Shown piece by piece: positions 1 through 45,997 of a stretch of DNA of 45,997 bases. The notes below the pieces were generated by a model. The model did not search any database. It was not told the origin of the DNA and saw nothing but the letters and a program-made list of their open reading frames with translations. The position numbers were made by a program, and so were the translations under genes. Position 1 is the stretch's first letter, and every line of letters begins with the position of its first letter. The stretch lies in contig JAPSJS010000026.1 of assembly GCA_031178065.1 (NCBI GenBank), forward strand, positions 1-45,997. The letters run 5' to 3'. The stretch comes from Altererythrobacter sp. (GTDB taxonomy: Bacteria; Pseudomonadota; Alphaproteobacteria; Sphingomonadales; Sphingomonadaceae).

Positions 1-1341
1 CCAGCTCCGGCTCGTCCTGCGCCCGACCGCGTCGTGCCGATGCTGCCGGAAGTGTTGAGTGCCGACGTCTGCTCGCTCAAGCAGGATGAGGACCGCGCGG
101 CGATGGCCTGCCACTTGCGTATCTCGCCCGAGGGCAAGGTGACCAAGTGGCGCTTCACCCGCACGCTGGTGCGGATCGCCCACAACGTTGCCTACGAAGA
201 TGCGCAGAAGGCGATCGACGGGGGCGATGCACCTGAACACCTGCAGCACCTGTGGGGGGCATGGAAGCTGCTCTTCGCCGCCCGCACTGCGCGCGATCCG
301 CTTGAACTCGAACTGCCGGAGCGACAAGTGGTGCTCGACGAGCACGGCAAAATCGCCGAGATCGCGGTTCGCGAACGGCTCGACGCGCACCGCGTGGTCG
401 AGGATTTCATGATCGCGGCGAACGTGGCTGCGGCCAAAGCGCTGGAGAGCAAGACCGCGCCTGTCGTCTACCGCGTCCACGAGCCGCCGAGCCGCGAGAA
501 GCTGGTCGCGCTGAAGGACTATCTCGCCACCTTCGGCCGCACGCTGGCGTTGGGGCAGGTGATCACACCCGGCCTGTTCAACCGCATGCTCAAAGACGTG
601 ACCGACGAGAGCGAGAAGGCGCAAGTGATGGAGGCTGTGCTGCGCACGCAGACGCAGGCCTACTATGGGCCGCAGAACGCGGGGCACTTCGGCCTCGCGC
701 TCGGCTCCTATGCGCATTTCACGTCACCGATCCGGCGCTACGCCGACCTGCTCGTGCACCGCGCGCTGGTGGATGCGTTCGGCCTTGAGCAACCGGCACC
801 GAAAGGCGGCGCCATACCGCCCACGACTGGTCTGTCCGACCGCGACCGCGACGATCTGTCGAAGGTTTCCGATGCGATCAGCACCGCCGAGCGCCGCGCG
901 ATGGAGGCCGAACGCGACACGATAGACCGGTACGTCGCAGCCTGGCTCTCGGGCCGGGTGGGCGAGACGTTCGACACGCGCATCACGGGCGTGCAGCCGT
1001 TCGGCTTCTTCGCCACAATCATGGGGCTCGGCGGCGACGGACTCGTGCCCGTCTCGACCCTCGGCGCCGAGCACTTCCGCTATGACGAGGCGGCGCAGGC
1101 TCTGGTCGGGGCAGACAGCGGCACACGCTATGCGAGCGGGGACCGGCTCAAACTGAAGCTCGGCGAAGCGAACCCGCTCACCGGCGCACTCAAGTTCGAA
1201 CCGCTCAATGCCGATGGCAGCGCGATCGAACCGCGCGGCGATCGCTCTGCGCCGCGAGGGCGGAAAACGGGGAAGTTCGTCCAGGGTAAGCGGGGGCGCC
1301 CGGGGAATATCCGCCATCAGGGGCGCGGCAAGAAGCGCTAG
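1..1341 (+). CDS. rnr: Ribonuclease R, C-terminal part (5' end outside window)
   Basis: The open frame runs in from base 1, so this is the 3' part of a longer gene; the GTG at 34 is internal, because the codons before it (DRVVPMLPE) already match RNase R. RNase R is a processive 3'-5' exoribonuclease that degrades structured RNA. The second half of the RNB catalytic domain is visible, with the family signature HFTSPIRRYADLLVHRAL at about residues 230-250 of the visible part. An S1 RNA-binding domain follows (VGETFDTRITGVQPFGFF) and then a very basic tail rich in R, K and G, as expected for RNase R. The catalytic aspartates lie upstream of the window. The TAG stop shares the bases CTAG with the stop of the convergent regulator gene. 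Confidence 0.95.
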   Translation, partial: PAPARPAPDRVVPMLPEVLSADVCSLKQDEDRAAMACHLRISPEGKVTKWRFTRTLVRIAHNVAYEDAQKAIDGGDAPEHLQHLWGAWKLLFAARTARDPLELELPERQVVLDEHGKIAEIAVRERLDAHRVVEDFMIAANVAAAKALESKTAPVVYRVHEPPSREKLVALKDYLATFGRTLALGQVITPGLFNRMLKDVTDESEKAQVMEAVLRTQTQAYYGPQNAGHFGLALGSYAHFTSPIRRYADLLVHRALVDAFGLEQPAPKGGAIPPTTGLSDRDRDDLSKVSDAISTAERRAMEAERDTIDRYVAAWLSGRVGETFDTRITGVQPFGFFATIMGLGGDGLVPVSTLGAEHFRYDEAAQALVGADSGTRYASGDRLKLKLGEANPLTGALKFEPLNADGSAIEPRGDRSAPRGRKTGKFVQGKRGRPGNIRHQGRGKKR

Positions 1342-2120
1342 CCGAGGGCGGCGCGCAGGCGTTCGCCCGTTTCGCGATCCGCGGGGAAGAATGCTTCGAT
1401 CGCCAGCTCCGACAGCGTGATGTCGAGCGGCGAGCCGAACACCGTCGTGGTCGAAATGAACGACAGGCGCCCATGGGGCGTGTCGAGTTGCAGCGGCACG
1501 GCAATCGAGCCGCCGTGCGCCTGCGGCGGGGGGCCTAGCGAACGGTAGGGAATTGCGCGCAGCTCCGCTTCGAGCCGCTCGAGCACCGGGTCGCCGGTCG
1601 CCTCGATCTGTGTCGACAGCCGCGCGAGCAGATGTGCGCGCCACTCGGCGAAATTGGCGATCTGCGGCGCGATTCCCTGCGGGTCGAGCGCGACGCGCAG
1701 CACGTTGACCGGCGGCTCGAGCAGTTCGGGCGCGACTCCGGCAAGCAGCAGTGGGAGAGCGGCGTTGGCGGCGACCAGATTCCACGCCCGGTCGACGGCG
1801 AGCGCAGGGTAGGGCTCATGACCCGCGAGAACCTGCTCGACGACCGCCCGTGCGTCGCTGAGTTGCGGATCGTCGAGAGGCCGCTCATGGTGCGCGGGGG
1901 CATATCCGGCCGCGATCCGCATCGCATTGTGCGCCCGCATCGGCATGCCCAGCTCGCGCGCGAGGCGGTCGATCACGGACGTGCTGGGTGCGCTGCGGCC
2001 CGTCTCGATGAAGCTGAGGTGCCGCGCCGATATCTCGCTTGCCAGTGCGAGGTCGAGCTGACTGACTTTCCGCCGCGCGCGCCATTCGCGCAGCAACTCA
2101 CCAAGAGGGGCCTGTTCCAT
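1338..2120 (-). CDS. XRE-family transcriptional regulator with MmyB-like ligand-binding domain
   Basis: A 260-residue cytoplasmic DNA-binding regulator. Residues about 8-62 form a Cro/C1-type helix-turn-helix (LREWRARRKVSQLDLALAS, then SARHLSFIETGRSAPS). Residues about 100-255 match the MmyB-like PAS-fold domain common in actinobacterial and proteobacterial XRE regulators (AVDRAWNLVAANAALPLLL; FISTTTVFGSPLDITLSEL). The ligand is unknown. The ATG at 2120 is preceded by AGGA at a suitable distance. It is divergent from a small membrane protein gene at 2231, and a perfect dyad lies in the space between them, so it probably represses itself and that neighbour. Its stop overlaps that of rnr. Family assignment is firm; the target is inferred. 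Confidence 0.9.
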   Translation of the reverse strand: MEQAPLGELLREWRARRKVSQLDLALASEISARHLSFIETGRSAPSTSVIDRLARELGMPMRAHNAMRIAAGYAPAHHERPLDDPQLSDARAVVEQVLAGHEPYPALAVDRAWNLVAANAALPLLLAGVAPELLEPPVNVLRVALDPQGIAPQIANFAEWRAHLLARLSTQIEATGDPVLERLEAELRAIPYRSLGPPPQAHGGSIAVPLQLDTPHGRLSFISTTTVFGSPLDITLSELAIEAFFPADRETGERLRAALG

Positions 2121-2155
2121 GAGGCGTTTCCTATCGCGTGAGAAGTTTGGACGCC

Positions 2156-2172
2156 ATTACCTGGCAGGTAAT
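2156..2172. promoter_or_regulatory. Perfect 17-bp dyad, candidate XRE operator
   Basis: ATTACCTGGCAGGTAAT is a perfect inverted repeat around a single central G. It lies 36 bp upstream of the XRE start (2120, minus) and 59 bp upstream of the membrane protein start (2231, plus). That position between divergent genes, next to a Cro/C1-type HTH gene, fits an autoregulatory operator controlling both. The symmetry is seen directly; binding is inferred. Confidence 0.65.
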
Positions 2173-2230
2173 CGACTTGCCTCGCCGCCGCTGCAACCAG
2201 TGCGCTTGTCCAATCAACGGAGTAAAGCAC

Positions 2231-2620
2231 ATGCGCAATATCACTCTTACCCAGGCTCTGGTGCTCGACGCGGCGAGCTGTGCGCTCTTCTTCGCGCTCT
2301 GCGTGGGCGCCACCGCTACCGTCGCGGGTCTGCTGGGCCTGCCCACCACGATCGTTGCCGCAGCCGGCTGGATCTGCCTGCCGGTGGCGGCGCTGCTGGC
2401 GTTCCTCGCTTATAGGCCGTCGCGCCCGCTGTTGGCAGTTGTGGTCGCAGGTAACGCCGGATGGGTGCTCGCCAGCCTCGCGGTCTGGTTGCTCCACCTC
2501 GACGCGCTGACCGGACTCGGCCATGCCGTCATCATCGCACAGGCGATCGTGGTCGAGCTGTTCGTGATTCTCGAATGGCGGGGGCTGAAGGCGCTCGGCG
2601 CGCGGCCGTCCGCCGCCTAA
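2231..2620 (+). CDS. Small integral membrane protein, function unknown
   Basis: A 129-residue protein with four predicted membrane helices at roughly residues 8-30 (ALVLDAASCALFFALCVG), 38-58, 65-85 and 95-115. The ATG at 2231 is preceded by GGAG at 2219-2222, eight bases away; longer starts upstream lack such a site and would run through the operator region. I recognise no enzyme motif. Its place opposite an XRE/MmyB regulator, with a shared dyad, suggests that it is the regulated target. Small four-helix proteins beside such regulators are common in sphingomonads, but the function is not known to me. The last four bases, CTAA, are shared with the stop of the convergent stress-protein gene. 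Confidence 0.75.
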   Translation: MRNITLTQALVLDAASCALFFALCVGATATVAGLLGLPTTIVAAAGWICLPVAALLAFLAYRPSRPLLAVVVAGNAGWVLASLAVWLLHLDALTGLGHAVIIAQAIVVELFVILEWRGLKALGARPSAA

Positions 2621-3069
2621 CTCAACTGGTCGATATCGTCCGGGCTCAGCGAGCCGGGGATCACGAAGAGAGGGCAGGGCAGCGAGCCGGCGTGCGCGGA
2701 AAAATGCGTCACGAGCGGCCCGGGCCCGCCCTCCGGTGCGGAGCCGAGGACCAGCGCCGCGACCTCCGGATGCTCCGCAAGGTAATCCTTAATCACCGCC
2801 TGACCTTCACCGACCCGCACCGCGATGGTCGGCATCTTGCCGCTTTCGGAATAGAGATTGCCTGCCGCACTGGTTGCCATGACTTCGGCCCGATCGCGTG
2901 CTTCCTGCTCGATCGTCGCCTGGACTCCGCCGAAAGCGTTGAAGCTCTGCGGCTGGACGAGCGCGAGGATATGCACCGCGCCGCCCGTCGCGGCCGCACG
3001 GCGCGCGGCGAACCGCAGCGCTTTACGCGCTTCCTCAGTCTCGTCCATGATCACGAGATAGACCCGCAT
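2617..3069 (-). CDS. Universal stress protein (UspA family)
   Basis: A single-domain, 150-residue USP with a Rossmann-like alpha/beta fold. It begins MRVYLVIMDETEEARKALRF, the beta-1/helix-1 pattern of the family, and ends with a VALVLGSAPEGGPGPLV region in place of the classical ATP-binding G-2x-G-9x-G-S/T motif. The glycine pattern is therefore only partly preserved. The start at 3069 is chosen because GGAGG lies seven bases upstream; a start at 3117 would add 16 non-homologous residues. USPs are cytoplasmic and modulate stress survival. It is convergent with the membrane protein gene and divergent from pdhC. Confidence 0.85.
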   Translation of the reverse strand: MRVYLVIMDETEEARKALRFAARRAAATGGAVHILALVQPQSFNAFGGVQATIEQEARDRAEVMATSAAGNLYSESGKMPTIAVRVGEGQAVIKDYLAEHPEVAALVLGSAPEGGPGPLVTHFSAHAGSLPCPLFVIPGSLSPDDIDQLS

Positions 3070-3184
3070 GCCTTGCCCTCCGGACGCGGGTATCCGATGA
3101 AATCGTATTCCGCGCAAGAACCTTGCCCGTGCGCGTCAAATTGGCCAGAGCAGGGCCGAAAACTCGCGAGGACCCAACGGAAAC

Positions 3185-4516
3185 ATGCCGACGCCGATCA
3201 AGATGCCCGCCCTTTCGCCCACCATGGAGGAGGGCACGCTCGCCCGATGGCTCGTGAAGGAAGGCGATCAGGTCAGCGCAGGCGACGTGATGGCCGAGAT
3301 CGAGACCGACAAGGCGACGATGGAATTCGAGGCGGTCGACGAAGGAACGATCGTTAAGATCGAGGTGCCGGAAGGCACCGAAGGCGTGAAAGTCGGCACC
3401 ATCATCGCCACGCTGGCCGGCGAGGATGAGGACCCGGACGACGCGAAAGCGGCAGCAGAATCAAAGCCTGCCGAGAATGAAGAGAAGAAACCAGCCCCCG
3501 CGAAGGCGAGCGACTCCGGCGGTGAAGAAAAGCCTTCCGCTGCGCCCGAAGTCCTGGCCTCAGCGAAGACTTCCGAGAAGCCCAAAGCGGCCGCCGCACC
3601 CAAAGCCGAAGGTGACCGTGTCATCGCCTCTCCGCTCGCCAAGCGAATCGCCGAGCAGAAGGGGATCGATCTCGCCTCGGTTCAGGGAAGCGGGCCGAAC
3701 GGGCGAATCGTGAAGGCGGACGTCGAGAGTGCGCCGGCAGCGACCGTGCAGACGGAAGCTCCTGCCAAGGCCGCTCAGCCGGCGAAGGCCGCTGCCCCTG
3801 CGGGTGCTCAGCAAAGCGAGTTCGGCGCCCCTTACGAGGCACAGAAGCTCAACAACGTGCGCAAGATCATTGCGCGCCGCCTCACCGAGGCGAAGCAGAC
3901 GATCCCGCATATCTACCTCACGGTGGACGTGCGGCTCGATGCGCTGCTGAAGCTGCGCGGGGAGCTCAACGACAGCCTTAAGGCAGACGGCGTCAAGCTC
4001 TCGGTCAACGATCTCCTGATCAAGGCTCTCGCGCGCACACTGCAGCGCGTGCCGCAGTGCAATGTCAGCTTCCAGGGCGACGAACTGCACCAGTACACCC
4101 GGCAGGACATTTCGGTCGCGGTTGCTGCGCCGAGCGGCCTGATCACGCCGATCATCGTCGACGCGGGCCGTAAGGGCCTTGCGCAAATCTCGACCGAGAT
4201 GAAGGAACTCGCCGGCAAGGCCCGCGACGGCAAGCTGCAGCCGCACGAGTATCAGGGAGGCACGGCCTCGATCTCCAATCTCGGCATGTTCGGCACCAAG
4301 CAGTTCGACGCCGTGATCAATCCGCCGCAGGCGATGATCCTGGCGGTCGGCGCAGGCGAGAAGCGGCCGTATGTGATCGACGAGGCGCTCGGCATCGCCA
4401 CGGTGATGACGGCCACCGGCAGCTTCGACCACCGCGCGATCGACGGCGTCGACGGCGCCAAGCTGATGGACGCCTTCAAGAACCTGGTCGAGAACCCGAT
4501 GGGGCTGCTCGTCTGA
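3185..4516 (+). CDS. pdhC: Pyruvate dehydrogenase complex E2, dihydrolipoamide acetyltransferase
   Basis: E2 transfers the acetyl group from lipoamide to CoA and forms the core of the pyruvate dehydrogenase complex. Its 443 residues show one lipoyl domain (1-80, lysine K43 in [10 protein letters not shown]), a long Ala/Pro/Lys/Glu linker, a peripheral subunit-binding domain (about 147-185, [18 protein letters not shown]), a second flexible linker, and the catalytic acyltransferase domain (about 215-443). The active-site motif is FDHRAIDG, with H416 and D420. [13 protein letters not shown] is typical of the alphaproteobacterial and mitochondrial pyruvate-specific E2. The lpdA gene (E3) lies downstream in the same transcription unit; the E1 genes are not in this window. 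Confidence 0.96.
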
Positions 4517-4517
4517 C

Positions 4518-4919
4518 GTGGGCCTGCTGCCTGCCATCCTACTGACCGCGCAGGTCATAGGTCCGCCAGCGCCCCCGACCGCACCGGTCAGCGATGTGCG
4601 CGTGCCGATGATCGGGCTCGAGGGACCCGCGGCGGATGCCTGTGGAGGGATCGCACGCATCGCAACTTACGACGAAGAGGAGCCGGTACACGAGCGCCCC
4701 GATCCGCAGGCTCCGGAAAGCGAGAGCCTTCCGCACCAGACGCTCGTCTGGCTGTGCGAAGCGGAAGGCGAGTGGCAGGGCATCGTCTATCCGTCAGGCG
4801 AGTTCCAGGAACTCGGTGACTGCCGTGTCAGCAGCCCTGTGCCGGAGAGCCGCTTGTATGACGGGCCGTGCCGCCATGGCTGGGTCATCGCCGAGAACCT
4901 TGAACTGGTGGTGGGATGA
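4518..4919 (+). CDS. Putative secreted protein, function unknown
   Basis: A 133-residue protein starting at GTG 4518, one base after the pdhC stop. The N-terminus is hydrophobic (LLPAILLTAQVIGPP) and probably a signal peptide or anchor. The rest is acidic and has a compact C-terminal part with four cysteines (at ADACGG, LVWLCEAEG, LGDCRV and DGPCRHG) and several aromatic residues. The pattern GEWQGIVYPSG...GDCRV...GPCRHGWV resembles small SH3-like periplasmic domains; this is a weak structural guess. The ATGA overlap with the following thioesterase gene ties it to the pdhC-lpdA operon. No known function is recognised. Confidence 0.7.
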   Translation: MGLLPAILLTAQVIGPPAPPTAPVSDVRVPMIGLEGPAADACGGIARIATYDEEEPVHERPDPQAPESESLPHQTLVWLCEAEGEWQGIVYPSGEFQELGDCRVSSPVPESRLYDGPCRHGWVIAENLELVVG

Positions 4920-5332
4920 CCGGCATGAGTGCCACCCGCGTCCCCATGATCCGCGTCACCGCAATGCCGGCGGACACCAACCCTTATGGGGGCGTGTTCG
5001 GTGGATGGCTGATGAGCCAGATGGCGCTCGCGGCTGGGGCGCTCGCAAGCCGGGTAGGGCGGGGCAAGGCGGTCGTCGTCTCCGCCACCGACTTCGCGTT
5101 CCCGGGTGCGATGGGGGTAGGCGATGAACTCTCGGTCTACTGCGACATCGCCGCGGCCGGCCGCACGTCGCTGACCATCGCCGCCGAGGCAATCGCGCGC
5201 GAACGCAATGGCGAGGCGACCGTCAGGGTCGCGGCCGGAACTTTCAAATTCGTGCTGCTCGATGAAAACGATCGCCCGCGCGCGGTCGGCGAGGCGGCGA
5301 CATCACTCCCCAAGGAAATGACGAATGGCTGA
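4916..5332 (+). CDS. YciA-like acyl-CoA thioesterase (hotdog fold)
   Basis: A 138-residue single-hotdog protein. YciA enzymes hydrolyse short- and medium-chain acyl-CoAs in the cytoplasm. The match is clear around DTNPYGGVFGGWLMSQM (20-36) and ATDFAFPGAMGVGDEL (about 60-75). In the YciA family I know the next residue as a catalytic aspartate (SQMD); here it is A37, so activity may be altered or another residue may serve. The ATG at 4916 overlaps the upstream stop as ATGA; M4 (4925) is an alternative start. The 3' end overlaps the lpdA start by eight bases. Its operon position suggests a link to acetyl-CoA or acyl-CoA balance, which is an inference. Confidence 0.85.
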   Translation: MTGMSATRVPMIRVTAMPADTNPYGGVFGGWLMSQMALAAGALASRVGRGKAVVVSATDFAFPGAMGVGDELSVYCDIAAAGRTSLTIAAEAIARERNGEATVRVAAGTFKFVLLDENDRPRAVGEAATSLPKEMTNG

Positions 5333-6734
5333 CAAATACGACGTTATCGTGCTCGGTTCGGGCCCCGGCGGCTATGTCGCCGCGATCCGCTGCGCGCAGC
5401 TCGGCCTGAAGACCGCGATCGTCGAGCGCGAGAACCTGGGCGGCATCTGCCTCAACTGGGGCTGCATCCCGACCAAGGCGCTGCTGCGCTCGGCCGAGAT
5501 CTTCCACTACATGCAACACGCACAGGATTACGGCCTCAAAGCCAAAGAGATAGAGGCCGATCTTGAAGCGGTGGTAAAGCGCAGCCGGGGCGTCGCCAAG
5601 CAGCTCAATCAGGGCGTCACGCACCTGATGAAGAAGAACAAGATCGCGGTCCACATGGGCGAGGGGACCATGACCGGCTCGACCTCGATGACCGTCAAGG
5701 GCGAGAAGGGCGAGGAGAAGCTGGAGGCGAAACACGTGATCGTCGCCACCGGCGCGCGAGCGCGGGATCTGCCGTTTGCGAAGGCGGACGGGAAGCGCGT
5801 GTGGACCTATCGCCACGCGATGACTCCGCCCGAGATGCCGAAGAAGCTGCTGGTCATCGGCAGCGGCGCTATCGGGATAGAATTCGCAAGTTTTTACAAT
5901 GATATGGGAGCGGAAGTTACGGTCGTTGAGATGCTCGACCGGATCGTGCCGGTGGAAGACAAGGACGTCTCCACTTTCCTCGAGAAGTCGCTCACCAAGC
6001 AGGGCATGACGGTCATGACCGGCGCGGGCGTCGAAGACCTGAAAGTTGGCGCGAGCGGTGTGAAAGCGAAGATCAAGGCGAAGGACGGCAAGGTCTCCGA
6101 AAGCGAGTTCAGTCACGTGATCGTCGCCATCGGCATCCAGCCCAACACGGAGAATGTCGGGCTTGAGAAGCTCGCCGAAATGGACCGCGGCTTCATCCAG
6201 ATCGATCCGTACGGCCGTACGAAGACGAAAGGCCTGTGGGCGATCGGCGACTGCACGCCGGGTCCATGGCTGGCGCACAAGGCGAGCCACGAGGGCGTCA
6301 CTGCGGCGGAGGCGATCGCGCAGGAGCTTGGCAATAAGGACGTCCATCCGCACCCGCTCGACCGCAACAATATCCCGGGCTGCACCTACTGCCACCCGCA
6401 GATCGCCAGCGTCGGCATGACCGAGGCGAAGGCGAAGGAGGCGGGCCACGAGGTGAAGGTTGGCAACTTCCCCTTCATCGGCAACGGCAAGGCGATCGCG
6501 CTCGGCGAGGCGGAAGGCTTCATCAAGACCGTGTTCGACGCGAAGACCGGCGAACTGCTCGGCGCGCACATGATCGGAGCCGAGGTAACCGAGCTGATTC
6601 AAGGCTATACCGTCGGCAAGACGCTGGAGACCACCGAAGCCGAACTGATGCAGACGGTCTTCCCGCATCCGACTCTTTCGGAGATGATGCACGAGAGCGT
6701 GCTCGGCGCTTACGGACGCGCGCTGCACATCTGA
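5325..6734 (+). CDS. lpdA: Dihydrolipoamide dehydrogenase (E3)
   Basis: FAD-dependent disulfide oxidoreductase of 469 residues that reoxidises dihydrolipoamide on E2 with NAD+. Visible parts are the N-terminal FAD dinucleotide-binding motif GSGPGGYVAAIRCAQLG (11-27), the redox-active pair in GGICLNWGCIPTK (CxxxxC), the NAD-binding motif VIGSGAIGIEFASFYNDMG, the second FAD motif TKGLWAIGDCT, and the C-terminal dimerisation domain with the catalytic His-Glu motif HPTLSEMMHE. Length and motifs are those of a complete enzyme. It is translationally coupled to the thioesterase gene and serves the pdhC product upstream; it could also serve 2-oxoglutarate dehydrogenase. Confidence 0.97.
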   Translation: MADKYDVIVLGSGPGGYVAAIRCAQLGLKTAIVERENLGGICLNWGCIPTKALLRSAEIFHYMQHAQDYGLKAKEIEADLEAVVKRSRGVAKQLNQGVTHLMKKNKIAVHMGEGTMTGSTSMTVKGEKGEEKLEAKHVIVATGARARDLPFAKADGKRVWTYRHAMTPPEMPKKLLVIGSGAIGIEFASFYNDMGAEVTVVEMLDRIVPVEDKDVSTFLEKSLTKQGMTVMTGAGVEDLKVGASGVKAKIKAKDGKVSESEFSHVIVAIGIQPNTENVGLEKLAEMDRGFIQIDPYGRTKTKGLWAIGDCTPGPWLAHKASHEGVTAAEAIAQELGNKDVHPHPLDRNNIPGCTYCHPQIASVGMTEAKAKEAGHEVKVGNFPFIGNGKAIALGEAEGFIKTVFDAKTGELLGAHMIGAEVTELIQGYTVGKTLETTEAELMQTVFPHPTLSEMMHESVLGAYGRALHI

Positions 6735-6790
6735 CGGGCACCTACGGGCACTAAGCGGCCCCGACGGGGACCGAGGCGAGGGAGAGCGAA

Positions 6791-8653
6791 ATGACCGAAT
6801 TCCTGATCCTCGCCTTCGTGATCATGATCGCGGGCGTGGTGGCCGTACCGCTCGCCACCCGGTTCGGGCTCGGCTCCGTGCTCGGTTATCTGCTCGCAGG
6901 GATGGCGATCTCGCCGCTGCTCGGCGCGCTGCGGGTCGACGTCGATGCGCTCCAGGCCTTTGCCGAATTCGGCGTCGTCATGATGCTGTTCATCGTCGGG
7001 CTGGAACTCGAGCCGAAGAAGCTGTGGGAAATGCGCCGGCGCCTGATCGGGCTGGGCGGCGGGCAGGTGCTGCTGACAACGCTGGCGCTCGCGGCGGCGA
7101 TGATGCTCGCGGGGGAGGCGTGGCGCACCGCTCTTGCGATCGGCATGGTGCTGGCGCTCTCGTCCACGGCGATCGTGGTGCAAACTCTCACCGAGAAGGG
7201 CCTGCTGAAAAGCGAAGGTGGGGAGGGCAGCTTCTCGGTCCTGCTGTTTCAGGACGTCGCGGTCATCCCGATGCTGGCCATTCTCCCGTTCCTCGCCTTG
7301 CCCGAACTGGCCTCGGCAGGCTCTGCGGCCGCGGGAGCCGCTCATGGCCACGGCAGCGGCTTCAACCTGACCGAGGGCATGCCGGTCTGGCTGTCGGGCT
7401 TGACGACACTTGCCGCGGTGTGCGCGGTCGTGCTGATCGGCACCTATCTTACCCGCCCGGTGTTCCGTTTCATCGCCGCGGCGCACTTGCGTGAGCTGTT
7501 CACCGCCACCGCGCTCGTCTTCGTGATCGGCATCGCGCTGCTGATGACCATCGTCGGCCTCTCGCCCGCCCTCGGCACGTTCCTCGCCGGAGTGGTCCTC
7601 GCGAACAGCGAATACCGGCACGAACTCGAAAGCGACATCGAGCCGTTCAAGGGCCTGCTGCTCGGCCTGTTCTTCATCACCGTAGGCGCAGGGATCGATT
7701 TCGCGCTGGCGATGGAGAACTGGGGCACGGTGCTCTTCTGGGCTGCGGTCGTGATCGCGGTGAAGGTCGCGGTTCTAGCGCTGATCGCGCGGGCCGCCGG
7801 GATCCGGCGCCAGGCGTCGTGGCTCTTCTCTCTCAGCCTCGCGCAGGCAGGCGAGTTCGCCTTCGTGCTGATCGCCTTCGCAGTGGCCAATTTCGTGCTG
7901 GACGGCGAAACGGCGGACCTGCTGCTGCTGATCGTGGCTCTCACCATGCTCGTCACGCCATTGCTGTTCATCGCCTACGACCGGCTGATCGAAGCCGCCT
8001 ATTGCCGCGGCGAGGAGCGCGAGGCGGATTCGATCGAAGAGGAGAATCCGATCATCATCGCCGGGCGCGGCCGGGTCGGCGGGATCGTGGACCGCATGCT
8101 CGATATCGCCGGCTACCGCGCAACCGTGATCGATTACGATTCGACGCATCTCGAACATCTCAAGAAGTTCGGGGTGAAGAGCTATTTCGGCGACGCAACC
8201 CGGCCCGACCTGCTGGCGTCCGCCGGGATCGCCCGCGCGAAGCTGCTGATCGTGGCGCTCGACGAGCGGGAGCAGATCGACAAGCTCGTCCAGTACGCGA
8301 TCAAGAACTTCCCGCAGATCCACGTCGTCGCCCGCGCGATCGACCGCGATCACGTCTACCATCTGTGGGCAATGGGGTGCCGCGACGTTATCCGCGAGAC
8401 CTACGATGCGGCGATCCGCATGGGCCGCTCCGCCTACGAGGCGCTTGGCGCCGACCCGCAGGGCGCGCGAGCGATGGCGGATGCGTTCGAGGAAATGGAC
8501 CGCACTTCGATGCGCGAGGTCGCCGACCTCTACCGGCTCGACATTCCGGCTTATGAGAACGAACCGCTGCTCGCGAAGATCAGGGAACTGCGCGCCGAAT
8601 GGGACCCGAAGCTGCGCGAGATGATGGACGACATCGTCCAGAGAGGACACTGA
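6791..8653 (+). CDS. CPA2-family cation/proton antiporter with TrkA-N (RCK) domain, KefB/KefC-like
   Basis: A 620-residue inner-membrane transporter. Residues 1 to about 395 hold roughly twelve hydrophobic helices of the Na+/H+ exchanger fold, including GTFLAGVVLANSEYRHELES and SLAQAGEFAFVLIAFAV, both typical of Kef proteins. Residues about 417-540 form a Rossmann RCK domain (IIIAGRGRVGGIVDRML, then GDATRPDLL), which binds nucleotide and gates transport. Such proteins exchange K+ or Na+ for H+; whether this one is glutathione-gated like E. coli KefB/C cannot be told from sequence. The start has a strong GAGGGAGAG site just upstream. The gene is followed after four bases by the aminotransferase gene, so co-transcription is likely. 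Confidence 0.92.
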   Translation: MTEFLILAFVIMIAGVVAVPLATRFGLGSVLGYLLAGMAISPLLGALRVDVDALQAFAEFGVVMMLFIVGLELEPKKLWEMRRRLIGLGGGQVLLTTLALAAAMMLAGEAWRTALAIGMVLALSSTAIVVQTLTEKGLLKSEGGEGSFSVLLFQDVAVIPMLAILPFLALPELASAGSAAAGAAHGHGSGFNLTEGMPVWLSGLTTLAAVCAVVLIGTYLTRPVFRFIAAAHLRELFTATALVFVIGIALLMTIVGLSPALGTFLAGVVLANSEYRHELESDIEPFKGLLLGLFFITVGAGIDFALAMENWGTVLFWAAVVIAVKVAVLALIARAAGIRRQASWLFSLSLAQAGEFAFVLIAFAVANFVLDGETADLLLLIVALTMLVTPLLFIAYDRLIEAAYCRGEEREADSIEEENPIIIAGRGRVGGIVDRMLDIAGYRATVIDYDSTHLEHLKKFGVKSYFGDATRPDLLASAGIARAKLLIVALDEREQIDKLVQYAIKNFPQIHVVARAIDRDHVYHLWAMGCRDVIRETYDAAIRMGRSAYEALGADPQGARAMADAFEEMDRTSMREVADLYRLDIPAYENEPLLAKIRELRAEWDPKLREMMDDIVQRGH

Positions 8654-8657
8654 GCGA

Positions 8658-9584
8658 ATGACGCAGGGCACGCACCACTACGTTCCGGACACGCGGAACG
8701 AGACCATTCTGATCGACGTGAACGGTGAGCATTTCCCGCGAGCCGAAGCCAGGGTCAGCGTGTTCGACAGCGGCTTCATGCTCGGCGACGGCGTGTGGGA
8801 GGGGATCCGGTTTCATGGCGGCTGCCTGGCCTTTCTCGACCGGCATCTCGATCGCCTCTGGCGCGGCGCGAAGGCCATCCACATGGATATCGGCGTCACG
8901 CGCGAGGAACTCGAGAGGCGGCTCTATGCCGTGCTCGACGCCAATGGCATGACGGATGACGGGGTGCACATCCGCCTGATGGTCACGCGCGGCGTGCGCT
9001 CCACCCCCTACCAGGACCCGCGCGTGGTGGTGACGCCGGCGACCATCGTCATCATTCCCGAATGGAAGGAGCCGGCGCCCGAAACGGCGACGCGGATGCT
9101 TCGGCTCTTCACGGTCCACGTGCGCCGCGGCTATCCCGATGTGCAGGACCCGATGCTCAACTCGCATTCGAAGCTCAACTGCATCACCGCCTGCATCCAG
9201 GCGGCGCAGGCGGGGGTGGACGAGGGGCTCATGCTCGATCCTCACGGCTTCGTCGCGACCTGCAACTCGACGCACTTCTTCATCGCGCGGGGCGGCGAGA
9301 TCTGGACGTCGACGGGCGACTACTGCCTCGACGGGATCACCCGCGGCCTGGTGATCGAAGTGGCCCGCGAGGCAGGCATTCCGGTGTTCGAGCGCAACTT
9401 CTCGCTGACCCATGTCTACGGCGCCGACGAGGCGTTCACCACCGGCACCTTCGCCGGCGTGGCGCCGGTCGGCTCGGTCGACGGGCGGGTGCTCGGCGCC
9501 GAGCGGGGCCCGATGGTCGAGCGGCTCCAGCAGCTCTATCTGGAACGTCTCGCGCGGGATGTCGCCGGAAGGGCACGGCCATGA
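8658..9584 (+). CDS. Class IV PLP-dependent aminotransferase (branched-chain / D-amino acid type)
   Basis: A fold-type IV aminotransferase of 308 residues. The family pattern is present: VFDSGFMLGDGVWEGIRF near residues 35-52, the PLP-binding lysine K172 in NSHSKLN, DEGLMLDPHGFVAT in the glutamate-bearing loop, and FTTGTFAGVAPVGSVDGR near the end, which contacts the cofactor phosphate. Family members act on branched-chain amino acids, D-amino acids or 4-amino-4-deoxychorismate; the residues seen do not decide among these. Its stop overlaps the start of a sulfotransferase-like gene (ATGA), so the two are translationally coupled and probably act together. Confidence 0.9.
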   Translation: MTQGTHHYVPDTRNETILIDVNGEHFPRAEARVSVFDSGFMLGDGVWEGIRFHGGCLAFLDRHLDRLWRGAKAIHMDIGVTREELERRLYAVLDANGMTDDGVHIRLMVTRGVRSTPYQDPRVVVTPATIVIIPEWKEPAPETATRMLRLFTVHVRRGYPDVQDPMLNSHSKLNCITACIQAAQAGVDEGLMLDPHGFVATCNSTHFFIARGGEIWTSTGDYCLDGITRGLVIEVAREAGIPVFERNFSLTHVYGADEAFTTGTFAGVAPVGSVDGRVLGAERGPMVERLQQLYLERLARDVAGRARP

Positions 9585-10309
9585 CGATCCGCATCGCCAT
9601 GTGGTCGGGCCCGCGCAACATCTCGACCGCAATGATGCGCAGCTTCTCCTCGCGGGCCGACTGCGCCGTTTCGGACGAGCCGTTCTACGGCGCGTTCCTC
9701 AAGGCGACGGGCGAGCGGCACCCGATGGCGGAGGAAACGATCGCCTCGATGGATTGCGACTGGCGCTCGGTGCTGGCGGCCCAGTCCGGCAACTCTCCCG
9801 GCGGCGAGCCCATCTGGTATCAGAAGCACATGCCGCACCATATGGTCGGCCCGGTGGGAATCGCCGACATGGCGGATCATCGGCACGCCTTCCTGATCCG
9901 TTCGCCGGAACGGGTGGTCGCGAGCTATCGCGCAAAGAACGAATTGCGCCGACCCGAGATGCTCGGCTTCGCGCAGCTGCGCCGCTATTTCGAGTATGAG
10001 GCGGAGCGGACGGGCACCATTCCCCCGGTGGTGGACTCGGACGACATACTCGCCGACCCGCCGGGCGTGCTGGAGAAGCTATGCCTTGCGCTGGGGATCG
10101 ACTGGGACCCGGCCATGCTTCGGTGGAAAACCGGGCCACACCCGGAGGACGGCGTCTGGGGCGCGCATTGGTACGACAGGGTCAATGACTCCACGGGATT
10201 CGGCCACCCGCCCGGTCCTGTGCCGATGCTCGACGAAAGCCACCGCGAAGTTGCGGACGCGTGCCGCGCAGACTACGAGGCGCTGCAAGGCCACGCGATA
10301 ACCACCTGA
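9581..10309 (+). CDS. Sulfotransferase-like P-loop protein
   Basis: A 242-residue protein. The N-terminus MTIRIAMWSGPRNISTAMM has the strand-loop-helix of the PAPS-dependent sulfotransferase fold, with SGPRNIST in the phosphosulfate-binding loop. FLIRSPERVVASYRAKNE (about 105-122) matches the 3'-phosphate-binding region (RxPxxxxxS). The start at 9581 gives the ATGA overlap with the aminotransferase; an open frame extends upstream but has no homology there. Substrate is unknown, and a nucleotide- or phosphate-binding role other than sulfation is possible. As I recall, plant branched-chain-aminotransferase-like proteins carry a domain of this kind fused to a class IV aminotransferase, which supports a shared pathway. 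Confidence 0.8.
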   Translation: MTIRIAMWSGPRNISTAMMRSFSSRADCAVSDEPFYGAFLKATGERHPMAEETIASMDCDWRSVLAAQSGNSPGGEPIWYQKHMPHHMVGPVGIADMADHRHAFLIRSPERVVASYRAKNELRRPEMLGFAQLRRYFEYEAERTGTIPPVVDSDDILADPPGVLEKLCLALGIDWDPAMLRWKTGPHPEDGVWGAHWYDRVNDSTGFGHPPGPVPMLDESHREVADACRADYEALQGHAITT

Positions 10310-10398
10310 CAGCGGTTCGGCGAAAAAACCGGGCGCTCCACCGACGACGCCGTTACCACTCGAAGTCCCCCGCGTTTCTCCATCGAAGGAGAGGTGCG

Positions 10399-10557
10399 AT
10401 GGAATACGAAATCGACGACGACCCGCAGGATCACGAGGGCGACCGCTGCGAAGCGAACCGAAGAGGCGGCGTACGCGAAGATCACCTGCTACGCACGCGC
10501 AGGGAACACGACGCCAGTACTGCTGCTGACAATCGTGGTGGGATCGATGCCGGTTGA
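10399..10557 (+). CDS. Possible small protein, 52 residues, doubtful
   Basis: A short frame beginning MEYEIDDDPQDHEGDRCEAN. It has an unusually good ribosome-binding site (AAGGAGAGG about six bases upstream), which is why it is listed. The product is acidic at the start and rich in arginine later, with no signal peptide, helix-rich pattern or known motif. The overlapping +1 frame from 10394 is open longer, to 10600, so a frameshifted remnant is conceivable. The rest of the 10310-10604 interval shows only a hairpin. It may well be non-coding. Confidence 0.3.
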   Translation: MEYEIDDDPQDHEGDRCEANRRGGVREDHLLRTRREHDASTAADNRGGIDAG

Positions 10558-10564
10558 TACCGAA

Positions 10565-10587
10565 GGCGATGCAATTCTCACATCGCC
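10565..10587. other. Hairpin between convergent genes
   Basis: GGCGATG (10565-10571) and CATCGCC (10581-10587) form a perfect 7-bp stem with a nine-base loop. It sits between the possible small plus-strand ORF and the 3' end of the minus-strand secreted protein gene. No U-tract follows on either strand, so a role as terminator is only possible. Confidence 0.35.
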
Positions 10588-10604
10588 GGGGGCTATCTAG
10601 CGGG

Positions 10605-10865
10605 TCAGAGGCTCTCTTTTACCAGTGAGCGCGAACGTTCCATGGCTCGCGTGCGGTCGAGGTCAGCTTTGCTCTGCTCCTCGATCGCTTTCCATTCCGC
10701 CTTGGTGAGGCAGACGCGCCGAGACATGATCGATCCGGTCGCCACCTCGCGCTTGCAGATCACCTTTTCCTCGTCCGGCTGGGCGACTGGTGGCTCGTCG
10801 GCATCCACGGCGAAGGCGGCGGCTGGAACAGCAGCCAGCAGCACCGCAAGGCTGATCTTGATCAC
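10605..10865 (-). CDS. Small secreted protein, function unknown
   Basis: An 86-residue protein with an N-terminal signal peptide (VIKISLAVLLAAVPAAAFA, cleavage probably near AFA-VDA). The mature part is short and charged, and contains two cysteines in the arrangement VICKREVATGSIMSRRVC followed by LTKAEWKAIEEQSKAD. I know this C-x(n)-G-S-x-x-x-R-R-x-C-x-x-x-x-x-W pattern as recurring in small sphingomonad periplasmic proteins of unknown role. GTG at 10865 is preferred over the ATG at 10886, because the GGAG site lies inside the longer version, eight bases before the GTG. It is downstream of the TonB receptor on the same strand but separated from it by a terminator. Confidence 0.75.
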   Translation of the reverse strand: MIKISLAVLLAAVPAAAFAVDADEPPVAQPDEEKVICKREVATGSIMSRRVCLTKAEWKAIEEQSKADLDRTRAMERSRSLVKESL

Positions 10866-10916
10866 GCGGACTACTCCTTCAGGCATGCGTCATGCGCGGT
10901 GTCCCGCACAGAGGAC

Positions 10917-10947
10917 AAAAAATGGGCGGCTTTCGAGAAAGCCGCCC
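10917..10947 (-). terminator. Rho-independent terminator of the TonB-dependent receptor gene
   Basis: GGGCGGCTTT and AAAGCCGCCC (10924-10947) form a perfect 10-bp stem with loop CGAG. Read on the minus strand it is followed by ATTTTTTG (T-tract from 10922 to 10917). It begins about 20 bases after the receptor stop codon. Confidence 0.9.
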
Positions 10948-10969
10948 AAGCTGGTCTAACCGCGCTCGC

Positions 10970-13900
10970 TTAGAAGTGTACCTTCGCGCCAACGCGGAAG
11001 TAGCGACCCATGATGTTCGGACCAGCCCATGCCGGGTTGAAGCCAAACAGCGCATAAGCGGCATCCGGGTCGAACGGCGGCTTGGTGTCGAGCAGATTGA
11101 GCACGTTCGCATACAGGGTGAACCTGTCGCCCACGTCCTGCGACACCGTCAGGTCCAAGTTCCAGATGTCATCCGTCTTGCAGTTGACCGGAGTACCGTC
11201 GACATAGGAATGGGTCGACGTCCCATTGGCCGCGTTGAATTCGCAATCGCCCTTGATGCCGCCGAAGTCGATCGACGCCGTATCATAGCCCTTGGTGTAA
11301 TAGGCCGTCAGACTGACCGCGGTATCGCCGAATTCCAGCGTGTTCTGCCACGTAGCACGCCACTTGGGCGAACCCGAGCAGGACGTGATGTTGCACGGGC
11401 TGAGCGTGCCGTCGTAGCGCAGCACCTCGCCGTCGTCGGTCGTCAGCTCATACTTCAGCATGTACGAGGCGTCGAAGTCGGTCCGCCAAGTCACCGCGTC
11501 GTTAATAGGCAAGCTGGCCCGGGCGCCGAAATCGATGCCGCTGACCGTCTGCTCGTCCTGGTTGGTGAACGACGACTGGATGAAGCCGATGAGGGGCAGG
11601 GCGTTCGGGAACGCCGGGTCGGGCTGACCCGGGATCACGGTAATCCCCGGAATGTCGACCACGCCGTTATTGGCGTAGTAGGCCGCTTCCGCCGCGCTCG
11701 TATCGGTCACACCGACGATCAGATCCTTGACCTTGATATGCCAGAAATCGACCGTCAGGCTGACGTTGCGGATCGGCTCGTAGATGACGCCGGCGGTGAA
11801 CGCCGTCGACTTTTCCGGGTCAAGTTCTGGGTTGCCGACCTGCGTGAGGCCCAGCGAGTAGTTGCCGGTCGCATAAGCGTTGTCGCCATGCGCCGCGCAG
11901 AAAGCCGCAAAGGTCTCACAGTTGACTGTGCGGGTCACATAGCCCGTGGTCGGCAGGCCGAAGCTTTCGTTGAAGCTCGGGATGCGGAAGCCCTTCGAGA
12001 AGGTGCCGCGCAGAGCGAGTTGTGGAATGGGGGTGAACTTGACGCCGACCTTGGGCGAGAAGTTCGACTGACCCGTCGAGTAATCGTCGTAGCGGCCCGA
12101 AACGTTGACTTCGAACTGCTCCACGATTGGCGCGCCCACTTCGAAGAACGCCGATTTCACATTGCGGCTACCCGAGGTGCCCACTGAGTTGATGCTGTAA
12201 TAGCGTTCGTACTGGTTGCCCAGCGTACCCGGGTTGCCGCTCGGAGCGTCGATCGATTCGTCGCGATAAGACACGCCGACCGCCGCCTGCAGCGGGCCGC
12301 CTGGAAGTTCGAACAGATCCTTGGCGATCGTACCCTGAACCTGCCACAGCTCCGACACCGACGTTGTGACCTGACGCGGGCCGATGTAGTCCCAGATATC
12401 CTCCGGCGTGGCTTCAAGGTCGTTGAAGTTGATCTGGCCGCGCGCGACGGCATCCATGATCCGCTGCGGGATGTAGTAATTGTCCTGCGTGCGCTTAAGA
12501 CGCACTTCCGACCCCGTGAAGCTGGCTGAATAACGCCAGTCGTCGCCGAAGGTGCCATCGATCCCGAGCACGCCACGCAGTGCGCGCGAGCTCGTATCGA
12601 CGGTGCGGGGGCGGGTCGAACGAACGAATGCCTGCGCGGTGCGGCCGTCGGCGGCATAGGGGTTGTACGGGTTGAGAACGCCGTTGGTTGCGTCGCATCC
12701 GGTGCCCGTGCCGGTCGGCGTGCCGACGCCGGCGTTACAGACGTATACCGGTAGCATCACGTTGTAGGCAGCCACCCCATTGTTGGGCGGTGTTGGTGTG
12801 CCGTTGAAGCCCAGCGGCGTGAACGACGCATGGGTCTTGGTGTTGTAATAGTTGGCAATCGCGTAGATTTGCGCCCGATCGCCGACGTCGGCGGTGAAAC
12901 GCGCCGTCAGACCCTGACGTTCGATCTCCGGCTGCAACATGATGTAGTCGCCGTGGAAGTCGACTTCGCAAACGCCCGCGAGCGGAGCAGTGCCCGAGCC
13001 GGCGGTATTCTGATGCATATTGTAGCCGAGGCAGCCGGCGGCCGGGTTCAGGAATTCGAACCGACCCGCGCCCGTCATCGGGTTTGGCGGGCTGTCGTCG
13101 GGATTGCCCGGATCCAGCGGCGTGTCGTCGACCGGGCGAACGAGCGTCACCCCAGGAATGCTGATCAGCCCATTAAAGCTTCCATCCTCCGGAGTGTAGC
13201 CGTTCCAGTTCAAGTTCGGCAAACAACTGCCGCTGGCGCCGCACACGCCGGTCCAATCCTGCGTATTGAAGGGATAGCCGCGATCGCGGGCCCAGAGCGC
13301 GTCCTGCTTCTGGTATTCGCCGCTCACGTAGAAGTTGAAGCCTTGCTCGGCGAGGTCGCCATAACCCCAAGTTACGTCGATACGCTGTTCGCCCGCATCG
13401 CCGCGCTGCGAAACGCCGACCGAGCCGCCAAGGTGGAGGCCCTGGATTTCCTTCTTGGTGATGACATTGATGACGCCCGCGATCGCGTCGGCACCGTACG
13501 TCGAGGAGGCACCGTCACGCAGCACTTCGATGCGATCCACGACAGCGTTGGGAATGGTGTTGAGGTCGACGAAGTTGCGCTGGCCGTCGTCGGCAAGCGG
13601 ATAGGGCGCCATGCGCAGCCCGTCGGAAATCGACAGGGTCGCCTGCACCGTCAGACCGCGCAGCGCCGGAGCGTTCGCGCCCGAAGCGAAGTTGAAGCCC
13701 GTATTCCAGCCCTGGGTGATCGTGCCAGCACCGTTGGCCGACAGCCGCTGGACCGCGTCTGCCACGGTGTTGATGCCGCGTTCTTCGAGCGTCTCGGCGC
13801 TGAGCACGGTGACTGGCGACGGAGCTTCGGTATCGGTACGACGCAGGATCGAACCTGTAACCACGATGATGTTCTCGTCCTGATCGTAGGCCGCGCAATT

Positions 13901-14053
13901 CGGATCGTTCGGATCTGCGCACGCATCGTCCGGGACGAGGACCGGATCGGGTTCGTCCTGAGCGTGGGCTGGCGACGCGAAAGCCGCGAACGACAGTGCT
14001 GCCACTCCGGCGCTTGCGAACAGACGCCCTTTGATTGCTAGAGATTTTCTCAT
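10970..14053 (-). CDS. TonB-dependent outer membrane receptor
   Basis: A 1027-residue outer-membrane receptor that imports a ligand using TonB energy. The signal peptide ends near residue 32 (SFAAFASPAHAQ). A short cysteine-containing acidic stretch (DDACADPNDPNCAAYD) comes next, then the TonB-box-like IIVVTGS (62-68), and the plug domain with IEVLRDGASSTYGADAIAGVINVITKK. The rest is a long 22-strand-type barrel with many aromatic and polar alternations, ending in the outer-membrane sorting signal GRYFRVGAKVHF with terminal phenylalanine. The ATG has GGGGGAG seven bases upstream. There is no sigma/anti-sigma pair, enzyme or inner-membrane transporter beside it, so the substrate cannot be inferred. 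Family assignment is firm. Confidence 0.95.
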   Translation of the reverse strand: MRKSLAIKGRLFASAGVAALSFAAFASPAHAQDEPDPVLVPDDACADPNDPNCAAYDQDENIIVVTGSILRRTDTEAPSPVTVLSAETLEERGINTVADAVQRLSANGAGTITQGWNTGFNFASGANAPALRGLTVQATLSISDGLRMAPYPLADDGQRNFVDLNTIPNAVVDRIEVLRDGASSTYGADAIAGVINVITKKEIQGLHLGGSVGVSQRGDAGEQRIDVTWGYGDLAEQGFNFYVSGEYQKQDALWARDRGYPFNTQDWTGVCGASGSCLPNLNWNGYTPEDGSFNGLISIPGVTLVRPVDDTPLDPGNPDDSPPNPMTGAGRFEFLNPAAGCLGYNMHQNTAGSGTAPLAGVCEVDFHGDYIMLQPEIERQGLTARFTADVGDRAQIYAIANYYNTKTHASFTPLGFNGTPTPPNNGVAAYNVMLPVYVCNAGVGTPTGTGTGCDATNGVLNPYNPYAADGRTAQAFVRSTRPRTVDTSSRALRGVLGIDGTFGDDWRYSASFTGSEVRLKRTQDNYYIPQRIMDAVARGQINFNDLEATPEDIWDYIGPRQVTTSVSELWQVQGTIAKDLFELPGGPLQAAVGVSYRDESIDAPSGNPGTLGNQYERYYSINSVGTSGSRNVKSAFFEVGAPIVEQFEVNVSGRYDDYSTGQSNFSPKVGVKFTPIPQLALRGTFSKGFRIPSFNESFGLPTTGYVTRTVNCETFAAFCAAHGDNAYATGNYSLGLTQVGNPELDPEKSTAFTAGVIYEPIRNVSLTVDFWHIKVKDLIVGVTDTSAAEAAYYANNGVVDIPGITVIPGQPDPAFPNALPLIGFIQSSFTNQDEQTVSGIDFGARASLPINDAVTWRTDFDASYMLKYELTTDDGEVLRYDGTLSPCNITSCSGSPKWRATWQNTLEFGDTAVSLTAYYTKGYDTASIDFGGIKGDCEFNAANGTSTHSYVDGTPVNCKTDDIWNLDLTVSQDVGDRFTLYANVLNLLDTKPPFDPDAAYALFGFNPAWAGPNIMGRYFRVGAKVHF

Positions 14054-14447
14054 GTCTTCGCTCCCCCTGGGAAAAGGCCGTTGTCCGGCTCGTGAGCAAA
14101 TTGCGCGTTGCGCGCACGACGCAAAACGTTGCAGACCGTCGCATGCGACACGACAAACCCCGTCGCAAATAAAATTGCGTCAGTGCCTTATTCTTCGCTG
14201 CCGAATGTCGTAAAAATGCAACAGCCACCCGGATGAGGGTGTGAACGAGTGCCTGGCACCCTGCGCGCGTTGTCCCAGGAACCTGCTGAAGAGCGAAGCA
14301 GGCGGGCCGCGCGTCCAACACGCCTTGAGACGCTACGGCCGCCAGCTTGGCAGCAGCGCAGAGCGTAAGGTCCGGGCCCACAAACCCGAACCAGACCGGT
14401 CTGAAGCCGAGCGTCTTCCGATGGTTCTTGAGATGGGATCGGCTGCT
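14054..14447. other. 394-bp gene-free interval between receptor gene and tRNA-Ser
   Basis: No credible gene is seen. The part next to the receptor (14054-14240) is the likely promoter region, with an AT-rich patch at 14166-14220 and several short dyads: GTCGCATGCGAC at 14138-14149, and CGCAA/TTGCG arms at 14164-14168 and 14175-14179. Farther out, CAGACCGGTCTG at 14392-14403 is a perfect 12-bp palindrome downstream of the tRNA. Open frames across the interval carry phrases (GSNPTLSA, GGIRTH) that come from translating a tRNA-Ser gene and are spurious. Confidence 0.6.
14138..14149. promoter_or_regulatory. 12-bp perfect palindrome upstream of TonB receptor gene
   Basis: GTCGCATGCGAC is a perfect palindrome 85 bp upstream of the receptor start. 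The neighbouring 14100-14180 stretch repeats GCAA/TTGC half-sites. It could be an operator for substrate-responsive control; no regulator gene is adjacent and the binding protein is unknown. Confidence 0.35.
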
Positions 14448-14536
14448 GGCGGACAGGGTGGGATTCGAACCCACGGTGGGCGTTAACCCACGGCGGTTTT
14501 CAAGACCGCTGCCTTAAACCACTCGGCCACCTGTCC
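14448..14536 (-). tRNA. tRNA-Ser, anticodon UGA
   Basis: The minus strand folds as a class II tRNA of 89 bases including an encoded CCA. The acceptor stem is GGACAGG with CCTGTCC, followed by discriminator G and CCA. The D arm carries GGCCGAGTGG, the anticodon stem is GCGGT/ACCGC with loop CTTGAAA (anticodon TGA, 14500-14502, reading UCA), the long variable arm is GTGGGTTAACGCCCAC, and the T arm contains GGTTCGAATCC. The serine identity rests on the anticodon and the long variable arm. Confidence 0.97.
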
Positions 14537-14659
14537 GCTGTTTTGCGCGCTAGCGGCTGTGTGCGTGGTTGTCATCATCGGCGCGTCGGTTCGGCTCTAC
14601 CGCCAGCATAAACATCGAAAATCATTTGCGGTTAAACTGAGCTCTGCCACAACGTTCGC

Positions 14660-15682
14660 ATGATCAAGCGCGCTCTCCTGACCCTCGCCCTCTCCGCCGC
14701 CGTGTTCACACCCGCCGTTCCCGCCGCGGCGCAGGACATGCCGTTCGATAGCTATCTCCAGCAGCTCACCGCACGGGCGCGGGCCGAAGGGGTGAGCGAA
14801 GCGACGATCGTGCGCATGACTCAGGGTCTTCAACCGAACCACCGCGTGATCGAGCTCGACCGCGGACAGCCGGGATCGTCTTCGAGCGGTAGCGGGTACC
14901 CGCCGCTGTCGTCCTATATCGACAGGCACGTCGATGCCGCGCGGATCAACGGCGGCAAGCGCGCGTACTCGTCGTCGCTCGGCACGATCCGTGCGATCGA
15001 GCGCGAATACGGCGTGCCCGGTGAAATCCTGGTCGCGATCTGGGGCCATGAAACGGCTTACGGCGCGGTGACCGGGAGCTTCGATCTGGCCCAGGCGCTC
15101 GCAACGCTCGCCTGGGAAGGGCGCCGCCGGGAGCTGTTCGCCGGCGAGTTCGTCGACCTGCTCAAGGTCGCCGACAAGGGCTATCCTCGCTCGCAGCTCA
15201 AGGGGAGCTGGGCCGGCGCGTTCGGCAACCCTCAGTTCCTGCCGAGCGTCTACCTGCGTCTGGCGACCGACGGCGACGGTGACGGACGGGCGAACATCTT
15301 CAGCAACAGCGCCGACACGCTGGCGTCGATCGCCAACTACTTCCGCGATGCAGGCTGGCGGGCCGGCCAGCCCTGGGGCGTGCGCGCCTCGGTGCCGAGC
15401 GGGTTCAACTGGTCCGCGGTGCGCAGCAAGGTCGTCTCTCCGGTCTGTCCGCGCGTGCACGAGCGGCACAGCCAGTGGCGGACCGTGGGCGAGTGGCGTG
15501 CGCTCGGCGTTCAGCCGCAGCGCCCGCTGGACGACAGCGTGATGGCCTCGCTCTTTCAGCCGGATGGGCGGGCGGCTCCGGCGTGGCTCTTAACGGCAAA
15601 TTATAGGGTTATCCTCGAATACAACTGCTCGAACTACTACGCGATGAGTGTGGGATTGCTTGCAGATGAGATTGCCCGATGA
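14660..15682 (+). CDS. Lytic murein transglycosylase, MltB-like (SLT_2 family)
   Basis: A 340-residue periplasmic enzyme that cleaves the MurNAc-GlcNAc bond of peptidoglycan, leaving 1,6-anhydro-MurNAc. It has a signal peptide (residues 1 to about 25, ending AAAQ). The catalytic glutamate is E131 in AIWGHETAYGAV, and FGNPQFLPSVYLRLATDGDGDG is the MltB-type substrate-site and Asp-rich loop. No lipobox is present, so it is soluble, unlike E. coli MltB. It is the first gene of a run containing an RlpA-like protein and a D,D-carboxypeptidase, and overlaps the rlpA start by 17 bases. The start is the first ATG before an evident signal peptide. Confidence 0.92.
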   Translation: MIKRALLTLALSAAVFTPAVPAAAQDMPFDSYLQQLTARARAEGVSEATIVRMTQGLQPNHRVIELDRGQPGSSSSGSGYPPLSSYIDRHVDAARINGGKRAYSSSLGTIRAIEREYGVPGEILVAIWGHETAYGAVTGSFDLAQALATLAWEGRRRELFAGEFVDLLKVADKGYPRSQLKGSWAGAFGNPQFLPSVYLRLATDGDGDGRANIFSNSADTLASIANYFRDAGWRAGQPWGVRASVPSGFNWSAVRSKVVSPVCPRVHERHSQWRTVGEWRALGVQPQRPLDDSVMASLFQPDGRAAPAWLLTANYRVILEYNCSNYYAMSVGLLADEIAR

Positions 15683-16643
15683 CCTGTTTCGTGGAGCCGC
15701 CGCGCTCGCACTGAGCGTCGCCCTGGCCGGGTGCGGGCTCGCCGGTGGAGGCGATCGTCCCGCTGCCGAAGCGGGATCGCCGCTCGCGGCGCAGGCGACC
15801 GGACCGGCGGCCGATTATCCGATGGTGCTGGGGAATCCGTTTACGATCGACGGGATCGAGTACGTCCCCACCGACGTGATGAACTACGACGAGGTCGGCT
15901 ATCTGGCTGCCGACGAGGCCACCGCGGGCGTGACCGCGGCCCACAAGACGCTTCCGCTGCCGAGCTACGTCGAAGTGACCTCGCTCGAGACCGGCCGGAC
16001 CATTCTCGCGCGGGTCGAGCGGCGGGGTCCGATGTCGACCAAGCAACTGGTGGCGCTGTCGCCCGACGCGCTTGCGCAGCTCGGCGCAGGCGCGGGAGCA
16101 CCCGTGCGTGTGCGCCGGGTCAATCCGCCTGAGGTGCAGCGCGCCGAGCTTCGCGCCGGCCGCGCGGCACCGCTGCGCATGGACACGCCGGAGACCCTTC
16201 TCGGGGTGTTGCGGCGCAGTCTGCCCAAGCACGGATCGGCCAGCCTGGCGGACGGTCGCAGGCCGCCCGTTCCCTCGGGCGTTCAGACGGCGGGCCCGCC
16301 CACCGCACCGCCGCCCCTTGCACGCGCCGAACCGGCCACGAGCGCACCGCCTGCGCCATCGGGGCAGCCGGCGGCCGCGGCGTACCCACTCGAACCTCTC
16401 GAGGGCGCGGCGCCGGCGCAATCGGAACCGCCCGCTGGCGCCTTCGTGGTTCAGGCTGCCGCCTTCTCGAGCAAGGAAAACGCCGATCGGGCAGCCGTTG
16501 AGCTGGGCGGGTTCGTCTCCAAGGCCGGGCGCTTCTACCGCGTCCGCACGGGCCCTTACGCGACCCGTGGACAGGCCGAAGCCGCGCTCGCCAAGGTACG
16601 CGCTGCCGGTTATAGCGACGCGAGAGTGTCCACAGCAGGTTGA
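15666..16643 (+). CDS. rlpA: RlpA-like septal ring lipoprotein (DPBB and SPOR domains)
   Basis: A 325-residue protein. The N-terminus is a lipoprotein signal with lipobox LAGC (ALSVALAGC). Residues about 55-155 are a double-psi beta-barrel of the RlpA type (TAAHKTLPLPSYVEVTSLE), then a Pro/Ala-rich linker, and a C-terminal SPOR domain of about 75 residues (AFVVQAAAFSSKENADRAA), which binds denuded glycan at the division site. RlpA proteins are septal lytic transglycosylases or structural homologues. The motif usually written NDRGP appears here as ERRGP, so the catalytic aspartate I expect is not at that place. The ATG at 15666 is preferred to GTG 15648 because it fits the length of a lipoprotein signal. 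Confidence 0.88.
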   Translation: MRLPDDLFRGAAALALSVALAGCGLAGGGDRPAAEAGSPLAAQATGPAADYPMVLGNPFTIDGIEYVPTDVMNYDEVGYLAADEATAGVTAAHKTLPLPSYVEVTSLETGRTILARVERRGPMSTKQLVALSPDALAQLGAGAGAPVRVRRVNPPEVQRAELRAGRAAPLRMDTPETLLGVLRRSLPKHGSASLADGRRPPVPSGVQTAGPPTAPPPLARAEPATSAPPAPSGQPAAAAYPLEPLEGAAPAQSEPPAGAFVVQAAAFSSKENADRAAVELGGFVSKAGRFYRVRTGPYATRGQAEAALAKVRAAGYSDARVSTAG

Positions 16644-16676
16644 TCCGCCGGCTTCCCGCCGGCGGCGGGAGCGCAA

Positions 16677-17837
16677 TTGACCGGTCTTCTTCGATATTTC
16701 GCCGTTCTTCCCGCGCTGGCGCTTGCCAGTGCGGCGGGAAGCGCCGATCCCGAGCCGGGCGCGGTGCAGCCGTTCCCGGGCGCACCGATCGCGCTCCTCG
16801 TCGACCTCTCCTCCGGGCAGGTGCTGTTTTCCCGGGAGGCCGACCGGCGCTTCATGCCCGCCTCGATCACCAAGGTGATGACCGCGTTCCTCGCCTTCGA
16901 GCTGATGGATGCCGGCGAGCTGTCGCCCGGCCAGTCGTACATGATGAGCGAGAACGCCTATCGCGAGTGGTTTGGCAAGGGATCGCGCATGTTCCTGGAC
17001 AGGAGCGAACCCGTCACGGTCGAGACGCTGCTGCTCGGGGTTACGAGCGTTTCGGCCAACGACGCGGCGGTGGTGCTGGCGGAAGGCGCGGCCGGCTCGG
17101 TCGACAACTGGGTCGCGATGATGAACGCCAAGGCGCGCGAGATCGGGATGACCGACAGCCACTTCGGCACGCCCAACGGCTGGATGGACGAAGGGCGGAC
17201 ATTCACCACTGCCAACGACCTGGCCATCCTCGCCCGCGAGATGATTGTCCGTCACCCGGATCTCTACAGGTTCTATTTCGGGCGCGAGGGCATGACATAT
17301 CGCGGAATCGCGCAGGCGAACCATGACCCGATCACCGGAAGGGTCGAGGGCGCGGATGGGATCAAGACCGGCTTCACCAATCAGGCCGGTTACGGCTTCC
17401 TCGGTAGCGCCGAGCGTGACGGCCGGCGGCTGATCATGGTCGCGGCGACCGCACCGACACCGCGCGACCGCAACGATGCCTCGGTCGCGATGATGGAGTG
17501 GGGGTTCGACGCGTTCGACACGCGCAAGCTCTATGCGCGCGGCGGCTATGTCGGTGAAGCGCTGGTACAGGAGGGCGCTCGCAGCACGGTTCCGCTGGTC
17601 GCGGCAGGGCCGATCCACGCGACCTATCCGGACGGGACCAGAGCCACACCGCGCCTGACGATCCGCTACGACGGTCCGCTCGAAGCGCCGCTGGAAGAAG
17701 GCGAGCACGTCGCGGAGCTCGAAATCGCGGTCGAAGGCGCGCCGCCCTCGCGGGTGCCGCTGCTGACGGGCGAGGCCGTCCCGCAGGCGAACGCCTGGCA
17801 GCGGCTGGTGAACGGCGTGGTGGGCGTGTTTCGATGA
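16677..17837 (+). CDS. D-alanyl-D-alanine carboxypeptidase (S11 family, DacC/DacF-like)
   Basis: A 386-residue periplasmic penicillin-binding protein that trims the terminal D-Ala from pentapeptides. Three active-site motifs are present: S63-x-x-K66 (PASITKVMTA), S126-A-N128 (SVSAND) and K230-T-G (IKTGFTNQAGY). A C-terminal beta-rich domain of the PBP5 type follows (about 285-370). The N-terminal hydrophobic segment (LLRYFAVLPALALASAAGSA) is a signal peptide. The start is TTG at 16677, supported by GGGAG six bases upstream; no ATG or GTG fits. It follows rlpA by 33 bases and overlaps tmk as ATGA, placing it in the same operon. Confidence 0.93.
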   Translation: MTGLLRYFAVLPALALASAAGSADPEPGAVQPFPGAPIALLVDLSSGQVLFSREADRRFMPASITKVMTAFLAFELMDAGELSPGQSYMMSENAYREWFGKGSRMFLDRSEPVTVETLLLGVTSVSANDAAVVLAEGAAGSVDNWVAMMNAKAREIGMTDSHFGTPNGWMDEGRTFTTANDLAILAREMIVRHPDLYRFYFGREGMTYRGIAQANHDPITGRVEGADGIKTGFTNQAGYGFLGSAERDGRRLIMVAATAPTPRDRNDASVAMMEWGFDAFDTRKLYARGGYVGEALVQEGARSTVPLVAAGPIHATYPDGTRATPRLTIRYDGPLEAPLEEGEHVAELEIAVEGAPPSRVPLLTGEAVPQANAWQRLVNGVVGVFR

Positions 17838-18475
17838 CCCGCGGCCGCTTCATCGCGTTCGAAGGCGGCGAGGGGACGGGCAAGTCCACCCAGGCGAAGA
17901 TGCTCGCCGAAGCGCTCGCCGTGCGCAGCGTCGATGTCGAGCTGACCCGCGAACCCGGTGGCACGCCGGGCGCCGAAGCCATTCGCGGGCTCCTGCTGGA
18001 CCCGCCGGGGGAAGGGTGGGGCGCACCTGCGGAGGCACTGCTCTTCGCTGCCGCGCGTGCGGATCACGTCGCCCGCCGCATTCGCCCCGCGCTCGAAGAT
18101 GGGCGATGGATCGTGTGCGACCGCTTCGTGGATTCGAGCAGAGCCTACCAGGGCAGCGCCGGCGGGCTCGGCGACGATGCAGTGCGGGTGCTGCACGACA
18201 TCGGCAGCGGCGGACTGCGGCCGGATCTTGCGCTGCTGATCGACGTCGCGCCCGGCATCGCGGCCGAGCGCCTGGCCGCGCGCGATGCGGGACGGTCCGA
18301 CGCGATCGGCGGGCGCGACGCCGGCTATCACGCGCAGGTGGCGGAGGCCTTCCGAGGTTTCGCGGCAGCCGCCCCCTCGGCGTTCGCCGTCGTCGACGGC
18401 ACAGGAACGCCCGAGCAGGTCCACGCTCGGGTTCTCGAGGTGATCGAGCCGCTGCTGAGGGAGGCAGCGCGATGA
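17834..18475 (+). CDS. tmk: Thymidylate kinase
   Basis: A 213-residue cytoplasmic enzyme that phosphorylates dTMP to dTDP. The P-loop is FEGGEGTGKSTQAKML (residues 8-23). The DR(Y/F)xxS motif appears as CDRFVDSSRAYQG, the TMP-binding EPGGT motif as REPGGTPGAE, and a LID region follows (AARDAGRSDAIGGRDAGYH). Start and stop overlap the flanking genes by four bases each, so it is translationally coupled to dacC and holB, an order often seen in Alphaproteobacteria. Confidence 0.96.
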   Translation: MTRGRFIAFEGGEGTGKSTQAKMLAEALAVRSVDVELTREPGGTPGAEAIRGLLLDPPGEGWGAPAEALLFAAARADHVARRIRPALEDGRWIVCDRFVDSSRAYQGSAGGLGDDAVRVLHDIGSGGLRPDLALLIDVAPGIAAERLAARDAGRSDAIGGRDAGYHAQVAEAFRGFAAAAPSAFAVVDGTGTPEQVHARVLEVIEPLLREAAR

Positions 18476-19434
18476 CGATGCTCGGGCACGACGAACCCTG
18501 GCGGCAATGGCGCGATGCCCTGCAGGGCGAGCGCATGCACCACGCATGGCTCCTCGCGGGCCGGCGCGGTCTCGGCAAGATGCGTTTTGCAGAGGCGGCC
18601 GCGCGCGAGCTGTGCGCCGAGCCGGGCATTCCTCAGCCCCAGGGCGTCCATCCGGACGTCCACGTTCTCACGCACCTGCCGAAGGACGAGAAGGAGGAAC
18701 GCAAGCGCGAGGAAGGCAAGCCGTACGAGGTCAAACGCAACATCACCGTCGCGCAGATCCGTGCGATGCAGCAGCGCTTGACCACCCGGCCCACGCTGGG
18801 ATCGCGCCGCGCGGTCATCATCGACCCGGCTGACGACCTCGAGAAGAGCGCGTCCAACGCGCTGCTCAAGAGCCTCGAGGAGCCTCCCGCGGGCACCTTC
18901 TTCCTGCTTGTCGCGCACCGGCCAGCGAAGCTCCTGCCGACGATCCGCTCGCGCTGCCGCGTGCTGCGGTTCCCTTCGCTCGGCGAGGCGGAGCTGACAG
19001 CTTGGCTTGCCGCCGAAGCGCCTGATGCGGATGCGCGAACGCGCGAGGCGGCCGTGCGCGCCGCGAGCGGCTCCCCCGGCGCGGCGCTCGAGTTCGTGGA
19101 ACGCGATCTTGCGCCGCTCGACAGGTTGATGACGGAGATCGTCCGCCAAGGCGACCAGAGCTTCGAACTGCGCGGGCAACTGGCGGAGGCGATCGGTGCG
19201 CGTCCGGACCGCGAGCGGATGACCGCGATCCTCGATCTCGCCCGCTCGGTGCTCGCCGGCCAGATGACGGGGGAGGGCCGGCGCGAATGGTCGAATCTCG
19301 TGGACGCCCACGCCGCGCTCGTCCGCCTCGCGGGAGAAGCCCCGACCTACAATTTCGATCCGGGCCTGCTGGTAATGGAGATCGGCACCTTGCTCGCCTC
19401 CGCCGCGCCCGCTAGCGAGCGCGCCGATGCCTGA
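18472..19434 (+). CDS. holB: DNA polymerase III subunit delta'
   Basis: A 320-residue clamp-loader subunit. It begins with an AAA+ module: HAWLLAGRRGLGKMRFAEAA holds a P-loop in which the usual K-S/T is K-M, so nucleotide hydrolysis is unlikely, as is normal for delta'. SNALLKSLEEPPAGTFFLL and IRSRCRVLRF match the sensor 1 region and the SRC motif. A 19-residue charged insertion (KDEKEERKREEGKPYEVKR) comes before the ITVAQIR segment, as in other alphaproteobacterial delta' proteins. ATG 18472 overlaps the tmk stop, although the frame is open far upstream. Confidence 0.93.
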   Translation: MTMLGHDEPWRQWRDALQGERMHHAWLLAGRRGLGKMRFAEAAARELCAEPGIPQPQGVHPDVHVLTHLPKDEKEERKREEGKPYEVKRNITVAQIRAMQQRLTTRPTLGSRRAVIIDPADDLEKSASNALLKSLEEPPAGTFFLLVAHRPAKLLPTIRSRCRVLRFPSLGEAELTAWLAAEAPDADARTREAAVRAASGSPGAALEFVERDLAPLDRLMTEIVRQGDQSFELRGQLAEAIGARPDRERMTAILDLARSVLAGQMTGEGRREWSNLVDAHAALVRLAGEAPTYNFDPGLLVMEIGTLLASAAPASERADA

Positions 19435-20986
19435 CCCTTTCTATATCACCACCGCAATCAACTATCCGAACGGCCGGCCGCACATTGGCCACGCGTACGA
19501 GGCGGTCGCGGCTGACGTCGTCGCCCGCTTCCAGCGAGCCATGGGGCGCGAAGTGCGCTTCCAGACCGGCACCGACGAGCACGGACTCAAGATGGCGCGC
19601 AAGGCAGCCGAACAGGGCAGGACCGCGCGCGAACTGGCCGACGAAATGGCCGGTTACTTCAAGGTGATGGCCGACGCCCTTAACGTCTCGTATGACCGCT
19701 TCATACGCACCGTGGAGGAGGACCACCACCGCGCCAGCCAGGCCATCTGGCGGGCGATGGAGGCGAACGGCGACCTTTACCTCGACCGATACGAAGGCTG
19801 GTACTCGGTTCGCGACGAGGCTTATTACGACGAAAAGGAACTGGTCGAAGGCGAGGGCGGAGACAAGCTTTCGCCGCAGGGCACGCCGGTCGAATGGACC
19901 GTCGAGGAAAGCTGGTTCTTCCGGCTGTCCAGGTATCAGGAGCCGCTGCTGGAGCTCCTGTGCACGCCGGGGTTCGTCGAACCGGAGAGCCGCCGTAACG
20001 AGATGATCGCCTTCGTTTCCGGCGGCCTGAAGGACTTGTCCGTCAGCCGGACGAGCTTCGACTGGGGCGTGCCGGTGCCGGGCAGCGACGGGCACGTGAT
20101 GTATGTCTGGGTCGACGCGTTGACCAACTACATTACCGGCCTCGGCTATCCCGAGGATACCGAGCTCTGGCGCAAGTTCTGGCCGGCCGACCTGCATTTG
20201 ATCGGTAAGGACATCGTCCGTTTCCATACGATCTACTGGCCTGCTTTCCTGATGAGCGCGGGCCTGCCGCTGCCGAAGAAGGTTTTCGGTCACGGCTTCC
20301 TGCTCAACCGCGGCCAGAAGGAATCCAAATCGGTCGGCAACGTAACCGATCCGCTCGAACTGGCGGAACGCTTCGGGGTCGATCCGCTGCGCTATTTCTT
20401 CCTGCGCGAGATCGCCTTCGGGCAGGACGGCAGCTACTCGCCCGAAGCGATCGTGACCCGCGCGAATGCCGAGCTCGCGAACAGCTTCGGCAATCTTGCG
20501 CAGCGGACGTTATCCATGATTCACAAGAACATGGATGGCAAACTTGCCATGCGCGAGCCGGACGCGGCGGACCTGTCGCTAATAGCGGCCGTGCGCACCG
20601 CCTGCGCCGGGGATCTGCCGCGTGAATTCGAACGGCTCAACTTCTCGGTGGGTCTGGAGGCGTGGATGCGGGCGGTGTTCGCCTGCAACCAGTATGTCGA
20701 CGAGCAGGCGCCCTGGACGCTGCGCAAGACCGATCCCGCGCGGATGGAGGCAGTGCTGATGACGCTCTTCCGCTGCGTGCACGATCTGGCGATCGCGGTG
20801 CGGCCGGTCGTGCCCGGCGCGGCCGGCGCCTTGCTCGACCAGATGGGCGTCGCCCGGGACGCACGCGACTACGCCGCGATCGGGAACGACACCTGGTTCG
20901 AAGCGCTCGTTGATGGCGGGTTCGCCCTCGACAAACCGGTCGGCGTGTTCCCGCGTCTCGAGTTGCCGGAGAGCGAGACGGCCTGA
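19427..20986 (+). CDS. metG: Methionyl-tRNA synthetase
   Basis: A 519-residue class I aminoacyl-tRNA synthetase that charges tRNA-Met. The HIGH motif is HIGH in NGRPHIGHAYEAVAAD (about residues 16-24). The KMSKS motif appears as KESKS (GQKESKSVGNV), a variant that keeps both lysines. The connective peptide lacks the paired CxxC zinc knuckles, so it belongs to the short type without zinc. The C-terminus ends after the helical anticodon-binding domain; there is no EMAP/Trbp111-type extension. The ATG overlaps the end of holB by eight bases, and the stop overlaps the tatD start by one. Confidence 0.96.
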   Translation: MPDPFYITTAINYPNGRPHIGHAYEAVAADVVARFQRAMGREVRFQTGTDEHGLKMARKAAEQGRTARELADEMAGYFKVMADALNVSYDRFIRTVEEDHHRASQAIWRAMEANGDLYLDRYEGWYSVRDEAYYDEKELVEGEGGDKLSPQGTPVEWTVEESWFFRLSRYQEPLLELLCTPGFVEPESRRNEMIAFVSGGLKDLSVSRTSFDWGVPVPGSDGHVMYVWVDALTNYITGLGYPEDTELWRKFWPADLHLIGKDIVRFHTIYWPAFLMSAGLPLPKKVFGHGFLLNRGQKESKSVGNVTDPLELAERFGVDPLRYFFLREIAFGQDGSYSPEAIVTRANAELANSFGNLAQRTLSMIHKNMDGKLAMREPDAADLSLIAAVRTACAGDLPREFERLNFSVGLEAWMRAVFACNQYVDEQAPWTLRKTDPARMEAVLMTLFRCVHDLAIAVRPVVPGAAGALLDQMGVARDARDYAAIGNDTWFEALVDGGFALDKPVGVFPRLELPESETA

Positions 20987-21762
20987 TGCTGATCGATAGC
21001 CACTGTCACCTCGAATACGAAGGACTGGCGGAGAACCAGCCCGACGTGCTCGCGCGTGCTCGCGCGGCCGGGGTAGGGGGCTTTCTCAACATCTCCACCC
21101 GCCGCAGCGAATGGGACAGGGTGGTCGGCACCGCGGAACGCGAGAGCGACGTCTGGGCGAGCGTCGGCATCCATCCGCACGAAGCCGACGCGCATGAGGA
21201 TCTCGGCGCCGCGGAACTATTCGCCGCAACCGAGAACCCGCGCGTGATCGGCATCGGCGAAACCGGGCTCGACTATTATTACGACAAGTCGGACCGCGGC
21301 GTGCAGCAGGCGCTGTTTCGCACGCACATCGGCGTCGCGCGGGAAACCAACCTGCCGGTGATCATCCATACGCGTGATGCGGAGGACGATACTGCCGCAA
21401 TCCTTGCTGACGAAATGGAGAAGGGCGCTTTCCCGGCGCTGATCCACTGCTTTACCGCTTCGGCCGAATTCGCGCGCAAGGTTCTGGATCTCGGCCTGAC
21501 GATCTCCCTTTCGGGGATAGTGACTTTCAAGAACGCGTCGGAACTGCAGGAAATTGCGGCCGGATTGCCGGCAGAACGGCTGCTGGTCGAGACCGATAGC
21601 CCATTCCTCGCGCCGGTGCCTCATCGCGGCAAGAAATGCGAGCCAGCCTTCGTGCGCAACACGGCGCAGTTCATTGCGGACCTGCGCGGCGAACCGTTGG
21701 AGCAGCTTGCGGAGACCACCACGCGCAACTTCTACCGCCTCTTTTCGAAGGCGAAGGCGTGA
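20986..21762 (+). CDS. tatD: TatD-family metal-dependent deoxyribonuclease
   Basis: A 258-residue TIM-barrel hydrolase of the amidohydrolase superfamily. Metal ligands lie in the expected places: DSHCHLE (residues 4-10), GIGETGLDYYY (glutamate), VIIHTRDA, LIHCFTAS and LVETDSPFLAPVPHRGK. TatD proteins have 3'-5' exonuclease activity on DNA and may act in DNA repair or fragmentation. The start ATG at 20986 shares one base with the metG stop (TGATG). The metG-tatD-hydrolase order is common in Alphaproteobacteria. Confidence 0.94.
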   Translation: MLIDSHCHLEYEGLAENQPDVLARARAAGVGGFLNISTRRSEWDRVVGTAERESDVWASVGIHPHEADAHEDLGAAELFAATENPRVIGIGETGLDYYYDKSDRGVQQALFRTHIGVARETNLPVIIHTRDAEDDTAAILADEMEKGAFPALIHCFTASAEFARKVLDLGLTISLSGIVTFKNASELQEIAAGLPAERLLVETDSPFLAPVPHRGKKCEPAFVRNTAQFIADLRGEPLEQLAETTTRNFYRLFSKAKA

Positions 21763-22526
21763 AGTGCATCCTGCTCGGCTCGGGCACGTCCACCGGGGTT
21801 CCGCGGATCGGCGACGACTGGGGCGATTGCGATCCCGACGAGCCGAGAAATCGGCGCACCCGCGTGTCGATTCTGCTCGAGAGCAACGAGGGGCGCCGGA
21901 TCCTGGTCGATACGTCTACCGATCTCCGCCAACAGCTCCTGGCCAACCGCATCGACGCAATTGACGCGGTGTTCTGGACGCACGACCATGCCGACCACTG
22001 TCACGGTATCGACGATCTGCGGGTGCTTCGCTATGGGCGCGGCGGACCGATCCCGGGGTACGCCAACGCCGTGACGGCTGATCGCCTGCGGCGACGGTTC
22101 GACTACGTCTTCGCCGGGCAGCACGGCTATCCCACGATCGTCTCGCTGGAAGCGCTCGATCGACTGAGGCTTTGCGCCGGCTTCTCCATCGCATGGTGTC
22201 AGATGGCCCACGGACCGGCTCAATCCACAGGGTTTCGCTTCGAGATTGACGGGAAATCCGTGGCTTACGCAACGGATTTCAGTGAAATTCGTGATGAAAT
22301 GGTCGAGATCTTCGCGGGCGTCGATCTTCTCGTTACCGATTGCCTGCGCCGCGAGCCGCATCCGACGCATGCGCACCTTGCCATGGCGCTCGATCTCGCA
22401 GAGCGCTGCAAGGCGCGGCGTACCGTGCTGACGCATCTCGACAAGAGCATGGATTACCGCACGTTGTCCGACGAAGTGCCGGATGGCGTCCTAGTGGGTT
22501 ACGACGGGATGGAGGTCGTGCTGTGA
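21759..22526 (+). CDS. Metallo-beta-lactamase-fold hydrolase, PhnP-like
   Basis: A 255-residue cytoplasmic hydrolase. It begins KCILLGSGTSTGVPRIGDDWG, typical of the PhnP / lipoate-utilisation-type branch, and the dinuclear metal motif is THDHADHCHGIDD. Further ligands appear at MAHGPAQST (His), YATDFSEI (Asp) and LTHLDKSMDY (His). Related enzymes cleave phosphoribosyl cyclic phosphates, but no phn genes are near, so the substrate is unknown. The start is GTG at 21759, overlapping the tatD stop as GTGA; the frame is open farther upstream only as a shadow of tatD. Confidence 0.88.
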   Translation: MKCILLGSGTSTGVPRIGDDWGDCDPDEPRNRRTRVSILLESNEGRRILVDTSTDLRQQLLANRIDAIDAVFWTHDHADHCHGIDDLRVLRYGRGGPIPGYANAVTADRLRRRFDYVFAGQHGYPTIVSLEALDRLRLCAGFSIAWCQMAHGPAQSTGFRFEIDGKSVAYATDFSEIRDEMVEIFAGVDLLVTDCLRREPHPTHAHLAMALDLAERCKARRTVLTHLDKSMDYRTLSDEVPDGVLVGYDGMEVVL

Positions 22527-22702
22527 CGGATCTCGATGCGCTCCGAATGGTTTCGCTGATCGGATGGCTGGCTGTGGCTATCACTGCCTACGCGTCGTTC
22601 CGGTTCGACTGGAAGAAGAGCGTGCGCATGGCGCTGCTGTGGATCGCGATCTTCGTGGGGGTCGCATTCCTGTTTTCGTCGATCGGCGGATGGGGCGGCT
22701 AG
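22523..22702 (+). CDS. Small two-helix membrane protein, function unknown
   Basis: A 59-residue protein beginning at GTG 22523, which overlaps the upstream stop as GTGA. Two hydrophobic helices (VSLIGWLAVAITAYASF and MALLWIAIFVGVAFLFSSI) flank a short basic turn (RFDWKKSVR), predicting a hairpin with both ends outside the cytoplasm. It ends in GGWGG. Close relatives occur in the same place in sphingomonads, to my recollection, without assigned function. It ends the long operon that starts with the lytic transglycosylase. Confidence 0.75.
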   Translation: MTDLDALRMVSLIGWLAVAITAYASFRFDWKKSVRMALLWIAIFVGVAFLFSSIGGWGG

Positions 22703-22710
22703 CTCCGTCA

Positions 22711-22747
22711 CCCTCTTATTTTACATAATATATATTATCATTCTACT
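22711..22747 (+). promoter_or_regulatory. AT-rich promoter region of mazG
   Basis: An unusually AT-rich stretch in a GC-rich genome, with the perfect 14-bp palindrome ATAATATATATTAT at 22725-22738. Both TATATT and TATTAT could serve as a -10 element. It ends nine bases before the mazG start, which allows a very short or leaderless mRNA; mazG has no clear Shine-Dalgarno sequence. Confidence 0.5.
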
Positions 22748-23506
22748 ATGACAGACCAGCTGACCCGCCTTCTCCGCATCATGGCCACTCTTCGCGACCC
22801 GGAGCGCGGTTGCGAATGGGATCGCGCGCAACGCTTCGAGACCATCGTGCCGCACACGATCGAAGAAGCCTACGAAGTCGCCGATGCCGTCTCGCGCGGC
22901 GACGTTGCCGACATTCGCGATGAACTCGGCGATTTGCTGTTCCAGGTCGTGTTCCAGGCCCGCATTGCCGAGGAAGCCGGCCATTTCGATTTCGACGACG
23001 TCGCGCGATCCATCGCCGACAAGCTCGAGGCCCGCCATCCGCACATCTTCGGTGACGCCGACATGCCGGGCGGCATGCGCGAGGAACGCTGGGAGGCACT
23101 CAAGGCGCAGGAACGGGCTGCCAAAGGCGCAGAAAGTGCTCTCGACGGTGTTGCGGCCGCGCTTCCGGCGCTCATGCGCGCCGAGAAGCTCCAGAAGCGG
23201 GCTGCACGTGCCGGGTTCGACTGGCCCGATCCGGAAGGGCCCCGAGCCAAAGTCGTCGAGGAGATGGCGGAACTCGCCGACGCCGCCCCTGACGACCGAG
23301 CCGCCGAAGCGGGCGACTTGCTGTTCGCGGCAGTCAATCTCGTGCGCGCGTACGGTATCCCGGCGGAGGAAGCCTTGCGCAGCGCCAACAACAAGTTCGA
23401 GCGCCGCTTCCGCGCAATGGAAGCCTTGGCGGACGGCGCGTTCCCCGACCTCTCGCTCGAAGAGCAGGAAGCGCTCTGGCAGGAGGTCAAGCGAACGGAG
23501 CGTTAG
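22748..23506 (+). CDS. mazG: Nucleoside triphosphate pyrophosphohydrolase MazG
   Basis: A 252-residue cytoplasmic enzyme that hydrolyses NTPs and dNTPs to monophosphates and pyrophosphate, a house-cleaning role. Two all-alpha MazG domains are present. The first has the metal motif EEAYE (IEEAYEVADAV) and DELGDLLFQVVFQARIAEE; the second, degenerate one has VEEMAELADA and EAGDLLFAAVNLVRAY. WDRAQRFETIVPHTIEEA is a family signature near residue 25. The stop codon shares TTAG with the stop of the convergent hflX gene. Confidence 0.95.
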   Translation: MTDQLTRLLRIMATLRDPERGCEWDRAQRFETIVPHTIEEAYEVADAVSRGDVADIRDELGDLLFQVVFQARIAEEAGHFDFDDVARSIADKLEARHPHIFGDADMPGGMREERWEALKAQERAAKGAESALDGVAAALPALMRAEKLQKRAARAGFDWPDPEGPRAKVVEEMAELADAAPDDRAAEAGDLLFAAVNLVRAYGIPAEEALRSANNKFERRFRAMEALADGAFPDLSLEEQEALWQEVKRTER

Positions 23507-24795
23507 CGCAGGCTGGCAAAGCGTCCGAATTCCTTCGGCGTCAGACGCACCTGGAGTCGATGAACCGGACCGCCTTCGCCGTCCTCCGCCCGATCGCCAA
23601 GCACTTGCCCGTGCGCGTGAAGCCAAGCGATCTTCTGCCCCTCGCCCGCCGGCAGTACGATCTCGTGCACTTTGGCACCGGCGGTCAGCAAGGCGTCGAG
23701 CCGAGCGAGCAGCGCTTCAACGCCCTCGCCAGTTTCAGCAGAGATCGGGACGATATTCTGCTCACTCTCCGCGACCCCAAGCAGTTCCTCGAGCGGCTCC
23801 TGTGGCAACAGGTCGATCTTGTTCCATGCTTCGACGATAGGGATGGCGCTCTCGCCCCCCTCCCCTTCGACGATGCCGAGCTCGGCGAGCACCTGAAGGA
23901 CCTGCGTCTTCTGGGCGCCGGCCGAAGCGTTCGCCATGTCGCGCACGTGAACGATCACGTCGGCGCCAGTGACTTCCTCCAGCGTGGCGCGGAATGCAGC
24001 TACGAGCTGGGTCGGTAGATCGGAAATGAAGCCGACCGTATCGGACAGGATCGCCTTCTCCACACCCGGCAGACGAATCGCACGCATGGTCGGATCGAGG
24101 GTGGCGAAGAGAAGATCTTCCGCCATCACAGCTTCACCTGTCAAATGATTGAAAAGCGTTGATTTCCCAGCGTTCGTGTAACCCACCAGCGCGATCACCG
24201 GCCAAGGCGCCCTGCCCCGCCTCTCACGGTGCAGCGTGCGCGTCTTACGCACTTGCTCGAGCTCCTTGCGGAGCCGCCCCATGCGCTGGCGGATCATTCG
24301 CCGGTCTGCCTCGATCTGCGTTTCGCCGGGTCCGCCGAGGAAGCCGAAGCCGCCGCGCTGACGCTCGAGGTGGGTCCAGGATCGCACCAGACGGCTCTGC
24401 TGATAGTCTAGATGCGCGAGTTCGACCTGCAGGCGCCCTTCGGCGGTCGCGGCACGTTCACCGAAGATCTCGAGGATCAGGCCGGTCCGGTCGATCACCT
24501 TGCGCTTCAGCGTCTCTTCCAGATTGCGCTGCTGGATCGGCGACAGTGCCCCATCGACGACGACCAATTCGGCCTCGTTCTGTTCGCAGGCAATCGCAAT
24601 GTTCTCGACCTGACCTGCGCCGAAGAGGGTGCCCGGCCGCACCTGGCGCACGGGCAGAACGAAGGCGTCGGCGACCACGATCCCGATGGCGAGCGCGAGC
24701 CCGCTTGCTTCGGCGAGGCGTGCCTCGGCATTCAGATCATGGTGCTGTCCGCGGATCTCGGGGCACACGACGAGGGCCCGCGCACCGCGGGACAC
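23503..24795 (-). CDS. hflX: GTPase HflX
   Basis: A ribosome-associated GTPase of at least 430 residues that splits stalled ribosomes under stress. It shows the HflX N-terminal domain (RPGTLFGAGQVENIA), the glycine-rich linker GFGFLGGPGETQIEADRR, and the G domain: G1 GYTNAGKST, G3 DTVGFI, G4 NKID. GTG at 24795 is the first conventional start, but it has no ribosome site. In the same frame a CTG at 24825, overlapping the hfq stop as CTGA and preceded by GCGAGGA, would add ten residues ([10 protein letters not shown]) that look like natural HflX N-terminal sequence. The true start may be that CTG. It follows hfq directly, the usual alphaproteobacterial order. Confidence 0.94.
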   Translation of the reverse strand: MSRGARALVVCPEIRGQHHDLNAEARLAEASGLALAIGIVVADAFVLPVRQVRPGTLFGAGQVENIAIACEQNEAELVVVDGALSPIQQRNLEETLKRKVIDRTGLILEIFGERAATAEGRLQVELAHLDYQQSRLVRSWTHLERQRGGFGFLGGPGETQIEADRRMIRQRMGRLRKELEQVRKTRTLHRERRGRAPWPVIALVGYTNAGKSTLFNHLTGEAVMAEDLLFATLDPTMRAIRLPGVEKAILSDTVGFISDLPTQLVAAFRATLEEVTGADVIVHVRDMANASAGAQKTQVLQVLAELGIVEGEGGESAIPIVEAWNKIDLLPQEPLEELLGVAESEQNIVPISAETGEGVEALLARLDALLTAGAKVHEIVLPAGEGQKIAWLHAHGQVLGDRAEDGEGGPVHRLQVRLTPKEFGRFASLR

Positions 24796-24821
24796 CTCGC
24801 CGAGAAGATTGTCGTCGAAGC

Positions 24822-25382
24822 TCAGTCGTCCTCGCCTTCGAAGTCGTCATCGTCGCTCAGATCGACCGGCGTTGCGGGCTGGATCGTCGAGATCGCGTGC
24901 TTGTAGGCGAGCTGCACGTAACCCTCGCGCTCCAACAGCATGCAGAACAGGTCGTAAGCCGCGATCGCGCCTTGCAGCATGACGCCGTTGACGAGGAACA
25001 TCGTCACCTGCGCTTCCGCATCACGCACGCGCGACAGGAAGACGTCCTGCAGGAGGCGCTGCTTCTTGCTCGAATCCTGACTTGCGAACTGCGACGCGTC
25101 CATCGGCTGCGCGGGCATGATCGTCGAGATCGCATGCTTGTAGACGAGCTGCGACTGACCGTCGCGGCGCAGCAGGATCGAGAAGTTGTCGAACCAGGTG
25201 ACGATACCCTGCAGCTTGACGCCCTTCACCAGGAACATGGTCACCGGCGTCTTGTTCTTGCGCAGGATATTGAGGAACGCGTCCTGCAGATTCGCCTGGC
25301 GCGTCTGCTGCTTCGACTCGTCGGCCGGCTTGGGCTCAGGTTTGGGCTTGGGACGCGCGGAAAGCGTCTGTCCGGTAGGCAT
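24822..25382 (-). CDS. hfq: Hfq with two tandem Sm domains
   Basis: A 186-residue RNA chaperone, about twice the usual length, made of two Hfq domains (about 29-93 and 108-172) joined by a linker. By eye 36 of 62 aligned positions are identical. Both keep the Sm2 motif YKHAIST (81-87, 160-166), the LQD entry (32-34, 111-113) and the proximal phenylalanine (F67, F146). The rim patch, RRER in E. coli, is RKNK in domain 1 (41-44) but RDAE in domain 2 (120-123); distal-face K31 is K56 in domain 1 and M135 in domain 2. A Pro/Lys-rich head (10-19) and a very acidic tail ([10 protein letters not shown]) flank them. M38 of the longer frame is taken as the start, with GAAGGA just upstream. Confidence 0.95.
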
Positions 25383-25464
25383 GGCTGCTTCCTTCTTCTT
25401 GGCGGCCGCCCTTGCGGTCCGCATTCTGACCACGGCTCGAAAGCCGCCGCCGCATAGGTAACCG

Positions 25465-25493
25465 ATTATGCCGCGATTGGTGCCCGCGGGCAA
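25465..25493 (-). promoter_or_regulatory. Sigma-70-type promoter of hfq
   Basis: On the minus strand TTGCCC (25493-25488) and CATAAT (25470-25465) are separated by exactly 17 bases, close to the TTGACA/TATAAT consensus. It lies about 83-111 bp upstream of the hfq start at 25382, which supports the choice of the shorter Hfq start, since the longer frame would begin inside the -35 box. Confidence 0.65.
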
Positions 25494-25499
25494 ATCGTT

Positions 25500-25516
25500 A
25501 TTGCATCCGATGCAAT
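25500..25516. promoter_or_regulatory. Perfect 17-bp dyad upstream of the hfq promoter
   Basis: ATTGCATC and GATGCAAT flank one central base (C on plus). It lies seven bases upstream of the hfq -35 box and about ten bases after the ntrX stop. No T-tract follows it on the minus strand, so it looks more like a protein-binding site than a terminator. The binding factor is unknown. Confidence 0.5.
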
Positions 25517-25526
25517 CCGAGGCTGT

Positions 25527-26912
25527 TCAGACCTTCCGGTCCGGTGCGTGCCGCTCGCCCATGCCGAGCAGCTTCAGCTTGCGGTGCAGTGCCGAGCGTT
25601 CCATCCCGATGAAGCTCGCGGTCTTGGAGATATTGCCCGAGAAGCGCCGGATCTGAATGCTCAGATACTCGCGTTCAAACGTCTCGCGCGCCTCGCGCAG
25701 GGGGACGCCCATCAGCGTGGAAAGCCCGTTCGCGCCGCCCAGCTTGCCGCCGGTAACCTCACTCGGCAGCATCTCGGCCTCGATCACTTCGAGGTCCTCG
25801 CGTGGGGAGAGAATCACCGTCCGCTCGACCACGTTCCTCAACTGGCGGACATTGCCGGGCCAGTCGTAGGCCTGCAGCGCGGCCATGGCCTCCTCCGAGA
25901 TATCGGGCGCGGGAACACCCTGCTCGGCAGCATAGCGCGCGAAGAAATGCTGGGCGAGCGCCGGGACGTCGTCGCGGCGCTCGGCAAGCGAGGGAATCGC
26001 GACAGGCACGACGTTGAGACGGTAAAACAGATCTTCCCGGAAGCGCTTGTCCTCCATCTCCTCGGTCAGATCACGCGAGGTCGAGGAGACGACCCGCACG
26101 TCGACGCCGATCTGCCGATTCCCGCCGACACGGACGAAGGATTGTTCGGTCAGCACGCGCAGGATGCGTGCCTGGGTCGAGAGGGGCATGTCCGCCACTT
26201 CGTCGAGATAGAGCGTGCCGCCATCGGCTAGTTCGAGAAGACCGGGCCGGACGAGCTGACCGTCGGCTTCCTCGCCGAACAGCTCCTGCTCGAACCTCTC
26301 CGGCGTGATCCGCGCAGAATTGACGATGACGAAGGCGGAATCGGCGCGTCCGCTCCAGCTATGCAGCAGGCGCGCAGCAACTTCCTTGCCCGCCCCGGCC
26401 GGCCCGCTGATGAGCACGCGGCTACCGGTGTTGGCGACCCGCTTCAGCGTCGCACGAACCTGGTTGATGGCCGGGGAATTGCCGGTGAACTCCTCGCCAT
26501 GCGAGAAACCCTGCCGCAGACGAGTATTTTCCCGCCGCAGCCGTTCGGTCTCGGTCGCGCGGCCGACGAGATGGAGCAGGCGTTCGGCCTCGAACGGTTT
26601 CTCGATGAAATCCATCGCCCCGCGGCCGACGGCCGACACCGCGGTGTCGATATTGCCGTGACCGGAGAAGATGATCACTGGCAGCTCGGGCTCGCGCTTC
26701 TTGATCTCGTCGAGCACCTCGAGCCCGTCCATCGCGCTGCCGTGCAGCCATACGTCGAGCAGCACCAGGCTCGGGCGACGCTCATCGATCGCGGCCAGCG
26801 CTCCGTTGCTGTCACCTGCCGTGCGGCATTCGTAGCCCTCGTCGCACAGGACGCCGGAGACGAGCTCGCGAATATCGCGTTCATCGTCGACGACGAGGAT
26901 GTCTAGGGCCAT
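25527..26912 (-). CDS. ntrX: Response regulator NtrX
   Basis: A 461-residue response regulator paired with NtrY. The receiver domain has D53 as phospho-acceptor (LVLLDVWL), with acidic D9/D10 and K104-region KPF. The AAA+ domain (about 140-375) has Walker A as GPAGAGKEVAA and Walker B as GGTLYLDEVADMP. The sigma-54 contact motif GAFTGA is absent (LFGEEADGQL takes its place), as is usual for NtrX, so it does not act as a classical sigma-54 activator. The Fis-type HTH lies at the end (NISKTASFIGMERSALHRKL). AAGGAG precedes the ATG. In relatives NtrYX responds to nitrogen, redox or envelope state. Confidence 0.95.
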   Translation of the reverse strand: MALDILVVDDERDIRELVSGVLCDEGYECRTAGDSNGALAAIDERRPSLVLLDVWLHGSAMDGLEVLDEIKKREPELPVIIFSGHGNIDTAVSAVGRGAMDFIEKPFEAERLLHLVGRATETERLRRENTRLRQGFSHGEEFTGNSPAINQVRATLKRVANTGSRVLISGPAGAGKEVAARLLHSWSGRADSAFVIVNSARITPERFEQELFGEEADGQLVRPGLLELADGGTLYLDEVADMPLSTQARILRVLTEQSFVRVGGNRQIGVDVRVVSSTSRDLTEEMEDKRFREDLFYRLNVVPVAIPSLAERRDDVPALAQHFFARYAAEQGVPAPDISEEAMAALQAYDWPGNVRQLRNVVERTVILSPREDLEVIEAEMLPSEVTGGKLGGANGLSTLMGVPLREARETFEREYLSIQIRRFSGNISKTASFIGMERSALHRKLKLLGMGERHAPDRKV

Positions 26913-26934
26913 CAGGGGAACTCCTTGTCATGCA

Positions 26935-29202
26935 TCATTCGGCGGCCTCGCTCCCCTGCACCGCAGGTTCGCGCGTAAACCGCAGTGTTACGCGAGTGCC
27001 GCCACCTTCGGCGGTTGCGAAGATCATCTCCCCCCCGTGTTCCTCGACGATCTTGTTGACGATGGCGAGGCCGAGCCCGGTGCCCTTCTCGCGCGTCGTG
27101 ACGTAGGGTTCGACGATACGATCGCGGTCCTGCGGCAGGCCGACGCCGTTGTCCTCGACCGTGACCGTAACGTCGTCTTCGTCCGGAACGACCGACACCG
27201 TGATCTGTCCGCGGAAATCCGGCTCGGCGTCTCGCACGCGCGCGTCCACAGCCTCGACGGCGTTCTTGAGGACATTGGTAAGGGCCTGACCGACCTGGTG
27301 ACGGTCGCAGGCGAGCGGGATCGGACCCTCGCCCTCGTAGCTGAAGCGGAAGTCGATTTCGGGATGGGCGACTTCCTGCAGGAACAGCGCTTGCCGCACG
27401 AGATCGAGCGCGTCCTCCTTGCGGAAGACCGGCTTGGGCAGGCGCGCGAAGGACGAGAATTCGTCGACCATTTTCCGCAGGGCGGCCACCTGTCGCACGA
27501 TGGTGTTGGTGAGCTCGTCGAACAGGTCTCCGTCGCTGTCGATCTGCTTGCGGTAACGGCGCTTGAGACGCTCGGTCGCGAGCTGGATCGGAGTGAGCGG
27601 ATTCTTGATCTCATGTGCGATCCGCCGCGCGACGTCCGACCAGGCAGCCTGCCGCTGGTCGAGCAACTGGCGCGTGATATCCTCGAACGTGATCACCTTG
27701 CCTTCGGAGAAGTCGGCAACCTTGACCGCGAGTGTCAGCAGGTCTCCGCCCACGGTCTGGTTCACAATTCCGCGATCGACTCCTCCGCGAACGAGCGTCG
27801 AAATCTGCGGGCTGAGCTGTTCGAGCGTGAGGCCGAGAGGCGGCGGCGAAGCTTCTTCGATCAGCAGCGCCTGCGCCGACCCGTTCATCAGCAGTACCTG
27901 CCCGTCCTGATCGACCGAGATCACCCCTGCGGTGACCGATTCGAGCACGGTTTCCATGAATGCGCGGCGATTTTCCAACTGGCGGTTGGCGCTGACGAGA
28001 GCATCCGTCTGCTTCTCGATCTGCGCCGTCATTCGGTTGAATGCGCGGTTGAGCAACCCAATCTCGTCGGGCCCGGTCCGTCCCTCCACGCGCAGCGCGA
28101 AGTTGCCGGCGCCGACCTGGCGCGCCGCTCCGACGAGATCAGTAAGCGGTTCGACTTGCCGGTCTGCGAAGCGCAAGGCGAACCACACCGAGAGTGCAAG
28201 CAGCGCAAGCGAGACGAAGAACAGCGCGAGATTGAAACGCAACTGTAGCGCCCGCGCGCGCTGCGTGAGCAGGTCGTAATTGGTGGAGATCGCGTTGGCG
28301 CGGTCCCACAAGTCGAACGCAAAGGCCTGGGAATTGCGCGCGTTGTAGAGGAAGATTCCGCTTTCTTTATCGATAGCCGCCACCGCCTCGATGCGCTCGG
28401 GACTGCCCTGCACCACAACCTGTTCGCCGCCCGCAACCCGATCGAATATCGTCGGATCGAGCTCGGTCGGGTCATTGTCGCTGACGAGCCCGAGCATCGC
28501 CGCGGTGCGTAGACTTCCGTCCGCCACGCGCTGGAGAATGGCCGATTCGTTGATCCCCCTCCCCTCTGCTTGGTAGCGGTAATAATCCTCGAAACCCCCG
28601 TCAGTGAGCGAGCCCCTCTGGAAATAGAATAGCAGGTCGCTCGCCATGCTTACGGTCTCGCTGGCCACTTCGAGTTGGTTCTGCTCGTAGTAATCCTGTG
28701 CGAGTTCGTTCGCGTTGCGCATCAATCCGCGCGAATCGTCGGAGAACCAGAAGTCGACGCCCGATTGGAAGAGCACCGCCGCAAACACGGCGACGAGCAG
28801 CGTCGGAATGGCCGCAACGAGCGAGAAGAAGAACACGAGCCGCACGTGAAGCCGGGCCGTGCTGCCGGCTGCGCGACGCAACGCAAACCGCCGGCCGAAA
28901 AGCACGACCAGCGCCATCGCTGGCAGCAGCGTGCCGATCAGCAGGCTCGCCACCTGCCCCGCCGGGACGAGTTGGCCATCCGGCGGCGCGCTTTCGAACG
29001 TCACCCAGGTCGTCAGCACCATTGCCGCGAGAGCAAGCGCCGCAGCAATCTCGAGCAGGAGGAAAAAATTCGACCGGCGCGAAGCGACCACGACGCGGCG
29101 CCACAAGCGCGGCGCTCGCCTGGTCAACGGGAGTGTCGGTGCTGCCACAGTTGCAAGCTTACAACGCCGCTGTTGCAGTTTTGCAAGCTCATTTTCGCTC
29201 AA
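26935..29202 (-). CDS. ntrY: Sensor histidine kinase NtrY
   Basis: A 755-residue membrane sensor. Three N-terminal helices (about 45-140: LLLEIAAALALAAMVLTTWV, SLLIGTLLPAMALVVLFG, VFFFSLVAAIPTLLVAVFAA), a periplasmic sensing region, a fourth helix near 310 and a HAMP segment come first. A PAS domain follows, then HisKA with H530 in RIAHEIKNPLTPIQL, and the ATPase domain with N (NVLKNAVEAVDA), G1 (VEDNGVGLP) and G2 (EKGTGLGLAIV). It phosphorylates NtrX. The start is uncertain: TTG at 29202 has no good ribosome site, and GTG at 29148 would remove 18 residues. It lies 24 bases after ntrC. Confidence 0.95.
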   Translation of the reverse strand: MSENELAKLQQRRCKLATVAAPTLPLTRRAPRLWRRVVVASRRSNFFLLLEIAAALALAAMVLTTWVTFESAPPDGQLVPAGQVASLLIGTLLPAMALVVLFGRRFALRRAAGSTARLHVRLVFFFSLVAAIPTLLVAVFAAVLFQSGVDFWFSDDSRGLMRNANELAQDYYEQNQLEVASETVSMASDLLFYFQRGSLTDGGFEDYYRYQAEGRGINESAILQRVADGSLRTAAMLGLVSDNDPTELDPTIFDRVAGGEQVVVQGSPERIEAVAAIDKESGIFLYNARNSQAFAFDLWDRANAISTNYDLLTQRARALQLRFNLALFFVSLALLALSVWFALRFADRQVEPLTDLVGAARQVGAGNFALRVEGRTGPDEIGLLNRAFNRMTAQIEKQTDALVSANRQLENRRAFMETVLESVTAGVISVDQDGQVLLMNGSAQALLIEEASPPPLGLTLEQLSPQISTLVRGGVDRGIVNQTVGGDLLTLAVKVADFSEGKVITFEDITRQLLDQRQAAWSDVARRIAHEIKNPLTPIQLATERLKRRYRKQIDSDGDLFDELTNTIVRQVAALRKMVDEFSSFARLPKPVFRKEDALDLVRQALFLQEVAHPEIDFRFSYEGEGPIPLACDRHQVGQALTNVLKNAVEAVDARVRDAEPDFRGQITVSVVPDEDDVTVTVEDNGVGLPQDRDRIVEPYVTTREKGTGLGLAIVNKIVEEHGGEMIFATAEGGGTRVTLRFTREPAVQGSEAAE

Positions 29203-29226
29203 GCGAACGTTCGTGCGGACGAAAGG

Positions 29227-30639
29227 TCAGTTGGCGCGAACGAAGCTGTCTGCCTGGATCTCGAGATCCGCTAGCTTCTTGCGCAGCGTGTTCCGATTGA
29301 TGCCCAGAAGTTTCGCCGCCCGCAACTGATTGCCGGCGGTCTGCGCCAGCGCGTGTTCGAACAGCGGCCGCTCGAACGCTGCGAGGGCGCGATGATAGAC
29401 TGTGCCCGGCGCCGGCGCGCTACCGACGATCCAGCCCTCCAGCGCGCTGCGCAGGCCGTCATCATCGTCGGGCCGAGCCGAATGCGCCGCGTCTTCGCCA
29501 AGAACCGATGTGATCGTCTGGGAATCGATCACATCGTCGCGTGCCATCAGCGCCAAGCGATAGATTGCATTCCGCAATTCGCGGACGTTGCCGCGCCAGG
29601 GCTGTTGTTCGAGCAGCGCGATGGCGGCGCGGTCGATCCGGCGTTCGGGCAGACCCTCCCGCGCGGCATGGCCGAGGAAATGCTTGGCCAGCGCCTCGAT
29701 GTCTTCCGCACGGTCGCGCAGCGGCGGCAATTGGATCGGCACGACATTGAGGCGATAGAAAAGATCCTCGCGGAACCGGGCGCTGGCGATCATCGGCTTG
29801 AGATCGCGGTTCGTCGCGGCGACGATACGCACGTCCACGCCGATCTCCTGGCGCCCGCCGACGCGCCGGATGCGTCCAGACTGCAGCGCGCGAAGCAACC
29901 GCGTCTGCGCCTCCATCGGCATGTCCCCGATCTCGTCGAGGAACAGTGTGCCCCCATTGGCCTGCTCGAACTTGCCGATCGCCTGCGCGATGGCACCGGT
30001 GAAAGCGCCCTTTTCGTGCCCGAACAGCTCGCTTTCGATCAGGTCCGACGGAATCGCCGCTGCGTTGACCGCAACGAACGGCCCGGACTTGCGATGGCCG
30101 AGTTCATGGATGGCCTCTGCCACGAGCTCCTTGCCAGTCCCCGATTCGCCGAGGATCAGGACCGTCAGATCGTTGCGCAGGACACGAGTGATCATGCGGT
30201 AGACCGCCTGCATCGCCTGGCTACGGCCAACGAGCGGCAGCCCGTCGCCGGCTTCCGCCTCCTCGCCCCGCCGCACGCCCGAACCCGCTGCCTGCACGAC
30301 CGCGCGCACCAGATCCTCCAGATCGAACGGCTTCGGGAAGTACTCGAACGCACCGGTGTCGCTCGCACGCACCGCCGTATCGAGCGTATTCTGGGCCGAC
30401 AGCACGATCAGCGGCATGGTTGGGCAAGCCGCACGGACACTGCCGATCGTCGCAATGCCGTCGCCGTCGGCGAGCACGACGTCGGTCAACATCACGTCAT
30501 ACTTGCCCGACGCGAGCAGCTTGTCGCGCGCGGCGATGCTGTCGCAGCGGTCGACCGCAAACCCCTCGTCCTCCAGCGCGGACCGGATGACGGTCGCGAT
30601 CGAAGTATCGTCCTCGACCAGCAGGATCTTGCCGCTCAT
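29227..30639 (-). CDS. ntrC: Nitrogen regulation response regulator NtrC
   Basis: A 470-residue sigma-54 activator. Receiver domain with D53 (DVMLTDVV), AAA+ domain with Walker A GESGTGKELVAEAI, the sigma-54 contact loop GAFTGA (HEKGAFTGAIAQAIG), Walker B GGTLFLDEIGDMP, and arginine-finger region FREDLFYRLNV. The C-terminal Fis-type HTH is QLRAAKLLGINRNTLRKKL. Phosphorylated by NtrB under nitrogen limitation, it activates genes such as glnA or amtB, none of which is in this window. The start overlaps the ntrB stop as ATGA, so synthesis of the pair is coupled. Confidence 0.96.
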   Translation of the reverse strand: MSGKILLVEDDTSIATVIRSALEDEGFAVDRCDSIAARDKLLASGKYDVMLTDVVLADGDGIATIGSVRAACPTMPLIVLSAQNTLDTAVRASDTGAFEYFPKPFDLEDLVRAVVQAAGSGVRRGEEAEAGDGLPLVGRSQAMQAVYRMITRVLRNDLTVLILGESGTGKELVAEAIHELGHRKSGPFVAVNAAAIPSDLIESELFGHEKGAFTGAIAQAIGKFEQANGGTLFLDEIGDMPMEAQTRLLRALQSGRIRRVGGRQEIGVDVRIVAATNRDLKPMIASARFREDLFYRLNVVPIQLPPLRDRAEDIEALAKHFLGHAAREGLPERRIDRAAIALLEQQPWRGNVRELRNAIYRLALMARDDVIDSQTITSVLGEDAAHSARPDDDDGLRSALEGWIVGSAPAPGTVYHRALAAFERPLFEHALAQTAGNQLRAAKLLGINRNTLRKKLADLEIQADSFVRAN

Positions 30640-31706
30640 GCCTGTTCCCTCTCGTCCTTCGCCAGCGGCAGATGGATGCGAAAATGCGTCAGCCCCGCAC
30701 GTTCGTCGCGCTGATGTCCGATCCGCCCGTCCATGTCGCGCACCAGCTTGCGCACCAGCGCGAGGCCGAGGCCCTGTCCGCTTGCCTTGGATGTGACGAA
30801 CGGTTCGAACACATGATCGCGGAGCGCGGGATCGATACCCGACCCGTTGTCGCTGACGGTGATCTCGATCGGAAGGCGCACGGTCCGCCCGAGCTTGAGG
30901 TTCGAGACAAGCCCGCTGGCAAAGCGCGTGCGGATAACCACCCGCGGCGTCTCGGCGTTGGCGCAGGCGTCACGGGCGTTCGATATCAGGTTGATCAGCA
31001 CCTGTTCCAGCGCATCGCGGCTGGCGAGCACCGGCGGCAAGGATGGGTCGAACTCCTCGACCAGTTCCACTCCGCTGTCATCCGCCGCGCGGACCGAAGC
31101 GATTGCGCTGCGGACCGCGGCGTGGAGGTTGACCGGCGTGACCGGATCGGCGCGCTCGCTGCCGAGACGCTGCATGCGATCGACCAGGCGCGCGATCCGG
31201 TCAACTTCGTCCGAGATCATCGCCACCAGCGGCCGGTCCTTCTCGTTCAGTTTGCGCGCGACGAGTTGGCCGGCACCGCGGATCGCTGCGAGCGGATTCT
31301 TGATCTCGTGCGCGAGGATAGCCGGCGCGCGGAGCGTGGTTGCCTCGCCGGCATCCTCCGCCATCTCGCCCTGCCCCACTTCGGAGACCGTCATGACGCG
31401 CCACCCCGGGTGCGACGCAAGGGGGGAGACGGTCAGATTGACTTGCGTCGCACGCGCGCCGCAGCGCAGCGTCATGCCGCGCACGGTAAGCCTTGCATCG
31501 GTTTCCGTCAGGCGCTTCGCCACGCGCACGTCATCGAGTTGGACGACATCGAGCAGCCCGGCGCCGACAAGCCGCTTGGCGCTGCGGTGGAGCAGGTCTT
31601 CAGCCGCCGGATTGGCCTCGCGCACGACGAGGTCGGGATCGAGCAGCAGGACCGCGAAGATCAGCCCGGCGATCTGCGCCCCCGGGCCGGGCGGCGCGCC
31701 ATCCAT
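30636..31706 (-). CDS. ntrB: Nitrogen regulation sensor histidine kinase NtrB
   Basis: A 356-residue soluble kinase/phosphatase for NtrC. It has an N-terminal PAS domain (about 15-110, LLLDPDLVVREANPAAEDLL), HisKA with H133 in ILAHEIKNPLAAIRGAG, and the ATPase domain with N box INLISNARDAC, G1 VSDNGSGIDP and G2 GQGLGLALVRKLV. No membrane helix is evident, as expected for a kinase controlled by PII. ATG 31706 is chosen; GTG at 31712, overlapping the dusB stop as GTGA, is equally possible. Upstream codons in the frame belong to the dusB region. Confidence 0.95.
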   Translation of the reverse strand: MDGAPPGPGAQIAGLIFAVLLLDPDLVVREANPAAEDLLHRSAKRLVGAGLLDVVQLDDVRVAKRLTETDARLTVRGMTLRCGARATQVNLTVSPLASHPGWRVMTVSEVGQGEMAEDAGEATTLRAPAILAHEIKNPLAAIRGAGQLVARKLNEKDRPLVAMISDEVDRIARLVDRMQRLGSERADPVTPVNLHAAVRSAIASVRAADDSGVELVEEFDPSLPPVLASRDALEQVLINLISNARDACANAETPRVVIRTRFASGLVSNLKLGRTVRLPIEITVSDNGSGIDPALRDHVFEPFVTSKASGQGLGLALVRKLVRDMDGRIGHQRDERAGLTHFRIHLPLAKDEREQA

Positions 31707-31708
31707 GA

Positions 31709-32725
31709 TCACGCAGCGCGACGGCGCATGAACGGCTCGTAGAACCGCTCGAGCTCGCCGAGCACCTGGTCGGGATCGTCGATGAAGTTCACGCGATTGC
31801 GGAACTCGGCCGAGCCGTGCATGCCTTTCGTGTACCAACCTAAGTGCTTGCGCGCGACCTTGGCGCCCACGTCGCGGCCATAATGCTCGAGCATCCCGCG
31901 ATAGTGCTCGACAAGCACCTCGAACTGCTCGTTGAAGCTCGGGCTCGCGAGGCTCTGCCCCGTGCGCCACCAGTGCATGACCTGGCCGAGCAGCCACGGC
32001 TTGCCATAGGCGCCGCGGCCGATCATCACACCGTCGGCGCCCGACTGCTCGAGCGCCTTGGCTGCATCGTCGATGCTGCAGATGTCGCCGTTGACGATCA
32101 CCGGAATGGACACCGCCTCCTTGACCTTGCGGATGAAGGACCAGTCGGCGCTGCCCTTGTACATCTGGTTGCGCGTGCGGCCGTGAACGGTGATCATCTT
32201 GACGCCGAGATCCTCGGCGATCCGCGCGAGTTCCGGCGCGTTGAGGCTGTCATGGTCCCAGCCCATGCGCATCTTGACCGTTACCGGCACCGAGACGGCC
32301 TCGACGGTCGCCTCCATGAGCCTGGTTGCCAGGGGCACCTCGCGCATCAGCGCGGAGCCGGCCATACCGTTGGTAACCTTGCGCACCGGACAGCCGAAGT
32401 TGATGTCAATGATTTCGGCGCCGCGGTCTTCGTTGAGCTTGGCCGCGTCACCCATCGACTCCGGATCGCATCCGACGAGCTGCATCGAGACCGGCTCTTC
32501 GGTCGGATCCCACGCAGCCTTCTGGATCGACTGGCGCGTCTCGCGGATCGCAGCCTGGCTGGCGATCATCTCGGTGACGTTGAGGCCGGAGCCGTAGCGC
32601 CGGACGAGCGTGCGGAACGGCATGTCGGAGACGCCGGTCATTGGCGCGAGGACCACCGGGCAGTCGATCGTCACCGGACCGACATGGATCGGCTTCAGCG
32701 CCGGGGGAGTGGGAAGCGGAGTCAT
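31709..32725 (-). CDS. dusB: tRNA-dihydrouridine synthase B
   Basis: A 338-residue FMN-dependent enzyme that reduces specific uridines in the tRNA D-loop. It is a TIM barrel with the N-terminal [16 protein letters not shown], the catalytic cysteine in [32 protein letters not shown] and the phosphate-binding NGDICS / [16 protein letters not shown]. This is the gene named nifR3 in nitrogen-fixing relatives, where it heads the ntrBC operon exactly as here. ATG 32725 is used; ATG 32758 would add eleven residues without homology. It is divergent from ispDF. Confidence 0.95.
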
Positions 32726-32801
32726 AGCGAGGGCGTGCCTAAAATTTGGGCAGCGCATAGTGGATTGCCCGTCCTCGCGCAAGCGGCTAGCCGCGGCGGC
32801 G

Positions 32802-33953
32802 ATGCCGGACAGCCCGCCCCTGCCCCTATTCGCCGCGGTTGTCGTCGCCGCGGGCAAAGGGCTGCGCGCAGGACAGCCGGTTCCCAAGCAATTCGCGCGC
32901 TGGCGCGGCATGCCAGTGGTGCGCCACTCGGTTGGGGCATTGATCGACGCAGGGGCCCAGAGAGTGGTGGTCGCCATTCCGGAAGGAGCGGAGACGGTTG
33001 CCGGAGAGGCGCTGGCAGGTCTCGCCCCGGTAGAACTGGTGACCGGCGGCGCAACCCGGCAAGGTTCCGTGCGGCGGGCTCTCGAGACGCTGGAATCCCG
33101 GGCGCCCGAACTGGTCCTGATCCATGACGCTGCTCGCCCCGCTCTCGCCCGACCCGTGATCGCGCGGCTGCTGGCGGCGCTCGCCGGCAGTCCGGGCGCA
33201 ATTCCGGTTCTGCCGGTCGTCGATAGCCTCGCAATCGACGATCACGGCATGATGGGCGGCGCGGCCGACCGCGAAGCGCTGCGCCGCGTCCAGACACCGC
33301 AGGCATTCCGTTTCCACGACATTCTCGCTGCGCATCGTGCTTGGTCTGACGAGCCAACAGCCGGCGACGATGCGCAGGTCCTGCGCGCGATCGGCGGGAC
33401 GGTCGCGCTCGTCGAAGGGGACGAAGCGCTCAGGAAGCTGACATTCGCGGAGGATTTCGTGCCCCAACCTAGCCCCATCCGCACCGGCATGGGCTTCGAC
33501 GTGCACCGGCTCGCCGCGGGCAAGGAACTGTGGCTCGGCGGCGTGCTCGTGCCGCACGACAAGGGACTGGCGGGGCACAGCGACGCGGACGTCGCGCTCC
33601 ATGCGCTGGTGGACGCGCTGCTGGGCGCGATCGGCGACGGCGACATCGGCGCCCACTTCCCGCCAAGCGATCCCCAGTGGAAGGGGGCACACTCGGCGCG
33701 CTTCGTAGAGCACGCGGCCGCGCTCGTCGACACCGCCGGTTACCGGATCGCCAACGTCGATCTCACCATCATCTGTGAGATGCCGAAGATCGGTCCGCAC
33801 CGGGACGCGATGAGGACGCGCATCGCAGCGCTCTTGGCGATCGACCTTGGCGCGGTTAGCGTGAAGGCCACGACTACCGAGGGACTCGGCCTTACCGGCC
33901 GCGGCGAAGGCATCGCCGCCCAGGCGGTCGCGACTTTGGTCGGAAAGGATTGA
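32802..33953 (+). CDS. ispDF: Bifunctional MEP cytidylyltransferase / MECDP synthase
   Basis: A 383-residue fusion of two non-consecutive MEP-pathway enzymes making isoprenoid precursors. Residues 1 to about 220 are IspD, with the CTP-binding [20 protein letters not shown] and [10 protein letters not shown], then VQTPQAFRF. Residues about 227-383 are IspF, with the zinc-binding [33 protein letters not shown] and [15 protein letters not shown]. The fusion is usual in Alphaproteobacteria. ATG 32802 has a weak ribosome site, and GTG at 32757 in the same frame cannot be excluded. The upstream gap to the divergent dusB is 76 bp and should hold both promoters. Confidence 0.95.
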
Positions 33954-33962
33954 ACGGATCCC

Positions 33963-34490
33963 ATGAAAGCCATCCTGGCACGCACCGCTCTCGCGCCGCT
34001 GGCGCTCGCGTCCTTCGCCATGCCCGCGAACGCGCAGGCCGGGCCGAGCGGTCCGGAGATCGAGGGCGCGGTCCGCTTCGGCCTGCCAGCCTTGTTCGAC
34101 GGATTCCGGGCGACCTGTTCCGCCCGACTGGCACCGCACGGCTATGTCGCGCAGAACGCCGACCGTCTCAGGGCCAAGTTCGCGGAAGGCGCGGATGCGC
34201 ACTGGCCTGCGGCGAAGGCCGCGCTCTCCACGTTGGGCGAGGATCAGGGCATGGACAGCGCGATGCTTGCCGAGATGCCCGACGACGCGCTCAAGCCTTT
34301 CGTCACCGCCCTGCTGCAGCAGATGGTCGTGGCGGAGATCGAGCCTACGCAATGTGTCGACGTGGAGCGCGGGCTCGAGCTGATCGATCCACTGCCCGCC
34401 GACAATATCGCGGGCCTGATCGGCTTTATGGTCGAAATAGCCGAGCGGGATGAGAGCAATACCGACGCCGCTGGCGTGGCTGGCGAATAG
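33963..34490 (+). CDS. Secreted protein, function unknown
   Basis: A 175-residue protein with a clear signal peptide (LAPLALASFAMPANAQA, cleavage after about residue 25). The mature part is helical and acidic and contains two cysteines (RATCSARL and PTQCVDV) that could form a disulfide. Length and composition suggest a small soluble periplasmic protein. I recognise no motif. It lies nine bases after ispDF and its stop abuts the start of the cinA-type gene, so the three are probably co-transcribed. Confidence 0.8.
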   Translation: MKAILARTALAPLALASFAMPANAQAGPSGPEIEGAVRFGLPALFDGFRATCSARLAPHGYVAQNADRLRAKFAEGADAHWPAAKAALSTLGEDQGMDSAMLAEMPDDALKPFVTALLQQMVVAEIEPTQCVDVERGLELIDPLPADNIAGLIGFMVEIAERDESNTDAAGVAGE

Positions 34491-34991
34491 ATGGCCGGCG
34501 CTCTCCTGTCGGACGACATCGAGGAACTCGCGCGCCGCTGTGTCGAGGAGAATCTCGCAGCGTGCCGCCGCGTCGCGCTGGCCGAAAGCTGCACCGGTGG
34601 CCTCGTCACCGCCGCGCTGACCGAAATTCCCGGTTCCTCCAAAGTCCTCGACCGCGGCTTCGTCACTTACTCCAACGAGGCCAAGTTCGAACTTCTCGGC
34701 GTGTCTAACGAAATCATGGAGACGTTCGGCGCGGTCTCGATTGCCTGCGTCTGGGCCATGGCGCAGGGTGCGCTCGAGCGTAGCCAGGCCGACGTCGCAG
34801 TCGCTATCAGCGGCGTCGCCGGACCGGACGGCGGCTCTGACCTCAAGCCGGTGGGTACGGTCGTGTTCGCCCGCGTCACACGGGGCGAAGTCGGCGATCC
34901 TGAAGGTGAATTGAGGAACTTCGGCAACGTCGGCCGGGCCGAGGTGCGCCGTCAGGCAACGCTCTGCGCGCTCGAACTCCTGTTGCCGTAA
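34491..34991 (+). CDS. pncC: Nicotinamide-nucleotide amidohydrolase (PncC / CinA C-terminal domain)
   Basis: A 166-residue stand-alone CinA C-terminal domain. Such enzymes deamidate NMN to NaMN in pyridine nucleotide recycling. Family signature: VALAESCTGGLVTAALTEIPGSS, GFVTYSNEAKFELLGV, AVAISGVAGPDGG and KPVGTVVFA. The MoCF-like N-terminal domain of full CinA is absent, which is typical of the short form. Its last 40 bases overlap the 3' end of the convergent COQ10-like gene. Confidence 0.93.
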   Translation: MAGALLSDDIEELARRCVEENLAACRRVALAESCTGGLVTAALTEIPGSSKVLDRGFVTYSNEAKFELLGVSNEIMETFGAVSIACVWAMAQGALERSQADVAVAISGVAGPDGGSDLKPVGTVVFARVTRGEVGDPEGELRNFGNVGRAEVRRQATLCALELLLP

Positions 34992-35413
34992 AGCTCTTCC
35001 GCCCGGGCTTCGAACGCGGCGACCATCTTGCGGAAGGCGCGATCGAAATACTGGCCGGCTAAGGCTTCGAACACGCGGTTCTTGAAAGTGAATTCGACCG
35101 CGAAATCGACCCGGCAGCCGCCTTCGGGCAGGTCGGTGAAGTGCCATTCGTTATCGAGATCGCGCAGCGGCCCGTCGATATAGACCACGTCGATCATCTC
35201 CGCCCGGCGCTTGGTCACTTTCGATGTGAAGCTCTCGCGGAAGCTCTTGAAGCCGACCACCATGTCGGCAACCATCTCGGTCTCGCTGTTCGAACGGACC
35301 CGGGTCGCGATCACCCAAGGCAGAAATTCCTTGTAGTGACCTACGTCCGCAACCAGGTCGAACATCTGTTCGGCGCTGTAGGGGACGTGTCGGGTCTCGC
35401 GTATTCCGGGCAT
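34952..35413 (-). CDS. COQ10-like ubiquinone-binding protein (START domain)
   Basis: A 153-residue polyketide-cyclase/START-fold protein of the COQ10/RatA group. It begins MPGIRETRHVPYSAEQMFDL, followed by VADVGHYKEFLPWVIATRV, the signature of COQ10-type proteins, and ends with ALAGQYFDRAFRKMVAAFEARA. COQ10 proteins bind ubiquinone and help its use in respiration. Databases often label these ratA toxins; the alphaproteobacterial context beside lipA fits COQ10 better. It lies 82 bases after lipA on the same strand, a common pairing, and overlaps the end of pncC. Confidence 0.88.
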   Translation of the reverse strand: MPGIRETRHVPYSAEQMFDLVADVGHYKEFLPWVIATRVRSNSETEMVADMVVGFKSFRESFTSKVTKRRAEMIDVVYIDGPLRDLDNEWHFTDLPEGGCRVDFAVEFTFKNRVFEALAGQYFDRAFRKMVAAFEARAEELYGNRSSSAQSVA

Positions 35414-35495
35414 GCTCGTCTTCTGGGTGCTCGTTAGTTCGAGGCGTTCGTCGCCATCTCGGGTCCGCGCAGACCGCGTTGCCGCGGATGCAGTG

Positions 35496-36452
35496 TTACG
35501 CCCGCGCCGATACCTTCGCCAGCTTCGCCTCGCGCGCGGCCTTCATCTCTGCGAAATCGTCGCCCGCGTGATAGCTCGAGCGCGTGAGCGGGCTTGCAGC
35601 AACCTGCAGGAAGCCCTTGGCGCGCGCAATCGATCCGTAGGCAGCGAAGGCCTTAGGGGTCACGAATTCCTCGACCTTCGCGTGCCGCGGCGTTGGCTGG
35701 AGATACTGGCCCATGGTGATGAAATCGACATCGGCGCTGCGCATGTCGTCCATCACCTGGTGCACTTCGAGCCGCTGCTCCCCGAGCCCGAGCATGATGC
35801 CCGACTTGGTGAAGATCAGCGGGTCGTGCGCCTTGACCTCCTCCAGCAGGCGCAGCGAGGCATAATAGCGCGCGCCTGGCCTGATCGTCGGGTAAAGACG
35901 TGGCACGGTTTCGAGGTTGTGGTTGTAAACGTCAGGCCCGGCTTCGCAGATCGCCTCGACCGCGGCGCGCATCTTGCCACGGAAGTCCGGGGTGAGAATC
36001 TCGATCGTCGTATCAGGCGTCTCGCGGCGGAGCGCCTTGATCACCTTGACGAACTGCCCTGCCCCGCCGTCCGGCAGGTCGTCGCGGTCGACGCTGGTGA
36101 TCACGATGTGCTGCAGGCCCATCTTGCCCGCTGCGATCGCAACGTTTTCGGGCTCCATCGGATCAACCATCCGCGGCATGCCGGTCTTGACGTTGCAGAA
36201 CGCGCAGGCGCGCGTGCAGACGTCCCCCAGGATCATCACCGTCGCGTGCTTCTTGGTCCAGCACTCTCCGATATTCGGACAGGCCGCTTCCTCGCACACC
36301 GTGTTGAGGTTGAGATCGCGCATCAACTGGCGCGTCTCGTGATAGCCTTTGCTTACGGGCGCCTTGACGCGAATCCAGTCGGGCTTGCGTAGGCGCTCGG
36401 GGCGCGGCGCGTCGGGCACGGGGGCGCTGGAGAGGTCGTTCATGGGGCCCAT
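35496..36452 (-). CDS. lipA: Lipoyl synthase
   Basis: A 318-residue radical SAM enzyme that inserts two sulfurs into octanoyl-protein to make lipoyl groups, needed by the PdhC protein encoded earlier in this window. The auxiliary 4Fe-4S cluster ligands are in [13 protein letters not shown] and the SAM cluster ligands in [10 protein letters not shown] (CxxxCxxC). [14 protein letters not shown] and the C-terminal arginine/serine motif LTRSSYHAG, holding the serine ligand, are intact. M4 (36443) is an alternative start with a better upstream purine run. The gene is divergent from carbonic anhydrase and upstream of the COQ10-like gene. Confidence 0.97.
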
Positions 36453-36507
36453 CTAATGGCGGCGTTGCAGTCTTGCCAGCCCTTTCCCAGCGCGGCATGG
36501 GGCGGGC

Positions 36508-37146
36508 ATGAAGAGCTTTGCAGAACTGATCGACGGTTACCGCAACTTCCGCAGGAATGCCTGGTCCACGCAGCGTGAGCGGTGGAGCGAACTTGCCGAG
36601 GGCCAGTCGCCGAGGGTCATGGTCATCGCCTGCTCCGACAGCCGGGCCGATCCAATGCAGATATTCGACGCTGCCCCCGGCGAGATCTTCGTCGTGCGCA
36701 ACGTTGCGGCGATGGTCCCGCCGTTCGAGACCACGCCCGGCAACCACGGCGTCTCGGCAGCGCTGGAATTTGCCGTCCAATTTCTCAACGTCCGCGAAAT
36801 CGTGGTGATGGGGCATGGCTTCTGCGGCGGCTGCAAGGCGGCACTGACCCAGGATCTGCGCGGTACACAGCCCGGCGAGGGCGGCTTCATCGCCAACTGG
36901 ATGGCCATGCTGGACGAGGTGCGCGATCCGATCGCGGCCGAGCTGGGCACCGAAGGGCGCGAAGCGGAACGGGCGCTGGAGCATGCCGCGGTCAAGGTCA
37001 GCCTCGGCAACCTGCGCACCTTCCCATGCGTACAGGCCAAAGAAGGCAAAGGCGCGCTCAAGCTCCACGGCGCTTTCTTCGCGATTTCGGACGGCGTGCT
37101 TCACCTGCTCGACGAGCGGACGGGCGAGTTCAATCCCGCCGACTAA
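36508..37146 (+). CDS. Beta-class carbonic anhydrase
   Basis: A 212-residue cytoplasmic zinc enzyme interconverting CO2 and bicarbonate. Zinc ligands C42, H103 and C106 lie in VIACSDSRADP and MGHGFCGGCKAAL, and the catalytic Asp-Arg dyad is D44/R46. The NVAAMVPPFETTPGNHGVSAALEFAV region is typical of the plant-like type. The ATG lies 55 bases from the divergent lipA start, so the two promoters must share a short spacer. Confidence 0.95.
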   Translation: MKSFAELIDGYRNFRRNAWSTQRERWSELAEGQSPRVMVIACSDSRADPMQIFDAAPGEIFVVRNVAAMVPPFETTPGNHGVSAALEFAVQFLNVREIVVMGHGFCGGCKAALTQDLRGTQPGEGGFIANWMAMLDEVRDPIAAELGTEGREAERALEHAAVKVSLGNLRTFPCVQAKEGKGALKLHGAFFAISDGVLHLLDERTGEFNPAD

Positions 37147-37186
37147 GCGCTTGTCACGCCTCACTCCGCCCGGCATGTAGCCGCAC

Positions 37187-37900
37187 ATGGCCGAAGAGCT
37201 GCAACGCAACATCGCTCTCCTGATCGACTCCGACAACGCGAGTCCTGCCGGCATTGATCCGGTGCTGACCGTTCTGGCGGAGCTCGGGCAGGTCAATATC
37301 CGGCGCGCCTACGGCAACTGGCGCAAGCCCGCGCTCAAGAGCTGGGCCGATCTCGTTCACCGCTATGGTATCGAACCGCAGCAGCAGTTCGATCTCACAC
37401 GCGGCAAGAACGCGACCGACATGAAGATGACCATCGATGCGATGGATCTGATGTACCGCGGCCGCGTGCACGGCTTCGGCATCATGAGTTCCGACAGCGA
37501 TTTCATGCCGCTCGCAATGCGCATCCGGCAGGATGGCTATCCCGTTTACGGCTTCGGCAGCCCCAAGACGCCTGAGGCCTTCCGCCAGGCTTGCACGCGC
37601 TTCATCGATGTCGAAGCGCTGATCCGTGCGGAGAAGGAAGAGCGCGCGAACGGCGGCAAAAGAAAGGACAAGCTGGACGAGGAACTGCTCCAGCTTCTGT
37701 TCGACGCCTATAACGCGAGCAAGCGGGACGAGAAGGGCTTCGCCAAACTCTCCGAAGTTGGCCAGCTCGCCGGCAACCGCTCCAGCTTCGACACGCGCAA
37801 TTACGGCTTCGCGCGGCTGATCGACATGATCGAGACTATTCCCAACTTCGCGACCGAACGGCGCGATGGCGGACAGATCTGGGTCAAGCGCCTGCGCTGA
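37187..37900 (+). CDS. NYN-domain ribonuclease-like protein with LOTUS (OST-HTH) domain
   Basis: A 237-residue protein. Residues 8-150 form a NYN (LabA/DUF88) domain of the PIN-like nuclease fold, with acidic residues in LLIDSDNAS (D14, D16), KNATDMKMTIDAMDLMY and MSSDSDFMPLAMRIR. These match the metal-binding positions, so it is probably an active RNase. Residues about 160-237 match the OST-HTH/LOTUS RNA-binding fold (FAKLSEVGQLAGNRSSFDTR, then NYGFARLIDMIETIPNF). This two-domain form is widespread in bacteria; its RNA targets are unknown. A terminator follows 17 bases after the stop. Confidence 0.9.
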   Translation: MAEELQRNIALLIDSDNASPAGIDPVLTVLAELGQVNIRRAYGNWRKPALKSWADLVHRYGIEPQQQFDLTRGKNATDMKMTIDAMDLMYRGRVHGFGIMSSDSDFMPLAMRIRQDGYPVYGFGSPKTPEAFRQACTRFIDVEALIRAEKEERANGGKRKDKLDEELLQLLFDAYNASKRDEKGFAKLSEVGQLAGNRSSFDTRNYGFARLIDMIETIPNFATERRDGGQIWVKRLR

Positions 37901-37910
37901 GAACGCGCAA

Positions 37911-37946
37911 AGAAAAAGGCGCGGGCCAAAACCCGCGCCTCCTCTT
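37911..37946. terminator. Bidirectional Rho-independent terminator
   Basis: GGCGCGGG (37918-37925) pairs with CCCGCGCC (37932-37939) around loop CCAAAA. On the minus strand it is followed by TTTTTCT, ending the TPR-like gene; on the plus strand a T-rich TCCTCTTGTTT serves the NYN gene. The minus direction is the stronger. Confidence 0.85.
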
Positions 37947-37963
37947 GTTTCGGTAAACAACGA

Positions 37964-39298
37964 TTACTGGGCAGGCGCCGGAGCGGCAGGTGCTGCCGGC
38001 GTGGCGCCAGCGGTCTGCGTGGTGGCGTAGAGAGCCCACAGGTCTGCGATCGGCGCACGGGTTCCCTCGATCCTGTCGAAGGTCGCCTTGGCTTCCGCGG
38101 ACTTGCCCTGGTCGATCTGGGCGATGCCGAGGCGCGTCAGCACGCGGGCGGTATCCACGTCCGGCCGCGTCAGAGCGAGCTGGTACATCTCCTCCGCTTT
38201 CGCGGGCTGCTCGAAGTTCAGGTACATGTCGCCCGCCGCCGCTGCGAGAAGCGCGTTGGCGCCGGAAGCGCGCGCGTCGCTCTCGAGCTCGGGGAGATCG
38301 GCACGTGCCGAAGCAGTCTGTCCCTGCGCCGTCGACTTCGCTTCGGTCACGAGGACGTCGCCCTGCTTCAGCATGTTCGCCGCCAGGCCCGCGTCGATAA
38401 CGCGCCCGACCTCTGCCGGCAAACGGCGGGGATCGGCCGCCGCAATGTAATCGACATAGTCACGTTCGCTCCGCAGGCTGTTCGTGCGCTCGGCGAGCCG
38501 CATCAGGTCGAGCAGCGCCTGATCGTCGTAGTTGTAGAAGCTGCGCTGCACGGCGATCGCATCGCCCCACACGTCGCTCGACGGGTAGTGCGTGACATAG
38601 AGCCTGCTGAACGCGGTCGCCTGCTCGGGAAGCTGATTGTTGTAGGCGATCGCGAAACCGCGCTGGATCCAGCTCTCCTCTACCGGCTGCCCGGCTTGTT
38701 CCTGCGCGGTGATTGCCTGCATGAGGAAATCGAGGCCGGCCGCATGGTTGCCTTCGGAGAAATAGGTTTCCGCGATCAGCCCCTGGGCGTTCGCGCTCTC
38801 GAAACCGCCGGCAACCGCCTGTTCGAAGCGTGTACGCGCCTTCGCCCAATCCTCGGCCTGATAGGCGAGCTGTCCGGCCGCGAAAGCCATGCGGCCCTGG
38901 TCCGCCGCGGCGACCTTGCCGCTTTCCAGCATCATCTCGACGCCCTGGCGCTGGAGAGCGGTGTCCTCGCTGCGGGCCCCGATGGTATAGATCGCCTGCC
39001 CGGCAACCAGCTTGTCGTCCGGGGTCTGGGCGGCCGCGAGCAGCGTGGGGATCTCGGCTTTCAGCACAGCCGGATCCTCCTGGGCCTCGAGGCGCTTGCC
39101 GAGCGGCTGATAAACCTCGATGAAGCCCTTGGAATAATCGGACTTCGCCTGCTCTTCCTTCTTGTCCTTCTGGGCCTGCGCGGGGGATTCCAGTGCGACG
39201 GTGGCGATCGCCCCGCCCGAGAGGAGCGCGATGGCGAGAGCAAGGTGTGAGCCGAACCGCTGGGCGCGCGCTTTCGGATCGCGGACGAATGACTGCAT
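37964..39298 (-). CDS. Secreted TPR-like repeat protein, function unknown
   Basis: A 444-residue protein with an N-terminal signal peptide or anchor (LALAIALLSGGAIATVALES, cleavage near SPAQAQ). The rest is alpha-helical with repeats resembling tetratricopeptides: DWAKARTRFEQAVAGGF, FSEGNHAAGLDFLMQAI, EQPAKAEEMYQLAL and DQGKSAEAKATFDRIEG. A helical scaffold in the periplasm is expected; no enzymatic motif is seen. The ATG at 39298 is chosen because GGGGAG stands eight bases upstream, and the longer frame to 39331 starts inside the leader. It is divergent from gyrA and ends at a strong terminator. It ends in an Ala/Pro tail. Confidence 0.85.
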   Translation of the reverse strand: MQSFVRDPKARAQRFGSHLALAIALLSGGAIATVALESPAQAQKDKKEEQAKSDYSKGFIEVYQPLGKRLEAQEDPAVLKAEIPTLLAAAQTPDDKLVAGQAIYTIGARSEDTALQRQGVEMMLESGKVAAADQGRMAFAAGQLAYQAEDWAKARTRFEQAVAGGFESANAQGLIAETYFSEGNHAAGLDFLMQAITAQEQAGQPVEESWIQRGFAIAYNNQLPEQATAFSRLYVTHYPSSDVWGDAIAVQRSFYNYDDQALLDLMRLAERTNSLRSERDYVDYIAAADPRRLPAEVGRVIDAGLAANMLKQGDVLVTEAKSTAQGQTASARADLPELESDARASGANALLAAAAGDMYLNFEQPAKAEEMYQLALTRPDVDTARVLTRLGIAQIDQGKSAEAKATFDRIEGTRAPIADLWALYATTQTAGATPAAPAAPAPAQ

Positions 39299-39581
39299 CT
39301 GGGTATCTCCCCTTGATAAAATAGACGCCATTTAGGCTGAGAAGCACATGAGGCAGGCGCTAGTGCCGCCTCGTGCCGGGTATTGCAATATCTTGTAGGG
39401 GAAGCGTGCTGAACGGGCTTTGAATGCCTCGTTCGGCCTCCGGTGAGACACAAGTCGCCGGAAGTGTGGAAAAAGCGGGCCTGAATGCCCATCTGGGGCC
39501 TGTTCAGGTGGCGATTCCCAGTCATCTGGCCTAGGCATAACGCCGGATTCCCAGCAACAGAACCAAAAGAAAAGAAGTCCG
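39299..39581. promoter_or_regulatory. Intergenic region between the TPR-like gene and gyrA
   Basis: A 283-bp divergent spacer without a credible gene. A TATTTTATC stretch about 25 bases upstream of the TPR-like start is a possible -10. On the gyrA side are the direct repeat ATTCCCAG at 39514-39521 and 39547-39554 (33 bases apart) and the inverted arms CCTGAA (39480-39485) and TTCAGG (39503-39508). gyrA promoters are often supercoiling-sensitive; no element here proves that. Confidence 0.45.
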
Positions 39582-42374
39582 TTGAGCGACGATACCGATA
39601 CTCTTGCACCGCCCCTTCCCGCGGGCGATTTCGATCGGGTCGACATTGTCGACGAAATGAAGACGAGCTATCTCGATTACGCGATGAGCGTGATCGTGAG
39701 CCGCGCGCTGCCGGATGTGCGCGACGGCCTCAAGCCCGTCCATCGCCGGGTTCTTTTCGCCAGCCAGGAAGGCGGCTTCGTCGCCGGGCGCCCCTACCGC
39801 AAGAGCGCCAAGATCGTCGGCGACGTGATGGGTAACTACCACCCGCACGGCGACGCTTCGATCTATGACGCGCTGGCGCGTATGACGCAGCCGTGGTCGA
39901 TGCGCGTGCCGCTGGTCGACGGCCAGGGCAACTTCGGCTCGATGGACCCCGATCCGCCCGCCTCGATGCGATACACCGAGGCACGCCTGGCGAAAGTCGC
40001 GAACAGCCTGCTGGACGATCTCGACAAGGATACGGTCGATTTCGCCGACAACTACGACGGTTCCAGGCGGGAGCCGACCGTTCTCCCGGCACGCTTCCCC
40101 AACCTGCTGGTCAACGGCGCCGGCGGCATCGCGGTCGGCATGGCGACGAACATTCCGCCCCATAATCTGGGCGAAGTGATCGACGGCTGCCTTGCTTTCA
40201 TCGACAACCCCGGAATCAGCATCGAAGAGCTGATCGAGATCATTCCCGGGCCGGACTTCCCGACGGCGCCGTTGATTCTCGGCCAGTCGGGCGCGAAGTC
40301 GGCCTATACCACCGGGCGCGGCTCCGTCCTGATGCGCTGTCGCCATTCGATCGAGACGACGCGTGGGGATCGCCAGTCGATCGTACTGACCTCGATCCCC
40401 TATCAGGTCGGCAAGTCGGGTCTGGTCGAAAAGATCGCCGACGCCGCCAAAGAGAAGCGAATCGAGGGCATCGCGGACATTCGCGACGAATCTAGCCGCG
40501 AGGGCGTGCGCGTAGTCGTCGACCTCAAGCGCGACGCGACGGCCGAAGTCGTGCTCAACCAGATCTGGCGGCACACGCCGGCACAGGCGAGCTTCCCGGC
40601 GAACATGCTCGCCATCCGTGGCGGGCGGCCCGAAGTCCTCAACCTGCGCGACTTTATCCAGGCTTTCATCACCTTCCGCGAGCAGGTCATCACCCGCCGC
40701 ACCAAGTTCGAACTGAACAAGGCGCGCGAGCGGGCGCATATCTTGCTCGGCCTGGTGGTCGCGGTTTCGAATCTCGACGAGATCGTCGCGATGATCCGCG
40801 GGTCGTCCAATCCGGCCGCCGCGCGCGCCACACTGCTCGGCAAGGAATGGCCGATCGGCGACATCGCGCAGTACATCCGACTGGTCGAGGCGATTGAGCC
40901 CGACGCCGAGCAGCAGGGCGGCACCTATCGTCTGTCCGAGCGGCAGGTGAAGGCGATCCTCGACCTGCGCCTTCACCGCCTCACCGCGCTCGGCCGGGAC
41001 GAGATCGGCGGGGAGCTCAAGGAGCTGTCGATCGCGATCGAGGAGTATCTCTCGATCCTCGGCGACCGAGCGAAGCTCTATGGCGTGATGCGCGACGAGC
41101 TGACCGAGATCCGCGAACTCTACGCCACGCCGCGCATGTCCGAGATTGCGCCCGCATGGGACGGTATCGACGACGAGGACCTGATCGAGCGCGACGAGAT
41201 GGTCGTGACGGTCACGCTCGACGGCTACATCAAGCGCACGCCTCTCTCCACTTTCCGTGCGCAGAACCGCGGCGGCAAGGGCCGCGCCGGGATGGCGACA
41301 AAGGAAGAGGATGCGGTGATGGAGATGTTCGTCACCTCCACTCACAATCCGGTGCTGTTCTTCTCCACGGCAGGCAAAGTCTACCGCCTCAAGGTCTGGA
41401 AACTGCCTGAAGGCGGCCCCGCGACCCGGGGGCGGCCGATCGTCAATCTGCTTCCTGCGCTCGACGAAGGGGAAACGATCCGCACCGTGCTCCCGCTGCC
41501 GGAAGACGAAAGCAGTTGGGGCGCGCTATCGGTCGTGTTCGCCACGGCCAAGGGTAATGTCCGCCGCAACTCGATGGATGCGTTCGCCAACATCCCGTCG
41601 AACGGCAAGTACGCGATGAAGTTCGAGGAGGGCAGCGATGATCGCCTGATCGGCGTGGCGCTGCTCGACGCGAACGACGACGTGCTGCTCGCGAGCCGCA
41701 ACGGCAAGGCCATCCGCTTCGCCGGCGACGATGTGCGCGAGTTCACCAGCCGCACCTCGACCGGGGTCCGCGGGATGAACCTCAAGGACGGCGACGAAGT
41801 CGTCTCGCTCTCCATCCTGCACCGCGTCGGCACCGATTCGGAAGAGCGCGACCGCTACCTCAGGTACGCGCCGTGGAAGGGTGAGAGAGACGGCGAGACC
41901 GACCTTGCTCGCGAACGGTTCGAGGAGCTGGCTGAAAAGGAGCAGTTCATTCTTACCGTCTGCGCCAACGGTTACGGCAAGCTGTCCTCGGCTTACGAAT
42001 ATCGCCGCATCGGGCGCGGCGGCCAGGGCATTCTCAACATCGACAATGTCGAGCGCAACGGCCCGGTGGTGGCGAGTTTCAACGCCACGCAGCGCGACCA
42101 GCTCATGCTGGTGACCGACCAGGCCAAGCTGATCCGCATCGGGCTCGACAGCCTGCGCGTGATCGGCCGTGGATCGGCAGGGGTGCGCCTGTTCAAGGTG
42201 GCGGAAGGCGAGAAGATCGTCAGCGCCGTGCGACTCGACGAGGAGCCCGATCCCGAGAACGAGGCCGAGGAGGCGATCGTCGAAGAAATGGCCGCCCGAG
42301 GCAGCGTGGAAACTGTGCCCGAGACGACCGCACAATCGGACGCCGATGTCGAAGGCGAGCCCGGCGGCGAGTGA
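39582..42374 (+). CDS. gyrA: DNA gyrase subunit A
   Basis: A 930-residue breakage-reunion subunit of gyrase, which introduces negative supercoils. The active-site tyrosine is Y131 (SMRYTEARL). The quinolone region reads [16 protein letters not shown]92 stands where E. coli has S83, and D96 matches D87. The C-terminal beta-pinwheel carries the GyrA box as QNRGGKG. The tail is acidic and about 50 residues long. The start is TTG at 39582 with GAAG a few bases upstream. It is a free-standing gene, convergent with the YhhN-family gene 19 bases beyond its stop. Confidence 0.97.
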
Positions 42375-42393
42375 CGCCGCCGGAGGTCCGCCT

Positions 42394-43035
42394 CTAGGCG
42401 TTGCGGCGCAGCGTCTGGATCACGCCGGTGGCAATCAGGAACTGGCCGGCGAAGTAGGCCGGCCAGACCAGCAGCCCCGGTAGCGCGCTCGACGCGAGCG
42501 GCCCCATGCGCGCGAAGATCAGCCAGTCGGAAATGACGAATAGAACCGCCCCGAAACCGACCCGGTAGCGCGGGAAGCGGCTCATCCACGCACAGGCGGC
42601 CATGCCACCGAGTGCCAGAGCGTAGAGCGCGATCCCCTCGTCGCGCGTGAGCAGCCATGAGATCAGCGGCGTACCGATCAGCAGTGCGACAGCGAGCGCC
42701 TTCTGGCTGGGCGCAGGTGCTTCTCGCCCATTACGCAGGTAGAGAGACATGGCGGCGAGGTGGGAGGCGAAGAAAGCCGCGCCGCCCCAGATGAAGTCGA
42801 GCTCCAGCAGCATGTCGCCCAGGGCCGAAAGTGCCATGACGAGCGCCAGAAGTCTGCCGTCGGCGCTCGCATGACGCCGCCAGGCGTAAACCGCGAGGAA
42901 GCCGACACCCGCCCCCTTGAGCAGGATTAGCCACAGCTCGTCGATCGGCCACGCACGGACGAAAAAATAGACCGTCGCCGCCGCAATCGCGGCTAGCAGC
43001 CACGGCCGGTGTTCAAGCAGCGCGCGTTTCGGCAT
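42394..43035 (-). CDS. YhhN-family membrane protein (lysoplasmalogenase-like)
   Basis: A 213-residue integral membrane protein with about seven to eight helices. YhhN/TMEM86 proteins include lysoplasmalogenases, which cleave the vinyl-ether bond of lysoplasmalogens. Family features are the paired acidic patches: ALGDMLLELDFIWGGAAFF (about 83-101) and FGAVLFVISDWLIF near 170. ATG 43035 has GAGGGGA upstream; the longer frame to 43170 lacks homology and would run into the trmFO promoter. Plasmalogens are not typical of aerobes of this group, so another ether or ester lipid is more likely as substrate. Confidence 0.85.
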   Translation of the reverse strand: MPKRALLEHRPWLLAAIAAATVYFFVRAWPIDELWLILLKGAGVGFLAVYAWRRHASADGRLLALVMALSALGDMLLELDFIWGGAAFFASHLAAMSLYLRNGREAPAPSQKALAVALLIGTPLISWLLTRDEGIALYALALGGMAACAWMSRFPRYRVGFGAVLFVISDWLIFARMGPLASSALPGLLVWPAYFAGQFLIATGVIQTLRRNA

Positions 43036-43163
43036 CGTTCTCGTCCCCTCGACGCGCGTACTTGGACCCGAACCCCATGGCAGGCAAGCACGAAGGGCTC
43101 CGCTGCCATGGTACGCCCACCCCGACCATTGCAGGTTATCGGCCCGGCCCCTAGGTGCGCGCG

Positions 43164-44528
43164 ATGACACATGACGTCCACATCATTGGCGGAGGCCTCG
43201 CGGGCAGCGAGGCGGTCTGGCAACTCGCGCAGCGCGGCTACCGCGTGCGCCTGTCGGAGATGCGCGGCAGCGGGGACATGACGCCCGCGCACCAGACCGA
43301 CGGCCTGGCAGAGCTGGTCTGCTCCAACAGCTTCCGTTCCGACGACGACGAGCGCAACGCCGTCGGCCTTCTGCACCACGAGATGCGGCGCCTCGATTCT
43401 CTGGTGATGCGCGCCGGCGAGGTCGCACGCGTCCCTGCGGGCTCAGCGATGGCGGTCGACCGCGACGTGTTCTCGGCCGAGGTCGAGCGCGCCCTCACAG
43501 CACATCCGAACATAACGATCGTGCGCGAGCGGATCGACGAGCTGCCCACCTCCGGCCTCACGGTAGTGGCGACGGGGCCTCTCACCGCGCAGACGCTGGC
43601 GGAAAGCATCGTCCGGGCGACGGGACAGGATCGCCTCGCCTTCTTCGATGCGATCGCGCCAATCGTCCACCGCGACTCCATCGACATGGACGTGTGCTGG
43701 TTCCAGAGCCGCTGGAACAAAGGCGACGGCTCAAATGAGAACGGGGACTACATCAACTGCCCGATGACCAAGGAGCAGTACCTCGCCTTCCATCAGGGCC
43801 TGCTCGACGGAGAGAAGATCGCTTTCAAGGAGTGGGAGGCCGATACCCCCTATTTCGAAGGCTGCATGCCGATCGAGGTCATGGCCGCGCGCGGCGTCGA
43901 TACGCTGCGTTACGGCCCGATGAAGCCGGTCGGGCTCGACAATCCGCGCGACGCAACCCCCGAGTTTCCTCAAGGACGCTGGCCCTATGCCGTGGTGCAG
44001 CTACGGCAGGACAACAAGCTTGGCACGCTGTGGAACATGGTCGGCTTCCAGACCAAGCTGAAGCATGGCGCACAGATCGAGCTGTTCCGCACGATCCCTG
44101 GCTTGGAGAACGCGGAGTTCGCGCGGCTGGGCGGGTTGCACCGGAACACCTTCCTCAACTCGCCGCTGGTGCTCGACCGACAGCTGCGCCTCAAGGGCGG
44201 CGAGCACATCCGTTTCGCCGGGCAGATCACCGGTTGCGAGGGCTATGTCGAAAGCTCGGCGGTCGGGATCATGGCCGGACTGATGACCGCGGCCGAGCTG
44301 GCGGGTGCGGGGTGGACTCCGCCGCCGCGCACTACCGCCATGGGCGCACTCCTCGCACACATCACCGGTGATGCGGAGGCGGAGACGTTTCAACCGATGA
44401 ACGTAAATTTCGGGCTCTTCCCACCGCTCCACGACGCGAAGAAGAAGTCGCGTAAGGAAGCCTACACGAGCCGCGCGAAAGCCGATTTCGGGGAATGGCT
44501 GGAGAGTATCATGCGGGTCCCGGCGTAG
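43164..44528 (+). CDS. trmFO: tRNA (uracil-54-C5)-methyltransferase, folate/FADH2-dependent
   Basis: A 454-residue flavoprotein that makes ribothymidine at tRNA position 54 using methylenetetrahydrofolate. The FAD-binding motif is [19 protein letters not shown] at residues 5-23. Family signatures follow: [48 protein letters not shown], and the C-terminal FAD-binding [23 protein letters not shown] at 43164 is chosen over GTG 43155; neither has a strong ribosome site. It ends four bases before the convergent EF-hand gene. Confidence 0.96.
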
Positions 44529-44532
44529 GCGG

Positions 44533-44991
44533 CTAACATTCGCATGCCGGCTTCGACTTGCGCTTCGGCGCGGTTGTGGCGAACTCCGCAGGGGTCAGTT
44601 CGCTGTTCCCATCGGCATCGGCGCTTTCGAAGCGTTCCGCTGTCGTTACCGCCCACTCCTCGAAGGTCAGTAGATTGTTGCCGTCCTTGTCGAGCTCCCG
44701 GAATCCGTCGCTTCGCGTGGAGAGCATCTCGTTGCGCGTGATCTTGAGGTCGCGGTTGCGGTCGTAGCGGAAGAAGCGGCGCTGCTCGCGCGTCAACTCG
44801 GTTGCCTCGGGGGGCTTGGGGCCGATCAGGGTTTCGGGATCGGCCTGCGGCAACGCTTCGTCATCGGGCTCCGCCATTTCGGGCAGTGGCGGCGGAGCCC
44901 CGCGCTCGACCTCCGCCCTTCCCTGCCACCAGAACATGCCGATCCCGACAAGAATCAAGGCGCCGACCGCCCCCAGAACCAGCCGGTTCAT
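44533..44991 (-). CDS. Membrane-anchored EF-hand calcium-binding protein
   Basis: A 152-residue protein with an N-terminal hydrophobic helix (LVLGAVGALILVGIGMFWW, residues 4-22), an acidic Pro-rich linker and three EF-hand loops: DRNRDLKITRNE, DKDGNNLLTFEE and DADGNSELTPAE, each with Asp at positions 1, 3 or 5 and Glu at 12. These should bind Ca2+. The end is basic and finishes in CEC. It is probably periplasmic and anchored by the uncleaved helix. It lies 37 bases downstream of the squalene/phytoene-synthase-like gene on the same strand, and is probably in its transcript. Confidence 0.85.
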   Translation of the reverse strand: MNRLVLGAVGALILVGIGMFWWQGRAEVERGAPPPLPEMAEPDDEALPQADPETLIGPKPPEATELTREQRRFFRYDRNRDLKITRNEMLSTRSDGFRELDKDGNNLLTFEEWAVTTAERFESADADGNSELTPAEFATTAPKRKSKPACEC

Positions 44992-45028
44992 CGTCCATTC
45001 TCCCCCTGCTTTGCCGGGAGATAATAGG

Positions 45029-45682
45029 CTACCGACCGATCATGCCAAGACGCAGCGCGGCTAGAATGTCGCGCCGCCGCACGACCAGCGATGCTCCGCC
45101 GCGCGCGAGAGAGCGATGCGCAAGGCCCCGAAGCACGGCCAGTGGCCGCAGAGCACGCGGCAGAGACGGGAAGCGGTGCCCGTGCGCATCCGCGAGGCCA
45201 AGGGCCGTCTGACGCTCCTCGACGTTGCTCACCCGCGCGGCAAAATCGGCAAGCGCCCAGATCCTTCCCGCTTGGTGGGCGCCCTCTTCTGCAGCGGATT
45301 GGCCGGCGAGGCGGGCAAGTGCAGCGAATGCGCCGGCCCGGCCGCTTGCGAAGCCGCCGATCGCAGGAGTGGGCAGTGGCGCTTCGCCGACGAGCTGCTC
45401 CCACCCGTCGATCAGGCGGACGAGCGCGCGTTCCTCTCCCGTCCATGTTTCGCCGATCGCATCGAGTATGGGATCGCCTTTCGCCCGATCCGTGGGCGCC
45501 TTGCTCAACTCGTCGCGCCACCAAGCCAGGCGTAGCTGCGCGAGTAGCGGTTCGTTGGCCTTGGCGACGAGTTCGCCCAGACGCGCGTCGAGGGCAAACA
45601 GCGCAGCGGTCGGCGCACGCAGGTACGCGGGGGCGTAGTTCAGCGCCAGCCGCTGCGGCAGAGGGAAGAGATCGTCATGCAT
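45029..45682 (-). CDS. Squalene/phytoene-synthase-family protein, short form
   Basis: A 217-residue protein of the squalene/phytoene synthase fold, shorter than true synthases (about 280-350). RLALNYAPAYLRAPTAALFALD and LRLAWWRDELSKAP match the branch that includes the mitochondrial assembly factor NDUFAF6. The two DxxxD metal motifs needed for prenyl condensation are not seen, so it is unlikely to make phytoene; by analogy it may help assemble respiratory complex I. ATG 45682 is used; GTG 45703 would add seven residues. The upstream plus-strand pilus gene is divergent. Confidence 0.78.
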   Translation of the reverse strand: MHDDLFPLPQRLALNYAPAYLRAPTAALFALDARLGELVAKANEPLLAQLRLAWWRDELSKAPTDRAKGDPILDAIGETWTGEERALVRLIDGWEQLVGEAPLPTPAIGGFASGRAGAFAALARLAGQSAAEEGAHQAGRIWALADFAARVSNVEERQTALGLADAHGHRFPSLPRALRPLAVLRGLAHRSLARGGASLVVRRRDILAALRLGMIGR

Positions 45683-45781
45683 CGAGACGGCTGCCGATAG
45701 CACCGATCAGACCGGCGGCGCCACGCCGATCCGAAATGCTCCCCATTTGGAGTTTCTTAATGCTACTCCCCTAGGGCGGCG

Positions 45782-45997
45782 GTGAACAGCTTCGGACGTT
45801 CCATGAGGGGTATCGGCATCGCCAAATCGCTGGCAGCGCTCTGGCGCGATCGACGGGGGAACACCCTGCCGATTTTCGCGGCGTCGCTCGTTCCACTGCT
45901 CGCGATCGTCGGCGGCGGGGTGGACGCCAGCCGCGGCTATCTCACCAAGACGCAGCTACAGAACGCCTGCGACGCCGGCGTTCTCGCCGGCCGCCGC
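45782..45997 (+). CDS. TadG-like Flp pilus assembly protein, N-terminus only
   Basis: The frame is open to the last base and gives 72 residues, so the gene is cut by the window end. It begins with a basic segment (LAALWRDRRGNTLPIFAAS) that runs into one hydrophobic helix (LVPLLAIVGGGVDASRGYL), followed by TKTQLQNACDAGVLAGRR. This is the TadE/TadG pattern of a short helix and the LQxACDAxxLAG motif seen in TadG-like proteins with a vWA domain further on. GTG 45782 is taken as the start; ATG 45803 is possible. Its role would be in a tight-adherence pilus. Confidence 0.8.
   Translation, partial: MNSFGRSMRGIGIAKSLAALWRDRRGNTLPIFAASLVPLLAIVGGGVDASRGYLTKTQLQNACDAGVLAGRR

Follow-up and report, generated by a model that had tools for sequence, protein, structure and literature searches.

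Eukaryotic Sm and Lsm proteins form heteroheptamers, that is, rings built of non-identical Sm domains carried by seven separate chains. The tandem Hfq described here has non-identical Sm domains in common with them, but it holds two domains per chain and its ring would be hexamer-like. Within the bacteria, the closest described protein is the Hfq of Zymomonas mobilis (ZMO0347), which has two Sm-like domains, as do proteins of six other Sphingomonadales species, and for which it was posed as a question for testing whether just three Hfq proteins build the hexameric ring (Yang et al., 2010; PMC2877685); both the tandem duplication and the idea of a three-chain stoichiometry were thus already in print. 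The portion of that paper available to us does not describe half-specific residues, and the likeness of ZMO0347 to our protein is drawn from this description. As to the oligomeric state in Zymomonas, the available portions of two further papers contain no mention of a hexamer or trimer in the former (PMC9797736) and none in the latter (PMC7546472). The NCBIfam model NF010691 (PRK14091, a tandem "RNA chaperone Hfq") states no half-specific roles. The nearest solved chain, by sequence and by fold, is the Hfq of Caulobacter crescentus (6gwk), which likewise shows an acidic tip on a basic rim, but has one Sm domain per chain and, according to the parts of the report available, six equal chains and six equal rims (PMC6561178). 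A phmmer search against the PDB sequences retrieved 35 distinct Hfq sequences, each with one matched stretch, and no tandem structure. The tandem architecture is therefore known; the open-access literature that we searched, which leaves out most subscription papers and supplements, contained no account of a difference between the halves, and this asymmetry is apparently undescribed there.

The window, a stretch of 45,997 nucleotides of an Altererythrobacter sp. genome (contig JAPSJS010000026.1), encodes an Hfq in which Pfam detected the domain in two stretches (PF17209, 188.1 bits; whole-protein E-value of 1.7e-56). The protein matched NF010691, the model for two domains in one chain, with 303.7 bits (cut-off of 270) and TIGR02383 with 177.4 bits (cut-off of 61.7), and it matched Hfq chains in Foldseek. 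These matches bear out the tandem architecture proposed in a preliminary description of this DNA, and our alignment of the two 63-residue domains gave 36 identities in 63 positions, close to the 36 of 62 previously counted. The residues singled out there, RKNK versus RDAE at the rim, K56 versus M135 at the distal face and YKHAIST in both halves, were all present; K53, N66 versus L145, R72 versus E151 and M89 versus Q168, at positions 28, 41, 47 and 63, respectively, had been missed. Throughout, "position" refers to the E. coli numbering. The proximal uridine-site residues Q8, F42, K56 and H57 (positions) occurred in both halves. A search of the genome returned this single Hfq match, and the closest named relatives were Pelagerythrobacter species (96% in the best segment). 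The coordinates of all features are collected in Table 1.

Table 1. Features of the tandem hfq gene and its neighbours, in window coordinates; residues are numbered along the protein.
Feature	Coordinates	Strand	Basis
hfq gene, tandem form, 186 aa + stop	24822..25382	-	ORF translation, Pfam, NCBIfam
N-terminal extension, residues 1-31, proline- and lysine-rich	25290..25382	-	sequence
Hfq (Sm) domain 1, residues 32-94	25101..25289	-	Pfam, half-to-half alignment, AF2
Domain 1 basic rim RKNK, residues 41-44 (E. coli 16-19)	25251..25262	-	sequence, conservation
Domain 1 distal pair K53 + K56 (E. coli 28, 31)	25215..25226	-	202/202 tandem loci outside g13
Linker, residues 95-109, at the place of the acidic tail of single-domain Hfq	25056..25100	-	sequence comparison
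Hfq (Sm) domain 2, residues 110-172	24867..25055	-	Pfam, half-to-half alignment, AF2
Domain 2 neutralised rim RDAE, residues 120-123 (E. coli 16-19)	25014..25025	-	sequence, conservation
Domain 2 distal residues N132 + M135 (E. coli 28, 31)	24978..24989	-	202/202 tandem loci outside g13
E151 of domain 2 (E. coli 47); R in domain 1 (R72) and in 66/66 single-domain loci	24930..24932	-	conservation counts
Acidic C-terminal tail, residues 173-186	24825..24866	-	sequence comparison
hflX, downstream neighbour of hfq, source of the trees	23503..24795	-	TIGR03156; conserved neighbour
ntrX, upstream neighbour of hfq	25527..26912	-	NF051870

Within the flanks analyzed, ntrX lay beside hfq in 169/171 tandem loci of family f1, in 11/11 single-domain loci of that family and in 26/26 loci of its divergent genus g13, and in just 1 of the 23 loci from the order's remaining families and 4 of the 24 from other orders. 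A gene for a MazG-type nucleoside triphosphate pyrophosphohydrolase (22748-23506) lies on the opposite strand and shares four bases with the end of hflX. An Rfam scan of the window yielded one tRNA and nothing bearing on hfq; neither the scan for promoters and terminators nor the search of a viral structure library with the protein was informative.

Within the order sample, all 297 genomes had an Hfq match, and the 204 that exceeded the tandem cut-off all belonged to f1, while none of the 48 from the remaining families (counted by eye) reached it. The one-domain model, applied to 397 f1 genomes, matched twice in 354, once in 42 and not at all in one (counted by eye), the last being 97% complete and 9% contaminated. 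Single-domain genomes made up 13 of the 89 f1 genera sampled, no genus mixed genomes with one and two matches, and all of the 76 tandem genera found in the family were sampled. Only 6/387 genomes of the class sample and 19/397 of the phylum sample exceeded the tandem cut-off, and every tandem-range score came from f1; no tandem Hfq was found outside this family in either sample, in which tandems as diverged as some of those in g13, a genus that scores under the NF010691 cut-off, would not stand out. The duplication had been thought probably a trait of the Sphingomonadales: it is indeed lineage-specific, but it was found only in f1 and is not order-wide, and even there 13 of the genera sampled are single-domain. 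One genome of family f2 (locus L194, G001) had, besides a complete Hfq match, a partial one covering positions 1-39 in a frame of 51 aa. The contig entitled "Actinobacteria bacterium 21-64-8" (L099) carried a tandem Hfq 70% identical to that of the window; this title is probably wrong for the contig.

HflX trees of 93, 113 and 131 rows, the last built after removal of the long-branch rows L151 and L172, needed one change of the tandem state and placed the single-domain f1 genera outside a tandem clade with SH-aLRT values of 92, 89 and 94, although these were quick searches run without bootstrap and had many weak forks. We rejected the idea that those genera had lost one half, given their position outside the clade and the single change. 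The results point to a single fusion that took place once the earliest f1 lineages had branched off. Change counts on the tree do not by themselves separate gain from loss of the tandem state; gain is favoured because the single-domain f1 proteins retain an ancestral-looking N28.

Conservation in the two halves was counted over 202 tandem loci outside g13 (some of them identical) and 66 single-domain loci. Domain 1 had K at positions 28 and 31, where domain 2 had N and M, respectively, each in 202/202 loci. Further half-specific residues were found at position 63 (M in 199/202 versus Q in 202/202), position 41 (N in 202/202 versus L in 196/202), position 38 (W in 202/202 versus A in 184/202) and position 47 (R in 202/202 versus E in 170/202 and R in 14/202). 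Single-domain loci had N28, K31, N41, W38 and R47, each in 66/66. Conversely, Q8, F25, G29, Q33, Q52, Y55, K56, H57 and T61 were invariant in both halves (202/202), and F42 was found in 202/202 loci in domain 1 and 200/202 in domain 2. The earlier view that both halves keep the proximal site thus holds for Q8, Y55, K56 and H57, and nearly so for F42, but not for position 41, where domain 2 mostly has L.

The difference between K28/K31 and N28/M31 is universal among the tandem genera outside g13. Judged from this pattern, the founding asymmetry is distal, domain 1 having gained K28 and domain 2 lost K31; since these residues and the Q63 of domain 2 are each fixed in all 202 loci, selection is more plausible than drift. 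The halves had been proposed to diverge in opposite directions, which fits the distal face, where the difference is two-sided, better than it fits the rim. In genus g13, K28 was kept in 26/26 genomes and M31 in only 69%. Both halves were fast-evolving in all 26 genomes (L125, L126, L128-L132, L134-L141 and L205-L215; mean pairwise identities of 0.65 and 0.563); domain 1 had lost N41 and in part also W38 or H57, and in some sequences helix 1 of domain 2 showed a gap of two residues. The Hfq of this genus is possibly changed or failing.

The rim behaved differently from the distal face. In a first sample, the charge at positions 16, 17 and 19 was +3 in 50/50 unique single-domain and in 146/146 unique domain-1 sequences, and in domain 2 it was zero or less in 113/146 and +3 in one; this sample was skewed, since the nearest relatives of the window supplied 80 of its 171 underlying tandem loci. 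We therefore counted per genus, over 75 genera, leaving out g13 because both of its halves are strongly diverged. The domain-1 rim was at +3 in 75/75 genera, while the mean for domain 2 was 2.5 or more in 10, from 1 to below 2.5 in 15, and between 0 and 1 in one; in the other 49 it did not exceed zero. On the 131-row tree, the tandem clade divides in two: the window's subclade (46 rows, support of 82), where no domain-2 rim reached +2, and its sister subclade (support of 83), where 18 of 29 rows outside g13 did (counted by eye). As a two-state character, the domain-2 rim changed 12 times on this tree.

Loss of the domain-2 rim is thus recurrent and lineage-specific, the rim being lost in the subclade of the window and often retained in its sister. 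We rejected the rim difference as a general hallmark of the tandem form once every tandem genus had been sampled, as 10 of the 75 keep +3 in domain 2. Not all tandem members had a domain-2 rim less basic than that of domain 1, although the 46 rows of the window's subclade did. The claim that only domain 1 keeps a basic rim consequently stands for this subclade and falls for tandem proteins generally; equal conservation of the rim in both halves of close relatives, which would have spoken against that claim, did not appear in those rows. In the first sample, domain 2 had R14 in 57% and R or K at position 35 in 61% of sequences, the window having R14 but A35. Basic charge has thus in part been relocated; as such gains are frequent in the window's subclade, the function of this rim may have been moved rather than lost. 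Emphasis should be placed on the distal face, whose difference is universal outside g13, and not on the rim, which is a local trait.

The two domain envelopes were separated by 18-22 residues in 146/146 unique loci. Most single-domain relatives carry an acidic tail at their end, and the last ten residues of tandem proteins were at -3 or lower in 72/75 genera. In Caulobacter Hfq, rim residues R18 and K19 (positions 16 and 17) are in direct contact with the acidic tip of the protomer next to them, but K21 (position 19) is not; E75 bonds R49 (position 47) in the neighbour, and annealing is described as tracking the count of arginines in the rim (available parts of PMC6561178). The acidic tail, earlier suggested to add to the neutralised rim of domain 2, is hence nothing special to tandem proteins and is best regarded as the usual tip of an Hfq. 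As stated in the accessible portion of PMC5606850, tailless E. coli Hfq aggregates DNA. The linker, in turn, probably derives from the tail that copy 1 once had.

If the linker is that old tail and domain 2 its neighbour in the ring, linker acidity and the domain-2 rim are expected to be lost together, and we tested this expectation. Across the 75 genera, the number of linker acids rose with the charge of domain 2 at positions 16, 17, 19 and 47 (Spearman 0.577). Independent contrasts on the HflX tree gave r = 0.416 between linker acidity and the domain-2 rim (74 contrasts, p = 2e-4), compared with 0.094 between this rim and the C-terminal tail, 0.021 between domain-1 charge and the linker, and 0.061 between domain-1 charge and the domain-2 rim. 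Independent-pairs tests had just 2, 2 and 1 supported pairs. Position 72, the counterpart of Caulobacter E75, was acidic in 45/46 single-domain rows; in the linker it was acidic in 8/14 genera with R47 in domain 2 and in 8/61 without it (Fisher p = 0.001, with kinship ignored).

A mere balance of charge over the protein, with no docking, might also produce this relation. The rest of domain 2 does compensate, the contrasts of its charge with the rim and with linker acidity giving -0.283 and -0.284, respectively, and we regard charge balance as a possible but somewhat doubtful sole cause: neither the C-terminal tail nor the charge of domain 1 tracks the rim, and the partial correlation of rim and linker given the rest of domain 2 was still about 0.36 (calculated by hand from the contrast values). 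The joint loss agrees with an autoinhibition of rims by the tips of adjacent domains in a three-chain ring with alternating halves, although general charge balance may also play a part. Placement of the domains as neighbours also bears on another arrangement, namely two homogeneous rings stacked on each other and built by six chains, which contribute domain 1 to the first ring and domain 2 to the second. Stacked Hfq rings occur in crystals (in the portion of PMC5379935 available), and the linker is not of a length that forbids them; they are nevertheless improbable here, as a tether of this length favours neighbours, the co-loss of linker acids and domain-2 rim is more easily explained by neighbours, and AlphaFold2 predicts a defined placement of the domains. 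With an alignment of 83 sequences, that model had a mean pLDDT of 89.0 and a pTM of 0.78, with two complete Sm folds and a short linker helix (residues 96-99). Since one Hfq chain covers it only with a TM of 0.32-0.36 among the 50 Foldseek matches listed, this pTM shows that the mutual placement is predicted with some confidence.

Domain 2 might, on the other hand, be structural filler, half of the distal and rim sites sufficing after the fusion, so that its sites decayed under relaxed constraint while the ring and the uridine pore were kept and no new function arose. The halves are, in fact, unequally conserved, as had been proposed, and domain 2 is the less conserved of them (mean within-group identity of 0.786 versus 0.889 for domain 1; identity to single-domain Hfq of 0.593 versus 0.784), its rim residues varying widely. 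Relaxed sites would, however, be expected to vary, yet M31, N28 and Q63 of domain 2 are as invariant as K28, which the other half has gained, and decay is an unlikely explanation. We lean, if only slightly, towards the alternating ring as the most likely form of the fused Hfq: three chains would assemble into one six-domain ring in which domains 1 (A) and 2 (B) take turns. As the distal purine site lies between neighbouring subunits, with Tyr25 of one and residues 26, 30 and 32 of the next (available parts of PMC6422490; also PMC5379935), such a ring would have two kinds of purine site, and its distal footprint would repeat every six nucleotides rather than three. Annealing of sRNA and mRNA would fall mainly to the three A rims; in E. 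coli, R16A nearly abolished sRNA-target chimeras and K31A reduced them almost four-fold, with regulation lost only partly (accessible portion of the preprint PMC12262471). The acidic tail, present on B alone, may dock on the neighbouring A rim as an autoinhibitor. Where the linker, probably the old tail, is still acidic, B tends to keep its basic rim, and where this acidity was lost the B rim went too, rims and acidic tips thus staying matched. Read from the sequences, all six proximal pockets keep their core residues, two classes of distal subunit exist outside g13, and in the window's subclade only the A rim is fully basic.

Taken further, and tentatively, one fusion in an ancestor of most Sphingomonadaceae may have converted a homohexamer into a ring of three-fold symmetry that holds two types of Sm subunit. 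Its alternating distal sites would read mRNA in six-nucleotide steps, and each basic rim would have its own acidic gate, the linker having served the second rim until gate and rim were lost jointly in the subclade of the window. Such a ring would parallel the Sm heteromers, with the number of active rims per ring varying among relatives. In an ordinary Hfq, a point mutation strikes all six subunits, so that the number of rims or distal sites needed is hard to probe; in a tandem Hfq, each site class can be altered separately within the native ring, and the relatives offer, as far as their sequences tell, rings with six basic rims (e.g., genera g524-g527) or three (the window's subclade). One ring of this protein probably carries two kinds of working site and not six equal ones and, if this is true, the required count of annealing patches and the action of acidic tips on their neighbours would become directly testable.
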